A DNA stretch of 64,000 nucleotides, taken from assembly GCA_025363655.1 (NCBI GenBank), contig JANYDK010000092.1, forward strand, positions 124,001-188,000. Direction: 5' to 3'. A model generated the notes under the pieces. It saw only the letters and a list, made by a program, of their open reading frames with translations. It had not been told where the DNA came from and made no database searches. Numbering within the stretch: position 1 is the stretch's first letter; each line of letters begins with the position of its first letter. The position numbers and the translations under genes are program-made. Positions 1 to 64,000 of the stretch are shown here, piece after piece. The stretch is from Deltaproteobacteria bacterium (GTDB taxonomy: Bacteria; Myxococcota_A; Polyangia; Polyangiales; JADJMO01).

Positions 1-1
1 G

Positions 2-723
2 GCCGAAGCGCAGCGCCTCGAGAGCCTCGGCAAGCTCGCGGGCGGCATCGCGCACGACTTCAACAACCTCCTCACCGTCGTCTTCGGCGCCGCCGGTCTG
101 CTTCGCGCCAAGGCCAAGGGTGCCTTCGCCGCCGAGCTCGACGACATCGTCGGCGCCGCCGAGCGCGGGCACGAGCTGACCAAACAGCTCCTCTCGATGA
201 GCCGCAGTCAGCCGCTCGAACCGCACCCCATCGATCTCGACGCGCGCACGCACCCTCTCTTGACCATGCTGCGCCGCGTACTCCCCGCGAACATCATCGT
301 CGACATCAACTCGAAGCCGCCCTTGCCGCTCATCGCCGGCGATCCAGGCCAAATCGATCAAGTCTTGATGAACCTCGTGCTCAACGCGCGCGACGCGATG
401 CCGACCGGGGGACGACTCACCGTCGCCAACGAAGCGCTCCTCATCGAGTCCGGTTTCGTGGTGACGCACCCTTGGGCGAGGCTCGGACACTTCGTGCGCA
501 CGACCATCGCCGACACCGGCGGGGGCATGTCCCGCGAGGTCGTCGATCACATCTTGAGCCATTTTTCACGACGCGCGCCGGCTCGGGCGGCACGGGGCTC
601 GGGCTCACGGTGGCGCAAGGCATCGTCCATCGGCACGGCGGCCTCATCCATTGCGAGAGCGAGCTCGGCGTCGGCACCACGTTCCAAGTGCTCTGGCCTG
701 CTGCGCCTTCACCCGAGAATTGA
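2..723 (+). pseudogene. Sensor histidine kinase C-terminal part, interrupted by an apparent -1 frameshift
   Basis: The left edge cuts this gene, so the sensor domain is unseen. Visible parts are the phosphoacceptor helix (LGKLAGGIAHDFNNLLT, the HxFNN type of hybrid kinases), the N-box (NLVLNARDAM) and the G1 box (DTGGGMS). The frame is open from base 2 to about 555. There ATC-TTG-AGC replaces the expected ATC-TTC-GAG (I-F-E-P-F-F-T-T), as if one C were missing. The remaining kinase sequence (FFTTRAGSGGTGLGL, then GGLIHCESELGVGTTF) continues in the next frame to the TGA at 721-723. Read uncorrected, the first frame loses the G2 box and runs on antisense to the next gene. It is either a recent pseudogene or a sequencing error; both halves look otherwise intact, which favours a recent event or an error. 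Confidence 0.8.
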
Positions 724-754
724 AGCCTTTCGCGCGTCTCTCGAGGGCTCTCGA

Positions 755-1615
755 TCACTGCGCCGGCTTCTGACACTCCCCCATCACGTGCAACGCCAGC
801 GCGTCCTCGGGATCCCTCCCGAGCACCGCCTTCGCCGCCGCCATCGCCCCCTCGCGATCGCCGAGCTCCAAGCGCGCCGCCGCCAGCCACCCACCGGCAG
901 TTCTTCCCATCGCGCCGGGTGATTTCGCCAGCGCCTCGAGCCGCACGATCGCCTCGTGCAGCTCCCCCGCACGCAAATCACGACGGGCGAGCAAGAGCTG
1001 CGTCTCCGGTCGATCGCCGAGGCGCATCATCGCTTCGTCGACGATCTGCGACGCCTCGGGATCGCGATCCATCCGCCACAGCACCTCCGCGAGCGCGACC
1101 CATCCCGCCGGATCGTCGGACTGCACTTCGATCAATCGCCGCAGCTGATCGCGCGCCTCATCGAGCGCACCTCGCAACACGAGCAGCCTCGCCAAGTCGG
1201 CGCGCGGCTCCGCGAGCCCCGGATCGATCGCCAGCGCCGCGCGATAGCAACGCTCCGCTTCCACGAAATCGTGCTTCTTTTCCGCCACCACCCCGAGGCC
1301 GACCCAGGCGCCCCCAGCGTCCTTGTCGATCGCCACCGCGCGTCGAAACCGCTTCTCCGCGAGCGCGACGTCACCGCGTGCGAGCTCGAGGAGCCCGAGG
1401 TTGATCCAGGCCTCGACGAAGAGCGGGTGATACTCCACCGCGAGCGACAGCCGCGCCGCCGCGGTATCGAGATCACCCTGCGCGAGAGCCTGCGCGCCGA
1501 GCCGATTGAGCTCGATCGCGTTGGGGTGAATGGGCCCGCGCGGGGCGCAGCCGAGGAACAACCCGAGTGTCAGGACGCAAGCCACGACCCACGCCAACCT
1601 GGACGACGCCTTCAT
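755..1615 (-). CDS. TPR-repeat lipoprotein
   Basis: 286 residues. The N-terminus has a basic start, a hydrophobic stretch (residues 7-21) and a lipobox-like FLG-C23, so it is probably a lipid-anchored periplasmic protein. Residues ~35-280 are tandem tetratricopeptide repeats with the usual pattern (for example LGLLELARGDVALAEKRF and AALAIDPGLAEPRADLA). TPRs are protein-interaction scaffolds; no catalytic motif is seen. It is the last gene of the leftward group beginning near 6490. It faces the truncated histidine kinase tail-to-tail with 31 bp between them. Specific role unknown. Confidence 0.8.
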   Translation of the reverse strand: MKASSRLAWVVACVLTLGLFLGCAPRGPIHPNAIELNRLGAQALAQGDLDTAAARLSLAVEYHPLFVEAWINLGLLELARGDVALAEKRFRRAVAIDKDAGGAWVGLGVVAEKKHDFVEAERCYRAALAIDPGLAEPRADLARLLVLRGALDEARDQLRRLIEVQSDDPAGWVALAEVLWRMDRDPEASQIVDEAMMRLGDRPETQLLLARRDLRAGELHEAIVRLEALAKSPGAMGRTAGGWLAAARLELGDREGAMAAAKAVLGRDPEDALALHVMGECQKPAQ

Positions 1616-1651
1616 GACGAAGGTGTCGACACGAGGCGCTCGCCAGTTGCC

Positions 1652-3898
1652 TCAGTCGTCGTCGGCCGAAGTAATCGGCGTTCGAATCGACATCGGCGAA
1701 AAATCTACGTCCGGCGTATCGCCGCCCGTGCTCTCGCCGACCGGCATGCGTGCCGAGCTCGGATAGTCGCGCGACAGCGGCGCAGCCTCGGTCTTGCTGC
1801 TGCTCGGGTACTGGCTGCTCGCCTGACCTTGGCCCGTCGCCGGCGGGAGCGTGCTCGGGGCCTCGCCGCCGAGGGCCGCTTTGCCTTCGAGGAACTTGAG
1901 CACGTTGGGACCGCCGCAGCGCGCGAGCGAGAGCCGCAAATCACCGGGCAACGGAGTTTCGACGACGAGACGCACGCCGGTGCGCGGATGGGTCAGCTCG
2001 AGGCGCACGCAGTGCAAGAAGGTGCGATCGAGGCCGTGCTTCTCTTCGAAGAAGCGGTTGGTCGGCGCGTGGCCGTAGCGCTCGTCGCCGAGCACGGGGT
2101 GACCGATGGCCGCGAGGTGACGACGAATCTGGTGCGTGCGCCCTTGTTCGGGGATGACGCGAAGGACGCTGTGACCGCCGGCGCCGCCGAGCCAGCGATA
2201 GCGCGTGCGGGCTGCGAGCAGACGGCCTTCGTCGCGGAGATCGCGGGTGATGGCGCCCTTCGACGGCGTGCGACCGCGCGCGGCGGCGAGGTAGATTTTG
2301 CGACCGGTCACGCCACCGAGCGCCTCGGCCCAAACCGCCACGTAGCTCGCCTTGCGCGCGAAGATGACGAGGCCGCTGGTGCCGACGTCGAGCCGGTGCA
2401 CGGGGACCGCGTTCTCGGCACCCGGCAGCTTGCGCACGCGCGCGAGGAGCGAGCCGGCGTATTCGCCTTGCGGCGTCGTCGGTTCGTGCGCCGGCTTTTC
2501 GACGATGACGACCTCGTCGTCGCTATAGGCCACGCGCGGAAGCGGCGTCGCCGACGGCTCGAGGATGGCGACCGTCTCCACCTCTTCGGTGAGCGGGATC
2601 ATGTCGAGCGGTTGCAACGCGGCGGGCGCGTAGCCGAGGCGCACGAAGTGATCGAGATCGCGCGCGAGGGTCTCTGGGTCGCACGAGACGTAGCCGATGG
2701 CGGACGGACGCAGCTGCGCGATTTGCTCGCGTACCAGCGGCGCGACGCCACGACGCGGCGGATTGAGGACGATGGCGTCGAAGATCGATGGACCCTTCGG
2801 CGCCGAAACGCTGTTGCCCGCCTGCGCGAGGCTGCCCATCGGTTGCGTCGCCGGCGCTTGCGACATTTGCGCGGCGCGGAGGAGACGCGAGAGGACGTCG
2901 CTGACCTCGCCGGGAGTCGCCTCGAGCGTGCCGATGCCGCCGAGGACACGCGCCCCTTCGGTGGCCAGCTTGGCGGCCGGCGCGAACGACTCTACGAGCT
3001 GCACGTCGGCGCCGCGCCTTGCGAGCGAGAGACCGATGGCCCCGGAACCGCCGTAAAGATCGAGAATTTTCGTCCCCTTCTTCACGCCCAGGCGATCGCC
3101 GAGCAAGTCGTGGACGCGGCGCGCTTGTCCGCGATGCGCTTGCACGAAGGCGCCGTACGTCGCCACGTGGGCGATGCCGCCGATGTGATCGGTCGCGACC
3201 GTGTCGCCGTCGAGGTGCACGACCTCGCTGCCGAGGACCTGCGGTGACTCGCCTTCGCGGAGGTTGAGCGCGACGCCGGAGATGCGCGGGACCCGCGCAC
3301 GCAGCTCACGCGCCGAAGCACGCAGCTCGTCCATCAGTTCGGGCGTCTTCACGTCGTCGCGCAAGGCGACGAGCGTCACGAGCGCGTGGGCGCCCGGCTG
3401 TTCACCGTCTTGTCCACGCGTCTCGCGAACGTCGAGCGCGCGGATGATCGTCATCGCCGCGCGACCCGGCAGCATCGCCGCCATGCGCCCGAAGACCCAG
3501 CGCTGATCGGTCGACATCTCGCGCACCGCCGCCACCACCTCGGTGATGATCGGCGAGACGACGCGGCACTTCGGCGTGTCGATGACGATGTGACCGCCGC
3601 CGCTGCCGTAGAGCCCGACGATGACGCCGCCGGCGTCTTCGCGCTGCGCCACGACGAGCTTGGCGCGGGTGCGATAGCCGGTGATCGCGTCGGCACCGAG
3701 CGCCGGATGAACGACGGAGAGCTGGAGGGCTGGATACGACTCGATGGCTTCCGCGACGCGGGTGCGTTTGTGGATGAGCTGCGCGTCGTAGGGGAGCTCG
3801 ATGAGGGGACAACCCGCACACCGATCGGCGTGCTCGCAAAGTACGCGCTGCGAGTCGAGGCTATTGGACACGGAATCCCCAATGTAGCGCGCTCTCAC
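1652..3898 (-). CDS. Fusion: TrmA/RlmD-type RNA m5U methyltransferase + RluA-type pseudouridine synthase
   Basis: 748 residues, about the sum of two RNA-modifying enzymes. The N-terminal part (~1-455) is a RumA/TrmA-family methyltransferase. It has an iron-sulfur cysteine cluster C21-x5-C27-x2-C30 plus a later Cys in IDTPKC, a SAM loop (LDLYGGSGAIGLSLA), an NPPR motif and the catalytic Cys406 in YVSCDPETLA. The C-terminal part (~465-690) is an RluA-family pseudouridine synthase with catalytic Asp504 in HRLDVGTSG and the downstream RTHQIRRHLA motif. A Ser/Pro-rich tail of about 60 residues follows. The RNA targets cannot be told; family members modify U in 23S rRNA or tRNA. All key residues of both halves are present, so both activities are expected. 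It lies 62 bp downstream of the phosphorylase gene on the same strand. Confidence 0.9.
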   Translation of the reverse strand: MRARYIGDSVSNSLDSQRVLCEHADRCAGCPLIELPYDAQLIHKRTRVAEAIESYPALQLSVVHPALGADAITGYRTRAKLVVAQREDAGGVIVGLYGSGGGHIVIDTPKCRVVSPIITEVVAAVREMSTDQRWVFGRMAAMLPGRAAMTIIRALDVRETRGQDGEQPGAHALVTLVALRDDVKTPELMDELRASARELRARVPRISGVALNLREGESPQVLGSEVVHLDGDTVATDHIGGIAHVATYGAFVQAHRGQARRVHDLLGDRLGVKKGTKILDLYGGSGAIGLSLARRGADVQLVESFAPAAKLATEGARVLGGIGTLEATPGEVSDVLSRLLRAAQMSQAPATQPMGSLAQAGNSVSAPKGPSIFDAIVLNPPRRGVAPLVREQIAQLRPSAIGYVSCDPETLARDLDHFVRLGYAPAALQPLDMIPLTEEVETVAILEPSATPLPRVAYSDDEVVIVEKPAHEPTTPQGEYAGSLLARVRKLPGAENAVPVHRLDVGTSGLVIFARKASYVAVWAEALGGVTGRKIYLAAARGRTPSKGAITRDLRDEGRLLAARTRYRWLGGAGGHSVLRVIPEQGRTHQIRRHLAAIGHPVLGDERYGHAPTNRFFEEKHGLDRTFLHCVRLELTHPRTGVRLVVETPLPGDLRLSLARCGGPNVLKFLEGKAALGGEAPSTLPPATGQGQASSQYPSSSKTEAAPLSRDYPSSARMPVGESTGGDTPDVDFSPMSIRTPITSADDD

Positions 3899-3960
3899 GC
3901 AACAGTGCCAGCATCGTCGAGGTCTTCACGTCCGAGAGTGTCCGAGCGCGCCTGAGAATG

Positions 3961-4803
3961 TCAGAGCGAGGCGATCAGACGCGTGAGGACGCCGACGAAC
4001 TTGTCGCGGGTGCGATTGGCCGTCTCTTGCACTTCCGCGTGATCGAGCACGCCCTGCGTGAGGCCGGCGCCCTTGTTGGTGATGCAGGAAATGGCGACGA
4101 CGCGCTTGCCGAGGTGTCGCAGCGCGAGCACTTCGGGCACCGTCGACATTCCGACCGCGTCGGCGCCGAGCGTACGGAACATACGAATCTCGGCCGGCGT
4201 CTCGTACGTCGGGCCGGAGAGCGCACAGTAGACGCCTTCGCGCAGGACCACGCCCTCTTTCACCGCCGCTTGATGCGCGCGCTGACGAAGCTCGGGATCG
4301 TACGCCCTCGTCAGATCGACGAAGCGCGCACCGAGGGCGTCGTCGTTCGGCCCGGTGAGCGGATTCCAACCCATCAAATTGAGGTGATCGGAGAGGAGCA
4401 TGAGATCGCCGGGCTCGAGCGCGCCGTTGACGCCACCGGCGGCGTTGGTGAGCACGAACGCCTCGCAGCCCCAACGCGCGAGCGCACGCACCGCGAAGAC
4501 GACGCGATCGGGCGAGTGCCCTTCGTAGCTGTGCACGCGCCCCTGCATACAGGCGACCGGCACCCTCGCAGCGCCACTCCCGACGTATCCGACACAGAGA
4601 TTTCCGGCATGTCCGACGATGGACGAAGCGGGGAAACCGACCTCGCCGTACGGAAGCTTCTTGCCCTCCTCGAGCGTGTCGCCGAAGGCGCCGAGCCCGC
4701 TGCCGAGGACGACGCCGACGCGCGGCGTGAAGCCGTTCGGGACCTTCTGACGGAGGAGCGCGACGGAGGAATCGAGGCGTGAAGCGAGATCGCTGCCGGA
4801 CAT
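3961..4803 (-). CDS. Purine nucleoside phosphorylase (trimeric, PNP/MTAP type)
   Basis: 280 residues from the ATG at 4803; an in-frame extension to 4878 would overlap the upstream gene's end and adds a poly-Arg leader, so I reject it. It phosphorolyses purine nucleosides to base and ribose-1-phosphate in purine salvage. Family motifs are visible: phosphate-binding GSGLG near residue 37, GRVHSYEGHS, TNAAGG, the base-binding stretch GPTYETPAE, and GADAVGMSTVPE. The length matches inosine-guanosine phosphorylases (about 270-290). It starts 19 bp after the FliO-like gene and is probably co-transcribed with it. Confidence 0.93.
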   Translation of the reverse strand: MSGSDLASRLDSSVALLRQKVPNGFTPRVGVVLGSGLGAFGDTLEEGKKLPYGEVGFPASSIVGHAGNLCVGYVGSGAARVPVACMQGRVHSYEGHSPDRVVFAVRALARWGCEAFVLTNAAGGVNGALEPGDLMLLSDHLNLMGWNPLTGPNDDALGARFVDLTRAYDPELRQRAHQAAVKEGVVLREGVYCALSGPTYETPAEIRMFRTLGADAVGMSTVPEVLALRHLGKRVVAISCITNKGAGLTQGVLDHAEVQETANRTRDKFVGVLTRLIASL

Positions 4804-4822
4804 CGCTCGGCACTTAGCAGGA

Positions 4823-5212
4823 TCAGGCGCCGCCGTCGTCACCACGCGGCGCATCCGTCGTCTCACGCGTCGTCGCACGCGCCGACTTGCCGCGGAGCAC
4901 GCGGGCGAGCACGTCGCGGAAGGGTGCAGGCGACGCGGGCGGATTCTCCGGCAACCCGAGCGCCTCCATGCTCGTCGACCCGAGCCGCGTCAGCGCTCCA
5001 TCGCCAGCTCCGACGACCAGCACCCGCTTACCGACGCGCACGAGGTAAATCGCGCGTCTTCCATCGAGCGGTTGCCGCGCCAACACTTGCAGCGGTCCGC
5101 CCCCACGCGGGAGGCCGAGGCGACGTAGCCCCCACGCCGCCGCCCACAACGCGCCACCGAAGACGGCGACGGTGCCGAGCGACTCGAGGACGTATGTGGC
5201 CTCCGGCGACAT
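4823..5212 (-). CDS. FliO-like small membrane protein
   Basis: 129 residues from the ATG at 5212. It has one N-terminal membrane segment (about 8-27, LGTVAVFGGALWAAAWGLRRL). A short beta-rich domain follows (LQVLARQPLDGRRAIYLVRV, then GKRVLVVGAGDGALTRLG). This matches the FliO architecture: TM helix, then 'lgpkeriylVrvgdrwlllG' and 'ltrLg'. A charged tail follows (~95-129). FliO assists assembly of the FliPQR export gate of flagellar type III secretion. No other flagellar or T3SS gene is nearby, so the flagellar role is unproven; it could be a remnant or serve another secretion system. It sits 38 bp after the RlmI-like gene and 19 bp before PNP, in the same orientation. Confidence 0.65.
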   Translation of the reverse strand: MSPEATYVLESLGTVAVFGGALWAAAWGLRRLGLPRGGGPLQVLARQPLDGRRAIYLVRVGKRVLVVGAGDGALTRLGSTSMEALGLPENPPASPAPFRDVLARVLRGKSARATTRETTDAPRGDDGGA

Positions 5213-5250
5213 GAATTTTCTTGGTAATCGCGCGGGTGCGTGGCGTCGAG

Positions 5251-6492
5251 TCAGGCGAGAAACGCCATCTCGAGGTAGCGACCTTCCGGTGCGCAGGCGA
5301 TCGTCGGGTGATCGCCACCAGCCCCGCCGATCTCGGTGACGCGCAAATCGGAGCGACCGAGCGTGGCGTCGTCGAGCGTCGCGAGGAACTCCTCTTGCGA
5401 CACGTGGCTCGAGCACGACGCCGCGCAGAGCACGCCTCCGGGCGCGAGGACCGCCGCGCACCCGGCGTGGAGCCGCCTGTAGGCCTCGATCGCGCGCGGC
5501 TTCTTCGCAGCGCTCGGCGCCATGTTCGGCGGATCGCTGATCACGACGTCCCAACGCTCGCGCCGTTCGGCCGCGCGCTCGAGGAAACGAAACACGTCGG
5601 CGGTGACGAAGACGTGCGAGCTCGGATCGACACCGGCGACCTTGAACGAGCGCTGCGCGGTCGCGTGGGCACCGGCGGCGACGTCGACGGAGGTGACCTC
5701 GGACGCCCCACCGAGCGCCGCATGGAGCGAGAAGCCCCCGGCATAGCTGAAGAGGTTGAGCACGCGCTTGCCCCGAGAGAGCGCCCCGACCCGGCGACGA
5801 TTGTCGCGCTGATCGAGAAATGCGCCTGTTTTCTGGCCTCGCGCGAGATCGACGAGGAAGGGTACGCCGTGCTCGCGAACGACGATCTCGTCTGGCGGGG
5901 CTTCGCCGCGGAGCGGACGTATCTTCTCCTCGACCCCGCGCTCGGTCTCCCGAAGCACGAGGGACGTCACGCCGTGCGCGCCAAGCACCCGGAACGCGGC
6001 GTCGGCCACGCGATCGCACCAGCGCTGCATCGCCGCGCCATCGAGCCGCAAGACGGCGACGTGCCCGTAGCGATCGATGACCACACCAGGGAGCCGATCG
6101 CCTTCGCCGTTGACGACGCGATAGGCCGTGGTCTCTCTGCCCTCGGCTCCATCTCGAATCGAAGCGCGCAAGGCGAAGGCGCGTGCGATGCGACGGGCGA
6201 AGAGCGCTTCGTCGATCTGCTCGTCGAGACCACGGACGTAGACGCGCGCGACGAGCGGACTCTCGGGATCGACGATGGCGCGACCGAGGGGCTCACCACG
6301 CGCGCTGTGCACGACGACCACGTCACCGATCTCGTTGCGCGAGGCCCCACGCGCTTGTTCGGCGAAGATCCACGGATGACCTCGAAGCACGGCGGCGCTC
6401 GCCCCTTCGGTGAGTCCGATTTCGCCTTTCCGCTCGACCTGACGCTCGACCTGACGCTCGACCTGACGTTCGATGGGCCGCTGGCGACGCAT
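5251..6492 (-). CDS. RlmI-like class I SAM-dependent rRNA methyltransferase (PUA + MTase)
   Basis: 413 residues. The N-terminal third is a PUA-like RNA-binding domain (LRGHPWIFAEQ, then VVVHSARGEPLGRAIVDP). The C-terminal part is a Rossmann methyltransferase with motif I (VLNLFSYAGGFSLHAALGG), an Asp ending the second strand (TSVDVA) and motif IV SDPPNMAPS. This is the layout of RlmI-family 23S rRNA cytosine-C5 methyltransferases. The first ~20 residues are a low-complexity repeat, RQVE three times, encoded by a 12-bp tandem repeat. The true start may therefore lie after it. It is the first gene of the leftward group. Confidence 0.85.
   Translation of the reverse strand: MRRQRPIERQVERQVERQVERKGEIGLTEGASAAVLRGHPWIFAEQARGASRNEIGDVVVVHSARGEPLGRAIVDPESPLVARVYVRGLDEQIDEALFARRIARAFALRASIRDGAEGRETTAYRVVNGEGDRLPGVVIDRYGHVAVLRLDGAAMQRWCDRVADAAFRVLGAHGVTSLVLRETERGVEEKIRPLRGEAPPDEIVVREHGVPFLVDLARGQKTGAFLDQRDNRRRVGALSRGKRVLNLFSYAGGFSLHAALGGASEVTSVDVAAGAHATAQRSFKVAGVDPSSHVFVTADVFRFLERAAERRERWDVVISDPPNMAPSAAKKPRAIEAYRRLHAGCAAVLAPGGVLCAASCSSHVSQEEFLATLDDATLGRSDLRVTEIGGAGGDHPTIACAPEGRYLEMAFLA
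6436..6473. repeat. 12-bp tandem repeat at the start of the RlmI-like gene
   Basis: Three consecutive near-identical copies of a 12-base unit (CGCTCGACCTGA on the + strand) and a degenerate fourth. Read on the minus strand they encode repeated RQVE. A slippage-prone minisatellite in the first codons. Confidence 0.85.
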
Positions 6493-6647
6493 GCGGAGCT
6501 TCTACCTTCGTCCCTGCGAGCAGGGAACCGCCACCCTGGACACCCCTGGTGCCCTCCGCCTACACTTCACTCCGCTCTCGCCTTCGGGCCGAGCCATTCC
6601 GAGCCTTTTCGCATTCCGTCGCCTCGTCCAAGGGGGAGCTTCCCATC

Positions 6648-7436
6648 GTGACTCGTCTTCCGCGCATGCTCGCCAGACCCTTCCTTCGTTGGGCAGTCTC
6701 GGCTCTGGGATGCGTCCCGGTGGTCGTCGTGGTCGCCTGCGGAGGCTCGAAGAAGGGCCCCGGCGGAGTCGACGGACGCGACGAATTCGTCGGTGAAGTC
6801 CGAGACATCGAGATCAAGCACGAGCCCTGCGAGCCCGCCGGCCACACGGTGAAGAGCTACAAGGCCGACGATCCGCTCTCCAGCGCCAAGGCCTACGTCA
6901 CCCACGTCTTCGACGGCGCCAAGGAAATCTGCTGGCTCGCCGACCTCAACGGCGACGGGCGCGTCGACGTCTACACGTATTTCGGCGACGACGGCGCCAT
7001 CCGCCGCCGCGAGGCCGCCTACAGCGTCTCGACTGCGATCGACGAAATCGCCCTCTACAAGCAGGGCAATCTCGACATCGTGATGCGCGACACTTCGTAC
7101 GACGGCCACCTCGACACTTGGGACTACTTCGAGAACGGCAAGCTCGCGCGTCGCGAGCGCGACAAGACGGGCGAAGGCCGCATCGACGAGTGGTGGACCT
7201 TCACCCCCGCCGGCGGTGAGAACGCCTCCATCATCCAAGCCGATCCGCGCACCGGAAAGCCCGATCCGTCGCAGAAACTCGACATCAACGTCGCCTTCGG
7301 TGGACCGACGGGACCGACGGCGGTCGGCGCCAAGCCCACCGCCACGGACGCCGGGGTCGACTCCGCCACTGCCCCACCGCCTCCGGCCGCCGTCGATGCA
7401 GGCAAGCCGGCCGATGCTGGAAAGGACGCCAAGTGA
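6648..7436 (+). CDS. Lipoprotein with EF-hand-like calcium loops (upstream paralogue)
   Basis: 262 residues from the GTG at 6648, chosen because AGGGGGAG lies 9 bp upstream and the lipobox VVA-C then sits behind a normal signal peptide; the frame opens earlier, at 6549, without a good site. After the lipid-anchored Cys come two or three short repeats. Each has an aspartate loop followed by aromatic residues, such as DLNGDGRVDVYTYF and TSYDGHLDTWDYFENGK. These loops resemble calcium-binding dockerin/EF-hand loops. The tail is rich in Ala, Pro and Thr. The stop overlaps the start of the next gene (TGATG), and that protein has the same design. Function unknown; probably outer-membrane attached. 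Confidence 0.75.
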   Translation: MTRLPRMLARPFLRWAVSALGCVPVVVVVACGGSKKGPGGVDGRDEFVGEVRDIEIKHEPCEPAGHTVKSYKADDPLSSAKAYVTHVFDGAKEICWLADLNGDGRVDVYTYFGDDGAIRRREAAYSVSTAIDEIALYKQGNLDIVMRDTSYDGHLDTWDYFENGKLARRERDKTGEGRIDEWWTFTPAGGENASIIQADPRTGKPDPSQKLDINVAFGGPTGPTAVGAKPTATDAGVDSATAPPPPAAVDAGKPADAGKDAK

Positions 7437-8200
7437 TGCGCGTATCCCCCCGCCCCCGCCTCCGCCTCGAACGCGTGCTGATGATCGCCGCGCCGCTCGT
7501 CATCACGGCGCTCGTCGCTTGTGGGGGTCCCTCCGCCAAGAGTGCCGCCAAAGAGAAGCCGAAGACCGTCGCCAGCGGCGCCTTCAAGAACGCCTCGCGC
7601 TGCGACGCCAACCAGCCCGGTCGCGAGCTCAGCTACCACGACCTCAGCGGCTCCGGCCGCCCCGACATGGTCGAGGTCATCGGCTACGCCAAGGATTCGA
7701 GCGGCATCAGCGAAGGTCGCGCCATCTGCATGGAGCTCGACACCAACCGCGACGGCACCCTCGACCTGCTCCGCGTCTTCGACGACAAGGGCCAAATCGA
7801 GAGCGAAGAGGCCGATCGCAACTACGATGGCAAGGCCGACATCTGGATCCACTACGAGAAGGGCCTGGTCGCCAAGCAGGACTTCGACTCGATGTTCAAG
7901 GGCACCGCCGACGAGTACCACTACTACCGCGACGGCAAGCTGAAGCGCATCGAGCGCGATCGCAACGCCGACGGCAAGGTCGACGTCTGGGAGTTCTATC
8001 TCGCCGACGGTCGCCTCGAGCGCATGGGCGTCGACCTCGACTTCAACGGCAAGGTCGACGTCTGGTACCGCGACGAGCTCGCGCGGGCCGAGCAGAAGAA
8101 GGTGGCAGGCGCTGCGGCGGCTGCTTCCGCGGCGGCAGCCCCGGTCCCGAGCGGCAGCGCTGCGCCTCCGAACAAGAAGAAGGCCGGCGAAGCCGAGTGA
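7436..8200 (+). CDS. Lipoprotein with EF-hand-like calcium loops (downstream paralogue)
   Basis: 254 residues from ATG 7436; a GTG one codon earlier is equally possible. Signal peptide and lipobox LVA-C are followed by four aspartate loops of the type DxNxDGxxD with trailing aromatic residues: DTNRDGTLDLLRVF, DRNYDGKADIWIHY, DRNADGKVDVWEFY and DLDFNGKVDVWY. The last has Asn where Asp is usual. The C-terminus is an Ala/Pro/Lys-rich tail. Same architecture as the gene before it, which its start overlaps, so the pair probably arose by duplication and is translated together. No enzymatic motif. Function unknown; calcium binding is inferred from loop shape only. Confidence 0.78.
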   Translation: MRVSPRPRLRLERVLMIAAPLVITALVACGGPSAKSAAKEKPKTVASGAFKNASRCDANQPGRELSYHDLSGSGRPDMVEVIGYAKDSSGISEGRAICMELDTNRDGTLDLLRVFDDKGQIESEEADRNYDGKADIWIHYEKGLVAKQDFDSMFKGTADEYHYYRDGKLKRIERDRNADGKVDVWEFYLADGRLERMGVDLDFNGKVDVWYRDELARAEQKKVAGAAAAASAAAAPVPSGSAAPPNKKKAGEAE

Positions 8201-8208
8201 GCTGACGA

Positions 8209-8232
8209 GACTCGACGTCAAAACGTCGAGTC
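8209..8232. terminator. Perfect 10-bp hairpin between convergent genes
   Basis: GACTCGACGT at 8209-8218 pairs exactly with ACGTCGAGTC at 8223-8232 across a CAAA loop. It lies between the stop of the rightward lipoprotein pair (8200) and the stop of the leftward hydrolase (8231). No T-run follows on either strand, so if it terminates transcription it does so in both directions and not by the classical U-tract. Confidence 0.5.
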
Positions 8233-9415
8233 AGTCGAGCGCGCCGCTCTCCCAGAGTCTCCACGCTTCGTCGTGAAGGCTCGGACGGAGCGCGCGCAGC
8301 GTCGTGTTCTCGCGCGTCGGAAACGTGCGGTTCGTGAGGAGCACGACGAAGACCTCGCGCCCCGGATCGATCCACACGCTCGTGCCGGTGAAGCCGAGGT
8401 GGCCGAAGCCGCGCGACGAGAAGCGCGAGCCGCTCGACGAGGCGCCGACGCTGATGCCGTCCCACCCTAGGCGATGACTGCCGATCGGCCAGGGCTCGAT
8501 CATCCGTTCGGCGAGGGCGCGCGGGAGAAGGTCGCCGGCGCCGCGTAGAGCGTCGAGAAATCGAGCCGCGACGATGGCGACGTCACCGACTCGTCCGAAG
8601 GCGCCGGCGTGACCCGGTGAGCCGCCGGCCCGCTCGATCATGAACGCGTTCTCGTCGTGGACGACCCCGCGCACGTCTCCCCCACGCCAGGGCACGTGCT
8701 CGGTGGGAAGAACGCGCGCCTCGAAGTCGTCACGGCTGTCGTCACGGCTGCCGTCACGGCTGTCGTCACGCGCTCGCCATCGCGCTGCGCTCGTCGCCGG
8801 TGCGATCGCTTCCCACGCCTCCGCGAGCGGCACTCCGAGCGCGCGGACAATCATCGCACCAGCCAGCACGTACCCGAGATCGGAGTAGACCGGTGCGCTC
8901 TGCGCTCCCGCGTGCGCGAGGTCGACGCGCGAAGCAGCACGTTCGAGCAGTCGCGGAAGCTCGGCGAGCGGCTCGTCGAGAGGAAGGGACACCGCCGTCG
9001 TCGCCGACCAAGGCTCTCGTCGATAGAGCGCGCCCCAAGCAGGGAGGCCGGCGCGATGAGCGAGCAAGAGATCGAGCGACGCCGACGCCGCCGGAAGATC
9101 GCGAAGCTCGGGAAGGACCTCACCGACGCGCGCCTCGAGCGTGAACGCCCCCGTCGAGACGGCCCGCAGCGCGGCGAGCGCGGTCAGTGGTTTGGTCACA
9201 GAGGCGAGGTCGAAGATCGCATCGGCCGCGTCGCTGCGTAGGTCGCCGAAGGACCCGATCGACAGGAAAAAGCCGCGCGAATCGCGACGACCGAAGCCGA
9301 GCACGGCGGAGGGCGCAGCCCTGCTCTGCCCGACCGTTCGCTCGAGCAACTCGTCGAGGGCGGGCGCCTTCGCGACCGTCAGACCTACACTCTCCGACGA
9401 CGGCAACGATCGCAC
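8231..9415 (-). CDS. Serine hydrolase of the class C beta-lactamase / penicillin-binding protein family
   Basis: 394 residues from a GTG at 9415 (later in-frame GTGs are possible; no signal peptide is obvious). The nucleophile motif SxxK is present as SVTK in IFDLASVTKPLTAL. YSD in APVYSDLGY takes the place of the YxN motif, and HLGFTGTS takes that of KTG. This set is usual for the broad esterase/beta-lactamase-related group rather than true AmpC enzymes. The protein may act on D-amino-acid peptides or esters in the cell envelope. An internal Ser-Arg-Asp-rich linker (RDDSRDGSRDDSRDD) is encoded by a 12-bp repeat. It is transcribed divergently from pilC with 55 bp between the starts. Confidence 0.85.
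   Translation of the reverse strand: MRSLPSSESVGLTVAKAPALDELLERTVGQSRAAPSAVLGFGRRDSRGFFLSIGSFGDLRSDAADAIFDLASVTKPLTALAALRAVSTGAFTLEARVGEVLPELRDLPAASASLDLLLAHRAGLPAWGALYRREPWSATTAVSLPLDEPLAELPRLLERAASRVDLAHAGAQSAPVYSDLGYVLAGAMIVRALGVPLAEAWEAIAPATSAARWRARDDSRDGSRDDSRDDFEARVLPTEHVPWRGGDVRGVVHDENAFMIERAGGSPGHAGAFGRVGDVAIVAARFLDALRGAGDLLPRALAERMIEPWPIGSHRLGWDGISVGASSSGSRFSSRGFGHLGFTGTSVWIDPGREVFVVLLTNRTFPTRENTTLRALRPSLHDEAWRLWESGALD
8729..8768. repeat. 12-bp tandem repeat within the beta-lactamase-like gene
   Basis: GTCACGGCTGTC at 8729-8740, GTCACGGCTGCC at 8741-8752, GTCACGGCTGTC at 8753-8764, then a broken fourth unit. It encodes the DSRD/GSRD linker on the minus strand without disturbing the frame. 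Confidence 0.85.
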
Positions 9416-9470
9416 GTTCAGCGAGCGCTATTTTGACCCTTGTCGCCGGCGAAAGCTACACTCGTACGAC

Positions 9471-10682
9471 ATGGCCGAGTTCGTTTGGGAAGCGCGATCC
9501 CGCACCGGCGAGACCCGCAAAGGGGTCATGGAGGCGGAGAACGAAGAGGCGGTCAACACGCGTCTTCGGCAGCAGCAGCTCGCGCCGGTCAAGGTCAAGA
9601 AGAAGGCCAAAGAGTTCAACATCAACTTCGGATCGGGCGTCGATCCGAAGGAAATCGTCCAGTTCGTGAGGCAGTTCGCGACGATGATCGATGCCGGCCT
9701 GCCCCTCGTGCAGTGCCTCGACATCCTCTCGTCGCAGACCCCGAACAAGATCTTCGCGACCGCGCTCAAGGACATCAAGCAGACCGTCGAAGGCGGCTCC
9801 ACCTTCAGCGACGCGCTCCGACGTCACCCGAAGATCTTCGACGAGCTCTTCGTCAACCTCGTCCAAGCAGGCGAGCTCGGCGGCATCCTCGACACCATCT
9901 TGAACCGCCTCGCGACCTACATCGAGAAGCGCGTGAAGCTCGCGCGCCAGGTGCGCGGCGCGATGACGTATCCGATCGCCGTCGTCATCATCGCCGGCGG
10001 CGTCATGTCCGTGCTGATGATCTTCGTCATCCCGTCCTTCGAGAACATGTTCAAGGACTTCGGGTCCAAGGACGGCCTCCCCAAGATCACGCAGCTGGTC
10101 ATCGCCTTCTCCAAGGCCTTCATCGGCAACCTGCCGTGGATCGTCCTCTCGGTGATCGCCACCGTGATCGGCGTCACCCAGATCTACAAGCGCCCGGCCG
10201 GGAAGAAGTTCTTCCACAAGCTCTTCCTCGCCGCGCCCATCTTCGGTCCTCTCTTCCAGAAGATCGCCGTCGCCCGTTTCACGCGCACCCTCGGCACGCT
10301 GCTGGCGTCCGGCGTACCGATCATGGACGCGCTCGAGGTGGTGGCGAAGACATCCGGCAACGTCATCGTCGAAGAAGGCATTTTGTACGTTCGAGCGAAA
10401 ATCGCCGAGGGAAAGAACATGATGGAGCCACTGACGGAGAAGAAAATCTTCCCATCGATGGTCGTCCAGATGCTCGGCGTCGGCGAACAGACGGGCGCCC
10501 TCGACACCATGCTCAACAAGGTGGCCGACTTCTACGAAGAAGAGGTCGACGTCGCCGTCGCCGCGCTCACCTCGCTGCTCGAGCCGATCATGATGGTGCT
10601 CATCGGCGGCATGGTCGGCGTCGTCATGGTCGCGATGTATCTCCCGATCTTCAGCATCGCCGGCAAGATCAAAGCCGACTGA
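9471..10682 (+). CDS. pilC: Type IV pilus inner-membrane platform protein PilC (T2SS F family)
   Basis: 403 residues from ATG 9471; the frame is open upstream to 9141 but that part is antisense to the hydrolase. Two copies of the T2SSF domain are present (about 68-191 and 272-394), each with the family motif, FVRQFATMIDAGLPLVQCLD and FTRTLGTLLASGVPIMDALE. Three membrane segments are seen, including VLMIFVIPSFENMF near residue 180 and a C-terminal GGMVGVVMVAMYLPIFSI. PilC anchors the pilus motor ATPases PilB/PilT in the inner membrane; in myxobacteria this drives social motility. Only a PilS-like kinase follows; pilB, pilT, pilA and pilR are not in the window. Confidence 0.93.
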   Translation: MAEFVWEARSRTGETRKGVMEAENEEAVNTRLRQQQLAPVKVKKKAKEFNINFGSGVDPKEIVQFVRQFATMIDAGLPLVQCLDILSSQTPNKIFATALKDIKQTVEGGSTFSDALRRHPKIFDELFVNLVQAGELGGILDTILNRLATYIEKRVKLARQVRGAMTYPIAVVIIAGGVMSVLMIFVIPSFENMFKDFGSKDGLPKITQLVIAFSKAFIGNLPWIVLSVIATVIGVTQIYKRPAGKKFFHKLFLAAPIFGPLFQKIAVARFTRTLGTLLASGVPIMDALEVVAKTSGNVIVEEGILYVRAKIAEGKNMMEPLTEKKIFPSMVVQMLGVGEQTGALDTMLNKVADFYEEEVDVAVAALTSLLEPIMMVLIGGMVGVVMVAMYLPIFSIAGKIKAD

Positions 10683-10727
10683 CCCGAGCGAGTCTTGTCC
10701 GACGTGGCCATCGGTGAGTCGGGGCGC

Positions 10728-12038
10728 ATGAGCAGCGCACCGCCCTCGGCGCGCAACGAGGCTGCGGCTTCGGCGATCGCGAGGCTCACTTGGCTGACGG
10801 CGGCGCGTCTCTTCCTCTACGCGATCCTCCTCGCGGCGGTCTCTGCCCTCTATCTCCGCGCCGACTCCCAGGCGTACCCGATCAGCCTCAAGCTGGTGGT
10901 CGTCACCGTCGCGCTCGCCTTCGCCGCGGCTGGAATTTACGCCACTTGGTTGCGCACCCGCCGCGCGCTCCGGGCGCTCGCCTGGACCCAAGTCGTCATC
11001 GACCAGGTCATCTGGACGGCCCTCGTCTACCTCTCGGGCGGGCCGCTCTCGGGGGCGAGCGCGTTCTACGGTCTCACCTGCGTGCTCGCGGCGGTCACGC
11101 TCGGGGTCAGCGGTGCGGTCGTCGCCGCCATCCTCGGGGCCACGCTCTTTCTCGCGGTGATCCTCGGCTTCGTCTTCGGGGTGCTCAAGCTCCCCTCCGA
11201 TCAACCGGCCCTCGTGCTGCAGACGCCGCAGCTCGTCTACCCGACGCTGATGACGTTCGTCGCGCTCTTGGTGGTGGCGACCCTCGCCGCCTACCTCGCG
11301 CGGCGCGTGCAGACCCAGTCGGGCGTCATCGAAGAGGTCACCGAACGCGCCGAGCGCGCCGAGAAGCTGGCCGCGCTCGGACGCGTCGCCGCCGCGCTCG
11401 CCCACGAAATTCGCAACCCGCTCGGCTCGATCCGTGGCTCGATCGAGATCATCCACGAAGCGCCCGGCCTCGGGGAGGACGAGCGTCGCCTCTGCGAGAT
11501 CATCCGCAGCGAGGCCGATCGGCTGAACGATCTCGTCTCCGACATGATGAACCTCGCCAAGCCGCGTCCGCCTGCGCTCGGCGACGCCGATCTCGGTCGC
11601 ATCGCCGCCGACGTCGTCCGGCTCGCGAGGCAGTCGGGGCGCGGCGAAAAGGACGTCCCCATCGAGTACGACGGGCCGGAGTCTCTCACCGTCCGCGCCG
11701 ATCCCGACCAGCTGCGACAGGTGGTGTGGAACCTCCTTCGCAACGCCGTCCAAGCCACCGGGGCCGATGGCATGGTGCGGGTCATCGCGCGCGAGGGCGT
11801 CGAAGGCGTGAAGATCTCGATCGTCGATCACGGCGCCGGAATCGCCCCGGCGATGCGCGCTCACATTTTCGACGCCTTCGTCACCACGCGCTCCCACGGC
11901 ATCGGCATCGGCCTCGCCGTGGTGAAGCAAATCATCGATGCGCACGGGGCCACCATCGAGGTCGAGGACACCCTCGGCGGCGGCTCCACCTTCGTCGTCC
12001 GCTTGCCGATCGAGCCGCTCGGCCGTGAAGCGCGATGA
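10728..12038 (+). CDS. PilS-like membrane sensor histidine kinase
   Basis: 436 residues from ATG 10728 (TTG 10695 and GTG 10714 are in-frame alternatives). Residues ~20-190 hold about six membrane helices and no periplasmic domain of note. Then come a coiled-coil linker, a HisKA domain with phosphoacceptor His226 in ALAHEIRNPLGSIRGS, an N-box (NLLRNAVQATG), G1 (DHGAGIAP) and G2 (SHGIGIGLAVVK). This is the PilS layout, and PilS follows PilC in Myxococcus. The cognate PilR-type regulator is not next door. The stop overlaps the next ATG by 4 bp (ATGA). As in PilS, intramembrane sensing of pilin is plausible but not shown. Confidence 0.82.
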   Translation: MSSAPPSARNEAAASAIARLTWLTAARLFLYAILLAAVSALYLRADSQAYPISLKLVVVTVALAFAAAGIYATWLRTRRALRALAWTQVVIDQVIWTALVYLSGGPLSGASAFYGLTCVLAAVTLGVSGAVVAAILGATLFLAVILGFVFGVLKLPSDQPALVLQTPQLVYPTLMTFVALLVVATLAAYLARRVQTQSGVIEEVTERAERAEKLAALGRVAAALAHEIRNPLGSIRGSIEIIHEAPGLGEDERRLCEIIRSEADRLNDLVSDMMNLAKPRPPALGDADLGRIAADVVRLARQSGRGEKDVPIEYDGPESLTVRADPDQLRQVVWNLLRNAVQATGADGMVRVIAREGVEGVKISIVDHGAGIAPAMRAHIFDAFVTTRSHGIGIGLAVVKQIIDAHGATIEVEDTLGGGSTFVVRLPIEPLGREAR

Positions 12039-13006
12039 GCGTGGACGCGAGAAAATCGGCCCTGGTGACGGCTCCGCTGGTCGGTGAGCACGTGCGAGCG
12101 CTTCGTGAGGTGCTCGACATCGACCAGGCCGAGAGCCCGTCGGGGCTGACGCAAGACGAGCTGCTCGCGCGCATCGGCCGCTTCGATGGCGTGCTCACGC
12201 TCCTCTCTCACCGCGTCGACGCCGAGCTCTTGTCGCGCGCGCCTCGATTGCGCGTGGTCGCCAACCACGCGGTCGGCGTCGACAACATCGATCTCGCCGC
12301 CTGCCTCGCGCGCGGCGTCATCGTGACCAACACCCCTGGCGTCCTCACCGAGGCGACCGCCGACCTCGCCTTCGGCCTCCTCGCGGATGCCGCTCGACGC
12401 ATCACCGAAGGCGATCGACACGTCCGTGAGCACGGATTTCCCCGCTGGTCGGCGTCACTCCTCCTCGGAAGACCGCTGCACGGCGCGACGCTCGGCATCG
12501 TCGGATTCGGCAGGATCGGTCGCGCCTTGGCCGCCCGTGCGCGCGGCTTCGGCATGCGCATTCTCTATTTTTCACGCACGCGAGCCCCCGTCGAGGTCGA
12601 GGCCGAGCTGGTGGCGACGCACGTCGAGCTCGATGCGCTCCTCGCCAAGAGCGACCTCGTCTCGCTCCACGCTCCGCTCACCGATGCCACACGCGGCATG
12701 CTCGATCGATCACGTCTACGTGCGATGAAGCGCGGTGCCATCCTCGTCAACACCGCCCGCGGCGCGCTCGTCGACGAGCACGCGCTCGCCGAATGCCTGC
12801 ACGACGGTCACCTCGGCGGCGCGGGGCTCGACGTCTACGCCGAGGAACCGCGCATCGATCCGCTGCTGCTCTCGGCTCCACGCGTGGTGCTCGCGCCGCA
12901 CATCGGCAGCGCCGATCGCCCGACGCGCGACGCGATGGCCCGCCTCGCCTGCGAAGGACTCCGCGCCGTGCTCGAGGGACGCGAGCCCGCGCATCGCGTG
13001 ATTTGA
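12035..13006 (+). CDS. D-2-hydroxyacid dehydrogenase (glyoxylate/hydroxypyruvate reductase type)
   Basis: 323 residues. It interconverts 2-oxoacids and D-2-hydroxyacids with NAD(P)H. Visible motifs: NAD-binding GFGRIGRALAARARGFGM near residue 155; catalytic Arg in NTARGALVDE; catalytic Glu in YAEEP; catalytic His in LAPHIGSA; and the N-terminal substrate loop NHAVGVDNID. Length and motif spacing match glyoxylate reductases, with other 2-oxoacids possible. Its start overlaps the stop of the PilS-like kinase by 4 bp, so the two are translationally coupled despite no obvious functional link. Confidence 0.9.
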   Translation: MSVDARKSALVTAPLVGEHVRALREVLDIDQAESPSGLTQDELLARIGRFDGVLTLLSHRVDAELLSRAPRLRVVANHAVGVDNIDLAACLARGVIVTNTPGVLTEATADLAFGLLADAARRITEGDRHVREHGFPRWSASLLLGRPLHGATLGIVGFGRIGRALAARARGFGMRILYFSRTRAPVEVEAELVATHVELDALLAKSDLVSLHAPLTDATRGMLDRSRLRAMKRGAILVNTARGALVDEHALAECLHDGHLGGAGLDVYAEEPRIDPLLLSAPRVVLAPHIGSADRPTRDAMARLACEGLRAVLEGREPAHRVI

Positions 13007-13022
13007 GTCGAGCTCCATTCTC

Positions 13023-14150
13023 TCATTCGGCTGCGGCGGCGCGCGCTCGTGGGCGGACGATGTTGCCGACCGAGATGCGCTCGTGCTGCAACGTCGGCGC
13101 GAGGCCGGGCGCGATGGCGCTGATCGTCATCTCGGAGGACGGCAGCATCTGCACGAACGCCGGGGCGTTCGCCACCCGATCGACGATGATGCGCTCGAGC
13201 GTCATCGACGTGTACTGATCGGCCCCCGACTCGGGCGTGTTGAGGTTGAGGATCAAATCGACGTCGTTGTGACGCGCGTACTGCTTGAGGCCCGGGATCG
13301 TCGAATCGAGCGGCGAATACGCGTCGGCGCAGACGCCGTTTTCGGAGCAACCCCAGACGCCGCGGTCGGTGGCGAGGAAGAGCGTCTGGTTGCCCGTGGT
13401 GTGACCGGGCGTGCGCAGGAGATAGACGCCGTCGCCGAGCTCGAGATCGCCTGCCGTGAAGACGATCTTCGACTCGTCGACGTTGGTGCGCCCGTCGGCG
13501 TTGTAGAAGGCGCGCTGCAGCGGGTGAAGGCGATCCCAGTGCTCCCACTCGACGAGCGGCGCGAGGAGCTTTGCCCGCGGAAAACGAGGCGAAATGCGCC
13601 CATCGCGGGTGCCGAGGATGGGCCGCAAGTCCTGGACGTGGAAGTGATCGAAGGCGACGTAGTCGATGTCCTCCGCGGAGACGCCATGATCGGCGAGCTG
13701 GGCGAGGAGGCCGGGGAACGGCGGCGAGAGCACCTCGGCGACGAGCTTCGGCGTCGCGCGATCGATCTGCGCGAAATAGGGTGTTCGGCGCGCACCCTCG
13801 ACGTCGGTCGGGTTGAAGAGGAGGTTCTTCAAGGTGCCGCCGGAGAAGAACTGCACGAGGAGGCAACGGTGGTTCACGAGCACGAACGGCGCCGGAGACC
13901 ATGCTGCACCACGAAACGCGAACTTGGTGCCGTAGGGCGCGCGGACGATCGGCAGCGTGCGCACCGCCGCCACCCGAGGCCCTCCGGAAATGCGCGCGCG
14001 AAAGGCATTCGCGGCCGCACGCACGGCGTCGTACCGGCGCCCAGGTGCAGCCTCGCGCCATGCGTCGTCGGCCTCTTCGAGGAGGCGCAGCTCGGGAGCG
14101 CGCTGGCGGAGGACGGACGCGCGATCGAACGCTTTTTCCTGGGCCGACAT
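13023..14150 (-). CDS. MBL-fold hydrolase-like protein with altered metal motif
   Basis: 375 residues from ATG 14150 (MSAQEKAFDR); a longer frame to 14186 is possible. Parts of a metallo-beta-lactamase fold are seen: VAFDHFHVQDLR where the family has HxHxDH, LLRTPGHTTGNQTLF for the second metal-binding His, and a late SENGVCADAYSPLDS segment. The first motif reads H-F-H-V-Q-D, so the usual Asp-His pair is shifted or lost. It may still bind one metal or may have changed activity. The N-terminal ~130 residues match no motif I know. Convergent with the dehydrogenase (16 bp) and divergent from threonine aldolase (72 bp). Confidence 0.7.
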   Translation of the reverse strand: MSAQEKAFDRASVLRQRAPELRLLEEADDAWREAAPGRRYDAVRAAANAFRARISGGPRVAAVRTLPIVRAPYGTKFAFRGAAWSPAPFVLVNHRCLLVQFFSGGTLKNLLFNPTDVEGARRTPYFAQIDRATPKLVAEVLSPPFPGLLAQLADHGVSAEDIDYVAFDHFHVQDLRPILGTRDGRISPRFPRAKLLAPLVEWEHWDRLHPLQRAFYNADGRTNVDESKIVFTAGDLELGDGVYLLRTPGHTTGNQTLFLATDRGVWGCSENGVCADAYSPLDSTIPGLKQYARHNDVDLILNLNTPESGADQYTSMTLERIIVDRVANAPAFVQMLPSSEMTISAIAPGLAPTLQHERISVGNIVRPRARAAAAE

Positions 14151-14222
14151 GGGCCGCCATTGTGCCGTCAAACGGCGCGAGCGCAAGAGCGCGCGGGATC
14201 GATATGTTAGTGTCGATTGGCG

Positions 14223-15281
14223 ATGTCCTCCTCCTCCAAGGCCACCTCGGCCGAGCCCATCGATCTGCGCTCAGACACCGTGACGAAGCCCTCGCCGGCG
14301 ATGCGTGAGGCGATGGCGCGCGCCGAGGTCGGCGACGACGTCTACGGCGAAGATCCGACGGTCCGCCGCCTCGAAGAACAAGTGGCTGCGCTGCTCGGCA
14401 AAGAGCGCGGCCTCTTCGTGCCGTCCGGCTCGATGGCCAACCAGCTCGCGATCATGGGTCACACCCGTCCCGGTGACGAGGTCGTGGTCGGCGAAGGCTC
14501 CCACTCCGTCTGGTACGAGGTCGGCGCCGGTGCGGTGCTGGCGGGCGTTCAATTCGCGATCGCCGGAAAAGGCGGCCTCTTCGACGTCGACGCGCTCGAC
14601 GAGGCGATCAAACCGCCCGCGTTCTACTACCCACGCACTTCGCTCATCGCCATCGAGGACACGCACAACCGCGCCGGTGGTCGCGTCTGGCCCATCACCC
14701 AGCTCCGAGCGGTCACCGAACGCGCGCGCGCACGGGGCCTCGCCTCGCACCTCGATGGAGCACGTCTCTTCAACGCCTGCGTCGCCAGCGGCACGTCTCC
14801 GGGAGAGCGCGCAGCATCCTTCGATTCAGCCACCGTGTGCCTCTCGAAGGGCCTCGGCGCGCCGGTCGGCAGCGTGCTCACAGGAAGCGTCGAGTTCATC
14901 ACGCGCGCCCATCGCCATCGCAAGATGCTCGGCGGCGGCATGCGTCAGGTCGGCATCCTCGCGGCCGCCGGCCTCTACGCCCTCGAGCACAACCAAGCTC
15001 GCCTCGCCGACGACCATCGCAACGCGCGCATCTTCGCCGAAGAGCTGATGGCCGCGCGAAGCCCGCATCTCTCGGTGAACGTCGCCGCCATCGACACCAA
15101 CATCGTCAACGTCGACCTCGACCTCGACGCCGAGCCGGTCGTCGCCCGCGCGCGCGAGCTCGGGCTCTTCGTCGGCGCCAGTGCGCAAAAACGCATCCGC
15201 GCCGTCACCCACCTCGACGTCGACGAAGCCGCGGTTCGCGAAGCCGCTCGACGCCTTTCCGCCGCCACCGGTCATGCGTGA
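14223..15281 (+). CDS. Low-specificity L-threonine aldolase
   Basis: 352 residues from ATG 14223 (TTG at 14217 also in frame). It is a PLP enzyme cleaving L-threonine or allo-threonine to glycine and acetaldehyde. Family motifs: [19 protein letters not shown] at the N-terminus, [11 protein letters not shown], the substrate loop [19 protein letters not shown] with the PLP-pyridine Asp, and the Schiff-base Lys in [12 protein letters not shown]. Length is typical (about 340-350). The 3' end overlaps the next gene by 8 bp. Confidence 0.93.
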
Positions 15282-16401
15282 TCGGCTGAAAAAATGGGCG
15301 TGGGTGTCGCTCCTGACGCTCGCCCTCACGCCACTCGCCGCCGGCTGCGGCACGGTCGGCGGAAAGACGTACGTCAAGGCCTACGCCGAAGGCGATCGAG
15401 CCTACAGCGCTGGGCGTTTCCGGGAGGCGGCGCTCGCCTATCAACACGCCGCCGACGTCGCCGAACGCGATCGCGATCGCGAAGAGGCGCTCTACGCCGA
15501 AGCGATGTCCCTCGTTCGCGCCGGTGACACCAAGGGCGCGCTGGCGATGTTCGATCGCCTCGGAGCCGTACGCCCTCCCGGCGAGCGCACCTACTACGCT
15601 GCGTTTCATGCCGCGCGCATCCGCATCGCAGAGGGCGACGCCGAGAAGGGCTACGCCGCCCTCCGAGCGCTCTTCGCCGAAGCTCCCGAGGTCGGCGTCG
15701 CCCATCGGTCGCTTCGTGCCGTCGTCCTCCACGTCGAGACCACCTCGGGCAAAGCCGCTGCGTTGAGCTACGAAGCGTCGCTCTACGAGACCTTCCGCGA
15801 GACGCGCCTCGGCGAAGAAATCCTCTTCGACACCAGCGCCCGTCGACTCGATTTGGGAGACGCCAGCGGCGCCCTCACCGGCTTCCTCGCCTGCGCCGAT
15901 CGTTATCCGTACCCGACCGGCGCGCTCTTCGACGACGCGCTCTTCGCCGCCTCGCAGGTCCACGAACAGCTGGGCGACGCCAAGGCCGCTGTCGCCGATC
16001 TGCAGCGCCTGCTCTCGGTGCGCGAAGGCAGCGACTTCAGCGGCAGCTACGTTCGCCCGAAGATGCCAGCCGCGCAGCTGCGCATCGGCGAGCTCCAACG
16101 CGACAAGCTCTCCGACCACCCGAGCGCGAAGAAGAGCTTCCGCGCCGTGTACGTCGACTTCCCCGTCTCGCGTCTGCGCGCCAAGGCGCTCTACGCCGAG
16201 GCCAAGCTCGCGCACGACGATGGCGACGAAGCGACGGCCTGCTCCGTCGCCAAGAAGCTCGTCGACGAGTTCGCCGAGTCACGCTGGGCGAGGCGCGCCG
16301 ACGATGCCTGCGCTGCCGAGAAACCGCGCGCCGAAGCGCTGCGCAAGGCCCGAGAAGAACGTCGCAAGCTCGGCAAAAAGGCCGAAGCCGACAACGACTG
16401 A
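15274..16401 (+). CDS. TPR-like lipoprotein
   Basis: 375 residues from ATG 15274, the only start that gives a clean signal peptide ([10 protein letters not shown], then a hydrophobic stretch and lipobox LAAG-C). The frame extends upstream inside threonine aldolase but that part is out of place. The mature protein is helical with TPR-like units ([53 protein letters not shown]). The tail is rich in Lys and Arg. This resembles outer-membrane TPR lipoproteins such as the BamD/CpoB type, but no specific family is clear. Translation is coupled to threonine aldolase by the 8-bp overlap. Confidence 0.78.
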
Positions 16402-16430
16402 CGATTCGGAGAATCAGACGGAGCGAGCGA

Positions 16431-16805
16431 CTACGGCTCGTCCTCTTCTTCTTCTTCCTCTTCGTCGTCGTCCTCGTCGTCGTCGTCGTCGTCGACCTCT
16501 TCCTCTTCTTCTTCCTCTTCACCCGCCGCGGCTTCGAACTTGAGATCGATGCCGACCTCGCCGAGCTGGGTCTCGAGGAGCTCGAAGAGCTCGTCGACGT
16601 CGTCGCCGTTCCACTCCATCAAGCAGTCGGTGAGGAATTCGAAGAAGTCGCCGTTGTCGAGGCGACGCTCGATTTCCTCGACCTGATCTTCGGTGAACGC
16701 TTCGAGCACGTCCTCGCGAAGCGACTCGGTGTCCCCCTCTTCGATCGCGTCTTGCGCGGAAAGGCGGATCTGCCGAACGGCCCTTTTATCGAGGAAGATC
16801 TCCAT
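16431..16805 (-). CDS. Small protein with an extremely acidic C-terminal tail
   Basis: 124 residues. Residues 1-~92 form a compact, helix-prone acidic domain (MEIFLDKRAVRQIRLSAQDA, then LEAFTEDQVEEIERRLDNGD and FFEFLTDCLMEWNGDDVDEL). Residues ~93-122 are almost purely Glu and Asp. The tail is encoded by GAA/GAG/GAC/GAT runs, read on the plus strand as TCC/TTC/GTC microsatellites. I know no family for it. Acidic tails of this kind occur on DNA mimics, chaperones and nucleic-acid-binding regulators, but that is only an analogy. Convergent with the TPR lipoprotein (29 bp). Confidence 0.75.
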   Translation of the reverse strand: MEIFLDKRAVRQIRLSAQDAIEEGDTESLREDVLEAFTEDQVEEIERRLDNGDFFEFLTDCLMEWNGDDVDELFELLETQLGEVGIDLKFEAAAGEEEEEEEEVDDDDDDEDDDEEEEEEEDEP

Positions 16806-17056
16806 TGCCTGATGCGCCTTCTAATCGTCGATGCGGTGGCGGTGGTGGTCTTCGTCACCGCGCGAGCCGCGGAGACGTGACCTGGATCATCTTGGGCTCG
16901 TCGGAGGCGCGGATGGCGCCGCCGTGCGAGTCATGACGACCGAGTCGAGAGCGGAGGTAGACTAGCCGCGCATCCGCTGTCAACAAGTGCCCACGTCGAC
17001 GCGTCGCTCTCCCCAAGAAACGTCGCGCAGAGAGCGTGTGCTACCATCTCCTCCTG
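16806..17056. other. Intergenic region, nothing recognised
   Basis: About 250 bp of divergent spacing between the acidic protein and the barrel candidate. It should hold both promoters; no hexamer pair stands out. Confidence 0.5.
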
Positions 17057-17833
17057 GTGGACATTCGCAACGGACGTAGCGGCCAGAGACGCGAAGAACG
17101 CGCGCCACGCGCCATGCACGTCACCGCAGCGCTCGCGCTCGCGTCCGTCGTCCTCCACGTCGTCGAACCCTCTCGCGCGTCGCCGCTCGCACCGCCCGCC
17201 GTCTACCCAGCCACGAGCGGGAGCGCGACGGTGGCCCCGCCGCCCACCAAGGCCGATGGCGTCGATCACGACCCCCGCGAGGGCCTCGACCCGTTCCCCT
17301 CGACCGGTCGCTACCTCGACTACGGCATGGGCTTCCACAGCGAGGCGCTGCTCACGTCGGGCCGCCTCTGCCCGCGCCTATCGAAAGAAAACTGCGTCCT
17401 CGGGAGCGGCGCCGGCGTCTCGTTCGGTGGCGCGGTCCGCAACCAGGGCTACTCACTCGGCGCGGTGTACGAGGTCACCTTCCACGACTCCTCGAACATC
17501 TACCAGCGAGGCGTCCTCCAGCAGCTACGAGGCGAATGGCGCGTCCGCCCCCGAGTTCTTCTCATCGCCGACAGCGTCGTCGGCTTCGTCGGCGTCGGCG
17601 CTGGGCTCGCGGGCTATGGGGACAACTGGGCGGTCGGCACCTACGGAGCCGCCGCGCACGGCATGTTCGGCGGCGAATTCGACCTCGGCGTGAAGGTCGC
17701 CCTCGTGGTCACGTTCGCCTATCGCGCGGTCTATCTGAGGACGTTCACGGATCCGAGTGGAACAGATCGCCCCGCCGGCGTCGCGCACATGCTCGGTATC
17801 TCGCTCGCCCTCGAGCTCCACGACCCCCTCTGA
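17057..17833 (+). CDS. Secreted protein, probable outer-membrane beta-barrel
   Basis: Start uncertain: GTG 17057 (258 residues) gives a positively charged leader before the hydrophobic run LALASVVLHVV; ATG 17114 (239 residues) gives a shorter signal peptide without charge; GTG 17036 is also open. After a Pro-rich linker, residues ~95-258 alternate small and aromatic residues in strand-like blocks (YLDYGMGFHSEALL, SFGGAVRNQGYSLGAVYEVT, GVKVALVVTFAYRAVYLR, LGISLALELHD). That pattern, ending in an aromatic/hydrophobic strand, suggests an outer-membrane barrel. No family recognised. Confidence 0.6.
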   Translation: MDIRNGRSGQRREERAPRAMHVTAALALASVVLHVVEPSRASPLAPPAVYPATSGSATVAPPPTKADGVDHDPREGLDPFPSTGRYLDYGMGFHSEALLTSGRLCPRLSKENCVLGSGAGVSFGGAVRNQGYSLGAVYEVTFHDSSNIYQRGVLQQLRGEWRVRPRVLLIADSVVGFVGVGAGLAGYGDNWAVGTYGAAAHGMFGGEFDLGVKVALVVTFAYRAVYLRTFTDPSGTDRPAGVAHMLGISLALELHDPL

Positions 17834-17923
17834 AGCCCCATCCTCGCTTCCGACGCGTCCAACGCATCACATTCGCATTCAATACTTGACGGTCTCGATC
17901 GCGCAGGGTGTGATCGCGCCCCT

Positions 17924-19318
17924 GTGATCTGCGCACACTGCGGGTGCGACAACCCCGAGGGCATCGCTTACTGCCGTGACTGCGGCATGACGTTGCGCGC
18001 CCAAGGAGCTCGCGTCGCCACTCCGACCCCGACACCCGAAGTCGCTGCGGCAGCACCGGCTGCGCCGTCTCCTGCTGCCTCGTCGGCTGCCCTCGGCGGT
18101 CCCGCCGTCGCGCAACCGCAGATCTCCACGCTGCGCTCCGACAACCTCACGCCTCCTCCTGGCAACCTCGGGCCCGGCGAGCACCCCTGCCCGCGCTGCC
18201 ACGCCGGAAACCCGAACGAGAGCCGCTTCTGCCATGCGTGCGGCTTCGGTCTCTCGCCTCCCGTCACCCACGCCGTGTTGCGAGCGGTCACGCCATCTCC
18301 GGCGCCGATACCGGTCTCTGCGGTCGCGGTCGTCTGCCCGCGCTGTCGTGGCGTCGCCGAATCGGGCGCTGATTTTTGCAAGTTCTGCGGCGCGAGGCTC
18401 TCGCCGACCGGGACCGGTGATGCAGCACCCTCCCCGCCGGGTCACTCGGTGTCGGCGCCTCCCAATGCGCTTCGCCCCCCCGACGAGAACCCGCGTCCGG
18501 TGCTCTCACCCGCGCCCATGATGCAAGCGCCACCGGCGATGCCGCCGCCCGCGATCGCCACGCCGATGCCCTACCCGGCCGAGCCTCGGCCGCCCTTCGG
18601 TGCCACCAAGCCGCACCACGGAATCGGCGAAATTCAGGCTCGCGGCCGCATCGTCCGCATCGCCAAAGATGGCAGCGAAGGGGTCCATCACCCCATCGTC
18701 AGCGAACAAACCGACATCGGCCGGGCCGAGGGCAACATCGTCCTCTCGGACGATCCGTACCTCTCTCCCCGGCATGCCCGCATCCTCGCGAGGGCGGGCG
18801 GCCTCGTGCTGATCGACCTCGGTTCGGTCAACGGAACCTTCGTCCGACTTCGTGGCCCGCAGACGCTCTCGCACGGAGACTTGCTACTCTTGGGGCAGCA
18901 GGTGCTAAGATTCGAAGCCGTGTCCGAACTCGAGGGGGCCCGAGGTCCGGCCATGCAGCACGGGGTCCTACTGTTCGGCTCACCGGCTCCGCTCGTACGT
19001 GCTCGTGTCGTGCAACGAACCGTCGAAGGTCTCACCCGCGACGTCCTCTACCTCGTCCGTGACGAGGTCACTTTCGGAAGGGAAATGGGCGATCGCACCT
19101 ACCCCGAGGACGTCTTCATGTCGCGCCGTCACGCAATGATCCGGCGCGAGGGGGCGAACTTCGTCGTCCACGATCTGGGCTCCAGCAACGGCACGTTCGC
19201 GCAGATCAAGGGCGAGCACATGCTGCAGGACGGAGATCAGTTCCGCATCGGTCATCACCTCTTCCGAGTCGACCTCGCGCCGAGCGCGGGTAACCCGGCA
19301 GGCAACGGCGCCGCATGA
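17924..19318 (+). CDS. Zinc-ribbon protein with two FHA domains
   Basis: 464 residues from GTG 17924. Three double-CxxC zinc ribbons lie in the first ~160 residues: CAHCGCDNPEGIAYCRDCG, CPRCHAG to CHACG, and CPRCRGV to CKFCG, joined by Pro/Ala linkers. Two FHA domains follow: ~250-330 (DIGRAEGNIVLSDDPYLSPRHARI and DLGSVNGTFVR) and ~375-455 (TFGREMGDRTYPEDVFMSRRHAMI and DLGSSNGTFAQI). Both keep the G-R, S-x-x-H and N-G-T residues that bind phosphothreonine. It is likely an adaptor in Ser/Thr-kinase signalling. The stop overlaps the PP2C gene start by 4 bp (ATGA). No kinase gene is present in the window. Confidence 0.9.
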   Translation: MICAHCGCDNPEGIAYCRDCGMTLRAQGARVATPTPTPEVAAAAPAAPSPAASSAALGGPAVAQPQISTLRSDNLTPPPGNLGPGEHPCPRCHAGNPNESRFCHACGFGLSPPVTHAVLRAVTPSPAPIPVSAVAVVCPRCRGVAESGADFCKFCGARLSPTGTGDAAPSPPGHSVSAPPNALRPPDENPRPVLSPAPMMQAPPAMPPPAIATPMPYPAEPRPPFGATKPHHGIGEIQARGRIVRIAKDGSEGVHHPIVSEQTDIGRAEGNIVLSDDPYLSPRHARILARAGGLVLIDLGSVNGTFVRLRGPQTLSHGDLLLLGQQVLRFEAVSELEGARGPAMQHGVLLFGSPAPLVRARVVQRTVEGLTRDVLYLVRDEVTFGREMGDRTYPEDVFMSRRHAMIRREGANFVVHDLGSSNGTFAQIKGEHMLQDGDQFRIGHHLFRVDLAPSAGNPAGNGAA

Positions 19319-20709
19319 ACAACAAGATCGGCGTACCCGGCGCGGACGGTGGTGACCCGATGGCGGTCGACCACGGCCTCGCGCCCGCGGCTCCGCCTCT
19401 GATGGCAGCTCCCCCCGCAAGCCAACCAGGCCAAGCGCCGACCACCGGCGGAGGCGTTCGCATGCGCCTCTTCGGTCGGACCGACGTCGGCCGCATTCGC
19501 GAGCACAACGAAGACAACTTCCTCGTCGCCGACCTGACCCAACAGTCACGCGGGCTGATGGAGAACATCCGCTCGCACGTCGTCGGGGCGCACGGCACCC
19601 TCTTGGCGGTCTGCGACGGCATGGGCGGAGCGGCCGCAGGCGAGGTCGCCTCCAAGCTCGCCGTCGACATCATCTACGAGCAAATGCAGGCCGGCGGGCC
19701 GCCTCGCCACCGTGAAGAGCTCGCCCGTCGCCTCGTGCGCGCCGTCGAGGTCGCCGGTCTCCGCATCTTCGCCGAGGCCAAGCTCGATCGAAACCGTCGC
19801 GGCATGGGCACCACGGCGACGGCAGCGGCGCTCATCGACGAGTACCTCTTCCTCGCCCAGGTCGGCGACTCGCGGGCCTACGTTCTCCGCGGCGATCGCC
19901 TCGAGCTCGTCACGCGCGATCAGTCGCTCGTCAACCAGCTCATCGAAGCCGGCCAGCTCACCGAAGAAGAGGCCGAGAACTTCGAGCACTCGAACATCAT
20001 CCTGCAGGCGCTCGGCACCGCCGACTCGGTGCAGGTCGATCTCACCTTCGTCCGCGTTCGCGAGGGCGACACGCTGCTCCTCTGCAGCGACGGCCTCTCC
20101 GGCATGGTCCGCACCGAAGAGCTTCGCCAGGCCTTGATGGCCAACCCGGAGCCGATCGACGTCTGCAAGGTGCTCACCGACAAAGCCAACGACGCCGGCG
20201 GTCACGACAACATCACGGTCATCGTCGCCAAGTTCGAGGGCGGACCACCGCCAGCGCCGGACGAAATCGCCAAGTACACGAAGTACGTGTTCACCACCGA
20301 CGCGAGCGAGCTCGGCCCCATCGCCGATCCTCCCGCGCGGCCCTTGAGCGCTGGCCCCCCTCCGGGTCCCGACGGTACTGAGCCCCGCATCACTCCGCCC
20401 GCCGGCGTGAACGCGAAGCTCGGCGCCACGCAGGTCGGGATGAACTCTGTCGATCTCATGCGACAGATCAGCCAAATCGAAGAGGCGAGAGCGTCTGCGT
20501 CCGGCTCGCCCCCCCACGCGCCTCCTCAGGCAGCCGCGCCTCCCGCGCCTCCGCCGTTCACGCCCGCGGCCGCCGGCACGAGCACCGAAGCCGATCTCCG
20601 CGCCGCCGGCCTCCCGGGAAGTGGGCTCGGTCCTTGGTTCTGGATTGCAGCGATCCTCGCGCTCGGCCTGGTGAGCGTCGGGGTGTGGTTCATTCTCGGG
20701 AAGCACTGA
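19315..20709 (+). CDS. PP2C-family Ser/Thr protein phosphatase with C-terminal membrane anchor
   Basis: 464 residues. After a Pro/Ala-rich leader (~1-48) comes a PP2C domain (~50-305) with the metal-binding motifs: GRTDVGRIREHNEDNFL, LLAVCDGMGGAAAGEVAS, GMGTTATAAAL, QVGDSRAYVLR, LLLCSDGLSG and GGHDNITVIV. A disordered Pro-rich linker (~320-430) leads to one C-terminal membrane helix (GLGPWFWIAAILALGLVSVG). It should remove phosphate from Ser/Thr at the inner face of the membrane. The start overlaps the FHA adaptor, and the FHA-protease begins 12 bp downstream, so the three form one signalling operon. Confidence 0.93.
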   Translation: MNNKIGVPGADGGDPMAVDHGLAPAAPPLMAAPPASQPGQAPTTGGGVRMRLFGRTDVGRIREHNEDNFLVADLTQQSRGLMENIRSHVVGAHGTLLAVCDGMGGAAAGEVASKLAVDIIYEQMQAGGPPRHREELARRLVRAVEVAGLRIFAEAKLDRNRRGMGTTATAAALIDEYLFLAQVGDSRAYVLRGDRLELVTRDQSLVNQLIEAGQLTEEEAENFEHSNIILQALGTADSVQVDLTFVRVREGDTLLLCSDGLSGMVRTEELRQALMANPEPIDVCKVLTDKANDAGGHDNITVIVAKFEGGPPPAPDEIAKYTKYVFTTDASELGPIADPPARPLSAGPPPGPDGTEPRITPPAGVNAKLGATQVGMNSVDLMRQISQIEEARASASGSPPHAPPQAAAPPAPPPFTPAAAGTSTEADLRAAGLPGSGLGPWFWIAAILALGLVSVGVWFILGKH

Positions 20710-20721
20710 CCGAAGCGGCGA

Positions 20722-22149
20722 ATGCTGCGCATCACGATCCTCTCGGGCGCGCGCGCTGGCGCTCGTTTCGAGCTCGCGAAACGCGTCATCCGCTTCGGTC
20801 GCTCTCCCGACAACGACGTCGTCTTCGATTCGCACGTCGATCTCGACGCCTCGGCCCATCACGCCGAGGTGCGCGTCGAGGACGGTCAGTGGGTCCTCGT
20901 CGATCGCGAGAGTCGCAACGGTCTCTTCGAGCCGAAGCCGGGCAATCCCCGTCGCTTCGATCGCCAGGTGCTCGGCGCGCCCTTCGAAGTCCAATTCGGA
21001 CCGGTCGGCCCGCGCGTCTCCCTCGAGGTGCTCGCGCCTCCCGCCGGCGTCCCCGCCGTCGACGCCGTGTTCGAGGAAGCGACCGCCACGGCGCCCGACG
21101 CGCACCCCTTCCAACCTCCCACGGCACCGCCACCGCCAAGTCCAGACGCATCCGAAGCACCCGACGCGGCAAAAGCCGGCCCTCCGCGACTCGCCAAGTC
21201 GACGATGGAGATCAAGGCGCTGGTCGATCACAACGTCGAGCGCGCCACGAGTCGCCTGCGCGGGCTCGTCTTGTTTCTCACGGGCCTGGTCGCCCTCGCA
21301 GTCGGCGCGACCCTCTTCCTCGTCCTCCGCGCGCGCACCTCGAAGGAGACGGCGACCAAACGCGAGACGCCCAGTTCCGAAGGGAGCGGCGACCTCGGCC
21401 GCACCATCTACGACGACAACAAGGCCGCGCTCTTCATGCTCGTCGCCCATCATGGCGATTCGTACGAAAAAGGAGGCTTCTGCACCGCCTTCGCGATCAG
21501 CCCGCGCGTCCTCGCCTCCAACGCGCACTGCGTCCGTGCGGCCGAAGAAGCCGAAGATGGCGGCGCCGAGATCTGGGCGCACCTCAACGAGTCAGGGCAG
21601 AAGGACAAGACGCCGCGCATGCTCAAGGTCGGGCGTCATCGTGGACACCCGCGCTACAAGCACGAGTCGCAGAGCATCACCCCCGACGTCGGCCTCTTCG
21701 CCCTCGAGGAAGACGACGCCGAGGCAACCGTGACCCTCGCCAAGACGGCAGAGCTCGAAAAACTGGGCCCCGGCGACGCCCTCTACGTCCTCGGCTTCCC
21801 CGGCCGGACGATGGACGAGGACTCGCCGATGGCAGTCTTCATGTTCAGCCACGTCGGTCGCATCACCGACGAGCACGGACAACAGGCCGACAATTTCCAG
21901 GACGCGTGGCTGATCCAGCACGAAGGGCAGACCACCCCGGGCACCAGCGGCTCCCCCATCTTCGACAACGACGGCCACGTGGTGGCCATCAACGCTGGCG
22001 GCTTGCTCGAGCAAAACCAACAGGCGGTCTACAAGTACGCGATGCGCATCGACCTGCTCGAAGCGATCGACCTCTCGAAGCCGAGCGACGACGAAGCGCC
22101 GGCGCCGAAAAAGAAGAAGAAAAAGAAGAAGTCGTCCGACGACGATTGA
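20722..22149 (+). CDS. FHA-transmembrane-trypsin-like serine protease
   Basis: 475 residues. The N-terminal FHA domain (~1-110: VIRFGRSPDNDVVFDSHVDL and RESRNGLF) lacks the strict S-x-x-H, having SAHHAEV. A Pro-rich linker follows, then one membrane helix (~181-205, LVLFLTGLVALAVGATLFLV). The rest is a trypsin/HtrA-like domain with the full triad: His269 (SNAHC), Asp322 (TPDVGLF) and Ser409 (GTSGSPIF). It ends in a Lys tract and SSDDD. The topology predicts FHA in the cytoplasm and protease in the periplasm, so phospho-signals could control proteolysis across the membrane, or vice versa. There is no PDZ domain. Confidence 0.88.
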   Translation: MLRITILSGARAGARFELAKRVIRFGRSPDNDVVFDSHVDLDASAHHAEVRVEDGQWVLVDRESRNGLFEPKPGNPRRFDRQVLGAPFEVQFGPVGPRVSLEVLAPPAGVPAVDAVFEEATATAPDAHPFQPPTAPPPPSPDASEAPDAAKAGPPRLAKSTMEIKALVDHNVERATSRLRGLVLFLTGLVALAVGATLFLVLRARTSKETATKRETPSSEGSGDLGRTIYDDNKAALFMLVAHHGDSYEKGGFCTAFAISPRVLASNAHCVRAAEEAEDGGAEIWAHLNESGQKDKTPRMLKVGRHRGHPRYKHESQSITPDVGLFALEEDDAEATVTLAKTAELEKLGPGDALYVLGFPGRTMDEDSPMAVFMFSHVGRITDEHGQQADNFQDAWLIQHEGQTTPGTSGSPIFDNDGHVVAINAGGLLEQNQQAVYKYAMRIDLLEAIDLSKPSDDEAPAPKKKKKKKKSSDDD

Positions 22150-22197
22150 GCCAGGGTGCGGCGTGAGACCATCCCGCATGGAGCTGGGGCCGGACGG

Positions 22198-22226
22198 TTG
22201 ACGATATGTCCATCGCCATGTAGTGT
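22198..22226 (+). promoter_or_regulatory. Candidate sigma-70-type promoter for the RHH gene
   Basis: TTGACG at 22198-22203, 17-bp spacer, TAGTGT at 22221-22226, 39 bp before ATG 22265. The -35 matches 5 of 6, the -10 only about half. Confidence 0.4.
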
Positions 22227-22264
22227 ATGGCGCTCCCTTGCCCGTGGTCGGAGGGACAATCCCC

Positions 22265-22459
22265 ATGGCGCGCAAGAAGCTCTCGACGACGATCTACATC
22301 ACGCCGGAGCAGAACGACCACCTCAAGCTCCTGCACGAGCGCACCAAAGTCCCGATCGCCGTCTACATCCGCGAGGGGATCGACCTCGTGTTGGCGAAGT
22401 ACGATCACATCCTCCCCGGCCAGACTGCGCTCCTCACCGGCACCGAGAAGCCGAAGTAG
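22265..22459 (+). CDS. Small ribbon-helix-helix DNA-binding protein
   Basis: 64 residues from ATG 22265, preceded by GGAGGGAC. The first part matches a CopG/Arc-type RHH fold: basic start and beta strand (ARKKLSTTIYITPEQ), helix A (NDHLKLLHERTKV), then helix B starting at PIAVYIREGIDLVLAKY. Such proteins bind DNA as dimers through the strand. No toxin gene is adjacent, so it is not an obvious antitoxin. It sits between the FHA-protease and aspartokinase genes; the promoter candidate just upstream suggests its own transcript. Confidence 0.8.
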   Translation: MARKKLSTTIYITPEQNDHLKLLHERTKVPIAVYIREGIDLVLAKYDHILPGQTALLTGTEKPK

Positions 22460-22537
22460 CGAAGTGCGCTGACGTCGCCCATCTCGGCCACCCGAGAGTT
22501 GACGCGGCGCCCCAACCTTTCGAGTGTCCCCGCGCCC

Positions 22538-23857
<1,320 letters not shown>

Positions 23858-23859
23858 GC

Positions 23860-24537
23860 ATGAGCCTGCCCCCGATCATCGACGTCTTCCTCCACGTCGA
23901 CAAGCACCTCCGCCACCTCATCGGCGACTACGGCACGACGACGTACGCCATCCTCTTCGCCGTCATCTTCTGCGAGACCGGGCTCGTCTTTCTCCCGTTC
24001 CTCCCGGGCGACTCCCTCCTCTTCGCAGCCGGCGCCCTCTCGGCACCCGAGGCCGAAGGCGGCCCGTCGCTCAACGTCGCCGTCGTCTTCGGATTGCTCA
24101 CCGTGGCGGCGATCATCGGCGACAGCGTCAACTACTCGATCGGCAAGTACCTCGGCCCGACGCTGCACGAGAAGGGGAAGCTCCCCTTCGTGAAGAAGAG
24201 GCACCTCGAGAAGACCGAGAAATTCTACGAGAAATACGGCGCCCGCGCGCTCGTGCTCGCTCGCTTCGTGCCCATCGTCCGCACCTTCGCCCCCTTCGTC
24301 GCAGGCGTCGGCAAGATGGACTACGCGCGCTTCATGAAGTTCAACGTCACCGGCGCGGTGGCGTGGGCAGCGATCTGCACCTTCGCCGGCTACTTCTTCG
24401 GCGGCATGAAGGTGGTGCAGAAGAATTTCGAGTTGGTGATCCTCGCGATCATCTTCATTTCGATTCTTCCGATCGTCATCACCTACTTCCGCGAGCGCTC
24501 GGCGGCGCGTCGCGAAGCAGAGACTCCGTCGGCCTGA
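23860..24537 (+). CDS. DedA/SNARE-associated family membrane protein
   Basis: 225 residues from ATG 23860, with GGAGAAG just upstream (GTG 23854 overlaps the aspartokinase stop). DedA proteins are inner-membrane transporters or flippases, several implicated in undecaprenyl-phosphate recycling. Both family signatures are present: the first re-entrant loop ETGLVFLPFLPGDSLLFAAG and the second RFVPIVRTFAPFVAGVGKM, with the conserved Arg and Pro. About five hydrophobic segments are visible, the last near residue 195-215. The 3' end overlaps the convergent gph gene by 59 bp. Confidence 0.92.
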   Translation: MSLPPIIDVFLHVDKHLRHLIGDYGTTTYAILFAVIFCETGLVFLPFLPGDSLLFAAGALSAPEAEGGPSLNVAVVFGLLTVAAIIGDSVNYSIGKYLGPTLHEKGKLPFVKKRHLEKTEKFYEKYGARALVLARFVPIVRTFAPFVAGVGKMDYARFMKFNVTGAVAWAAICTFAGYFFGGMKVVQKNFELVILAIIFISILPIVITYFRERSAARREAETPSA

Positions 24538-25192
24538 GAAGCACGATGAGCTCGTCGAGTCGTTCGACGAGGCAAGTGGGAGCAGCCGCGCGCAACGCCG
24601 CCTGATCCCCGATTCCACCGAGGAGACCGATCGCGGCGACCCCAGCTGCATGCGCGGCGAGGACGTCTTGCGAGCCGTCGCCGATCATCCAAGCACGTCC
24701 AGGAACGCAGCCGACGAGCTCGAGGACGCGGAGGACGGGCGCCGGATCGGGCTTCAGACGCGGCAAATCTCCGGCGGCGACCATCGCGCAAAAACGCCCC
24801 GGCATCATCGCCTCGAGCACCACCTCGGCGATCGCGCGCGGCTTGTTGGTGCAGATCGCCGCCGGAATTCCCGCGGTCGCGAGGGCATCGAGGAGCGCGA
24901 GCGCGCCCGGCATCGGCTTCGTCGCCGGCGTCGGATTCGCCGCGTAGGCGCGTCCGTAGGCGGCCACGGCCGCATCGACGAGCGGATCGTTCGACGGCAG
25001 CGCGAGCGCGCGCGTGACCAGCATCCGCGCCCCGTCCCCGACGCAACGCCGGGCAGTGGCGACGTCGATCGGCTGGCGTCCGACCTCGACGAGCGCGTGA
25101 TTGAGCGAGATGCGGATGTCTTCGAGGGTGTCGAGGAGCGTCCCGTCGAGATCGAAGACGACGAGCGCAGGCTGGCGTGGAAGACGATTCAC
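24479..25192 (-). CDS. Phosphoglycolate phosphatase-like HAD hydrolase
   Basis: 237 residues. Haloacid dehalogenase family motifs: I, VVFDLDGTLLDT (nucleophile Asp and acid Asp); II, AAICTNKPRA; III, LKPDPAPVL (Lys); IV, WMIGDGSQDVLAA. The cap is of the Gph type and the length is typical, so phosphoglycolate or a similar small phosphate is the likely substrate. Its last 59 bp overlap the end of the DedA gene on the other strand; its stop is at 24479. Confidence 0.87.
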   Translation of the reverse strand: MNRLPRQPALVVFDLDGTLLDTLEDIRISLNHALVEVGRQPIDVATARRCVGDGARMLVTRALALPSNDPLVDAAVAAYGRAYAANPTPATKPMPGALALLDALATAGIPAAICTNKPRAIAEVVLEAMMPGRFCAMVAAGDLPRLKPDPAPVLRVLELVGCVPGRAWMIGDGSQDVLAAHAAGVAAIGLLGGIGDQAALRAAAPTCLVERLDELIVLLRPTESLLRDAPPSARGSR

Positions 25193-25219
25193 CTCTGCGC
25201 CATCGCACGTCGCTCACGG

Positions 25220-25260
25220 GGCGAAAGCCGAGACCAAGCAATCTTTGGTATGGAGAAACC
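25220..25260 (-). repeat. Possible degenerate copy of the 70-bp repeat, inverted
   Basis: Bases 25236-25248 (AAGCAATCTTTGG) are identical to the reverse complement of the core of the repeat at 28251-28394. GGCGAAAG before it and GAAAC after it also align with small gaps. The remainder is diverged. Confidence 0.45.
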
Positions 25261-25269
25261 GCCGAAGCC

Positions 25270-25977
25270 GTGTCATCAACAAGGGAGGTGCCTCTTCGTC
25301 GCATCGCCCGTCGATCGTTCGCGCTCCAGGCCGCCATGGCCATGGCTGCCGTCTCCGCCGCCTGCACGCGCAAAACGGCGCAGGTCCCGACGAGGCCCGC
25401 CCCGCGCAAACCGAGCGACCTCGGCCCCGATCTCGACGTCGAGCTCCTCGACACCGAAGACGGTGTCGTCACCATCGATCGGCTCGATCCCCAGCTCGGC
25501 CCACGGGAAGCGACCTGCGTGATCGTCGTCTTCTCCGACTTCCAGTGTCCGTTCTGCAAGGACATCGCACAGGTGCTCGACCAGCTGCGAAAAGAGCTGC
25601 CGACGAAGCTGCGCATCGTCTTCAAGCACCTGCCGATGCTCAGCCTCCATCGCTACGCACGAGAAGCGGCGACCGCTTCGCAAATCGTCTTCCTCGAAGC
25701 CGGCACCGACGCCTTCTTCCGCTTCCACGATCACGCCTTCGCCCATCAGCGCGAGATCGACACCGACACTCTCCTCCGCTGGGTGCGCGATGAGGGCGTG
25801 CGGGCCGAGGCGATCGCTGCGCGCGCGAAGGAAGCCGAAGATCGCGTCTCCCTCGACTTCGCCCAAGCGAACAAGCTCGGCATCCACGGCACGCCCCACC
25901 TCTACGTCAACGCCCGCACGGTCAACGGCTCCTATCCGTACGAGCAGATGCGCGCGTGGATCAACGAAGAGATTTAG
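25270..25977 (+). CDS. DsbA-like thioredoxin-fold lipoprotein, probable Tat substrate
   Basis: 235 residues from GTG 25270; GTG 25288 is also possible, while the frame's opening at 25177 overlaps gph. The leader has a twin-arginine-like ARRSFAL followed by a hydrophobic run and a lipobox SAA-C, so Tat export then lipidation is likely. The mature part is a DsbA/DSBA-like oxidoreductase: FSDFQCPFCKDIAQ with a CPFC active site, and cis-Pro in GIHGTPHLYVN. CPFC and the helical insertion resemble the DsbA/ScoI group that oxidises or isomerises periplasmic disulfides. It stands alone between gph and a leftward kinase. Confidence 0.85.
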   Translation: MSSTREVPLRRIARRSFALQAAMAMAAVSAACTRKTAQVPTRPAPRKPSDLGPDLDVELLDTEDGVVTIDRLDPQLGPREATCVIVVFSDFQCPFCKDIAQVLDQLRKELPTKLRIVFKHLPMLSLHRYAREAATASQIVFLEAGTDAFFRFHDHAFAHQREIDTDTLLRWVRDEGVRAEAIAARAKEAEDRVSLDFAQANKLGIHGTPHLYVNARTVNGSYPYEQMRAWINEEI

Positions 25978-26000
25978 GCCGTAATCTCTAGGCGATTTCG

Positions 26001-28250
26001 CTACGTCCGCGTGGCGGGCACGCCCTCGGCGGTGGCGGGGGCTGGCGGCGCGCTGCCCCTCTCGCGCGTCAGATCGGAGCGCGGAGCTTCGGACCGCGGC
26101 GCACCCTCGGGCAACGCATCGGCGGGAAGAAGAATGGTGAACGTGGTCCCGACTCCGGCCGCCGTTTGCACGTCGATGGCGCCGCCGGCGTTCTGGACGA
26201 TGCGCTGGCTGATGGCGAGGCCGAGCCCGGTGCCGCTGACTTTGGTGGTGAAGAACGGGACGAAGAGATTCTTCAGCACCTTGTTGGAGATGCCGGGCCC
26301 CGTGTCGGCGACGCGAATCTCCACCGCACCGTGCTCGAGGGGAATCGCCCAAGTCGCGCGCACCGACCGTCGATAGCTCGTCGTCACCGACAGACGACCA
26401 CGACCACCCATCGCGTGCATCGCGTTGTTGACGAGGTTGATCAGCACCTGGCGGAGCTGTTCGGGATCGATGCGCACCGGCGGCAGCCCTTCGGCGAGCT
26501 CGATGGCGACGTCGGTCTGCTCGTCGTGCGAGGGCGCGAGAATCTGCATCGTGCGACGGACCGCAGCGTTGACGTCGGTCGGATCGACGGCGCCGCTGCG
26601 CGGGCGGGCGTAGTCGAGGATGGAGCTGACGACGCGATCGAGCCGCTCGACCTCCTCGAGGATGATCCCGAGGAATTCGCGGTCACCCTCGGCGCTGTCG
26701 GGCTTTTCGTGCTCGGACTCGATGAGGAGCTGGGCCGCGCCTTTGATCGCCCCGAGCGGGTTCTTCACTTCGTGAGCGAGACCGGCGGCCATCGCGCCGA
26801 GGGCGGCGAGGCGATCGCGCTCCTTCACGCGAGCGTAGGCGCGGCTGTGCTCGACCACGCTCGCGAGCTGACCGGCGAGACCTTCGAGGAGCACGACCTC
26901 CTCGTGGGAAAATGCGTCGCGCACACGATCGTCGGCAACGACGAAGAGCCCCACCAGCTCACCGTCGTCGAGCTCGAGCGCGAAGACGGTGCCCGCGCCG
27001 ACCTCGTCGAGCCGTTGGTAGAGCTCGCGCGCCTGCGCCGCTGCGTGTGCGTCGCTGCCGTCGAGCGCGTCGGTGAGCTCGCGTTCGACCTCTTCCTTGG
27101 AGACGACCCCACGCGAGAGTCGATCGATGAGCGCGCGGCTTCCGACCTCTTCGATGCGACCGGCGCGCGGCGCCTTCCCCGAGTGCCCCTCGAGGAGAAA
27201 GGCGGCGCCGCCCGGATCGACCGAGATGGCGTCGCGAAGGTAGAGCGCCGCCGAGGTGACGCGACGCGATCGCTCGAGCCCGCCGAGCGTGATCTCGGCC
27301 ATGTCGCGCGTCTCGAGGACGTGCGCGAGCCGGCGGCGGAGCTCGGTGACGGCGGTCTCGAGATCGAAGCGCTCGCGGAAGACGATTTGATGGATCTTCT
27401 CCTCGACCTTCTCCTGCAGCGGATTGAAGAGGACGAGGATGGCGATCGAGGCGAGGACCGCGTTCAAGTACATCGTGTTGAAGCGACCGACCCACGAGAC
27501 GAAGAGATAGAAGATGCCGGCGAGGCAGAAGGCGAGCGCGGTGGCGACGAGGAGGCGGCCGGCGAGATCGTAGAGGTCGAGGAGACGCGAGCTCTCGAGC
27601 GACTGCGAGAGCACGAAGAGGAAGACGATGGAGAGGACCGCGCCGACCGGAGGCAGACGCGCGCCGACCCACCAGAGAAAGTCGGCGAGCTGAAAGACGG
27701 TGGCGAGCGCCCCGATGACCGCGAGAAATCGCGTGCGTCCGCGCGCTGCTCGGCTCTGTGCGGCGCCGCCCGCGGTGGCCAGCTGGAGGAGCGCGGCGAC
27801 GATGAGGCCACCGACGTAGACGAAGAGCGCCACGCGCGCGGCCGGATGCGCGTGGTACGGCGTGAGGAGCAGCCCGACCATCGGCAGCGCCAACACCGAC
27901 GCGACCCGCACCAGCGTCTGCCCTGGCAAGACGCGCGTCGAAGGTGGCGGCGGTGGATGACTGGCGCCGTGCGCGATCACCTCGGTCGGCGGACGCGGGA
28001 CGATCGCTCCGAAGAGCCGCACCGCGATCTGCGGCACGATGACGGCGAGGAACTCGGTGGCGCGCTCCCAGAGCGTGTTGCGATAGAAGCCGAAGAGGGC
28101 CTGCGCGAGGAACCAGAGACCGACCGCGCCGGCGAACGCCGCGAAGAGCGCCTGCGTCCTTCGCACGCGCGCACGCAAGAGCACGCTCGTCGCGATCGCG
28201 ATGGCCAGAGCCGCGCAGAAGAGCGCGGTGCGCGTGCGTAAATCGGCCAT
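26001..28250 (-). CDS. Membrane sensor histidine kinase with GAF-like domain
   Basis: 749 residues. Residues ~5-290 hold about 7-8 membrane helices. Then come a linker (NPLQEKVEEKIHQIVFRERF), a GAF-like region (~320-475) and a HisKA domain with phosphoacceptor His493 in AGLAHEVKNPLGAIKG. ATP-binding boxes follow: N (NLVNNAMHAMGG), G1 (DTGPGISNK), F (PFFTTK) and G2 (GTGLGLAIS). A Pro-rich tail ends the protein. The NPLQ-x-KVEEKIHQ segment recurs in kinases with this membrane front end. No receiver or regulator gene is adjacent; the sigma-54 activator nearby has no receiver domain. The tandem 70-bp repeats lie immediately upstream of its ATG. Confidence 0.9.
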   Translation of the reverse strand: MADLRTRTALFCAALAIAIATSVLLRARVRRTQALFAAFAGAVGLWFLAQALFGFYRNTLWERATEFLAVIVPQIAVRLFGAIVPRPPTEVIAHGASHPPPPPSTRVLPGQTLVRVASVLALPMVGLLLTPYHAHPAARVALFVYVGGLIVAALLQLATAGGAAQSRAARGRTRFLAVIGALATVFQLADFLWWVGARLPPVGAVLSIVFLFVLSQSLESSRLLDLYDLAGRLLVATALAFCLAGIFYLFVSWVGRFNTMYLNAVLASIAILVLFNPLQEKVEEKIHQIVFRERFDLETAVTELRRRLAHVLETRDMAEITLGGLERSRRVTSAALYLRDAISVDPGGAAFLLEGHSGKAPRAGRIEEVGSRALIDRLSRGVVSKEEVERELTDALDGSDAHAAAQARELYQRLDEVGAGTVFALELDDGELVGLFVVADDRVRDAFSHEEVVLLEGLAGQLASVVEHSRAYARVKERDRLAALGAMAAGLAHEVKNPLGAIKGAAQLLIESEHEKPDSAEGDREFLGIILEEVERLDRVVSSILDYARPRSGAVDPTDVNAAVRRTMQILAPSHDEQTDVAIELAEGLPPVRIDPEQLRQVLINLVNNAMHAMGGRGRLSVTTSYRRSVRATWAIPLEHGAVEIRVADTGPGISNKVLKNLFVPFFTTKVSGTGLGLAISQRIVQNAGGAIDVQTAAGVGTTFTILLPADALPEGAPRSEAPRSDLTRERGSAPPAPATAEGVPATRT

Positions 28251-28320
28251 CGATCTCGTTTCGCCAAAGATTGCTTCGCAACTTTGGCCGCTTCGGTCGA
28301 TCTCACTTCGCTCGGTCGCC
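28251..28320. repeat. 70-bp direct repeat, copy 1
   Basis: 70 bases beginning CGATCTCGTTTCGCCAAAGA. It differs from copy 2 by one base by my count and starts directly upstream of the histidine kinase start codon. Its core, GCAACTTTGGCCG, recurs at 46940-46952. Confidence 0.93.
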
Positions 28321-28324
28321 TAGG

Positions 28325-28394
28325 CGATCTCGTTTCGCCAAAGATTGCTTCGCAACTTTGGCCGCTTCGGTCGATCTCACTTCGCTCGCTCGCC
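28325..28394. repeat. 70-bp direct repeat, copy 2
   Basis: Second copy, 74 bp downstream of the first in phase, separated by TAGG. Both lie in the 184-bp interval between the kinase start and the lipoprotein stop at 28435. Confidence 0.93.
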
Positions 28395-28434
28395 GAAGCC
28401 ATCGCCTCCGCGTGATCGCGGACGACGACTGCCG

Positions 28435-28815
28435 TTACTTCGGCGGAACCGCAGTCTCGGAGCCACCGTTCTTGCCGTCGGTCGGCTTCTGATCGGTCGG
28501 GCCCACGACGGGACCATTGAGCGGATCGTATTGCGGGTGACCGTCGGGATCGACCCACGGACGCGGCGGGGGAATGTCGGGCTGCGGATCGGCCGGAGCT
28601 TCGACATGCTCGAGCTGCACACTGGGGAAGATGCCTTGCTGCGGTTGCACCGGCTGGCCGTTGGGAACGAGGATCTGGCCGTTGGGCATGGCCTTGAGAT
28701 CGCTCGACGTCTTCGACTCGGGCGCGGGGGTGGGCGTAGCGTCGACCACGCACCCAACCAACGCACTCGAAAGCGCGATGGCAGCGATGCACGCCAACTT
28801 CATCCTCGACGACAT
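28435..28815 (-). CDS. Small Pro-rich lipoprotein
   Basis: 126 residues from ATG 28815, 8 bp after GGAGGGG (GTG 28821 is a weaker option). Signal peptide with lipobox LVG-C, then a low-complexity, Pro-rich and Gln-rich chain without Cys or recognisable domain. The start lies 2 bp beyond the stop of the sigma-54 activator gene, so the two are co-transcribed. Function unknown; it may be a target or partner that reached the operon by chance. Confidence 0.75.
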   Translation of the reverse strand: MSSRMKLACIAAIALSSALVGCVVDATPTPAPESKTSSDLKAMPNGQILVPNGQPVQPQQGIFPSVQLEHVEAPADPQPDIPPPRPWVDPDGHPQYDPLNGPVVGPTDQKPTDGKNGGSETAVPPK

Positions 28816-28817
28816 AC

Positions 28818-32447
<3,630 letters not shown>

Positions 32448-32499
32448 CCAACGACGTTAACTCATGCCGACCCAAACGCCCACCTCGTCACGCGTCCGC

Positions 32500-33393
32500 T
32501 CAGACCTCGACGCGATTTCTTCCGCCCCGCTTGGCGACGTACAGCTTCTCGTCGGCGTGCTTGATGAGCGCGACGCCGTCTTTGTCGCCTTCTCCGAGGA
32601 GCGCGATGCCGGCGCTGATCGTGCACTGGATCTTTTCGCCCTGAAAGACGAAATTCGATTCGCCGATGCGCTTGCGGATGTCCTCGGCGAGCGTGTGAGC
32701 GCCTTCGATGCCGGTCTCGGGGGCGATGATGCAGAACTCTTCGCCGCCATAGCGCGCGAACGTCTCTTCACCACGGAGTCGCGAGCGGACGACGCGCGCG
32801 AGCTCTTTGAGGACGTAGTCACCGGCGAGGTGACCGTGCACGTCGTTGATTTTCTTGAAGTGATCGATGTCGAACATGATGCACGTGAGATCACGGCCAT
32901 AGCGGCGCGCGCGGGTGATCTCTTTCTCGAGGGCCTCGAAGAGGTGGCGCTTGTTGTGCGCCTGGGTGAGGCCATCGATGATCGTGATGCGATAGATTTC
33001 CTCGTGATACAGCGACTCGACGTCGGTGCCCGAGAGGTACTTGAAGATGGTCGGTCCCACCTTCACGCGATCGCCGCTGTGCAGGCGCGTCGCGGCGGCG
33101 ATCTGGTCGTCGTTGACGTAGGTGCCGTTGGTCGAGCCGTCGTCGACGGTCATCCATCCGCCCTGCCCGCGCTCGATGTGACAGTGACGACGCGAGACCG
33201 AGTCGCTGTCGAGGACGACGTGGTTGTCGTGACCGCGACCGATGGTCGTCGGCGAGGCCTCGAGCACGTAGCGCTTGCCGAGATGGGCAGGATCTTTCGA
33301 ATAGATCGTGACCAAGCAGTCGCCACGCCCCGTCGTCTCCTGCTTCGGATTGAGGATCGAGGTGACGCGGGTCTTCTCTTCGACGTCGCTCAC
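32500..33393 (-). CDS. FHA-GGDEF diguanylate cyclase
   Basis: 297 residues from GTG 33393, preceded by GGAGGG at 5 bp; the frame opens at 33477 but without such a site. The FHA domain (~25-110) has TIGRGHDNHVVLDSDSVSRRHCHI and DDGSTNGTYVND, with the phosphothreonine-binding residues intact. The GGDEF domain (~130-295) has DIDHFKKINDVHGH and the active-site motif GGEEF in YGGEEFCIIAP. It should make cyclic di-GMP, with activity or location set by a phosphoprotein. I see no RxxD inhibitory site immediately before GGEEF. It lies 52 bp upstream of the sigma-54 activator gene on the same strand. Confidence 0.93.
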   Translation of the reverse strand: MSDVEEKTRVTSILNPKQETTGRGDCLVTIYSKDPAHLGKRYVLEASPTTIGRGHDNHVVLDSDSVSRRHCHIERGQGGWMTVDDGSTNGTYVNDDQIAAATRLHSGDRVKVGPTIFKYLSGTDVESLYHEEIYRITIIDGLTQAHNKRHLFEALEKEITRARRYGRDLTCIMFDIDHFKKINDVHGHLAGDYVLKELARVVRSRLRGEETFARYGGEEFCIIAPETGIEGAHTLAEDIRKRIGESNFVFQGEKIQCTISAGIALLGEGDKDGVALIKHADEKLYVAKRGGRNRVEV

Positions 33394-33610
33394 GCGATCC
33401 CTCCGCACCCTCTCCGTACGACGATCATCTTCCGCAAATCCGTCACCATCGAAGCTGTTCCTGACGACGAGCGCCACCGGCCGCTCGTCGTTGGACGGCG
33501 GTGCGAGCGTAGAAGTTGGGTCGCCGATCCGTCAACGAGCATCGCCGCTAGCCCTGTGGGGTCAGGTAGGCCGACGGGGCGTGCGCGGCCTTCTGCCGCA
33601 GTCGATGGGG
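33394..33610. other. Intergenic, nothing recognised
   Basis: 217 bp between the FHA-GGDEF start and the next leftward stop. It should hold the cyclase promoter; frames here look like composition artefacts. Confidence 0.5.
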
Positions 33611-34036
33611 TCATAGGAGGGTGTAGGTCGCGGTCGCCTTGTCACCCTTCATCCGGACCACGCCTTCCTCTTTCAACCGTCGCAGCACTTGCGCGACGCG
33701 CTGACCTTCCTCGGCAGACAGACCGGCGGAGCGGAGAACGTCGGACTTCTTCAGCGCTCCCCCGCTGCGCAATGCCGTCACGACTTTGTCGCGGAGGGCT
33801 GCCATGTGGCTCTCGGGAGCCCGCTCGCGCTTGTCTCGGGTCTTCGGCTGCGGCTTCGTCTTGGATGCGTTGGCTTTGACCTTCGGGCTCGCGGACGAGA
33901 CGACCCGCTTGCTGGGCTTGACCTTCGCGGGGGCGTCCCCGTCGCCCATCAGCTCGACCAGTTTGCGCGCGACGAGCTCGGCGAATTCGTCGCGGAGCTC
34001 GAACATCGCTTTCTCGATGAGCTGACGGAAGTTCAT
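33611..34036 (-). CDS. Small DNA-binding-like protein with Lys-rich linker
   Basis: 141 residues. The N-terminal helix (MNFRQLIEKAMFELRDEFAE, then LVARKLVELMG) is followed by a Lys/Pro/Ser/Ala linker (~38-75) resembling histone-H1-like tails. A C-terminal ~65-residue domain looks like a winged helix: DKVVTALRSGGALKKSDVLR, AGLSAEEGQRVAQVLRRLKE, then VVRMKGDKATATYTL as the wing. Nucleic-acid binding is inferred from composition and the helix-turn-helix-like spacing; no named family. Divergent from the selenoprotein gene (93 bp). Confidence 0.7.
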   Translation of the reverse strand: MNFRQLIEKAMFELRDEFAELVARKLVELMGDGDAPAKVKPSKRVVSSASPKVKANASKTKPQPKTRDKRERAPESHMAALRDKVVTALRSGGALKKSDVLRSAGLSAEEGQRVAQVLRRLKEEGVVRMKGDKATATYTLL

Positions 34037-34129
34037 GGCCGCCTGTCGGCGTAACCCTCCGCGGACGATGTGTAAAGGTCCGTGAAGCGCTTCTCAATTC
34101 GCCACCCCGATGGCATGCTGCGCGGCGTG

Positions 34130-34345
34130 ATGAACGTCGCGATCGAATACTGCGTCGCCTGAAACTACCTCCCGAGGGCCTCCAGTTTGGCGGCCGCGAT
34201 CGAGTCGGCGACGGGAATCAAGGCGCGGCTCGTCAAGGGTGGGCGCGGAGCGTTCGAGGTCACCGTCGACGGCGTCCTCGTCTTTTCGAAGCACGCATTG
34301 CACCGGTTCCCCGAGCACGCCGAGATCATCGCCAGGCTCGGGTGA
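34130..34345 (+). CDS. SelW/Rdx-family selenoprotein, Sec encoded by in-frame UGA
   Basis: A 71-residue protein with UGA at 34160-34162 read as selenocysteine (residue 11). The N-terminus reads MNVAIEYCVA-U-NYLPRASS, giving the CxxU redox motif (Cys8-Val-Ala-Sec11) after a beta strand, as in the Rdx fold of SelW. Downstream, GIKARLVKGGRGAFEVTVDG and VLVFSKHALHRFPE match the SelW pattern 'G-x-FEV-x-V-x-G-x-LV-x-SK'. Length and motif position fit SelW (70-90 residues). Without the UGA readthrough it would be a 10-codon stub. A SECIS-like hairpin lies just after the UGA (separate entry). Start: ATG 34130, or GTG one codon earlier. Thiol/selenol redox function is inferred from the family. Sec-machinery genes are not in the window. 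Confidence 0.85.
34177..34195 (+). promoter_or_regulatory. SECIS-like hairpin for the SelW-type gene
   Basis: Within the coding sequence, GGCC (34177-34180) pairs with GGCC (34192-34195), an unpaired U34181 opposes C34191, then CCA pairs with UGG, closing a three-base loop GUU. The loop G (34185) is 23 positions after the UGA's last base. Bacterial SECIS elements have a short stem, an unpaired U three pairs below the loop and a G then U in the loop, roughly 16-37 nt after the UGA. All of these are met, and the arrangement resembles the fdhF minihelix. Confidence 0.7.
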
Positions 34346-34360
34346 GCTCCCGCGTGACGC

Positions 34361-35683
34361 TCAAAGTCCGGCGCGGCTGACCACCCGAACGACCTCGCGC
34401 CGCGCGCGGGCGACGATGGCCTCTTCGTCGAGATCGAGGGAGGCGCCGTCGCGGATGCGGACCGTGCCGTCGAGCACGACGTGCCGCACGTCCGACGATC
34501 GACAAGCGTAGACGACGCGCGCCGCTGCCGACCCGCCTGGCTCGGCGTGCGGCCCGGAGAGATCGATGATCACCAGATCGGCCCGTTTTCCCGGCTCGAT
34601 CGAGCCGATTTCTTCGTCCATCCCGAGCACGCGGGCACCGTCGATGGTGGCGAGGCGGAGGGCTTCGTCGGCCGGGAGCGTGCCGGTGCCGCTGCGCATC
34701 TTCGCGAGCAGCGCCGCGTGCCTCAGCTCGACGAGCGCGTCGAGGTTGTTGTTGCACGGCGCGCCGTCGGCACCGAGACCCACCACCACGCCCGCGGCGC
34801 GGAGGGCGTGGATGCGCGCGACACCCGAACCGAGCTTGAGGTTGGCGCTCGGACAGTGGACGACGCGCGTCCCGGCCTCGGCGAGACCTCGCGCTTCGTC
34901 GTCGTCGAGTTGCACGCCGTGCGCGAGGACGGCGCGAGGACCGGTGACTCCCCAACGGGCGAGGACGGCGACGTCGTCGTCACCGTACGCCGCGCGCACC
35001 GCAGCACGCTCGTCGGCGTGCTCGGCAGCGTGGGTGTGGACGAGGAGACCACGCGCCTCGGCGAGCGCGCAGGCGTCGCGCACGAGACCCTCGCTGCACG
35101 AGAGGATGAAGCGGGGCGAGGCGGCGACCCGGATCCGCGGATGGTCGGCGTAGGCGCGCGCATGAGCATCCAACTCTTCGAGCGCACGACGCGGTTCTTC
35201 TCGAAGCCCGGGCGGAACGGAGTCGCCGACGTCCATCAACGCCTTTCCCGAGCGGGCGCGGAGACCGAAGCGATCGATCGCATCGAGCACCACGTCGTGA
35301 CCGTGGGTGGTGCCCATGTCGAGGATGGTGGTCGTCCCTCCCTTGAGCAGCTCGAGGAGACCGAGCTCGGCCGACGCGCGGAGGCTCGCCTCGTCGTGCG
35401 CGGCCTCGAGGGGCCAGATGCGCTGACGAAGCCACTGCAGAAGTGGAAGATCGTCGGCGAGGCCGCGAAAGAGCACCTGGACGAGGTGGACGTGCGCCTG
35501 GACGAATCCTGGGATGACGGCGCAGCGTGCAGCGTCGAGGACGCGACAGGGACGAGTCGCCAGTTTGCGTGCGCCCTCGCCGATGGCCACGATGCGGCCG
35601 TCGCGCACGAGGACGTCGCCGTCGACGACGCTTCCGCGAGCGTCGCAGGTGATGACCGTGCCATTCTCCACCAGCAAATCCAT
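34361..35683 (-). CDS. Amidohydrolase, 8-oxoguanine deaminase / TrzN-like family
   Basis: 440 residues from ATG 35683 (a longer frame to 35740 would overlap the region before the HEAT gene). A TIM-barrel metal hydrolase of the ATZ/TRZ type: metal-binding HVHLVQ after PGFVQA, HTHAAEHADE, LAHGVQLDDDE and GLGADGAPCNNN. The C-terminus carries the usual small beta sandwich. Such enzymes deaminate or dehalogenate heteroaromatic rings such as 8-oxoguanine, guanine or triazines; the true substrate is unknown. Convergent with the selenoprotein (15 bp). Confidence 0.9.
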   Translation of the reverse strand: MDLLVENGTVITCDARGSVVDGDVLVRDGRIVAIGEGARKLATRPCRVLDAARCAVIPGFVQAHVHLVQVLFRGLADDLPLLQWLRQRIWPLEAAHDEASLRASAELGLLELLKGGTTTILDMGTTHGHDVVLDAIDRFGLRARSGKALMDVGDSVPPGLREEPRRALEELDAHARAYADHPRIRVAASPRFILSCSEGLVRDACALAEARGLLVHTHAAEHADERAAVRAAYGDDDVAVLARWGVTGPRAVLAHGVQLDDDEARGLAEAGTRVVHCPSANLKLGSGVARIHALRAAGVVVGLGADGAPCNNNLDALVELRHAALLAKMRSGTGTLPADEALRLATIDGARVLGMDEEIGSIEPGKRADLVIIDLSGPHAEPGGSAAARVVYACRSSDVRHVVLDGTVRIRDGASLDLDEEAIVARARREVVRVVSRAGL

Positions 35684-35772
35684 AGTTTGCTTATGGTCGC
35701 TGCGGGGTGGGGACGCAAGCCGATGGAAGCGGGCGGGCATGGGCGCGGTGTGGTCGTGGTAGCTTTCGCTTC

Positions 35773-38415
35773 GTGCGCGCGCCGCCCGCTTCTCTCTTCC
35801 GTCGGTTCGTCTCGAGCACCCGCCGACTCGCGCCGCTCGCCGTCGCGCTCGCGGCCCTGCAGGCGGGCTCTGCCCACGCCGATCTCTGGCCCGATGTCCC
35901 CGACCGCTTGAAGATCGAGCTCGCGTCTCCCGATGTCGCGAGGCGGCGTGCCGCGGCGGCTGGCCTCGGCAACCTTTCGAAGGAAGAAGCGACGCCGCTC
36001 CTCCTCGTCGCCGTCGCCGATCCCGACGTCGACGTGCGCCTCTCAGCTGCCGAAGTGGCGGCGCGCCGTGGCATCGTCGCCGTCACGGACGCGCTCCTGC
36101 CCTGGCTCACCGACAGCGAAGCCCGGCTGCGCGAAGGGGCCTGCGATTTTTTCGCGCGACTTCCCCAACCGAAGGTCGTGAAGGTGCTCGCCCGCGCGCT
36201 CGGTGACTCCGTGCCTTCGGTGCGACTCGCGGCGGTACGTGCGCTCGGCGCTTCGGCATCGTCGGAAGCGGTCGCGCCGCTCCTCGCGCGCCTCGACGAC
36301 GGAAACTCGAAGGTGCGGCTCGCGGTCGCTCGGGCCCTCGCGCGCCTCGGCGACAAGCGCGCGGTGACACCGTTGGTGTCGAAAATCCAGGACGAAGCGA
36401 GCGAGGTTCGGCAAGCGATCGTCCGCGCGCTCGGCGAGCTCGGCGATGCGCGCTCGGCCCCGGCGCTCGTGATCTCGCTCGGCGACGTCGCCCTCGAGGT
36501 GCGCATCGAGGCCTTGGCCGCGCTCGGTCGCATGCGCGCCGAGAGCGCGGTCCCGTCGATCGCACCGCTCACCGTCGAGACGAAGAAGGTCGGTCACGCC
36601 GAGGTCCGTCGCGCGGCGCTCGCAGCACTCGGGCGTATCGCTTCGCCGGTAGCCATCGACGCCATCATCCGCGCGTTCGGCGTCGCCGAAGACGCGAACG
36701 CCGGCGTCGGCCCTTCGGCAGCGCGCGAAGCCGCCGTCAGCGCAGGCGTCGCTGCGGCCCCCGTGCTCCTCGCCCGCCTCCGCGACGGCATGCTCGGACC
36801 GACAGCCGCGACCATCACTGCCGGCGGCGGCACTCCGAACGCGACCAACGTCGCCGCCAGCGCCGCTTGGGTCCTCGGCGAGGTCCACGCCGAAGGCGCG
36901 GGTGACGTCATCGTCAAGGCGATGCGTCGCGGCGAAATCCCGGCGACCGTCGCGCTCCACGCGCTCGCCTCGCTCGGTGACCCGACCCAACTTCCGATAT
37001 GCCTCGAGCACGTCGCCTCCTCCGATCGCGCCGTGCGCGCCGAGGCATTGGTGGCCGCTGCGCGACTCCTCGATCCCGAGCAGCCCGACGGGCGCGCGGT
37101 CGAACCTCTCCTCGCCTCGCTCGAGCTTGCCCAGACGCCGGACGACCGCGCCGAAATCGCAACTCTGCTCGGCCGCACTGGCGCAGCTCGTGTCGCTTCG
37201 GTGCTCATCGGTCTGACGTCGGCCAAGGACGAGAAGCTGAAAGTGACGGCGATCGACGCCCTCGGCACGCTCGGCGCGGCCGCCGCTGGTCCTGCGCTCG
37301 CCAAGCTGCTCGAAGATCCGTCGGGGAGCGCACGGCTCCGAGCAGCTGTCGCGCTCTCTCGCGCCGGTGGCGCCGACGTCCTGCCGCTCGTCCTCGCTCG
37401 CCTCACGACCGCCGCCGAAGCCGATCGCCTCGCGGTGGTGATCGCCCTCGGTGGTCTGCTCGAACGTCACGCCGACGTCGCGGCGATCAACAGCGCGTTG
37501 CAGGTCGAGAAGACGAGCGTCGGCGCCGAGCGCGATCTCCTCGTCGCGGCGATCGGTCGCGCGAAAGATGCATCGGCATCGACGGCGCTCGGCGGGCTCC
37601 TTGCGTCGGCCGACGTCGACACCCGTCGCGCCGTCGCCCTCGCGCTCGGCGCCAGGCTCGGTGATGCCGTGGCGCTCGCCAAGCTGCGCGGGCTCGCTGC
37701 CGATCCCGATCCGTCGGTGCGCGCGCAGGCTGCATGGTCTCTCGGCGCCGTCGGCGAAGCGGCCGACGCAGCGCTCCTCGAAACGCTTTCGAAGGAGAGC
37801 GCGCTCGCCGTCGCCGCGAACGCAGTCGGCGCACTCGGTCGCCTCACGCCCCGTCTCCCCGCCGGCGTTGCGTCCCCGGCGATCTGCCGCGCGCTCGACG
37901 ACGATCGCGCGTACGTACGCGCCAACGCGCTCGGCGCTCTCCTCCAACTCGCCCGCGCCTCACGACCGGCGACGTGCGGCGACGGCGCCCGCGAACGAGC
38001 TCTCCTCGCCGAAGATCCAAACGACGTCGTCCGCGCCGAAGCCGCCCGCCTTCTCGGCGCCCGCTCGCCCGCTCCGGCGACCGCGCCCACGACTCCGACG
38101 ACCAACGCCGCTCCGAGCGAGCCCCCCGCCGATCGCGTGGCCGTCGAGCGCTGCCTCCTGTCCGATCCCTCCGGCAACGTCGCCGCCGTCTGCCGCGAAC
38201 AACTCCGCAACGCGCCGAAGCCGGTCGTCTCCTCGACGACGCTCGCCCTCGTGATCTTCGTCTCCGGCGAAGACGGCGGCGCCCCGGTTCCACGCGCGCC
38301 CTATGCGCTCGAGCGACCTGACGGGCTCTTGCACCTCGGTACGGCGGACCGGATGGGGAGCTTGGTGGAGCTGCACTTGGGTAAGGGCGCGGTGCGGTTG
38401 CGCGTTCCGTTGTAA
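35773..38415 (+). CDS. Secreted HEAT-repeat protein
   Basis: 880 residues from GTG 35773, which gives a signal peptide (VRAPPASLFRRFVSSTRR, hydrophobic LAPLAVALAALQAG and cleavage after AHA). Almost the whole protein is HEAT/PBS-lyase-like repeats (for example DPDVDVRLSAAEVAARRG, DSVPSVRLAAVRALG, DDGNSKVRLAVARALARLGD, DPDPSVRAQAAWSLGAVGE). Each is a ~30-residue helical pair. It ends with a Pro/Ala/Thr linker and a ~100-residue C-terminal domain of unknown fold. HEAT arrays are binding scaffolds; the mature protein should be in the periplasm or outside. Divergent from the amidohydrolase, 89 bp apart. Confidence 0.85.
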   Translation: MRAPPASLFRRFVSSTRRLAPLAVALAALQAGSAHADLWPDVPDRLKIELASPDVARRRAAAAGLGNLSKEEATPLLLVAVADPDVDVRLSAAEVAARRGIVAVTDALLPWLTDSEARLREGACDFFARLPQPKVVKVLARALGDSVPSVRLAAVRALGASASSEAVAPLLARLDDGNSKVRLAVARALARLGDKRAVTPLVSKIQDEASEVRQAIVRALGELGDARSAPALVISLGDVALEVRIEALAALGRMRAESAVPSIAPLTVETKKVGHAEVRRAALAALGRIASPVAIDAIIRAFGVAEDANAGVGPSAAREAAVSAGVAAAPVLLARLRDGMLGPTAATITAGGGTPNATNVAASAAWVLGEVHAEGAGDVIVKAMRRGEIPATVALHALASLGDPTQLPICLEHVASSDRAVRAEALVAAARLLDPEQPDGRAVEPLLASLELAQTPDDRAEIATLLGRTGAARVASVLIGLTSAKDEKLKVTAIDALGTLGAAAAGPALAKLLEDPSGSARLRAAVALSRAGGADVLPLVLARLTTAAEADRLAVVIALGGLLERHADVAAINSALQVEKTSVGAERDLLVAAIGRAKDASASTALGGLLASADVDTRRAVALALGARLGDAVALAKLRGLAADPDPSVRAQAAWSLGAVGEAADAALLETLSKESALAVAANAVGALGRLTPRLPAGVASPAICRALDDDRAYVRANALGALLQLARASRPATCGDGARERALLAEDPNDVVRAEAARLLGARSPAPATAPTTPTTNAAPSEPPADRVAVERCLLSDPSGNVAAVCREQLRNAPKPVVSSTTLALVIFVSGEDGGAPVPRAPYALERPDGLLHLGTADRMGSLVELHLGKGAVRLRVPL

Positions 38416-38999
38416 GAGGCGCGAGCGCATGTCTGGGTGCGGGTCGCGGGCGCGACGAATAGCATAGCGTTGCTATGCCATGGCAAAGTCAATGTAGAAC
38501 AAGGTGCGACCTTGTCTCCGTTCAAAACAAACCTCAGCTTGGTCTCACCAACACCACGTTTTGCCACCAAGCTACCAACAGCCTGCACACAGGATCACCC
38601 CCAAGCCGTTGGGGTCTCCCCCCTCCCCCCCCCAACCGGTGGTAGCTACTGATCGCGTTTTGGTTGCCAGGTGGGTGTCGTTCAGGTTACGTATGTACGT
38701 GTTCAGGAGACGAGCCTGAGCACATGGGGGGCCTGTCCGGCCCACCAGCTCCCTCCTGGAGCATCGTCATCGCAAGTCACGCCGGGCGCGGGGGACGGTG
38801 GTGGAGGTGACTCCGGGGGTGGTTGGGGACGCTTCGGCATCCCCTCGGCGGTGTGGAGCGTGGGTGGTGCAGGACCGCGGCGGGGCCGACGAGGCCTCGG
38901 CGCGAAAGCGAAGATGCAGCAGGTACGCCGGGTGCGAGCCGGTTTCTCGCGCCTTGGTGGGTTTTTGTCGCGCGTCGCGCGCGATGCGGTGGAGGGGTC
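38416..38999. other. 584-bp leader region upstream of nrdJ
   Basis: Gene-free. The first part (38461-38580) is only 58 of 120 bases GC, far below the flanks, and carries several perfect inverted repeats (separate entry). Further on are a C-tract with an inverted repeat, CCGTTGGGG (38606-38614) facing CCCCAACCGG (38629-38638), and the 12-bp near-palindrome ACGTATGTACGT (38689-38700). The last ~200 bp are GC-rich. I see no B12 box or NrdR box. Confidence 0.6.
38462..38593. ncRNA. Candidate structured RNA / regulatory element upstream of nrdJ
   Basis: Four inverted repeats in 132 bp, perfect by my pairing: GCATAGC-GTT-GCTATGC (38462-38478); ACAAGGT-GCG-ACCTTGT (38499-38515); AGCTTGGT (38536-38543) with ACCAAGCT (38566-38573); and CCTG-CACA-CAGG (38582-38593). 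Also a 10-bp palindrome TGCCATGGCA (38476-38485). The set could fold as a multi-hairpin RNA in either direction. No named family fits. Confidence 0.4.
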
Positions 39000-41900
39000 A
39001 TGGTCGACAAGATGGTCGGGGGCGTTGGTGGCAAGGTCGTTTCCGAGGACAAGAAGAAGAGGAATGGACACCTTCAGAAGGTGAGTGGGCTCGTCGAGCG
39101 TCGCTTCACCAAGCCGGGCGTCGATCCGCTCGACGAGGTGACCTGGGAGCGCCGCACCAGCATCATCACCAACCCCGACGGCTCGACCGTCTTCAAGCTC
39201 GAAGGCGCCGAGATCCCCGCGCACTTCTCGCAGCTGGCGACCGACATCGTCGTCTCCAAATACTTCCGCAAGGCCGGCCTCTACGGCGACAAGAACCACG
39301 GCGAGCGCTCGGTGCGTGAAGTCGTGGTCCGCCTCGCGAAGACCATCCGCGAAGCCGGTGAGAACCTCGGCGGTTACTTCGCCGACACGGCCGAGGCCGA
39401 CGCCTTCGAGGCCGAGCTCTCGTACATGCTCGTCCACCAGATCGGCGCCTTCAACTCGCCGGTGTGGTTCAACTGCGGGCTCTTCCACCGCTATCAAATC
39501 CAGGGTTCCGGCGGCACCTGGGCGTGGAAGACCGACAGCCAGACGGACGAAGTCCACGAGGTCAGCAACGCCTACGAGCGCCCGCAGTGCTCGGCGTGCT
39601 TCATCCAGTCGGTCGGCGACGACCTCATGTCCATCTACGACCTCGTCAAGTTCGAGGCGCGCCTCTTCAAGTACGGCTCGGGCACCGGCACCAACTTCTC
39701 GCTCCTGCGCGGCAAGCAGGAGAAGCTCTCCGGCGGCGGAACTTCGAGCGGCCTCATGAGCTTCCTCGAGGTGCTCGATCGCGCGGCCGGCGCGACCAAG
39801 AGCGGCGGCACCACGCGCCGCGCCGCGAAGATGGTCTGCCTCGACATGGACCACCCGGAAATCATGGATTTCATCGAGTGGAAGATGCGCGAGGAGAAGA
39901 AGGCCCAGGCACTCATCGCCATGGGTTACCCCGCCGACTTCAACGGCGAGGCGTACCACACGGTCAGCGGCCAGAACTCGAACAACTCGGTCCGTGTCAC
40001 CGACGACTTCATGAAGCTCGTCGACACCGACGGCACCTGGACGACGCGCTTCCGCACCACCGGCGAGAACGGCCCGGCGTACAAAGCGCGCGACATCTGG
40101 ACGAAGCTCTCGGAGAGCGCGTGGGGCTGCGCCGATCCCGGCGTGCAGTACGACACCACCATCAACAAGTGGCACACCTGCTCGAACACCGCCCCGATTC
40201 GCGCGAGCAACCCGTGCAGCGAGTACATGTTCCTCGATGACACGGCGTGCAACCTCTCGTCGCTGAACCTCACCAAGTTCCTCCGCGACGACGGCACCTT
40301 CGACGTCGAGGGCTATCGCCACGCGATCCGCATTTTCTTCGTCGCGCAGGAAATCCTGGTCGATTTCTCCGCCTACCCGACGAAGCCCATCGCGAAGAAC
40401 TCGCACAACTACCGCCCGCTCGGTCTCGGTTACGCCAACCTCGGCACCCTGCTGATGATCCAGGGCATCCCCTACGACTCGACGGAAGGTCGCGCGATGT
40501 GCAGCGCGCTCACCGCGATTCTCACCGGCCACGCGTATCGCGTTTCGGCAGAGATGGCGGCGAAGAAGGGCGCGTTCAACGGCTTCGCCAAGAACCGCGA
40601 GCCGATGCTCAAGGTCATGGGCATGCACCGCGACGCTGCCTACGAGATCGATCGCGACGCTTGCCCGCCCGACCTCTTCGCCGCGGCGTGCGAAGACTGG
40701 GACGAGGCGGTCTCGCACGGTCAGAAGCACGGCTACCGCAACGCGCAGGCCACCGTGCTCGCGCCGACCGGCACCATCGGTCTCCTCATGGACTGCGACA
40801 CCACGGGAATCGAGCCCGATTTCGCGCTGGTGAAGTTCAAGAAGCTGGCCGGCGGCGGCTACTTCAAGATCGTCAACCAGTCGGTGCCGCGCGCGCTCCG
40901 GAACCTCGGCTACGACGAGCGGCAGTCGCAGGAGATCCTCGCTTGGATCTCCGGCACCAACACGCTGCTCGGGGCGCCGTACATCAACCGCGCCTCGCTG
41001 AAGTCGCGCGGGCTCACCAACGAAGAGCTCGGCAAGGTCGAGTCGGCCCTCCTCGGCTCGTTCGATCTGCGCTCGGCGTTCCAGACGTGGGTCCTCGGCG
41101 AGCAGGCGTTCGAGCGGCTCGGCGTGCCGGCCGACAAGGTGAAGAGGCCGGGCTTCGATCTGCTCGCCTTCCTCGGCTTCTCGACCGAGCAAATCGAGGG
41201 TGCCAACGATCACATCATCGGCCGCATGACCATCGAGGGAGCGCCGCACCTGCGCCCCGAGCACGTCGCCGTCTTCGATTGCGCGAACCGCTGCGGAAAG
41301 AGCGGCGTCCGCTACCTCGCGCCGCTCTCGCACGTGAAGATGATGGCGGCCGCCCAGCCGTTCCTCTCCGGCGCCATCTCCAAGACGGTCAACCTCCCCA
41401 ACGAGGCGACCATCGAAGACGTCGCCGACATCTACTACGAGGGCTGGAAATTGGGCCTCAAGGCGGTCGCGCTCTACCGCGACGGCTGCAAGGCGAGCCA
41501 GCCGCTCTCGTCGTCGGGGAGCAAAGAAAAGAAGGACGACAAGACCGAGACGAGGACGATCCAGACGCCCGTCGAAGCGATTGACGAAGCGGGTGGAGCG
41601 GGCGAAGAGACGGCGATTCCGGTCGTGCAGGTGACGACCGAGAAGCGTCACACCACGACGGCATCCCCGGCGACGGCGAACGCGATGATGGCGGCGCCTC
41701 GCACCGAGCAGCGTCTCTATGGCGAGCGTCTACGCCTGCCGAAGAAGCGCACCGGTTGGACGCAGGAAGCTCGCGTCGGCGGGCACAAGATCTTCCTCCG
41801 CACCGGCGAGTACGAAGATGGCCACCTCGGCGAGATCTTCATCGACATGCACAAGGAGGGCGCCGCCTTCCGTTCGATGATGAACTGCTTCGCGATGGCG

Positions 41901-42371
41901 GTGAGCGTCGGTCTGCAGCACGGCGTGCCGCTCGAGACCTACGTCGAGCAGTTCACGTTCACGCGGTTCGAGCCCCAGGGCAACGTCGAGGGGCACCCGA
42001 ACATCAAGATGTCGACGTCGATCGTCGACTACATCTTCCGCGTGCTCGGGGTCGAGTACCTCAAGCGCTACGACCTCTGCCACGTGAAGCCCGTCTCGAC
42101 AAAAACGGCCGATCCGGGCGATCACTCGGCCGATCCGTCGCCCTTCAGCAGCGGCTTCACCGAGCCGCCTCCGAGCCTCGCCTACACCAGCTCGGCGCTC
42201 GCCCGCGCCGCGCAAGAAGACGAAGGCACCGCGCGCGCCGGCTCGCTCGACGCACAGCTCGAAGAGATGATGGGCGACGCGCCGCTCTGCGACGTCTGCG
42301 GCCACATCACGGTGCGCAACGGCGCGTGCTACCGCTGCCTCAACTGCGGCAACTCGATGGGTTGTTCCTGA
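39000..42371 (+). CDS. nrdJ: Adenosylcobalamin-dependent (class II) ribonucleotide reductase
   Basis: 1123 residues from ATG 39000, with GGAGG upstream; the frame opens at 38823 but that leader is low-complexity. It makes deoxyribonucleotides from ribonucleotides using B12. Motifs: C159 in WFNCGLF, C197 and C200 in PQCSACFIQ, then GSGTGTNFSLLRG and the active-site N-x-C-x-E loop NPCSEYMF (C406, E408), with ACNLSSLNL next. Farther on are NRCGKSGV and ATVLAPTGTIGLLMDCDTTG. After a Lys/Thr-rich linker (~840-905), a C-terminal domain ends in CDVCGHITVRNGACYRCLNCG, a possible zinc or redox cysteine set typical of long NrdJ proteins. No nrdE/nrdF is seen. Confidence 0.97.
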   Translation: MVDKMVGGVGGKVVSEDKKKRNGHLQKVSGLVERRFTKPGVDPLDEVTWERRTSIITNPDGSTVFKLEGAEIPAHFSQLATDIVVSKYFRKAGLYGDKNHGERSVREVVVRLAKTIREAGENLGGYFADTAEADAFEAELSYMLVHQIGAFNSPVWFNCGLFHRYQIQGSGGTWAWKTDSQTDEVHEVSNAYERPQCSACFIQSVGDDLMSIYDLVKFEARLFKYGSGTGTNFSLLRGKQEKLSGGGTSSGLMSFLEVLDRAAGATKSGGTTRRAAKMVCLDMDHPEIMDFIEWKMREEKKAQALIAMGYPADFNGEAYHTVSGQNSNNSVRVTDDFMKLVDTDGTWTTRFRTTGENGPAYKARDIWTKLSESAWGCADPGVQYDTTINKWHTCSNTAPIRASNPCSEYMFLDDTACNLSSLNLTKFLRDDGTFDVEGYRHAIRIFFVAQEILVDFSAYPTKPIAKNSHNYRPLGLGYANLGTLLMIQGIPYDSTEGRAMCSALTAILTGHAYRVSAEMAAKKGAFNGFAKNREPMLKVMGMHRDAAYEIDRDACPPDLFAAACEDWDEAVSHGQKHGYRNAQATVLAPTGTIGLLMDCDTTGIEPDFALVKFKKLAGGGYFKIVNQSVPRALRNLGYDERQSQEILAWISGTNTLLGAPYINRASLKSRGLTNEELGKVESALLGSFDLRSAFQTWVLGEQAFERLGVPADKVKRPGFDLLAFLGFSTEQIEGANDHIIGRMTIEGAPHLRPEHVAVFDCANRCGKSGVRYLAPLSHVKMMAAAQPFLSGAISKTVNLPNEATIEDVADIYYEGWKLGLKAVALYRDGCKASQPLSSSGSKEKKDDKTETRTIQTPVEAIDEAGGAGEETAIPVVQVTTEKRHTTTASPATANAMMAAPRTEQRLYGERLRLPKKRTGWTQEARVGGHKIFLRTGEYEDGHLGEIFIDMHKEGAAFRSMMNCFAMAVSVGLQHGVPLETYVEQFTFTRFEPQGNVEGHPNIKMSTSIVDYIFRVLGVEYLKRYDLCHVKPVSTKTADPGDHSADPSPFSSGFTEPPPSLAYTSSALARAAQEDEGTARAGSLDAQLEEMMGDAPLCDVCGHITVRNGACYRCLNCGNSMGCS

Positions 42372-42379
42372 TCGACCCA

Positions 42380-42418
42380 CGTCACGGGCGACTTCGCGCC
42401 TGACGTAGACCCGTGACG
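42380..42418 (+). other. 9-bp inverted repeat just after nrdJ
   Basis: CGTCACGGG (42380-42388) pairs exactly with CCCGTGACG (42410-42418) across 21 nt, immediately before the terminator hairpin. Confidence 0.6.
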
Positions 42419-42420
42419 AC

Positions 42421-42457
42421 GTCGGCGCCTTGGCAACGAGGCGCCGACGCCCTTTTT
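42421..42457 (+). terminator. Rho-independent terminator of nrdJ
   Basis: GTCGGCGCCT (42421-42430) pairs perfectly with AGGCGCCGAC (42439-42448) around an 8-nt loop; after GCCC comes TTTTT (42453-42457). 50 bp past the nrdJ stop. Confidence 0.92.
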
Positions 42458-42563
42458 GTCGTGCAAATGCGCGTGAACTACGCGTGAAAATAGCGATGGA
42501 AGCGCGTTTCCGGTAACGTCTGCATGACCTTCGGGAGATCGCCGTCCAACTCGGTACGTAGTC

Positions 42564-42597
42564 AACGAGTAGCATCTGTAGCGTCTGTAACGTCTGC
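42564..42597. repeat. 9-bp imperfect tandem repeat upstream of a lipoprotein gene
   Basis: Consecutive units of the type TAGCATCTG, TAGCGTCTG, TAACGTCTG; a further ACGTCTGCAT stands at 42516-42525. It ends about 28 bp before ATG 42625 and could be a binding array. Confidence 0.6.
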
Positions 42598-42624
42598 ATC
42601 GAGCTCAGAGGAGAATCGGCCGCC

Positions 42625-43161
42625 ATGTCGAAGCGTCGCACCGTCGAAACCTTGTTCGCTTTCCTGCTGGTCCTCGGTCCGGCGGGCGCGCTCTCTGCGG
42701 GCTGCAAGAAGGACGATCCGCCGCCGGTGCCGACGACGCTGCCGAGCGACGACGACGAGAAACCTAAGAAGAAGAAGAAGTCGACGACCGACGATGACCC
42801 GGCCGTGGTCAACGGTGGTGGTGCGGACGATCCGGGGGCCGGTTCGAACACCATCGCGATCCCCGCCGGTACCGGCGGAAAGAAGACCGATCCGAACGCC
42901 GCGAAGAAGGCCGCGCTGCAAGCGTGCTGCACCGCGCTCCACAACGCCGCCGCCGCCGCCGGCATCGCCAACACCGCAGCCTCGGCAGCGATCCCTGGTC
43001 TTCCGGCGCTGCCTCCGCCTCCGCCGAAGGAAGAGCTCGAGAAGCAGGCGAAGGCGTGCGATCAGGCGGTCGTCGAGTTCACGGGCGATCTCAATACGTC
43101 GCTGAAGAAGGTCAAGGGCGCCTCGCCGATCGCGCTGCCCACGGCTTGCAACATCAGCTGA
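42625..43161 (+). CDS. Lysine/proline-rich lipoprotein
   Basis: 178 residues from ATG 42625, with GAGGAG 11 bp upstream. Signal peptide with lipobox LSAG-C, then a low-complexity stretch of Lys, Asp and Pro (KPKKKKKSTTDDD). Residues ~90-178 form a helical domain with four Cys (ALQACCTALHNAAAAAG, LEKQAKACDQAVVEF, ALPTACN) that could make two disulfides in the periplasm. No family recognised. It has its own upstream region after the nrdJ terminator and converges on the TrmN6-like gene. Confidence 0.72.
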   Translation: MSKRRTVETLFAFLLVLGPAGALSAGCKKDDPPPVPTTLPSDDDEKPKKKKKSTTDDDPAVVNGGGADDPGAGSNTIAIPAGTGGKKTDPNAAKKAALQACCTALHNAAAAAGIANTAASAAIPGLPALPPPPPKEELEKQAKACDQAVVEFTGDLNTSLKKVKGASPIALPTACNIS

Positions 43162-43176
43162 GTGACCGAGTGAGGC

Positions 43177-43950
43177 TCACAGCGTCTCGGTGATTCGCCG
43201 CGCCTCTTCGGTGGCGACGCCGGGAGCGCTCATGAGGACGAGCGGCGACTCGACCCGCAAGCCGCCAGCGCGGGCTGCTTTCGCTTCGACGAGCGCGAGT
43301 CGGCCCGGCGACTCGGCGAGGGGATGGACGAAGCGCAGACGCTTCGGTTCGAGGCCACTCGCGCGCAGGGCGTCGAAGAGTCGACCGAGATCGAGCGTGG
43401 GAAAGACGACGCAGAAGCGGCCTGCACGACCGAGAGCAGCGCGGGCCGCGCGGACGAATCCGACGAGCGTACCGGCGGGTGCTGCGCGGGCGACGGCGCG
43501 TGATGGGTCGGCTGCGGGGCGTGTTCGACCCTCGACGCCGTAGGGCGGATTGGCGACCACGAGATCGAAGGCGCCGCCGAGTACCGAGGGCAGTCGCACC
43601 CGCAGATCGTGCAGCAAGGTCTCGGCGCGATCGGCGATGCCGGCAGCTCGTGCGTTGGCGGTTGCGAGCGCGAGCACCGAGGCGTCGAGATCGAGGAGCG
43701 TCGTGCGCTCGGCGCGGCCCATCACCACCAGCGCGAGACCGACCGCTCCGACGCCAGCACCGAGATCGAGACAACGCGTCGCTGGCTTCTCGCGCCTTGC
43801 AAACGAGGCGAGAAGCAGGGCGTCGACGTTGGTGCGATAGCCACGCGCCGGCTGCGCGAGCGGCAGGCGCCCACGCAAGAGCGCGTCGGCCGTGGTCTCG
43901 AACGGCTCGACCGCCTCGACCGCCTCGGCGACTACTTCTTCACTTGCCAC
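43177..43950 (-). CDS. TrmN6-like tRNA/rRNA adenine-N6 methyltransferase
   Basis: 257 residues from GTG 43950. Rossmann methyltransferase with motif I CLDLGAGVGAVGLALV, DLDASVLALA and the adenine-flipping motif NPPY in VVANPPYGVEG. The N-terminal block DALLRGRLPLAQPARGYRTN matches the opening of TrmN6/YfiC proteins, which methylate A37 of tRNA1(Val). The start overlaps the end of the lipoprotein gene upstream by 19 bp, so the two are co-transcribed. The target RNA is unverified. Confidence 0.82.
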   Translation of the reverse strand: MASEEVVAEAVEAVEPFETTADALLRGRLPLAQPARGYRTNVDALLLASFARREKPATRCLDLGAGVGAVGLALVVMGRAERTTLLDLDASVLALATANARAAGIADRAETLLHDLRVRLPSVLGGAFDLVVANPPYGVEGRTRPAADPSRAVARAAPAGTLVGFVRAARAALGRAGRFCVVFPTLDLGRLFDALRASGLEPKRLRFVHPLAESPGRLALVEAKAARAGGLRVESPLVLMSAPGVATEEARRITETL

Positions 43951-45029
43951 GCACGGAGGCCGCGGAACGTGAAGACCGTGACCGAGTCGGGGAAGGTCTG
44001 CACCGGGTAGCTCCCGAGGCCGAGCACTTCTCCGCCGACCTTCCCCGACGCAGCAACGGTGTAGACGCCCGGATCGAGCGCGCCGACGGCATAGAGACCG
44101 AGGCGAGAGGTCGACTTGCGGTTGCTCTCGGGGAGCGGATCGTCTTCGACGTCGGACAGATAGAAGAGACCGAGGCCCGACGTCGGACCGATGCCGACCG
44201 TGGCGTTTCCGAGACGAACGTCGCCGCAGTCGTGCACCTCGCCGGCGATGGCGCTCTTTCCGGCCTCGGGCGGGCGGTTGTACGCGGCCTTGAGGATCGA
44301 CGCGTAGTCGTCGTTGCCGAGCGCGCGCACGTCGAACGTCACCGAGCCGTCGGCAGCGGCGGCGCCGTCTCGCACCACTTGGTTGTAGTCGTAAAGCGGG
44401 AACCAGCCGTCGACGTCGACCGACGTCTTCGACGACGTACGGACGATGAACGGCGTCTCGGTCGGAATGCCCTTGATTTCGTAGGGATAGAGGGTGCGAT
44501 CGTTGGCCGTCCCGGCCTTGTAGATCGTCTCTTTCTTGGTGCCGAGGCCGCTCACGGAATCGACGCTCGTCGATTCGCCGACCTTGTCCGCGAGCTTGCC
44601 AGTGGGACCGCCCGCGGCATCGAGTTGCTCTTTGAAGATCTCTACCTTGACGTTCTTCGAGTCGGGACCGTTGGCGAAGATCTTCACGTAGCCGCGCAGC
44701 GTGACCGTCTTGCCTGCGGGCGCGAGCGGCTTGATGCCGACGCCCTTGAGGCAGGCGACGTCGGGAGCTCCGGTGCCGGAGTACTCTTTCGTATCGGTGG
44801 TGCGCACGACGTCGGTGGTAGGCGGCGTCGCGACGCAGATGCCGCAGACGTCGACCTTGCCGGCCGCGCAGGTGGACTTCGCCGCGGGCGTGCACCAGTT
44901 GGAGGTGTTGCCGGGGACGAAGGCGGGGGTGGCGACCGTCCCGGGATCGTTGCTCTTCGACGAGCACGCCGTCGCAAGCACGAGAACGTAGGGCGCGAGC
45001 AGGAAGACCCTGGAGAGCGAACGGATCAT
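43932..45029 (-). CDS. Lipoprotein, possible carboxypeptidase-regulatory-like domain
   Basis: 365 residues. Signal peptide with lipobox ATA-C, then a Cys-rich N-terminal segment (NWCTPAAKSTCAAGKVDVCG, possible disulfides). The rest is beta-rich with Gly and Asp turns; the stretches VTLRGYVKIFANGPDSKNVKV and LGLYAVGALDPGVYTVAASG look like carboxypeptidase-regulatory-like (Ig/transthyretin) folds. Similar lipoproteins occur in myxobacterial genomes in my recollection. Function unknown. It overlaps the methyltransferase gene by 19 bp. Confidence 0.72.
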   Translation of the reverse strand: MIRSLSRVFLLAPYVLVLATACSSKSNDPGTVATPAFVPGNTSNWCTPAAKSTCAAGKVDVCGICVATPPTTDVVRTTDTKEYSGTGAPDVACLKGVGIKPLAPAGKTVTLRGYVKIFANGPDSKNVKVEIFKEQLDAAGGPTGKLADKVGESTSVDSVSGLGTKKETIYKAGTANDRTLYPYEIKGIPTETPFIVRTSSKTSVDVDGWFPLYDYNQVVRDGAAAADGSVTFDVRALGNDDYASILKAAYNRPPEAGKSAIAGEVHDCGDVRLGNATVGIGPTSGLGLFYLSDVEDDPLPESNRKSTSRLGLYAVGALDPGVYTVAASGKVGGEVLGLGSYPVQTFPDSVTVFTFRGLRAWQVKK

Positions 45030-45190
45030 GCGACCTCTCGTGCGGCCTGCCGGCGGAAAATTCTCCGCGTGGCTCGGTCGAGTAAGAATGGGTACGGAAC
45101 GGAAAGCGGCGCCAGGAGACGACGCGAATCAAGAGCTTAGCGGATTTTCGCAGCCCACACGGAGACGAGGAAATGGCCTAACTTGGGCCG

Positions 45191-46690
45191 ATGGCGCCCG
45201 AAGAGCCCGTCCCGCCTTCGCTCGCGACGGTGCCGGGACGTGGCCCCTCCCTCTACGTAGCCCGTCGGACTGGCACCTTCAGCGCCGTCGACGAAGACGC
45301 CCCGGTCCAGGTTCTCTCGCTGCGAGAGGTCGACTGGAACGAGGCGACGCCGGTCGGCGCGAAGGCGAACGGGCGCTTCGTCACGCTCGGGGACGCGATC
45401 GATCACGACGTCGACGTCCGCGACGCGATGTTGGTCCTCTCGCCCGAGCCCGGCCTCGGCCGATTCCGCAAGGTGCCGTTCCGTCTCGCGATGCTCCTCT
45501 CGCCAATCGCTTGGGGCTATTTCGCCGAGAGCGAGTGGCGCGAGCTGACGAAGGTCGAGAAAGACGCGCGCCGCGTCCTCGACTCGGACGAGTTCAAGCA
45601 GGCGGAGATGCAGACGGAGAACGTCGGCCTCGCCAAGGAAGCGAAGGAGCGGCGCGGCAAGATCGAAACCGCCATCGCCATGCGCAAGGCGTACACGCTC
45701 GGCGAAGGTGCGATCACGCTCGCCGCGGTGCTCGTGATCGCGCTCGGCCTCCGACGCTACCGCGCGATTCCCATCGCCCTCGGCTTCGGCGCCCTCTTCT
45801 GGTGGCTCTTCCAAGCAGGGAGACCGGGGCACTGCTTCAAGCCGAGCTCGTGGAGCGACTACGTCCTCGCGTTCTTCGGGCTCGGCGGCGCGGTCGTTTC
45901 GCTGGTGCTCGCACCGTCCGAGACGACGATCGCGACCCGGCTCCGCAAGCGCCTCCGCCTCCCGGTCCATCCCGCGCCAGGTCGGCCGTGGATGTCTGGC
46001 GAGCGACGTCTCGATACCGCGGCGGCGTTGGCAGCGGCGGCGGCGGGGCTCCTGTTGCCGCTGATGATGGAGCTGATCAACCGCGCGAGGGCGGGCAATC
46101 CGGTCCGCATTCTCTTCTTCGTCGGGTTCTGCTCGATCGTCTTCATCGGCTTCCTCGCGTGGCGCAAAGAGCTCTCGCGCGTGCCGCCCCGCCTCGTCGA
46201 CGTCGCGCTGGCTGCCAGCCTCGGCTTCGGCGTGCTCGTCGCCGCCGACGTCGCCGTGCGTGCGTCGTTCGCGACGGTGCTCGAGGTGCAGACCTGCATC
46301 GCCCCCGACAGCAAGACCGCCCTCAACAAGGTCCAAGAGCAGAGCTCGAAGGAGACGACGAACGCGCGCAAGGAGACGCAGACGGGACTCCTGCCGTTCC
46401 TCGTCGCCGTCCTCGCCGCGCCGTTCTCCGAGGAGATGCTCTATCGCGGCACCCTCCAGCGCATTGCCCGCCGCGCGTTCGGCGCCCGCAACGCGATCAT
46501 GCTCTCGAGCATGATCTTCGGCGTCGCGCACATGTTCGCGTTTCCCAACGCCTTCTACATGCACGTCGGCCTCGGGCTCGCGTTCTCGGCCATCTTCGAG
46601 CTCGCCGGTGGGGGCGCGGTGGGGGTCATCGCCAGCGCCACCACCCACCTCATGTGGAACTACTGGCTCTCGCAGATGCCCGTTCTTTGA
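45191..46690 (+). CDS. CPBP-family intramembrane metalloprotease
   Basis: 499 residues. CPBP (CAAX protease / bacteriocin-processing) motifs lie at the C-terminus: E414-E415 in FSEEMLYRGTLQRI, FGVAHMF (FxxxH) and HLMWNYW (HxxxN). About eight membrane segments are seen between residues ~95 and 495. Residues 1-~90 are a soluble domain (DEDAPVQVLSLREVDWNEAT, VTLGDAIDHDVDVR) and residues ~115-160 look like a soluble helix. Family members cleave prenylated or signal peptides in the membrane; substrate unknown. Transcribed away from the lipoprotein, 161 bp apart. Confidence 0.88.
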   Translation: MAPEEPVPPSLATVPGRGPSLYVARRTGTFSAVDEDAPVQVLSLREVDWNEATPVGAKANGRFVTLGDAIDHDVDVRDAMLVLSPEPGLGRFRKVPFRLAMLLSPIAWGYFAESEWRELTKVEKDARRVLDSDEFKQAEMQTENVGLAKEAKERRGKIETAIAMRKAYTLGEGAITLAAVLVIALGLRRYRAIPIALGFGALFWWLFQAGRPGHCFKPSSWSDYVLAFFGLGGAVVSLVLAPSETTIATRLRKRLRLPVHPAPGRPWMSGERRLDTAAALAAAAAGLLLPLMMELINRARAGNPVRILFFVGFCSIVFIGFLAWRKELSRVPPRLVDVALAASLGFGVLVAADVAVRASFATVLEVQTCIAPDSKTALNKVQEQSSKETTNARKETQTGLLPFLVAVLAAPFSEEMLYRGTLQRIARRAFGARNAIMLSSMIFGVAHMFAFPNAFYMHVGLGLAFSAIFELAGGGAVGVIASATTHLMWNYWLSQMPVL

Positions 46691-46889
46691 GTCCTATTTC
46701 GAGCCCTCTTTCGAAGCCGGCGTAAGAAAACGGCGCCGACGCCGTTGGTCGGGAAGAAGGCGACACGGGCAGGTGCTGAGGGGTCACAGTGCACTCCCGT
46801 TCACGTCCAATCTCCGCGCATCGAAAAAAGGGCATGGCGCATCCCAGCGACACTGCGCACGCTTGTTGCTGACAGAGGCAGGAGCCATC

Positions 46890-48020
46890 ATGAAGACCGT
46901 TCGTCGCTACGCAGTCTCATTTCGCGAAAACTTGCTGCGCAACTTTGGCCGTCCGGTCGATGTCGCTGCGCTCCGTCGCCGGGCGCTCTCGTTTGCACTC
47001 TCCGCCGTCGTGATCTCAGCCGCCGCCCTCGCGAGCGCCGAGCCTGGGACCATCGTCCTCAACGACGGAACCTCCGTCGCCGGCGAGATCACCGAGATCG
47101 TCAACGGCGATCACCTCTCGATTCGCCTGCCCAACGGCGAGCTGCGCACCCTCGCCTGGACGCAGATCGCGACGATGCAGGTCGGTGTTTCGGGGACGAT
47201 CGTCATCGGTCCGCAGCCCGCGGCGACGCCTGCACCTCCGCCGCCCCAGCCCGCGCCGCCGCCGCCGGTGGTCTACGCACCCGCGCCGCCGCCGCCGGTG
47301 GTCTACGCACCTCCGCCGCCACAGCCTGCGTACTATCCGCCGCAGTACCAGCCTCCGCCTCCTCCGCGCTTCCAACCGGCGTGGGTGCTCGGCGGTCGCT
47401 TCGGCACTCTCAGCCCGGGCAAGAACTCGAGCCTGATCGGCGGATCACAGAACGGAACTGCCGGTGACGACGTGCCGCTCAAGTCGTACGTCGGAAGCGG
47501 CATCGCCCTCGAGGCCGACGTCGGCTATCACTTCGCGCCGTCCTGGACTTTCTACGGCTTCTGGGAGCACGGTTTTCTCGGCAAGGGCGACGTCAACTCG
47601 GGCGTCTCCGGCGACTCGTCATCGAACTTCGTCGGCCTCGGCTTCCAGGCGAACACCAACCCGCGTGGTCCGCTCGGCTTCTATTTCGACGTCGGTGCCG
47701 GTTATCGCTGGCTCACTCTCTCCTATGCCACCGGGCAAACGGGACCGGGCGCCGATCCGCGGTACGCCAATGAAGCAAAGCGGTCGGTCGGCGGTTGGGA
47801 GCCGCTCCGCATCGGCATCGGCGCCGCGATCGTCGTCAATCCGCAGTTCTCGCTCGACGTGCTCCTCCACGCGTCGGCCGGATATTTCTCGAAGATGGAC
47901 GACTCGGCGAGCCCCTGCTCGGGCAGTGGAGACTCGAGCTGCGGCAGCATCCCCGTCGATCGACGCGCCATCCACACGTTCAGCGGCATCTCGGTAGCGG
48001 CGCACTGGGATCTGCTCTGA
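46890..48020 (+). CDS. Secreted Pro-rich protein with outer-membrane barrel (first paralogue), repeat-derived leader
   Basis: 376 residues from ATG 46890, after GCAGGAG. The leader is unusually long: residues ~9-30 (VSFRENLLRNFGRPVDVAAL) are coded by a copy of the 70-bp repeat. A normal signal peptide follows (RRRALSFALSAVVISAAALA, cleavage after ASA). The mature start TIVLNDGTSVAGEITEIVNG resembles a small SH3-like strand motif, then a Pro/Tyr/Ala tract (~115-165) with PPPVVYAP repeats. Residues ~165-376 look like an outer-membrane barrel (VGYHFAPSWTFYGFWEHGFL, PRGPLGFYFDVGAGYRWLTL). Paralogous to the next gene; they share GDHL, SW/T-T and GFYxDxxxGxRW blocks. Confidence 0.78.
   Translation: MKTVRRYAVSFRENLLRNFGRPVDVAALRRRALSFALSAVVISAAALASAEPGTIVLNDGTSVAGEITEIVNGDHLSIRLPNGELRTLAWTQIATMQVGVSGTIVIGPQPAATPAPPPPQPAPPPPVVYAPAPPPPVVYAPPPPQPAYYPPQYQPPPPPRFQPAWVLGGRFGTLSPGKNSSLIGGSQNGTAGDDVPLKSYVGSGIALEADVGYHFAPSWTFYGFWEHGFLGKGDVNSGVSGDSSSNFVGLGFQANTNPRGPLGFYFDVGAGYRWLTLSYATGQTGPGADPRYANEAKRSVGGWEPLRIGIGAAIVVNPQFSLDVLLHASAGYFSKMDDSASPCSGSGDSSCGSIPVDRRAIHTFSGISVAAHWDLL
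46915..46980. repeat. Diverged copy of the 70-bp repeat inside a coding sequence
   Basis: Hand alignment to 28254-28320 gives about 56 of 67 positions identical with one gap. The core GCAACTTTGGCCG is exact. It encodes extra residues ahead of the signal peptide. Confidence 0.8.
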
Positions 48021-48988
48021 GCGCACGCGTCGTCGCGTTCGCCATCGTTCCCGTCTTTGCGCTGGCGACGCTGACGACGTCGCTGGCGCAGGCCGAGCAG
48101 AGCACCATCGTCCTCGTCGACGGTGAGGTGCTCGTCGGCGACGTGACCGAGGTCGTGAGCGGTGATCACCTGGTGATTCACCTCGGATCGGGTGAGACCA
48201 AGGCGGTCGCTTGGCTGCAGCTTCGCTCGCTGCAGATCGGCGCCGGCGCGACGATCGTGATCGCACCTTCGGGTCCGCCTCCTCCGCGCACGACGTCCGC
48301 CGCCGACGCGACTCCAGCGCCGGCACTCGCGCCGACGGCCGACGGCGTGGGGATCGTCCCCCCACCAGTCGTCGCGTTTTCGCCTCGTTTTTCCCTTGGT
48401 GCCCGCCTGACGTCGCTCACGCCCGGGGGCAACGTCTATGGCACCTCGGTCACGAAAGGCGGTGTCACCGTCGTCGATGGACCGAAGATGACCGACTACG
48501 TGCGCTCGGGCATCGGCATCGAGGGCGACCTCGGCTACCACGTCACGCCAAGCTGGACCATCTACGCATTTTGGGAGCTCGGTCTCCTTGCCAAGTCCGA
48601 CCTCGTCAACGCGTCGAGCGACACCTCGACCACCAACCTCGTCGGCGTCGGCATCAACGTCGACACCGCGCCCCGTGGACCGCTCGGATTCTACGCCGAC
48701 GCAGCCGTCGGCGGACGCTGGATGACGGTCTCGGCACCGAACGGCGACGGTACCTTTCGACGCGAGACGTACACGGGCTTCGAAGCGCTTCGACTCTCGC
48801 TCGGCATCGCCGTCGCCATCGGGCGCAACGCGCGCCTCTTGGTCGCCCCCACCGTCAGCATCGGCAGCTTCACCCACTCGTCGGGACCTGGTTGCTCCGA
48901 CGACTCGGCCTGCACCTCGATCGACGAGAGCAAGCGCGCCTGGCACACGTTCGGCGGCCTGACGATCGGCGGCCGCTTCGATCTCTGA
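48017..48988 (+). CDS. Secreted protein with outer-membrane barrel (second paralogue), probable CTG start
   Basis: 323 residues if started at CTG 48017. No ATG, GTG or TTG stands near; the next start upstream, at 47795, would add ~74 residues antisense-like in composition inside the previous gene. CTG 48017 overlaps the previous stop (CTGA). It gives a clean signal peptide: basic SAR, hydrophobic AFAIVPVFALATLTTS, then cleavage after AQA. The mature chain repeats the paralogue's STIVLVDGEVLVGDVTEVVS and the barrel blocks GYHVTPSWTIYAFWELGLLA and PRGPLGFYADAAVGGRWM. Two Cys (GCSDDSAC) are probably disulfide-linked. It lacks the repeat-derived leader of the first paralogue. Role unknown; the pair is translationally linked. 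Confidence 0.7.
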   Translation: MSARVVAFAIVPVFALATLTTSLAQAEQSTIVLVDGEVLVGDVTEVVSGDHLVIHLGSGETKAVAWLQLRSLQIGAGATIVIAPSGPPPPRTTSAADATPAPALAPTADGVGIVPPPVVAFSPRFSLGARLTSLTPGGNVYGTSVTKGGVTVVDGPKMTDYVRSGIGIEGDLGYHVTPSWTIYAFWELGLLAKSDLVNASSDTSTTNLVGVGINVDTAPRGPLGFYADAAVGGRWMTVSAPNGDGTFRRETYTGFEALRLSLGIAVAIGRNARLLVAPTVSIGSFTHSSGPGCSDDSACTSIDESKRAWHTFGGLTIGGRFDL

Positions 48989-49005
48989 GGCTCACGCGAG
49001 AAAAA

Positions 49006-50112
49006 TCACTCGAACGCGAGCACCTGTTCGGCACCGAATTCCGCGATCAGCGCGTCGACCGTCGCGAGGAGCTCGGTGCGTCGCGCGAGAACCGCGTCGA
49101 CTTGGGCCGGCTCGAGGAGGGGCGCGCCGAACGCGTCCTCGCCGAGCGCGCGCAAGAGCTCTTCGCGTGAGAGACCGCGGACCGCAGTGATGAAACGACG
49201 CGAGAATTTCTGCACGCGGGCGAGCACCAGCGCGCGGAGCTTGGAGCGCGGGGCGTCGATGATCGGATCGAAGGCGAGGTTGTTGTCGAGGAAGACGAGC
49301 TGGGTGCCTGTCTCGTCGAGCATGACGTTGTGCCCGCTCCAACGATCGCGATTGCCGGTCAGGTGATCGAAGCCGATCATCGACGAAATCTGCGACGCGA
49401 GCGGCCGCGCGGCGAGGACGCCAGGGAGATCGCGGCGCGAGAGCCGACGCTCGATCGGGACCGCGGGGGGTGTCTGCCCGAGCCACTCGCCCCAGGCCGT
49501 CCAGAGATAGCCTCGCTCGATCGCGAGCGGTTTGATCCCGGGAAGCCAGGCGATCATCGCGCCCGGGAGGGTGCCGTCGGGGAGGACGAGCGCTTGATCG
49601 AGCAGCTTGCGACGGGCCGACGGAGAGGCCATCGACGCGAGAATGGCCGGCATTTTGGCCGCGCGGGGTACCGACGGAGGGACGTTGTCGAGGCCGAGCA
49701 AGCGCGAGAGCCGGAAGGCGGCGATCTCGGCGCGATAGCGTTGATGGTGCTTCTTGGTGTCGGGCTTGAAGGCCGCGTACTGGCCTCCATCGAGCGGAAG
49801 ACGCAGCACGATCGAGGTCGATCCGACCGATTTTCCGCCGGCGAGAATGACGGCCGAGCGGAGACCGAAGAGCAACGGATCCTCGGCGGGAGGCGCGTTC
49901 TTCTCGAGGAGCGCAGCAATCTGAGGGTCGGCGCTCTCGTCGGGTCGCTCGACCGCGAAGGGCTCGAGCGTGCGCCTCGGCGTGGGGGCCGCGAGTGGAC
50001 GTGCGTCAGGCCGCGGCGTCACGATCGAATGGAGGCGCGCGCCTGCCCCGGTGCAGGAAGTGAGCGGCAGCGGCGCAGCGAGGAGGAGGATCAGCGGCAG
50101 GATTCTTCGCAC
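49006..50112 (-). CDS. Secreted lipoprotein kinase-like protein of the Fam20/HipA-related type
   Basis: 368 residues from GTG 50112, giving a lipoprotein leader RRILPLILLLAAPLPLTSC; an alternative start at 50148 adds a basic stretch. The lipid-anchored protein carries a kinase-like core: Lys116 in YAAFKPDTKK, Glu129 in YRAEIAAFRLSRLLGL, and the catalytic motif DHLTGNRDRWSGHN with Asp256. A metal Asp276 stands in VFLDNNLAFD. This closely resembles the Fam20C 'DFLTGNMDRHHY...LDNGRGF' active site and the K-E pair before it. Fam20 kinases phosphorylate secreted proteins or sugars. Activity and substrate are unproven. Convergent with the barrel gene (17 bp) and divergent from hemB. Confidence 0.72.
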   Translation of the reverse strand: MRRILPLILLLAAPLPLTSCTGAGARLHSIVTPRPDARPLAAPTPRRTLEPFAVERPDESADPQIAALLEKNAPPAEDPLLFGLRSAVILAGGKSVGSTSIVLRLPLDGGQYAAFKPDTKKHHQRYRAEIAAFRLSRLLGLDNVPPSVPRAAKMPAILASMASPSARRKLLDQALVLPDGTLPGAMIAWLPGIKPLAIERGYLWTAWGEWLGQTPPAVPIERRLSRRDLPGVLAARPLASQISSMIGFDHLTGNRDRWSGHNVMLDETGTQLVFLDNNLAFDPIIDAPRSKLRALVLARVQKFSRRFITAVRGLSREELLRALGEDAFGAPLLEPAQVDAVLARRTELLATVDALIAEFGAEQVLAFE

Positions 50113-50220
50113 GTCACGATCGTGCCGGTCGCGCCTTGGAACGGCCAAGAAGCCCGTACGCTCGTCTGACGCTCGTCTGACGCTCGCCTTGCCCTCGCCG
50201 CTCGCCTAGCCTCCCTGCGC

Positions 50221-51213
50221 ATGTCCTTTCCCGTCCAGCGGCCCCGGCGCCTCCGTCGTACGCCCGGCATCCGGGCCCTCGTGCGTGAGACGAGCGTCGA
50301 CCCCGGCGACTTCGTCTATCCGCTGTTCATCAACGAGACGCTCACCGCTCCTCGCCCGATCGGCACCATGCCGGGCGTGTCGCAGATCACCGTCGAAGGT
50401 GCGGTCTTGGAGGCCAAGGAGCTGAAGAGCCTCGGCATCGGCGCCACCATCCTCTTCGGCTTGCCCAAGACGAAGGACGATCGCGGCACCTCGGCGTACG
50501 ACCCGAACGGGCCGGTTCCGCGGGCGATCGCGGCGATGAAGGACGCTGTCCCCGAGCTGGTGATCATCACCGACGTCTGCGTCGACGAGTACACCGATCA
50601 CGGCCACTGCGGCATCCTCCGGCCGATGCGCGGGAGTCGCGACGGGGAGCTCGAGGTCGACAACGACGCCACGCTCGAGGTGCTCACCAAGGCGGCCATC
50701 GCCCACGCGCGTGCCGGCGCCGACGTCATCGCGCCGAGCGACATGATGGACGGGCGCGTCGGCGCGCTCCGGCGCGGCCTCGACGAAGCGGGCTTCACCG
50801 ATCTGCCGATCCTCTCGTACGCGGTGAAATACGCGAGCGCCTTCTACGGGCCGTTCCGCGAGGCCGCCGAATGCGCGCCGAAGTTCGGCGATCGCGCCGG
50901 CTACCAGATGGATCCGGCGAACTCGCGCGAGGCGATCAAGGAAGCGCGTCTCGACCTCGAAGAGGGCGCCGACATGTTGATGGTCAAGCCCGCCCTGCCC
51001 TACCTCGACATCATCCGCCAGGTGAAAGATGCGTTCGACGTCCCAGTCGGCGCGTACAACGTCTCCGGCGAATACGCGATGATCAAGGCGGCGGCCGCGG
51101 CGGGCATGATCGACGAGGCGCGCGCGGTGCGTGAGCTGCTGACCTCGATCAAGCGCGCCGGCGCCGATTTCATCGTCACGTATCACGCGAAAGACGCGGC
51201 AAAACAGCTGTGA
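50221..51213 (+). CDS. hemB: Porphobilinogen synthase (delta-aminolevulinic acid dehydratase)
   Basis: 330 residues. It condenses two 5-aminolevulinate molecules in tetrapyrrole (haem and cobalamin) synthesis. The Schiff-base lysines are in SYAVKYASAFYG and MLMVKPALPYLD. The metal-site loop reads DVCVDEYTDHGHCG: Cys120 and Cys130 match the zinc ligands, but the middle ligand (Cys122 in zinc enzymes) is Asp122. The N-terminus (RPRRLRRTPGIRALVRET) and VSGEYAMIKAAA are typical. The next gene starts on its stop (GTGA). Confidence 0.96.
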   Translation: MSFPVQRPRRLRRTPGIRALVRETSVDPGDFVYPLFINETLTAPRPIGTMPGVSQITVEGAVLEAKELKSLGIGATILFGLPKTKDDRGTSAYDPNGPVPRAIAAMKDAVPELVIITDVCVDEYTDHGHCGILRPMRGSRDGELEVDNDATLEVLTKAAIAHARAGADVIAPSDMMDGRVGALRRGLDEAGFTDLPILSYAVKYASAFYGPFREAAECAPKFGDRAGYQMDPANSREAIKEARLDLEEGADMLMVKPALPYLDIIRQVKDAFDVPVGAYNVSGEYAMIKAAAAAGMIDEARAVRELLTSIKRAGADFIVTYHAKDAAKQL

Positions 51214-51743
51214 AACGTGTTTTCTTGCCCATGCTCCGTGCCATCTTTCCGATGGCAATCTTGGCGACGCCGTTCGTGCTCACCACGGCGCAGAGCGGGT
51301 GTGGCCCGAGCTGCTCGGGGGGCGAGCGCTCGTTCGACGGCGGCGTGCACACGATCGGCGCCGACGATCTCGTCTTCGAATCGAGCACCATCGACGGGCC
51401 GTTCCTCCCCTTCGAAGGCGCTGCGGTCTGGCATTTTCACCATGGCCTCGGCGTCCGTCCCTATCAGGTCGACGTCACCCTCTCCTTCGCCGATCGCCCC
51501 GAAGACAACGGCGGCTCGGCCGCGAGCGCCGGCAACCTGGCGATCGTGCTGAAGACGAACGACGACGTCATCGACATCAAGAGCGACACGTGCGCGAGTT
51601 ACTTCATCCGCGTGGTCGCGCACGCGCACCCGAAGTCGTCGACGAGTGACGGCGGGGTCGATGCGAGTCCCGATACGGGCGCCGATGCGAGTATCGACAC
51701 GGGTCCCGAAGTGAGCGACGCGACCGACGCCAAGGGCGACTGA
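51210..51743 (+). CDS. Lipoprotein, beta-rich, unknown function
   Basis: 177 residues from GTG 51210, which overlaps the hemB stop. Lipobox-like AQSG-C follows a signal peptide (LPMLRAIFPMAILATPFVLTT). The next residues are GPSCSGG. The body is a short beta-rich domain (VWHFHHGLGVRPYQVDVTLSF, NLAIVLKTNDDVIDIK). The tail is rich in Asp, Ser and Gly with repeated DASxDTG (DASPDTGADASIDTGPE). Nothing identifies its job; the hemB link may be only transcriptional. Confidence 0.72.
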   Translation: MKRVFLPMLRAIFPMAILATPFVLTTAQSGCGPSCSGGERSFDGGVHTIGADDLVFESSTIDGPFLPFEGAAVWHFHHGLGVRPYQVDVTLSFADRPEDNGGSAASAGNLAIVLKTNDDVIDIKSDTCASYFIRVVAHAHPKSSTSDGGVDASPDTGADASIDTGPEVSDATDAKGD

Positions 51744-51755
51744 GCGACTGAGCGA

Positions 51756-52325
51756 CTACTTCGCCTTCTCGAGCTCGTCCTTCACGCTCGCCGCGGTCAC
51801 CACGCCCGCCGCGACGCCGACGGGGACGCCATCGGCGCGCAAGACCAACGTCGCCGGGATGACCTTGATCTTCGCCAAATCGCCGAGGCGAGCGCGGGCA
51901 GGATCGCCGATGGCGCGGATGCACGGCGTCTCTTCGGCGTCGAAGAACGTGGAAATCAGCGGCCTGTCGGCGAGGGGCTGCATCGCCACCAACATGCACT
52001 GCGTGTCGGCCGGCAGCGTTCGGAGGAGCGGCGCGAGGTTGCGCAGGAGCACGAGCGAGGAGCCGTCCCAGGTCGTGACGACGACGACGATCGCGCGTTT
52101 GCCGCGCAGCTGTTCGCTCGCCGGTTGAAATTCGGCGTCGCGGAGGACCGGATCGAGGATGAAGTCGATCGGCGGTCCGAGCGGTTCGGCTTTGGCGACT
52201 GGCTTCGCGCTCTCGCTGGTGAGGTGCGGCGTGGCGACGTCGGGAGCGCTCGTCGCCTTGCACGCGGGCAACGCGAGCGGCGCAAGGGCGATCGCCGAGA
52301 GAACGAGGCCGCGCGCGAGGGACAT
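51756..52325 (-). CDS. Thioredoxin-fold lipoprotein without CxxC
   Basis: 189 residues. Signal peptide with lipobox LPA-C. Residues ~50-185 resemble TlpA/AhpC-type thioredoxin domains: GKRAIVVVVTTWDGSSLVLL, cis-Pro in IKVIPATLVLRADG and a C-terminal helix. The redox motif is lost: TTWDGSS stands where TlpA has WCxxC, so it probably binds or senses rather than oxidises. It starts 75 bp from the RbsD/FucU gene, divergently, and converges on the hemB-linked lipoprotein. Confidence 0.75.
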   Translation of the reverse strand: MSLARGLVLSAIALAPLALPACKATSAPDVATPHLTSESAKPVAKAEPLGPPIDFILDPVLRDAEFQPASEQLRGKRAIVVVVTTWDGSSLVLLRNLAPLLRTLPADTQCMLVAMQPLADRPLISTFFDAEETPCIRAIGDPARARLGDLAKIKVIPATLVLRADGVPVGVAAGVVTAASVKDELEKAK

Positions 52326-52400
52326 CGCTTTCTGGTTAGCGCGGCTTCCCCAGCGGAGCCAGGGCGGCGGCCGACCGCGACACGGCTACGACGCCGTGCG

Positions 52401-52856
52401 ATGCTCCCGGAGGTGCTGCGCGGCCCGCTCATCCATCCGCAAATTGCTGCTGCGCTCGCCTCGGCGGGTCACGGCAGCAAGGTGCTCCTCTCCGACGGCA
52501 ACTACCCGCACGCGACGCGGCGGGGACCGAACGCGGAGCTCGTCTTCCTCAACCTCGCGCCCGGCAAGCTCGGCGTCGTCGACGTGCTGACGGTGCTCGC
52601 GGCCGCCATTCCGATCGAGGGCGCCGCCGTGATGGCGCCGAGCGGAGGCCGCGAAGATCCGCCGATTTGGAGCGAGTTCCAGCGCGCGCTGCGCGACAGC
52701 CCAGCCAACGTGACCGCCCTCGTGCCCCTCGATCGCGAGGGGTTCTACGCCGCGGCGAGCACCTCCGACGTCTGCCTCACCATCGCCACCGGCGAGCAAG
52801 CGCTCTACGCGAACCTGCTCCTCACCATCGGCGTGGTCACTCAGGCATTCACGTAG
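52401..52856 (+). CDS. RbsD/FucU-family sugar pyranase/mutarotase
   Basis: 151 residues from ATG 52401; upstream frame overlaps the divergent lipoprotein. RbsD (D-ribose pyranase) and FucU (L-fucose mutarotase) motifs: N-terminal GPLIHPQIAAALASAGHGSK with the catalytic His, VLLSDGNYP, and the C-terminal TGEQALYANLLLTIGVV. The length is typical. No sugar transporter or kinase is close, so the substrate is open. Confidence 0.88.
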   Translation: MLPEVLRGPLIHPQIAAALASAGHGSKVLLSDGNYPHATRRGPNAELVFLNLAPGKLGVVDVLTVLAAAIPIEGAAVMAPSGGREDPPIWSEFQRALRDSPANVTALVPLDREGFYAAASTSDVCLTIATGEQALYANLLLTIGVVTQAFT

Positions 52857-52859
52857 GCG

Positions 52860-54644
52860 TCACGGCCCGTCACCCTTGAGGCACTTGCTCGCGGCCTCTT
52901 TGGTGACCTTGTTCTTCGCCTTCGGGAGCGAGATTTGGATCGCCGACAAGGTGTCGTCGAGCGTGTCGCGCTCCTTCCGTGCGCGCGCCGAAACGCATGA
53001 TTTCGTGAGCCAAGCGAGCGCCCCATCGGCGTCGTTCTTCGACATGAGAATCGCGCCCTCGACGCCGCAGAGGTAGGCGTCGAGCGGCGACTCGACGAGC
53101 GCCTGCGCGATCGCCATCCGGGCGTGATCGATGTCCTTGGCGTCGACGTAGCGTCGAAGCAGCTTGCGCGAGTAATACGGCTCGTAGGCGCTGGTGGTCA
53201 CCGCTTCGGCGAAGAGCGAGGTCTGCCGCTTGCCCTTCTTCGCGTTCTCCGCGGCTGCCCACAGCGCCGCCGGCACCAGCGTCGAGGCGGGCGCGATCTT
53301 CTGCAGCTTGCGCGCGAGTGCCTCGAGCGCGGTGGAGTCGTGCATGCCGACCTCACCCTCGATCGCGATCTCGACGTCGGCGACACCGAAAGGGAGCACG
53401 TTGAGACGATCGTCGGCGATCTTCCGGCCTCTCCAGGCGTCGGTGATGATTTCGCAGCGCGCGCGCGCCATCGTGGCCAGAGGTCCGCGGTCGGTCCAGG
53501 GCAGGCTCCAAGCGAGTGGACAGACCTCGTCGGTGCGCGCCATCAGCGACGCGGCGATCGTGCGCCATGTCACTTGCGGCTGATTTTCCAGTGATTTGCG
53601 AACGACGAGCATCCCCTTCTCGCCGAGGCGCCGTGCCAAGCGATACGTCGCGAGCTCGGCAGGAAAGAGCTCGAGCAATTGCGCGTAGGCGATCGCCGCG
53701 TTGCCGTCGTTGCGTGCGGCCGCCTGGAGGACGCGGGTGATGAAGGGAAGTCGCTGCATCGGACGGGCATCGCGCTCGAGATCGCTGCCGCTGCCGACCT
53801 CTGGACGCCCGGTGCGCGGACTACGGACGAAGACCGTCGGATCGCCGCCCTCGCGCGTCAGCGACGCCACCACGTACGCATCGTCGAACGCCGGCGCGCC
53901 GAAGGAGGCTGCGTCTTTGGCGAGCCGTTCGAGCGTCGCGCGATCGAGGATGGTGCCCGCGCCGAGGCCCGCGCCGAGCCGACGCGCGAGCACCGTCTCG
54001 TCCTCGTCGGTGCTCTTGATCGTGTCTTGGATGGCTGCGCACTTCGGCAAATCGAGCGAGCAGACGAGCTCGGCCTGGAGCAAGCGACCGGCGGGATCGT
54101 TGGGGCTCGCCTTCAGATAGAGGTTCACCAGCCGTTCGGCATTGGCGGCGTCGTCCTCGATTTGAGCGGCGATCGCCGCTTGGTAGTAGGCCACGGGCGC
54201 CTCGCTGCCGAGCGGCTCCAAGATCTTCCGCGCGCCCGCTGGATCGCCGCGGAGCAGACGGGCGAGCCCGAGCGCGTAGCGCGCGACGGGCGAGGCGAGG
54301 CGCACTGCATACGCCGAGCGCACCCAGGTCTCGGCCGACCAAAGGAGACCGCGCGCGCGGGCACAACGGAGCATCAGCTCCATCGTCTCGAGATCGTCGG
54401 CGGCGATGGTCATCGCCACTTGCCCGTAGCGATGACAATCTTCGAGCTTCCCGTCCCAAGCCTTGTCGAGGACGAACTGGTTGGTGATCTCCGCGAGTGG
54501 CACCTCGAGCGCCATCGCCGACGACGACGCCGCTGCCGGCAAGGTGCGCACGGGAGGCGGCGGCGCGCTTGGACACGCCGCGAGGAGCCCCACGAGGAGC
54601 ATGCACGTCAGCGTGAAGATGGCGCGGGCGTACCGCGAAGGCAC
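52860..54644 (-). CDS. Large TPR-like lipoprotein
   Basis: 594 residues from GTG 54644. Signal peptide with lipobox LAA-C and a Pro-rich spacer. The mature chain is nearly all helical, with TPR-like hairpins: GDPAGARKILEPLGSEAPVA, AAIAAQIEDDAANAERLVNL, DAKDIDHARMAIAQALVESP and AILMSKNDADGALAWLTKSC. Six or more Cys could pair in the periplasm. It resembles other large myxobacterial TPR lipoproteins but no family name is supported. It ends 3 bp from the RbsD/FucU gene (convergent). Confidence 0.75.
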   Translation of the reverse strand: MPSRYARAIFTLTCMLLVGLLAACPSAPPPPVRTLPAAASSSAMALEVPLAEITNQFVLDKAWDGKLEDCHRYGQVAMTIAADDLETMELMLRCARARGLLWSAETWVRSAYAVRLASPVARYALGLARLLRGDPAGARKILEPLGSEAPVAYYQAAIAAQIEDDAANAERLVNLYLKASPNDPAGRLLQAELVCSLDLPKCAAIQDTIKSTDEDETVLARRLGAGLGAGTILDRATLERLAKDAASFGAPAFDDAYVVASLTREGGDPTVFVRSPRTGRPEVGSGSDLERDARPMQRLPFITRVLQAAARNDGNAAIAYAQLLELFPAELATYRLARRLGEKGMLVVRKSLENQPQVTWRTIAASLMARTDEVCPLAWSLPWTDRGPLATMARARCEIITDAWRGRKIADDRLNVLPFGVADVEIAIEGEVGMHDSTALEALARKLQKIAPASTLVPAALWAAAENAKKGKRQTSLFAEAVTTSAYEPYYSRKLLRRYVDAKDIDHARMAIAQALVESPLDAYLCGVEGAILMSKNDADGALAWLTKSCVSARARKERDTLDDTLSAIQISLPKAKNKVTKEAASKCLKGDGP

Positions 54645-54763
54645 CTTCTAGGCATACCACACTCGGTTTTGTCTCAGATCCCGGCGCCGCCCTCCCTGAC
54701 GCAGTGCGCACGAGAATCGGGATTCCCCGCCCTCCCGACGTGCGATAGAGCGCTCCTCCGCTC

Positions 54764-56119
54764 ATGAAGATGTTCAAGAAGGTGCTCATCGCCAACCGCG
54801 GCGAAATCGCCGTGCGCATCATCCGTGCGTGTCGCGAGATCGGGGTCCGCACCGTCGCCGTCCACAGCGAGGCCGACACCGCAGCGCTGCACGTGCGTCT
54901 CGCCGACGAGGCGGTCTGCATCGGCCCCGCGGCGCCCGGCAAGAGCTACCTCAACATGGCGGCGATCATCGCCGCCGCCGAAATCGCCGGCGCCGATGCG
55001 ATCCATCCCGGCTACGGCTTCCTCTCCGAAAACGCAGAATTCGCCGAGGTTTGTCGTCGTTGCAACATCGCCTTCATCGGCCCGACGCCGGAGGCAATGA
55101 AGCAGTGGGGCGACAAAGTCACTGCCCGCGGCAACGCCAAGCGCTTCGGTCTCCCGCTCCTCCCCGGCACGCTGGTCCTCCGCGACGGCGCGCACGCCAA
55201 GGAAGAGGCGAACCGCATCGGTTACCCGATCATCCTCAAGGCCTCCGGCGGCGGCGGCGGGCGGGGCATGCGCATCGTCCGCAGCGACAAGGACATCGAG
55301 TCCAACTACGAGGCGGCCACCACCGAGGCGGCGCGCGGCTTCAAGAACCCCGACGTCTATCTCGAGCGCTTCGTCGAGCGCCCCCGCCACATCGAGTTCC
55401 AAATCCTCGTCGATCGCCACGGCAACGCACGCTCCCTCGGCGAGCGCGAGTGCTCGCTGCAGCGTCGCCACCAGAAAATCATCGAAGAGGCCCCGAGCCC
55501 GTGGATGACCGAGGAGCGCCGGCGCGAGATGGGCGACCGGATCTGCCGTGCGATGCTCGAGACGGGCTACGACGGCCTCGGCACGGTCGAGTTCCTCCTC
55601 GACCCGGAGGGTCCGAACGGCGGTCAGCTGTACTTCATGGAGATGAACACGCGACTGCAGGTCGAGCATCCGGTCACCGAGATGGTCACCAGCCTCGACC
55701 TCGTCGCCGAGCAAATCTTGGTCGCGGCCGGCGGCAAGCTGGCGATGCCCGAGCACCTACGCTTCCGCGGGCACGCCATCGAATGCCGCATCAACGCCGA
55801 AGACCCCGTCAGCTTCGCGCCGTGGCCGGGGGTCATCACCGAGTATCACCCGCCCGGCGGCAATGGCGTCCGCGTCGATGGCGGCGTCTACGGCGGCTTC
55901 CGCGTCCCCTCGCACTACGACTCGCTCATCGCCAAGGTCATCACCCACGCCTCGACGCGTGAGGGCGCGCTGCGACGCATGGAGCGCGCGCTCGACGAGT
56001 TCATCGTCGGCGGCATCCGCACCAACATCCCGCTCCACAAGCGGCTCATCACCCACGAAGACGTGCGCGCCGGCAAGATGACGACCCGCACCATCGAAGA
56101 GCTGGTCGCGAAGCGCTGA
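54764..56119 (+). CDS. accC: Biotin carboxylase subunit of acetyl-CoA carboxylase
   Basis: 451 residues from ATG 54764. It carboxylates biotin on AccB with ATP and bicarbonate for fatty-acid synthesis. Motifs: VLIANRGEIAVRIIRACRE at the N-terminus, GYGFLSENAEFAE, the ATP-grasp Gly-rich loop ILKASGGGGGRGM, and EMNTRLQVEHPVTEMV. The length is that of single-subunit AccC, not of a fused propionyl- or pyruvate carboxylase. accB, usually directly upstream, is absent here. Confidence 0.93.
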   Translation: MKMFKKVLIANRGEIAVRIIRACREIGVRTVAVHSEADTAALHVRLADEAVCIGPAAPGKSYLNMAAIIAAAEIAGADAIHPGYGFLSENAEFAEVCRRCNIAFIGPTPEAMKQWGDKVTARGNAKRFGLPLLPGTLVLRDGAHAKEEANRIGYPIILKASGGGGGRGMRIVRSDKDIESNYEAATTEAARGFKNPDVYLERFVERPRHIEFQILVDRHGNARSLGERECSLQRRHQKIIEEAPSPWMTEERRREMGDRICRAMLETGYDGLGTVEFLLDPEGPNGGQLYFMEMNTRLQVEHPVTEMVTSLDLVAEQILVAAGGKLAMPEHLRFRGHAIECRINAEDPVSFAPWPGVITEYHPPGGNGVRVDGGVYGGFRVPSHYDSLIAKVITHASTREGALRRMERALDEFIVGGIRTNIPLHKRLITHEDVRAGKMTTRTIEELVAKR

Positions 56120-56146
56120 CCCGGTCGCCTTGACGCACGAAATGCC

Positions 56147-56482
56147 CTATTTCAAGGGCGTTCGTGTGATGAAGATGTTGTGAACGTCCTCGCCGCGGCG
56201 GATCGTCAGGCGCACGCGCGTGCCGATGGGGCCGCGGACGACGCGACTGAAGGAACGGGCGGTGAGCTCGGCGACCGGGATACCGTCGATGGCGAGCACC
56301 TCGTCCCCCGGTTCGAGCCCCGCCGACGCGCCCCCGAGTCCTTCCGGAACGTCGAGGAGGAAGACCCGACCACTCGTCGGCTCGCGGCGCGCTCGAACGC
56401 CGATGGAACCGATCACGGCCGGTGAACCGCAGCCGCCCATGAGCAGCAACGCCAGCGCCACCCAGGCCCATCGCCGACGCAT
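56147..56482 (-). CDS. PDZ-domain lipoprotein
   Basis: 111 residues. Signal peptide with lipobox MGG-C, then a single PDZ domain (~28-107: GRVFLLDVPEGLGGASAGLE, PGDEVLAIDGIPVAELTA, VRGPIGTRVRLTIRRGEDVH). No protease is fused, so it likely binds C-terminal peptides in the periplasm. Its start overlaps the end of the upstream gene (TGATG); the pair form an operon. Confidence 0.83.
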   Translation of the reverse strand: MRRRWAWVALALLLMGGCGSPAVIGSIGVRARREPTSGRVFLLDVPEGLGGASAGLEPGDEVLAIDGIPVAELTARSFSRVVRGPIGTRVRLTIRRGEDVHNIFITRTPLK

Positions 56483-57123
56483 CAGCCACCTCCCGTGACG
56501 CCGCTGTCGACGGGGGCGCCCTTGCCCGAGGCGAGATCGTAGTCGGAGGCTGCCTGCTCGACGCGCGCGCGATCTCGCGTGGCACGTTCGGCGTCGGCGA
56601 CGAGCTCGGCGGTGAAGATGGTGAGGCCCCAGATGCCGTTTTCGCGGCGACGCATCGGGTAGCGCGTGCCCCTCGCGGTGACGACGGTCGCTCGATCACC
56701 GTCGATTTCGGCACGCGCGACGCCCGAGAGGTCTCGACGCAGCCGACCGAACCAGCCTCGCGCGCGGCCAAGGCGCGTGAAGACGTCGGCACCATCCTCG
56801 GCGGTGGCATCGGCGCCGTACGACGTGGTCAGGGCGGCGAGCTCGTCCTGCGGAAAGCTCTGCCGCGCACGCGCCAGGGCCGCTGCGCGCTCTTTTCGCA
56901 GGGTATGGGCCGCCCACTGCGCCTCGTCCTCGAGGTAGGGGAAGACGTCGCGGTGACGTCCTTCCGCGACGGAGAGGGCAATTCGCGCATAGACGCCCTC
57001 GGGAGTGTGGTCGGAGGGCAGCTCGCCCGCACCCGGGTCGGGACATCCTGCCGCGCTCAGCGCCAACGCAGGCAGGGCGAGGACCCCACTCAGGAAGCTA
57101 CGGCGCGTCGCTCGCGGGCCCAT
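56482..57123 (-). CDS. Tat-exported lipoprotein, unknown function
   Basis: 213 residues. The leader GPRATRRSFLSGVLALPALA carries a twin-arginine motif (RRSFL) and is followed by a lipobox SAAG-C. The body (~45-180) resembles SnoaL/NTF2-like short alpha-beta domains (PEGVYARIALSVAEGRHRDV, RATVVTARGTRYPMRRRENG, IWGLTIFTAEL), a loose resemblance only. The tail is Gly/Ser-rich. It is coupled to the PDZ lipoprotein by a TGATG overlap. Confidence 0.75.
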   Translation of the reverse strand: MGPRATRRSFLSGVLALPALALSAAGCPDPGAGELPSDHTPEGVYARIALSVAEGRHRDVFPYLEDEAQWAAHTLRKERAAALARARQSFPQDELAALTTSYGADATAEDGADVFTRLGRARGWFGRLRRDLSGVARAEIDGDRATVVTARGTRYPMRRRENGIWGLTIFTAELVADAERATRDRARVEQAASDYDLASGKGAPVDSGVTGGG

Positions 57124-57240
57124 CTCGCTTCCGTTCGCTCATCCCAAGCCGCGCGGGAAGGGGCGAGGAAAAGGGCACTCCGTACATTTCGCGTCGTTCA
57201 TGCTTGCGAAAGGTCCGTCTCCTCGCTACTCCGCAACCGG

Positions 57241-57900
57241 ATGCGCGACTCCTACTTGAGCACGCAGTTCGGCGCCGATCTCGATCGGCTCGGCTGGAAG
57301 GCGACCCGGAAAATCAACAAGGCGCAGCTCGATGCGCTCGAAGAGTCGCTTCGCGAGCTCGCGGATGGCGAAAGCGAGGTGGTGCTCGACAACGAGGCCC
57401 GCGCCTTCCTCCGAGCGATGCACGAGCGTGCGCAAGGTCGCCCGTTGCGTGCGCCCGACTTCGAGGAGGTCGTCCAAGGGGGGACCTGGCTGGTCGACCC
57501 GACCGAGCCTGCGACCGCCGGCCGTGCCTTCGACACCAGCGGCGACGTCCCGCCTGCCGGCCTCCTCTGCCTCGGCGAGTGGAAGTCAGGCGAGCTCTGG
57601 ATCCTCGATGTGGCCATCAAGCATGGCTACGTCTTCTTGGTCACCGAGCGCCGCGAGGTGCTGCCGATGTTCCGCAACATCGGCGAGTTCGCCCAGTGGG
57701 CGGTCGCCAACGAGCTCTGGAAGCGCCGCATCGCCAAAGACGGCGAGGTCCCCGATCGCCTCGGCAAGCTCCGCTGGTTCCGCACGCTCAACGTCCTCCG
57801 CGACAACGGCCTCGTCCCGCAGACGCTCCGCCCGAAGCGCTTCAAGACGCTCCACGACGTGCCGACCGCCCTCGCTCGCGAAGTTCCGCCCGCGCAGTGA
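57241..57900 (+). CDS. Unrecognised soluble protein
   Basis: 219 residues from ATG 57241; the frame is open to 56905 but runs antisense to the Tat lipoprotein. No signal peptide. It has an alpha-beta mixture with several Trp/Leu-rich stretches (LGWKATRKINKAQLDALEES, GTWLVDPTEPATAGRAFDTS, LWILDVAIKHGYVFLVTERR, KLRWFRTLNVLRDNGLV). I recognise no family. Convergent with the DUF2378-like gene, stops adjacent at 57900 and 57901. Confidence 0.65.
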   Translation: MRDSYLSTQFGADLDRLGWKATRKINKAQLDALEESLRELADGESEVVLDNEARAFLRAMHERAQGRPLRAPDFEEVVQGGTWLVDPTEPATAGRAFDTSGDVPPAGLLCLGEWKSGELWILDVAIKHGYVFLVTERREVLPMFRNIGEFAQWAVANELWKRRIAKDGEVPDRLGKLRWFRTLNVLRDNGLVPQTLRPKRFKTLHDVPTALAREVPPAQ

Positions 57901-58527
57901 TCAGGGCGTCCAGCGAACGCGCGTGACGCAGACGTCGTGGCCCCAGGCGACGCATTTCTCGCGTCGCGCCTCGACCTGACGAACACCGGTGCGCTCGACG
58001 ATGCGGCGCCCGGCCTCGACGCCGAGCTTGCAGACGGCGACGTCGTGCCCCATCCACTCGGCGATTTGCGAGAGATAGTGCCGCTCGCCCTGCTCGACGA
58101 TGGTGAGCCGACCCGAGTCGTGGAAGAGGCGCCAGAGATCGGGCGCGCGTTGGGCGACGTCGAGCGGGCTGGCGATGGCGCGCAAGATCACCCGCGCGAC
58201 GGTGTCGAGGGTGCGATCGAAGCCGGCAGAGGCGATTTCACGGATGAACGCGTCTTCGTCGGTTGCCCGCGCGAGCACCGCCATCGCGCGCACCATGTCG
58301 CCGACGAACGCGTACGGATACTTCTTGGCACCGAGCACGCCCATCGAGGGGACGTTGGGCCGCACCACTTCGCGCCACTTCGGCGAGAGCTTCGCCACCA
58401 GCGCGTGCATCGCCGCCGGACCGTGCCGTTGCTCGAAGTAGTCGATGGCGCCGAGGACACCGGTGCCGAACATGTTGCCGAGCCGCAACGACTCACTCGA
58501 CGGCATCGGTGTCCGGGCGTCGGCCAC
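57901..58527 (-). CDS. DUF2378-like protein (TIGR02265 myxobacterial family)
   Basis: 208 residues. The sequence (RLGNMFGTGVLGAIDYFEQR, PNVPSMGVLGAKKYPYAFVG and DMVRAMAVLARATDEDAFIR) matches my recollection of the TIGR02265/DUF2378 family, found almost only in myxobacteria and of unknown role. Near the C-terminus are HDVAVCKLGVEAGRRIVERT and EARREKCVAWGHDVC, like the heme-NO-binding/V4R small-molecule fold. Ligand unknown. Confidence 0.65.
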   Translation of the reverse strand: MADARTPMPSSESLRLGNMFGTGVLGAIDYFEQRHGPAAMHALVAKLSPKWREVVRPNVPSMGVLGAKKYPYAFVGDMVRAMAVLARATDEDAFIREIASAGFDRTLDTVARVILRAIASPLDVAQRAPDLWRLFHDSGRLTIVEQGERHYLSQIAEWMGHDVAVCKLGVEAGRRIVERTGVRQVEARREKCVAWGHDVCVTRVRWTP

Positions 58528-58579
58528 CCCTCATCATTGCCGACCGAGCCCGGCGAGACAACCCATCACTCTTGGCCGA

Positions 58580-59248
58580 TCAGCGAAAATCCTGGACGAT
58601 CCACACTTCCTTGCCGCTCGTCACGAACACGCCGCAACCGACTTCCGTGTACTCGGTGCTCGCCATGTTGTCGTGATGACCGCCGCCCGGTCCCTCGTCC
58701 CACATCATCTGCAGTCCATCTTCGAGCACGCCGCGAACGCCCGAGGACTCCAGGGGCCAGCCTGGAATCTCGTTCTCCGCCCAAGCGATGCCGCCGCCGC
58801 TGGTGGAGATGAAGTGGCCATGCGCGCTCCCCGTCTTCGAGTCGGCCTGTGCACCGGCAGCGGCGAAGGTCTCGAGCGCCGACGATCGACCGAGCGGCTT
58901 CTTCGACACCTTCGCGCGATAGACGTTGATCAGATCGACGCAGCGTTGGAGATCGTCGGTGCTCGGCGGTGGCGACGTGTCGGCGGCAGCCGGTGGCGTC
59001 GGAGTCGGCGTGGTGTCGACGCCCGCGTGCGTGTCGGCGTGACCTCCTCCGCTGTCGGTCGGCGTCGTCTTTCCGCCATCTGCGCGTGCATCTCCGTGCG
59101 ACGAGCCAGAGTCCTCGGCGGACGGCTCGTCGACCTCCGCGTCATCGTCAGGCGCGTCACCGCTTCCCGCGGCCCCACACCCCGAGCTCGTGACCACCAG
59201 CGCCCCTGCGAACGACATGGCCGCGGCAACGATGACGAGAGACCGCAC
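58580..59248 (-). CDS. CAP-domain (SCP/PR-1) lipoprotein
   Basis: 222 residues from GTG 59248, which gives the leader VRSLVIVAAAMSFAGALVVT and lipobox TSSG-C; the frame is open to 59392 without a leader. A Ser/Asp/Pro/Thr linker (~30-80) is followed by a CAP domain (~88-222): LINVYRAKVSKKPLG, HGHFISTSGGGIAWAENE with the His-Glu cavity residues, GPGGGHHDNMASTEYTEVG and WIVQDF. CAP proteins bind sterols or act as proteases in some organisms; bacterial roles vary. It sits beside the serine protease gene and is divergent from it. Confidence 0.83.
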   Translation of the reverse strand: MRSLVIVAAAMSFAGALVVTSSGCGAAGSGDAPDDDAEVDEPSAEDSGSSHGDARADGGKTTPTDSGGGHADTHAGVDTTPTPTPPAAADTSPPPSTDDLQRCVDLINVYRAKVSKKPLGRSSALETFAAAGAQADSKTGSAHGHFISTSGGGIAWAENEIPGWPLESSGVRGVLEDGLQMMWDEGPGGGHHDNMASTEYTEVGCGVFVTSGKEVWIVQDFR

Positions 59249-59439
59249 CGTGGTCCCGCACTTGCCCAACTTGCGCCGAGGCGCGCGCGATCCGAACGCA
59301 GCGACCGACCAGGAGGAGGAAGAATCATCGAGAAAAATAGACGTTTTCGCGCGCATCGTGACGGGCATGACAGCAAAGTGCGAGCCGTCCACCCGCGGCA
59401 GAAATCACCGCCAGCAGCGGACGCGCCTTCTCGATGTCC

Positions 59440-59445
59440 TATACT
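59440..59445 (+). promoter_or_regulatory. Candidate -10 box for the trypsin-like protease gene
   Basis: TATACT at 59440-59445, one base from TATAAT, 75 bp before ATG 59521; no good -35 at 16-18 bp. Confidence 0.25.
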
Positions 59446-59520
59446 GTCGCATCCCCCCGGCCTACGAGTCGGCTCCCTTCTTCGCCCCATTGCACGGGCA
59501 CCCGCGAATCGAGACTCACC

Positions 59521-60831
59521 ATGCGTCGCTCTGCTCTCGCGCTTGCCCTTGCCTCCATCTCGCTCGGTAGCTTCGGTGGCCTCGGTTGTTCCTCGAGCGT
59601 TGCGCCGAGCCCGCCGACGGAGCCGACGGAGCACCAGAGCACTGCCATCATCCACGGCGTCGAATCGACGACCGATCAGGACTTCGTCGTCCTCATCGGC
59701 CAGGGCGCCGGCGGCGGGGCCTACGAGTACTGCTCCGGCGCGCTGATCGCACCGAACCTCGTGCTCACCGCGCGCCACTGCGTCTCGACCACTGGCAGCT
59801 CGGGCTGCGCGAAAATCAGCGCCGACGACGCGCCCGGCGCGCTCCAAATCTACGCCGGCCACACGCGCTCGCTCGACTGGATCACGCACGCGCCCGACGC
59901 CTACGGCAAAGAGCTCTTCTTCGACGACGGCACCAACCTCTGTAGCCACGACCTCGCGCTGATCGTCCTCGACACTCCCCTCAACAACTTCCCATACGCC
60001 TCCATTCGTCTCGACTCGCCGGCCGTCGTCGGCGACAAGGTCACCGCCATCGGTTGGGGCGTCACCGACGCGATCGGCGATCCCGGCGTCCGCGCGCAAC
60101 GCACCGACATCCCGATCAAGAAGGTCGACGTCGCCGCCACCGAGTTCCTCGTCGGCGAAGCGTTCTGTCACGGTGACAGCGGCGGTCCTGGCATCGACAG
60201 CGTGACGGGCGCGATCGTCGGCGTCGTCTCGCGCGGCGGAGGCGGCACCACCGCGCCGGCGGGCGATCCCGCTGCTGGGTGCGTCGGACCGACGACCCAG
60301 AACATCTACACAGGCGTCTGGGGCTTCAAGTCGATCATTCTCAAGGCCTTCGCCGCCGCCGGCCGCACGCCCTGGCTCGAAGGACAACCCGATCCGAGCA
60401 AGCGTCCGTTCGGCGACACGTGCACCTTCGACAAGAACTGTCAGTCGGGCGTCTGCCTCAAGCAGACCATCGCATTGGAAGCCGGTTCGACGACGACGAC
60501 GACCTGCTCACAGGCGTGCTCCGACACCGCGCCCTGCCCGACCGGCTACGATTGCGCGCTCGCGCCCACGCCCGACGCCGGCACCGATGCGCGCGCCGAC
60601 GTCGTCGTCGATGCTGCATCGGTCGACGCCGGCGCGAGCGCCAATGGTCCAGTGTGCCTGAAGCACGTCGACGTCCCGCCCCCGCCGGCAGCACCAGCGG
60701 AGGAGGGCAAGAGCGGCTGCTCCACGAGCGGTGCGGGCAGCGCTGGCGAGGGTGCAGGCCTCGGCGCCGGGCTCTTCGCGATCGTGGCGGCGCTCGGCCT
60801 CTTCGGCCGCGCGCGACGCCGAGCTACTTGA
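59521..60831 (+). CDS. Trypsin-like serine protease with MYXO-CTERM-like tail
   Basis: 436 residues from ATG 59521. Lipobox-like GLG-C follows RRSALALALASISLGSFG. A trypsin domain (~45-270) has the triad His in LTARHCVS, Asp in SHDLALIVL and Ser in CHGDSGGPGI. A Cys-rich segment (~290-345: GDTCTFDKNCQSGVC, CSQACSDTAPCPTGYDC) resembles other myxobacterial protease tails. The C-terminus SGCSTSGAGSAGEGAG, hydrophobic run, then RARRR matches the MYXO-CTERM surface-sorting pattern. It may be both lipid-anchored and sorted; only one is likely used. The 3' end overlaps the convergent gene by 8 bp. Confidence 0.87.
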   Translation: MRRSALALALASISLGSFGGLGCSSSVAPSPPTEPTEHQSTAIIHGVESTTDQDFVVLIGQGAGGGAYEYCSGALIAPNLVLTARHCVSTTGSSGCAKISADDAPGALQIYAGHTRSLDWITHAPDAYGKELFFDDGTNLCSHDLALIVLDTPLNNFPYASIRLDSPAVVGDKVTAIGWGVTDAIGDPGVRAQRTDIPIKKVDVAATEFLVGEAFCHGDSGGPGIDSVTGAIVGVVSRGGGGTTAPAGDPAAGCVGPTTQNIYTGVWGFKSIILKAFAAAGRTPWLEGQPDPSKRPFGDTCTFDKNCQSGVCLKQTIALEAGSTTTTTCSQACSDTAPCPTGYDCALAPTPDAGTDARADVVVDAASVDAGASANGPVCLKHVDVPPPPAAPAEEGKSGCSTSGAGSAGEGAGLGAGLFAIVAALGLFGRARRRAT

Positions 60832-62413
60832 CGGTGATCTGCTTCTTGGCCGGGTCGTAGGTGTTGTCGAGCTCGCCGTCGACGACGCGGAGCGAGTCGG
60901 TGTCCGCCGCGGCCGTGAGTAGATCGCGGTAGCTCGCCTGGGTGCCGTCGAGGAGGCGCGCGACGAAGCGACCGAGCGCGTACCCGGAGTGCCACTCGGG
61001 CGCCTCGAGGCCGTTGGTGATGAGCTCGAGGTTGCGCGTACCGCCGCTCTTCAGCGGGTAGTAATCCTTCTCGTAGTAGTTGTACGAGACGCAGCCGTCG
61101 ATGAAGAGAATCTGGTAGCTCGTCGGGAAGTCGCTGGCGGTGAAGCGGCTCGGATCGAGCGGGCCGTAGCCGATGTACGAGTGCCCGTTGTAGATGAAGA
61201 CGTCGCTGTTCTTGATCGCGTACTTGTGCGGCCCCGAGTCGCCGTCGGCGCCGAAATACGTGAGAATTTGCAGTCCGACGCTCTTGCTCGTGCCGCCGAC
61301 CGTGACCGTCACCGGGACCTCGAACGTCAGCCACTTGAGCGCGACGGCGTCGGCGGCCTGGGTGTTGAGGTCTTTCATCTGCGTGGTGGTGAGCCCCGGC
61401 GCGGTCTTGCCGTCGAGCTTCCAGGCGATGACGTCGTCGAAGGTGGCGGTGATCTTCTTGCCCGAGACGGTGAACGAGAAATTCGCCGCCGGCTGCGACG
61501 AGACGAGCTTGAAGGGGCGCGCCTTGAACACTTCGCGCAGCTCTTGGAGCCACTCGCTGTAACCGGTGTCGTCGACGAGGGCGCTGTCGCCGTGATCGAG
61601 GATGCCGTTGACGAGACCAACCACCAGCTTGCCCGGCTTGACGCCGCCCGCGTAGAGCCGATCGTACTCGGGGTACGACGCGCCCTTGTTGGTCTTGTCC
61701 GAACCGAGCGAGACCGTCGTCGGCAAGTAGAGACGATCGACCTCGACGCGCGGAACCTGGCCCGTCGTGAGCTTGGCCTTGGCAGCGTCGATCGCCTTCT
61801 GCTCTTTCGACATCGCGGTGCGGCACGACGAGAGTGAGGGGTTGAAGACGTACCAAATCGAGCTCTGGAACTCTTGCGCCTCGGAGTCGTTGTCGGTGCA
61901 CTCCTTGAGAATGCGATCGGTCAGCGAGGCGTAGCCCGAGCCCATCACCGCGAGGTTCAGCGCCGAGCGACGGGCGAACGACTTGGGGACGACGGCGTTG
62001 TCGGTGTACGTGTACTCGACCCGGAGCATCGGGGTCTTGGTGCCGGCGGCGTCGACGACGGTGACCTTGGTCTTGACGAAGGTCTTGGGGTCGACGTCCT
62101 TGAGCTCGCGGCTGTTGACGCCGACCTGCGCGGTGCGAAGCGCGCCGAACGCGGTCTGCGTCTGCGAGCGCACGGCCGAGACGATGGTGGCGTCGCTCGC
62201 GGTGGCGCTGACGTAGACGCGACCCTGGAACTTGAGCGAGCGCGAGAGCGCCGAGACCGAAGTGAGCGCGTCGTCGACCGCCTTCTCGTCGACCTCTTGC
62301 TCCTCACCACGCTCGTTCGCGACGGCGCAGCCAGTGCCGCAGAGAACGGACGAAGCGACGACCGAAGCGACCGAGAGAACCGAGAGGCGACCGAGCAGCT
62401 CGAGCTTCGTCAT
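60824..62413 (-). CDS. Lipoprotein of an unrecognised family (left paralogue)
   Basis: 529 residues. Signal peptide with lipobox-like GTG-C, then an acidic linker (ERGEEQEVDEKAVDDALTSV) and a ~480-residue body. Blocks shared with the right paralogue include SDVFIYNGHSYIGYGPLDPS, YQILFIDGCVSYNYYEKDYY, and earlier LKFQGRVYVSATASD, TKVTVVDAAGTKTPMLRVEY. The NGHS-x-x-G-x-GPL and C-x-SYNYY blocks, plus a Cys, look like an active-site or binding region (caspase-like His/Cys order is conceivable). No known family name. The gene faces its paralogue head-to-head across 180 bp. Confidence 0.78.
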   Translation of the reverse strand: MTKLELLGRLSVLSVASVVASSVLCGTGCAVANERGEEQEVDEKAVDDALTSVSALSRSLKFQGRVYVSATASDATIVSAVRSQTQTAFGALRTAQVGVNSRELKDVDPKTFVKTKVTVVDAAGTKTPMLRVEYTYTDNAVVPKSFARRSALNLAVMGSGYASLTDRILKECTDNDSEAQEFQSSIWYVFNPSLSSCRTAMSKEQKAIDAAKAKLTTGQVPRVEVDRLYLPTTVSLGSDKTNKGASYPEYDRLYAGGVKPGKLVVGLVNGILDHGDSALVDDTGYSEWLQELREVFKARPFKLVSSQPAANFSFTVSGKKITATFDDVIAWKLDGKTAPGLTTTQMKDLNTQAADAVALKWLTFEVPVTVTVGGTSKSVGLQILTYFGADGDSGPHKYAIKNSDVFIYNGHSYIGYGPLDPSRFTASDFPTSYQILFIDGCVSYNYYEKDYYPLKSGGTRNLELITNGLEAPEWHSGYALGRFVARLLDGTQASYRDLLTAAADTDSLRVVDGELDNTYDPAKKQITVK

Positions 62414-62593
62414 CAGGAACCTTCCTTCCGGGAGGACTTACATAGGTGCGAGAGGAGGGACTTATGTAGCTGAATGTAGGTACATGTCAACACGCACGAT
62501 TCTCAGGCATTTTTGCCCGACGCTCGTCGACAGGTTGCGCGCGCTCTTGATGTAGGTATATATGCGCTGTAGTTACTCAGATAGGAGTCACTA
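62414..62593. promoter_or_regulatory. Divergent promoter region of the paralogous lipoprotein pair
   Basis: 180 bp, AT-rich. Leftward: TTGACA (read on the minus strand at 62490-62485), 16-bp gap, then TACATA at 62468-62463. Rightward: TATATA near 62557, or TTGATG followed 17 bp later by TAGTTA. The 11-mer TGTAGGTACAT (62475-62485) recurs as TGTAGGTATAT (62551-62561), one base different: a candidate shared operator. Confidence 0.45.
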
Positions 62594-64000
62594 ATGTCGC
62601 TCTCTCGGTCGCTCGTGTCACTCTTCTCGCTCGGTTCGCTCGGTTCGCTCGTGTCGGTCGTTGGCCTCGCGTCGACGATGGTCGGCTGCGCCGCGCACCA
62701 CGCGACCGAGACGGAGGAGTCGGAGGTCGCTGCGGACAGTCGCGATCCACTCACCGGCATCACGGGCGTCGAGCGCGGGATCCATTTCGAGGGCGTCGTC
62801 CACGTCGACCCGTCGGCGAGCGACGCTCAAATCGCGGTCGCCGTGGCGCGTGAGGTGAAGACCGCGATTGGCGCGCTGCGGACGCCGAAGGTCGCGCTCG
62901 ACGATCGCGCTGCGCGGACCAACGTCGATCCGAGCAAGTGGAAGAAGCGGATCCTCCGAGTGGTCGATCCGAAGACGGGTGCCGCCGTGAGCTCGGTGCT
63001 CGAGGTCACCTTCCGCTACGACGATCGCGCGGTCGTGACCCATGGGCTCGATGGGAAGAGCGCCGTCGATTTCGTCGTCCTCGCCGACGATTACGCCACC
63101 CACGCCGACGGTCTGAAGGCGAGCTGCTCCGACGACGCGACGACGGACGCCGACTCGCTCTGGTACCACTACACGCCGCAGCTGGCCGCCTGTCGCACGT
63201 CGATCCAAGCCGAGCTGACGGCGATCACCGCCGAGAAGACTGCCCTCGCCAAGCAGACCGACGCGATCGGACCGAAGGAAGCCGCCCGTTTCTTCCTTCC
63301 GATCACCGCCAAGCTCGACGCGCCGAAGCTCCCCGCCGCTGCCGCCAAGCTCTCCCCCGAGTACGATCGGCTCTTCGGCGTCGGCAGCGACAAGTCGCAG
63401 GTCGTCGTCTACGCGTTCTTCGGCGTCGACAGCGACGAGCAGAACCCCGACGACGTCCTCGCCCAAGAGGCGGCGCGCTTTCTCCGCGAGCTCCTCCGCG
63501 CGCAGCCCAACTTCCGGCCGGTGCGCACCGACCCGTTCACCTGGCTCCTCGACTTCAACGTCGGCGGCAAGAAGGTGGAAGACGTCACCTACGATCGGAT
63601 GCTCGGTTGGATCGTCGATCAGACGAATTTCCCCGCCGAGGCGACCGACGCCGCGCTGAAGCTCGACTTGCGCAAGCAAGCGATCGGGAAGCTCGCCGAG
63701 CGCTGGATCTACTGGGATTTGCCGATCACCGTGAACGGCGCGCAGAAGACGGTCGAGGTGCGCACCTTCTACGGCTACGAGGACGCCGCGCCCGACGCGC
63801 GTCAGCATGCCCAATGGCGCTACCTCGAGGCGCTCTGGTACGGCGACGTCTTCCTCTACAACGGCCACTCGCACTTCGGTCACGGGCCGCTCGAGCCGAC
63901 GCTCTACGGCCCGCAGAACTTCAACGACCGCTACCAGATCATGCTGGTGAACAGCTGCATCTCGTACAACTACTACCACCAAGATTTCTTCGAGAAGAAG
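62594..64000 (+). CDS. Lipoprotein of the same unrecognised family (right paralogue), cut by the window edge
   Basis: 469 codons open to the last base with no stop, so the C-terminus is missing. ATG 62594 follows TAGGAG. Signal peptide MSLSRSLVSLFSLGSLGS and lipobox MVG-C, then an acidic linker (ATETEESEVAAD). Shared blocks: IHFEGVVHVDPSASDAQIAV, KKRILRVVDPKTGAAVSSVL, DVFLYNGHSHFGHGPLEP and MLVNSCISYNYYHQDFFEKK. The last aligns with CVSYNYYEKDYY of the left paralogue, so the His and Cys positions are conserved. By comparison the missing end should be about 60-90 residues. Confidence 0.82.
   Translation, partial: MSLSRSLVSLFSLGSLGSLVSVVGLASTMVGCAAHHATETEESEVAADSRDPLTGITGVERGIHFEGVVHVDPSASDAQIAVAVAREVKTAIGALRTPKVALDDRAARTNVDPSKWKKRILRVVDPKTGAAVSSVLEVTFRYDDRAVVTHGLDGKSAVDFVVLADDYATHADGLKASCSDDATTDADSLWYHYTPQLAACRTSIQAELTAITAEKTALAKQTDAIGPKEAARFFLPITAKLDAPKLPAAAAKLSPEYDRLFGVGSDKSQVVVYAFFGVDSDEQNPDDVLAQEAARFLRELLRAQPNFRPVRTDPFTWLLDFNVGGKKVEDVTYDRMLGWIVDQTNFPAEATDAALKLDLRKQAIGKLAERWIYWDLPITVNGAQKTVEVRTFYGYEDAAPDARQHAQWRYLEALWYGDVFLYNGHSHFGHGPLEPTLYGPQNFNDRYQIMLVNSCISYNYYHQDFFEKK

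Follow-up and report, generated by a model that had tools for sequence, protein, structure and literature searches.

A predicted SelW-like selenoprotein gene with a conserved in-frame UGA and a covarying, SECIS-type hairpin in a Polyangiales-type genome

The small reading frame described here, encoded in the window (the whole stretch of 64,000 nucleotides of DNA that was analysed), is well supported as a real, easily overlooked gene for a selenium redox protein of the SelW family. A preliminary description had proposed a SelW/Rdx-type selenoprotein at this place, and that reading gains support from the match of the protein to Pfam Rdx, its predicted fold, the conservation of the UGA, the covariation of the hairpin that follows it and the selenocysteine (Sec) machinery of the genome, all of which were observed directly in this analysis. 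The mechanism that we regard as almost certain is the following: during translation, SelB loaded with Sec-tRNA-Sec would bind the hairpin, the UGA at 34160 would be recoded as Sec, and the product would be a thioredoxin-like protein of 71 residues, in which Cys8 and Sec11, paired in the loop that joins strand 1 to helix 1, would act as a redox site for thiol/disulfide chemistry. Insertion of Sec at codon 11 in the host is what the conserved signals and the machinery point to, and the thiol redox chemistry is what the family of the protein would lead one to expect. The coordinates of the features are collected in Table 1.

Table 1. Features of the SelW-like gene, in positions of the window
Feature	Position	Strand	Evidence
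SelW-like (Rdx family) selenoprotein coding sequence, predicted	34130..34345	+	Pfam Rdx, TIGR02174, AlphaFold/PDB matches; kept in 43 genomes of the order
Cys8 codon, CxxU partner of predicted Sec11	34151-34153	+	
In-frame UGA, codon 11, predicted Sec codon	34160-34162	+	UGA at the same codon in aligned homologues of the order and in 79/80 genome_contigs homologues
Predicted SECIS hairpin GGCCUCCA-GUU-UGGCGGCC	34177..34195	+	Codon-preserving nulls; covariation at third-position pairs 34180/34192 and 34183/34189

Gene and predicted product

The frame encodes 71 residues (MNVAIEYCVAUNYLPRASSLAAAIESATGIKARLVKGGRGAFEVTVDGVLVFSKHALHRFPEHAEIIARLG) and is terminated by a second UGA (34343-34345); its length, the UGA as codon 11, the CxxU motif and the FEVTVDG and VLVFSK segments are all as they had been described beforehand. 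With Cys substituted for Sec in the family profile scores, the protein matches Pfam Rdx (PF10262) over the whole domain (residues 2-70, E 2.8e-18, 66.3 bits against a cut-off of 22.6) and also passes TIGR02174 (58.8 bits, cut-off 34.2), which places it in the Rdx/SelW-like family above both curated cut-offs. The cut-off of the equivalog model NF041051 (SelTWH_Campy, 88 bits) is not reached by the protein, which scores 85.5 bits with Cys for Sec, and is passed by none of the 184 genomes of the order that were examined.

The structural evidence agrees with this assignment. A sequence search matched the protein to SelW-related PDB chains, and its AlphaFold model (34 relatives; mean pLDDT 95.9) has a thioredoxin-like fold with the CxxU located between strand 1 and helix 1; the best solved matches of the model are the SelW-related structures 2fa8, 2obk, 2oka, 2ojl, 2p0g and 3dex, with a TM of about 0.9.

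Conservation of the UGA codon and distribution of the gene

A SelW-like gene with one internal TGA is present in 43 of the 184 genomes of the order, which is probably Polyangiales. Among these carriers, selA was found in 39, tRNA-Sec in 37 and at least one of the two in 42, and the co-occurrence of the gene with selA and/or tRNA-Sec gives a Fisher p of 6e-25, to be taken as a guide only, since the related genomes are not independent. The single carrier with neither is G176, a 630-contig assembly that is 93% complete. tRNA-Sec model matches above the cut-off were also seen in two single-contig genomes having no SelA or SelW match (G146:C1:12600610-12600694 and G147:C1:653960-654046), and these may be misread tRNAs, or else the remnants of a Sec trait that has been lost.

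Beyond the order, the homologues collected from genome_contigs by a single-sequence scan come from Myxococcota, Acidobacteriota, Marinimicrobia, Gemmatimonadota, Planctomycetota, Desulfobulbaceae and others. The alignment of homologues that had been recommended as a check bears out the reading of codon 11 as a Sec codon at the position of the redox Cys: 79 of the 80 have UGA there and the remaining one has TGC (Cys). A plasmid search gave one Rdx match, in Thermomicrobium.

The neighbourhood of the gene is kept in four genomes of the same family and in G176, which belongs to another family, where it is flanked by an amidohydrolase gene and, on the opposite side, by a GGDEF/FHA-type gene accompanied by a small conserved one. 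A 141-aa gene lying upstream (33611-34036, minus strand) is kept beside SelW in five other genomes, at 40-46% identity. Other Rdx-like genes were observed in the order: in two same-family genomes, a second, divergent one reads FCRAUGY (L065, G051:C114:908-1081, minus strand; L066, G052:C18:61095-61271, plus strand) and is likely a second Sec-containing Rdx paralogue, of a type not found in the host genome; in L180 (G109:C9:14617-14832), which reads YSQACGY, Ser replaces the first Cys of the motif.

The hairpin following the UGA

The hairpin, reported beforehand with its GUU loop and its loop G 23 nt past the UGA, is present as claimed. It starts 14 nt past the UGA, forms 7 of its 8 possible pairs (the mismatch being U34181/C34191) and closes on a 3-nt loop (34185-34187) whose first base, the G at 34185, lies 23 nt past the A of the UGA. 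In bacterial SECIS elements the apical loop is found 16-37 nt from the UGA (PMC10778597), and the hairpin, immediately past the UGA and with a G in its loop, falls within this range. A scan of 33900-34500 against Rfam gave sub-threshold chance matches only.

Taken by itself, the hairpin of the window is modestly unusual against a codon-preserving null (P = 0.014 by number of pairs and 0.036 by energy), and it is the comparison among relatives that carries the assignment. In 35 distinct sequences of the order, 7.6 of the 8 pairs are formed, as against 5.6 (sd 0.16) under codon-preserving nulls. In 107 distinct sequences, 6.46 of the 7 inner pairs are formed; a codon-usage null gives 4.35 (sd 0.10), and a column-preserving null, in which synonymous codons were permuted within each column in 1000 runs, gives 5.81 (sd 0.04). 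The two pairs that join third codon positions are complementary in 107 of the 107 sequences (2.00 of 2), and the column-preserving null gives 1.36 of 2 (sd 0.04), with a maximum of 1.49 in 1000. The types of pair vary at both of them (CG 69, UA 21, UG 8, GC 8 and GU 1 at one; CG 82 and GC 25 at the other, n = 107 for each), counts that do not represent independent events because the sequences compared are related; despite this relatedness, the pair types recur across phyla. For example, some species combine Ala GCG with Leu CTC, and others Ala GCC with Leu CTG. Because this covariation among 107 sequences is decisive, the hairpin is assigned, on comparative grounds, as the SECIS of the gene.

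Two further comparisons carry less weight. Cys homologues form 2.3 of the 7 inner pairs (as against 6.46 in the 107 sequences), and most of them come from another subgroup, so that this contrast may serve as a control in an only supportive way. Past the hairpin, the differences among close relatives are weakly biased to the third codon position (e.g., 15, 10 and 16), and they are not used as support.

The hairpin had also been likened to the SECIS of fdhF on account of an unpaired U below the loop, and this part of the claim does not hold as the rest does: the hairpin covaries as a SECIS, while the unpaired U is incidental. Standard pairing is seen at that position in 64% of the 107 distinct sequences (U/C in 33/107) and in 91% of the 35 from the order, so that a conserved unpaired U of the fdhF type was rejected as a defining feature; below the apical loop it appears to be tolerated, not required. 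It is tempting, although we hold it as a tentative idea and rather doubt it, to suppose that the SelW SECIS of this order is for the most part a simple stem, paired throughout, that lacks a bulged U and is capped by a GUC loop, in which case SelB may follow a somewhat different recognition rule from that of E. coli, some genomes possibly having the second Sec-containing Rdx paralogue as well.

Could the frame be instead what is left of a Cys-type Rdx gene whose active-site codon has mutated to a stop, its product ending at codon 10? A UGA within an otherwise open family frame does have the look of a nonsense mutation, and the hairpin of the window taken singly is only modestly unusual. Nevertheless, a pseudogene has to be reconciled with a UGA that recurs at this codon in 43 genomes of the order and, across phyla, in 79 of 80 homologues, with an intact protein downstream of the UGA, with a covarying hairpin, and with the strong link between the gene and the Sec machinery. 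It had been dismissed beforehand as a poor alternative; we consider it extremely improbable, and the conservation of the UGA in practice refutes it.

Selenocysteine machinery of the host genome

A search for the sel genes had been proposed as a check of the selenoprotein, and the host assembly (9.0 Mb, 150 contigs, 96.2% complete) contains selB, selC and selD, together with a selA truncated at a contig end. The tRNA-Sec, with a UCA anticodon, is on contig C66, a full-length SelB (651 aa) on C28 and SelD on C90. The latter has its own in-frame UGA, within HGAGUACK, a position at which many SelD proteins have Cys; this SelD (L017, G000:C90:12973-13932) is a predicted selenoprotein too, with a hairpin-forming stretch past its UGA.

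The case of selA requires more attention. A search of the 9.0 Mb assembly with the SelA model is negative, which would favour the idea that SelA has been lost in the host, the Sec trait being in decay and the UGA now a stop. However, selA is found in all four (4/4) same-family relatives, and in one of them (G051) it adjoins a lipoprotein-like gene and aroKB. The same order is seen near the end of host contig C95, where the aroKB orthologue and the lipoprotein-like gene are followed by a 5' fragment of selA: the last 135 bases encode 42 residues with 62% identity to the SelA of G051 (E 2.6e-10). Because of this fragment in the gene order of G051, the host most likely does have selA, interrupted where the assembled contig ends. 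A loss of SelA also has to face an intact SelB, tRNA-Sec and SelD, and we consider it very improbable. A site on contig C33, beside an MFS orthologue, was considered as the location of selA and rejected, there being no selA in it; the genes beside that orthologue resemble, by eye, a type I restriction-modification system.

The same machinery bears on whether the UGA could be read as another amino acid (e.g., Trp), through a general reassignment or a suppressor. Nothing was found in favour of this beyond the need to pass the UGA in order to complete the conserved domain, and it is opposed by the UGA terminator of the gene itself, by the dedicated tRNA-Sec and SelB of the host and by the location of the site where the family has its redox Cys, the codon being TGC in one homologue; we give it next to no credence. 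Recoding of the UGA as Sec is the reading retained here.

Comparison with known systems

The kind of gene reported here is already known, the host case being a further example of the established bacterial SelW-like family, and general knowledge of selenoproteins is unchanged by it. Its interest lies in that a conserved redox gene, which ordinary gene calling would end at codon 10, is present alongside a complete Sec trait in 43/184 genomes of a myxobacterial order, and in that its relatives allow covariation in the bacterial SelW SECIS to be followed in a clean data set.

The hairpin resembles the SECIS of E. coli fdhF in its location shortly past the UGA and in its small apical loop beginning with GU. 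Unlike it, the relatives of the window gene have the bulged-U position paired in 64% of cases; the fdhF SECIS needs the bulged U, and its loop G is about one codon nearer the UGA than that of the window. Regarding the protein, the Cys-type Rdx proteins of the order (the YCTQCRWL group) and the solved Cys-type structures 2fa8, 2obk, 2oka, 2ojl and 3dex share its fold and the position of its redox motif, although they have CxxC instead of CxxU, no hairpin, and belong to a different sequence subgroup.

In the Sargasso Sea set the SelW-like family was the most abundant of the selenoprotein families (PMC1088965), and a 2006 survey counted 10 Sec sequences and found Cys relatives to be few among organisms that use Sec (PMC1794560). 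The parts of that survey consulted place SelW-like proteins in Geobacter, Desulfotalea, Clostridia and Symbiobacterium, and list other selenoproteins, SelW-like not among them, for the myxobacterium Anaeromyxobacter (PMC1794560). A search of freely available literature returned no paper on SelW in this order. The window gene differs from these bacterial selenoproteins (PMC1794560, PMC1088965) in its host lineage only, a Polyangiales-type genome, and shares with them the small Rdx protein, the CxxU, the SECIS hairpin immediately past the UGA, the G within its apical loop and the scarcity of Cys relatives. The nearest demonstrated case that we found is the SelW of Campylobacter jejuni, for which ribosome occupancy (Ribo-seq) and mass-spectrometry peptides past the Sec codon have been reported (PMC11955535). 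Although it comes from a different phylum, and the window protein is just below the NF041051 cut-off (85.5 vs 88), both would belong to the same subfamily according to that model, as small selenoproteins read through a UGA.
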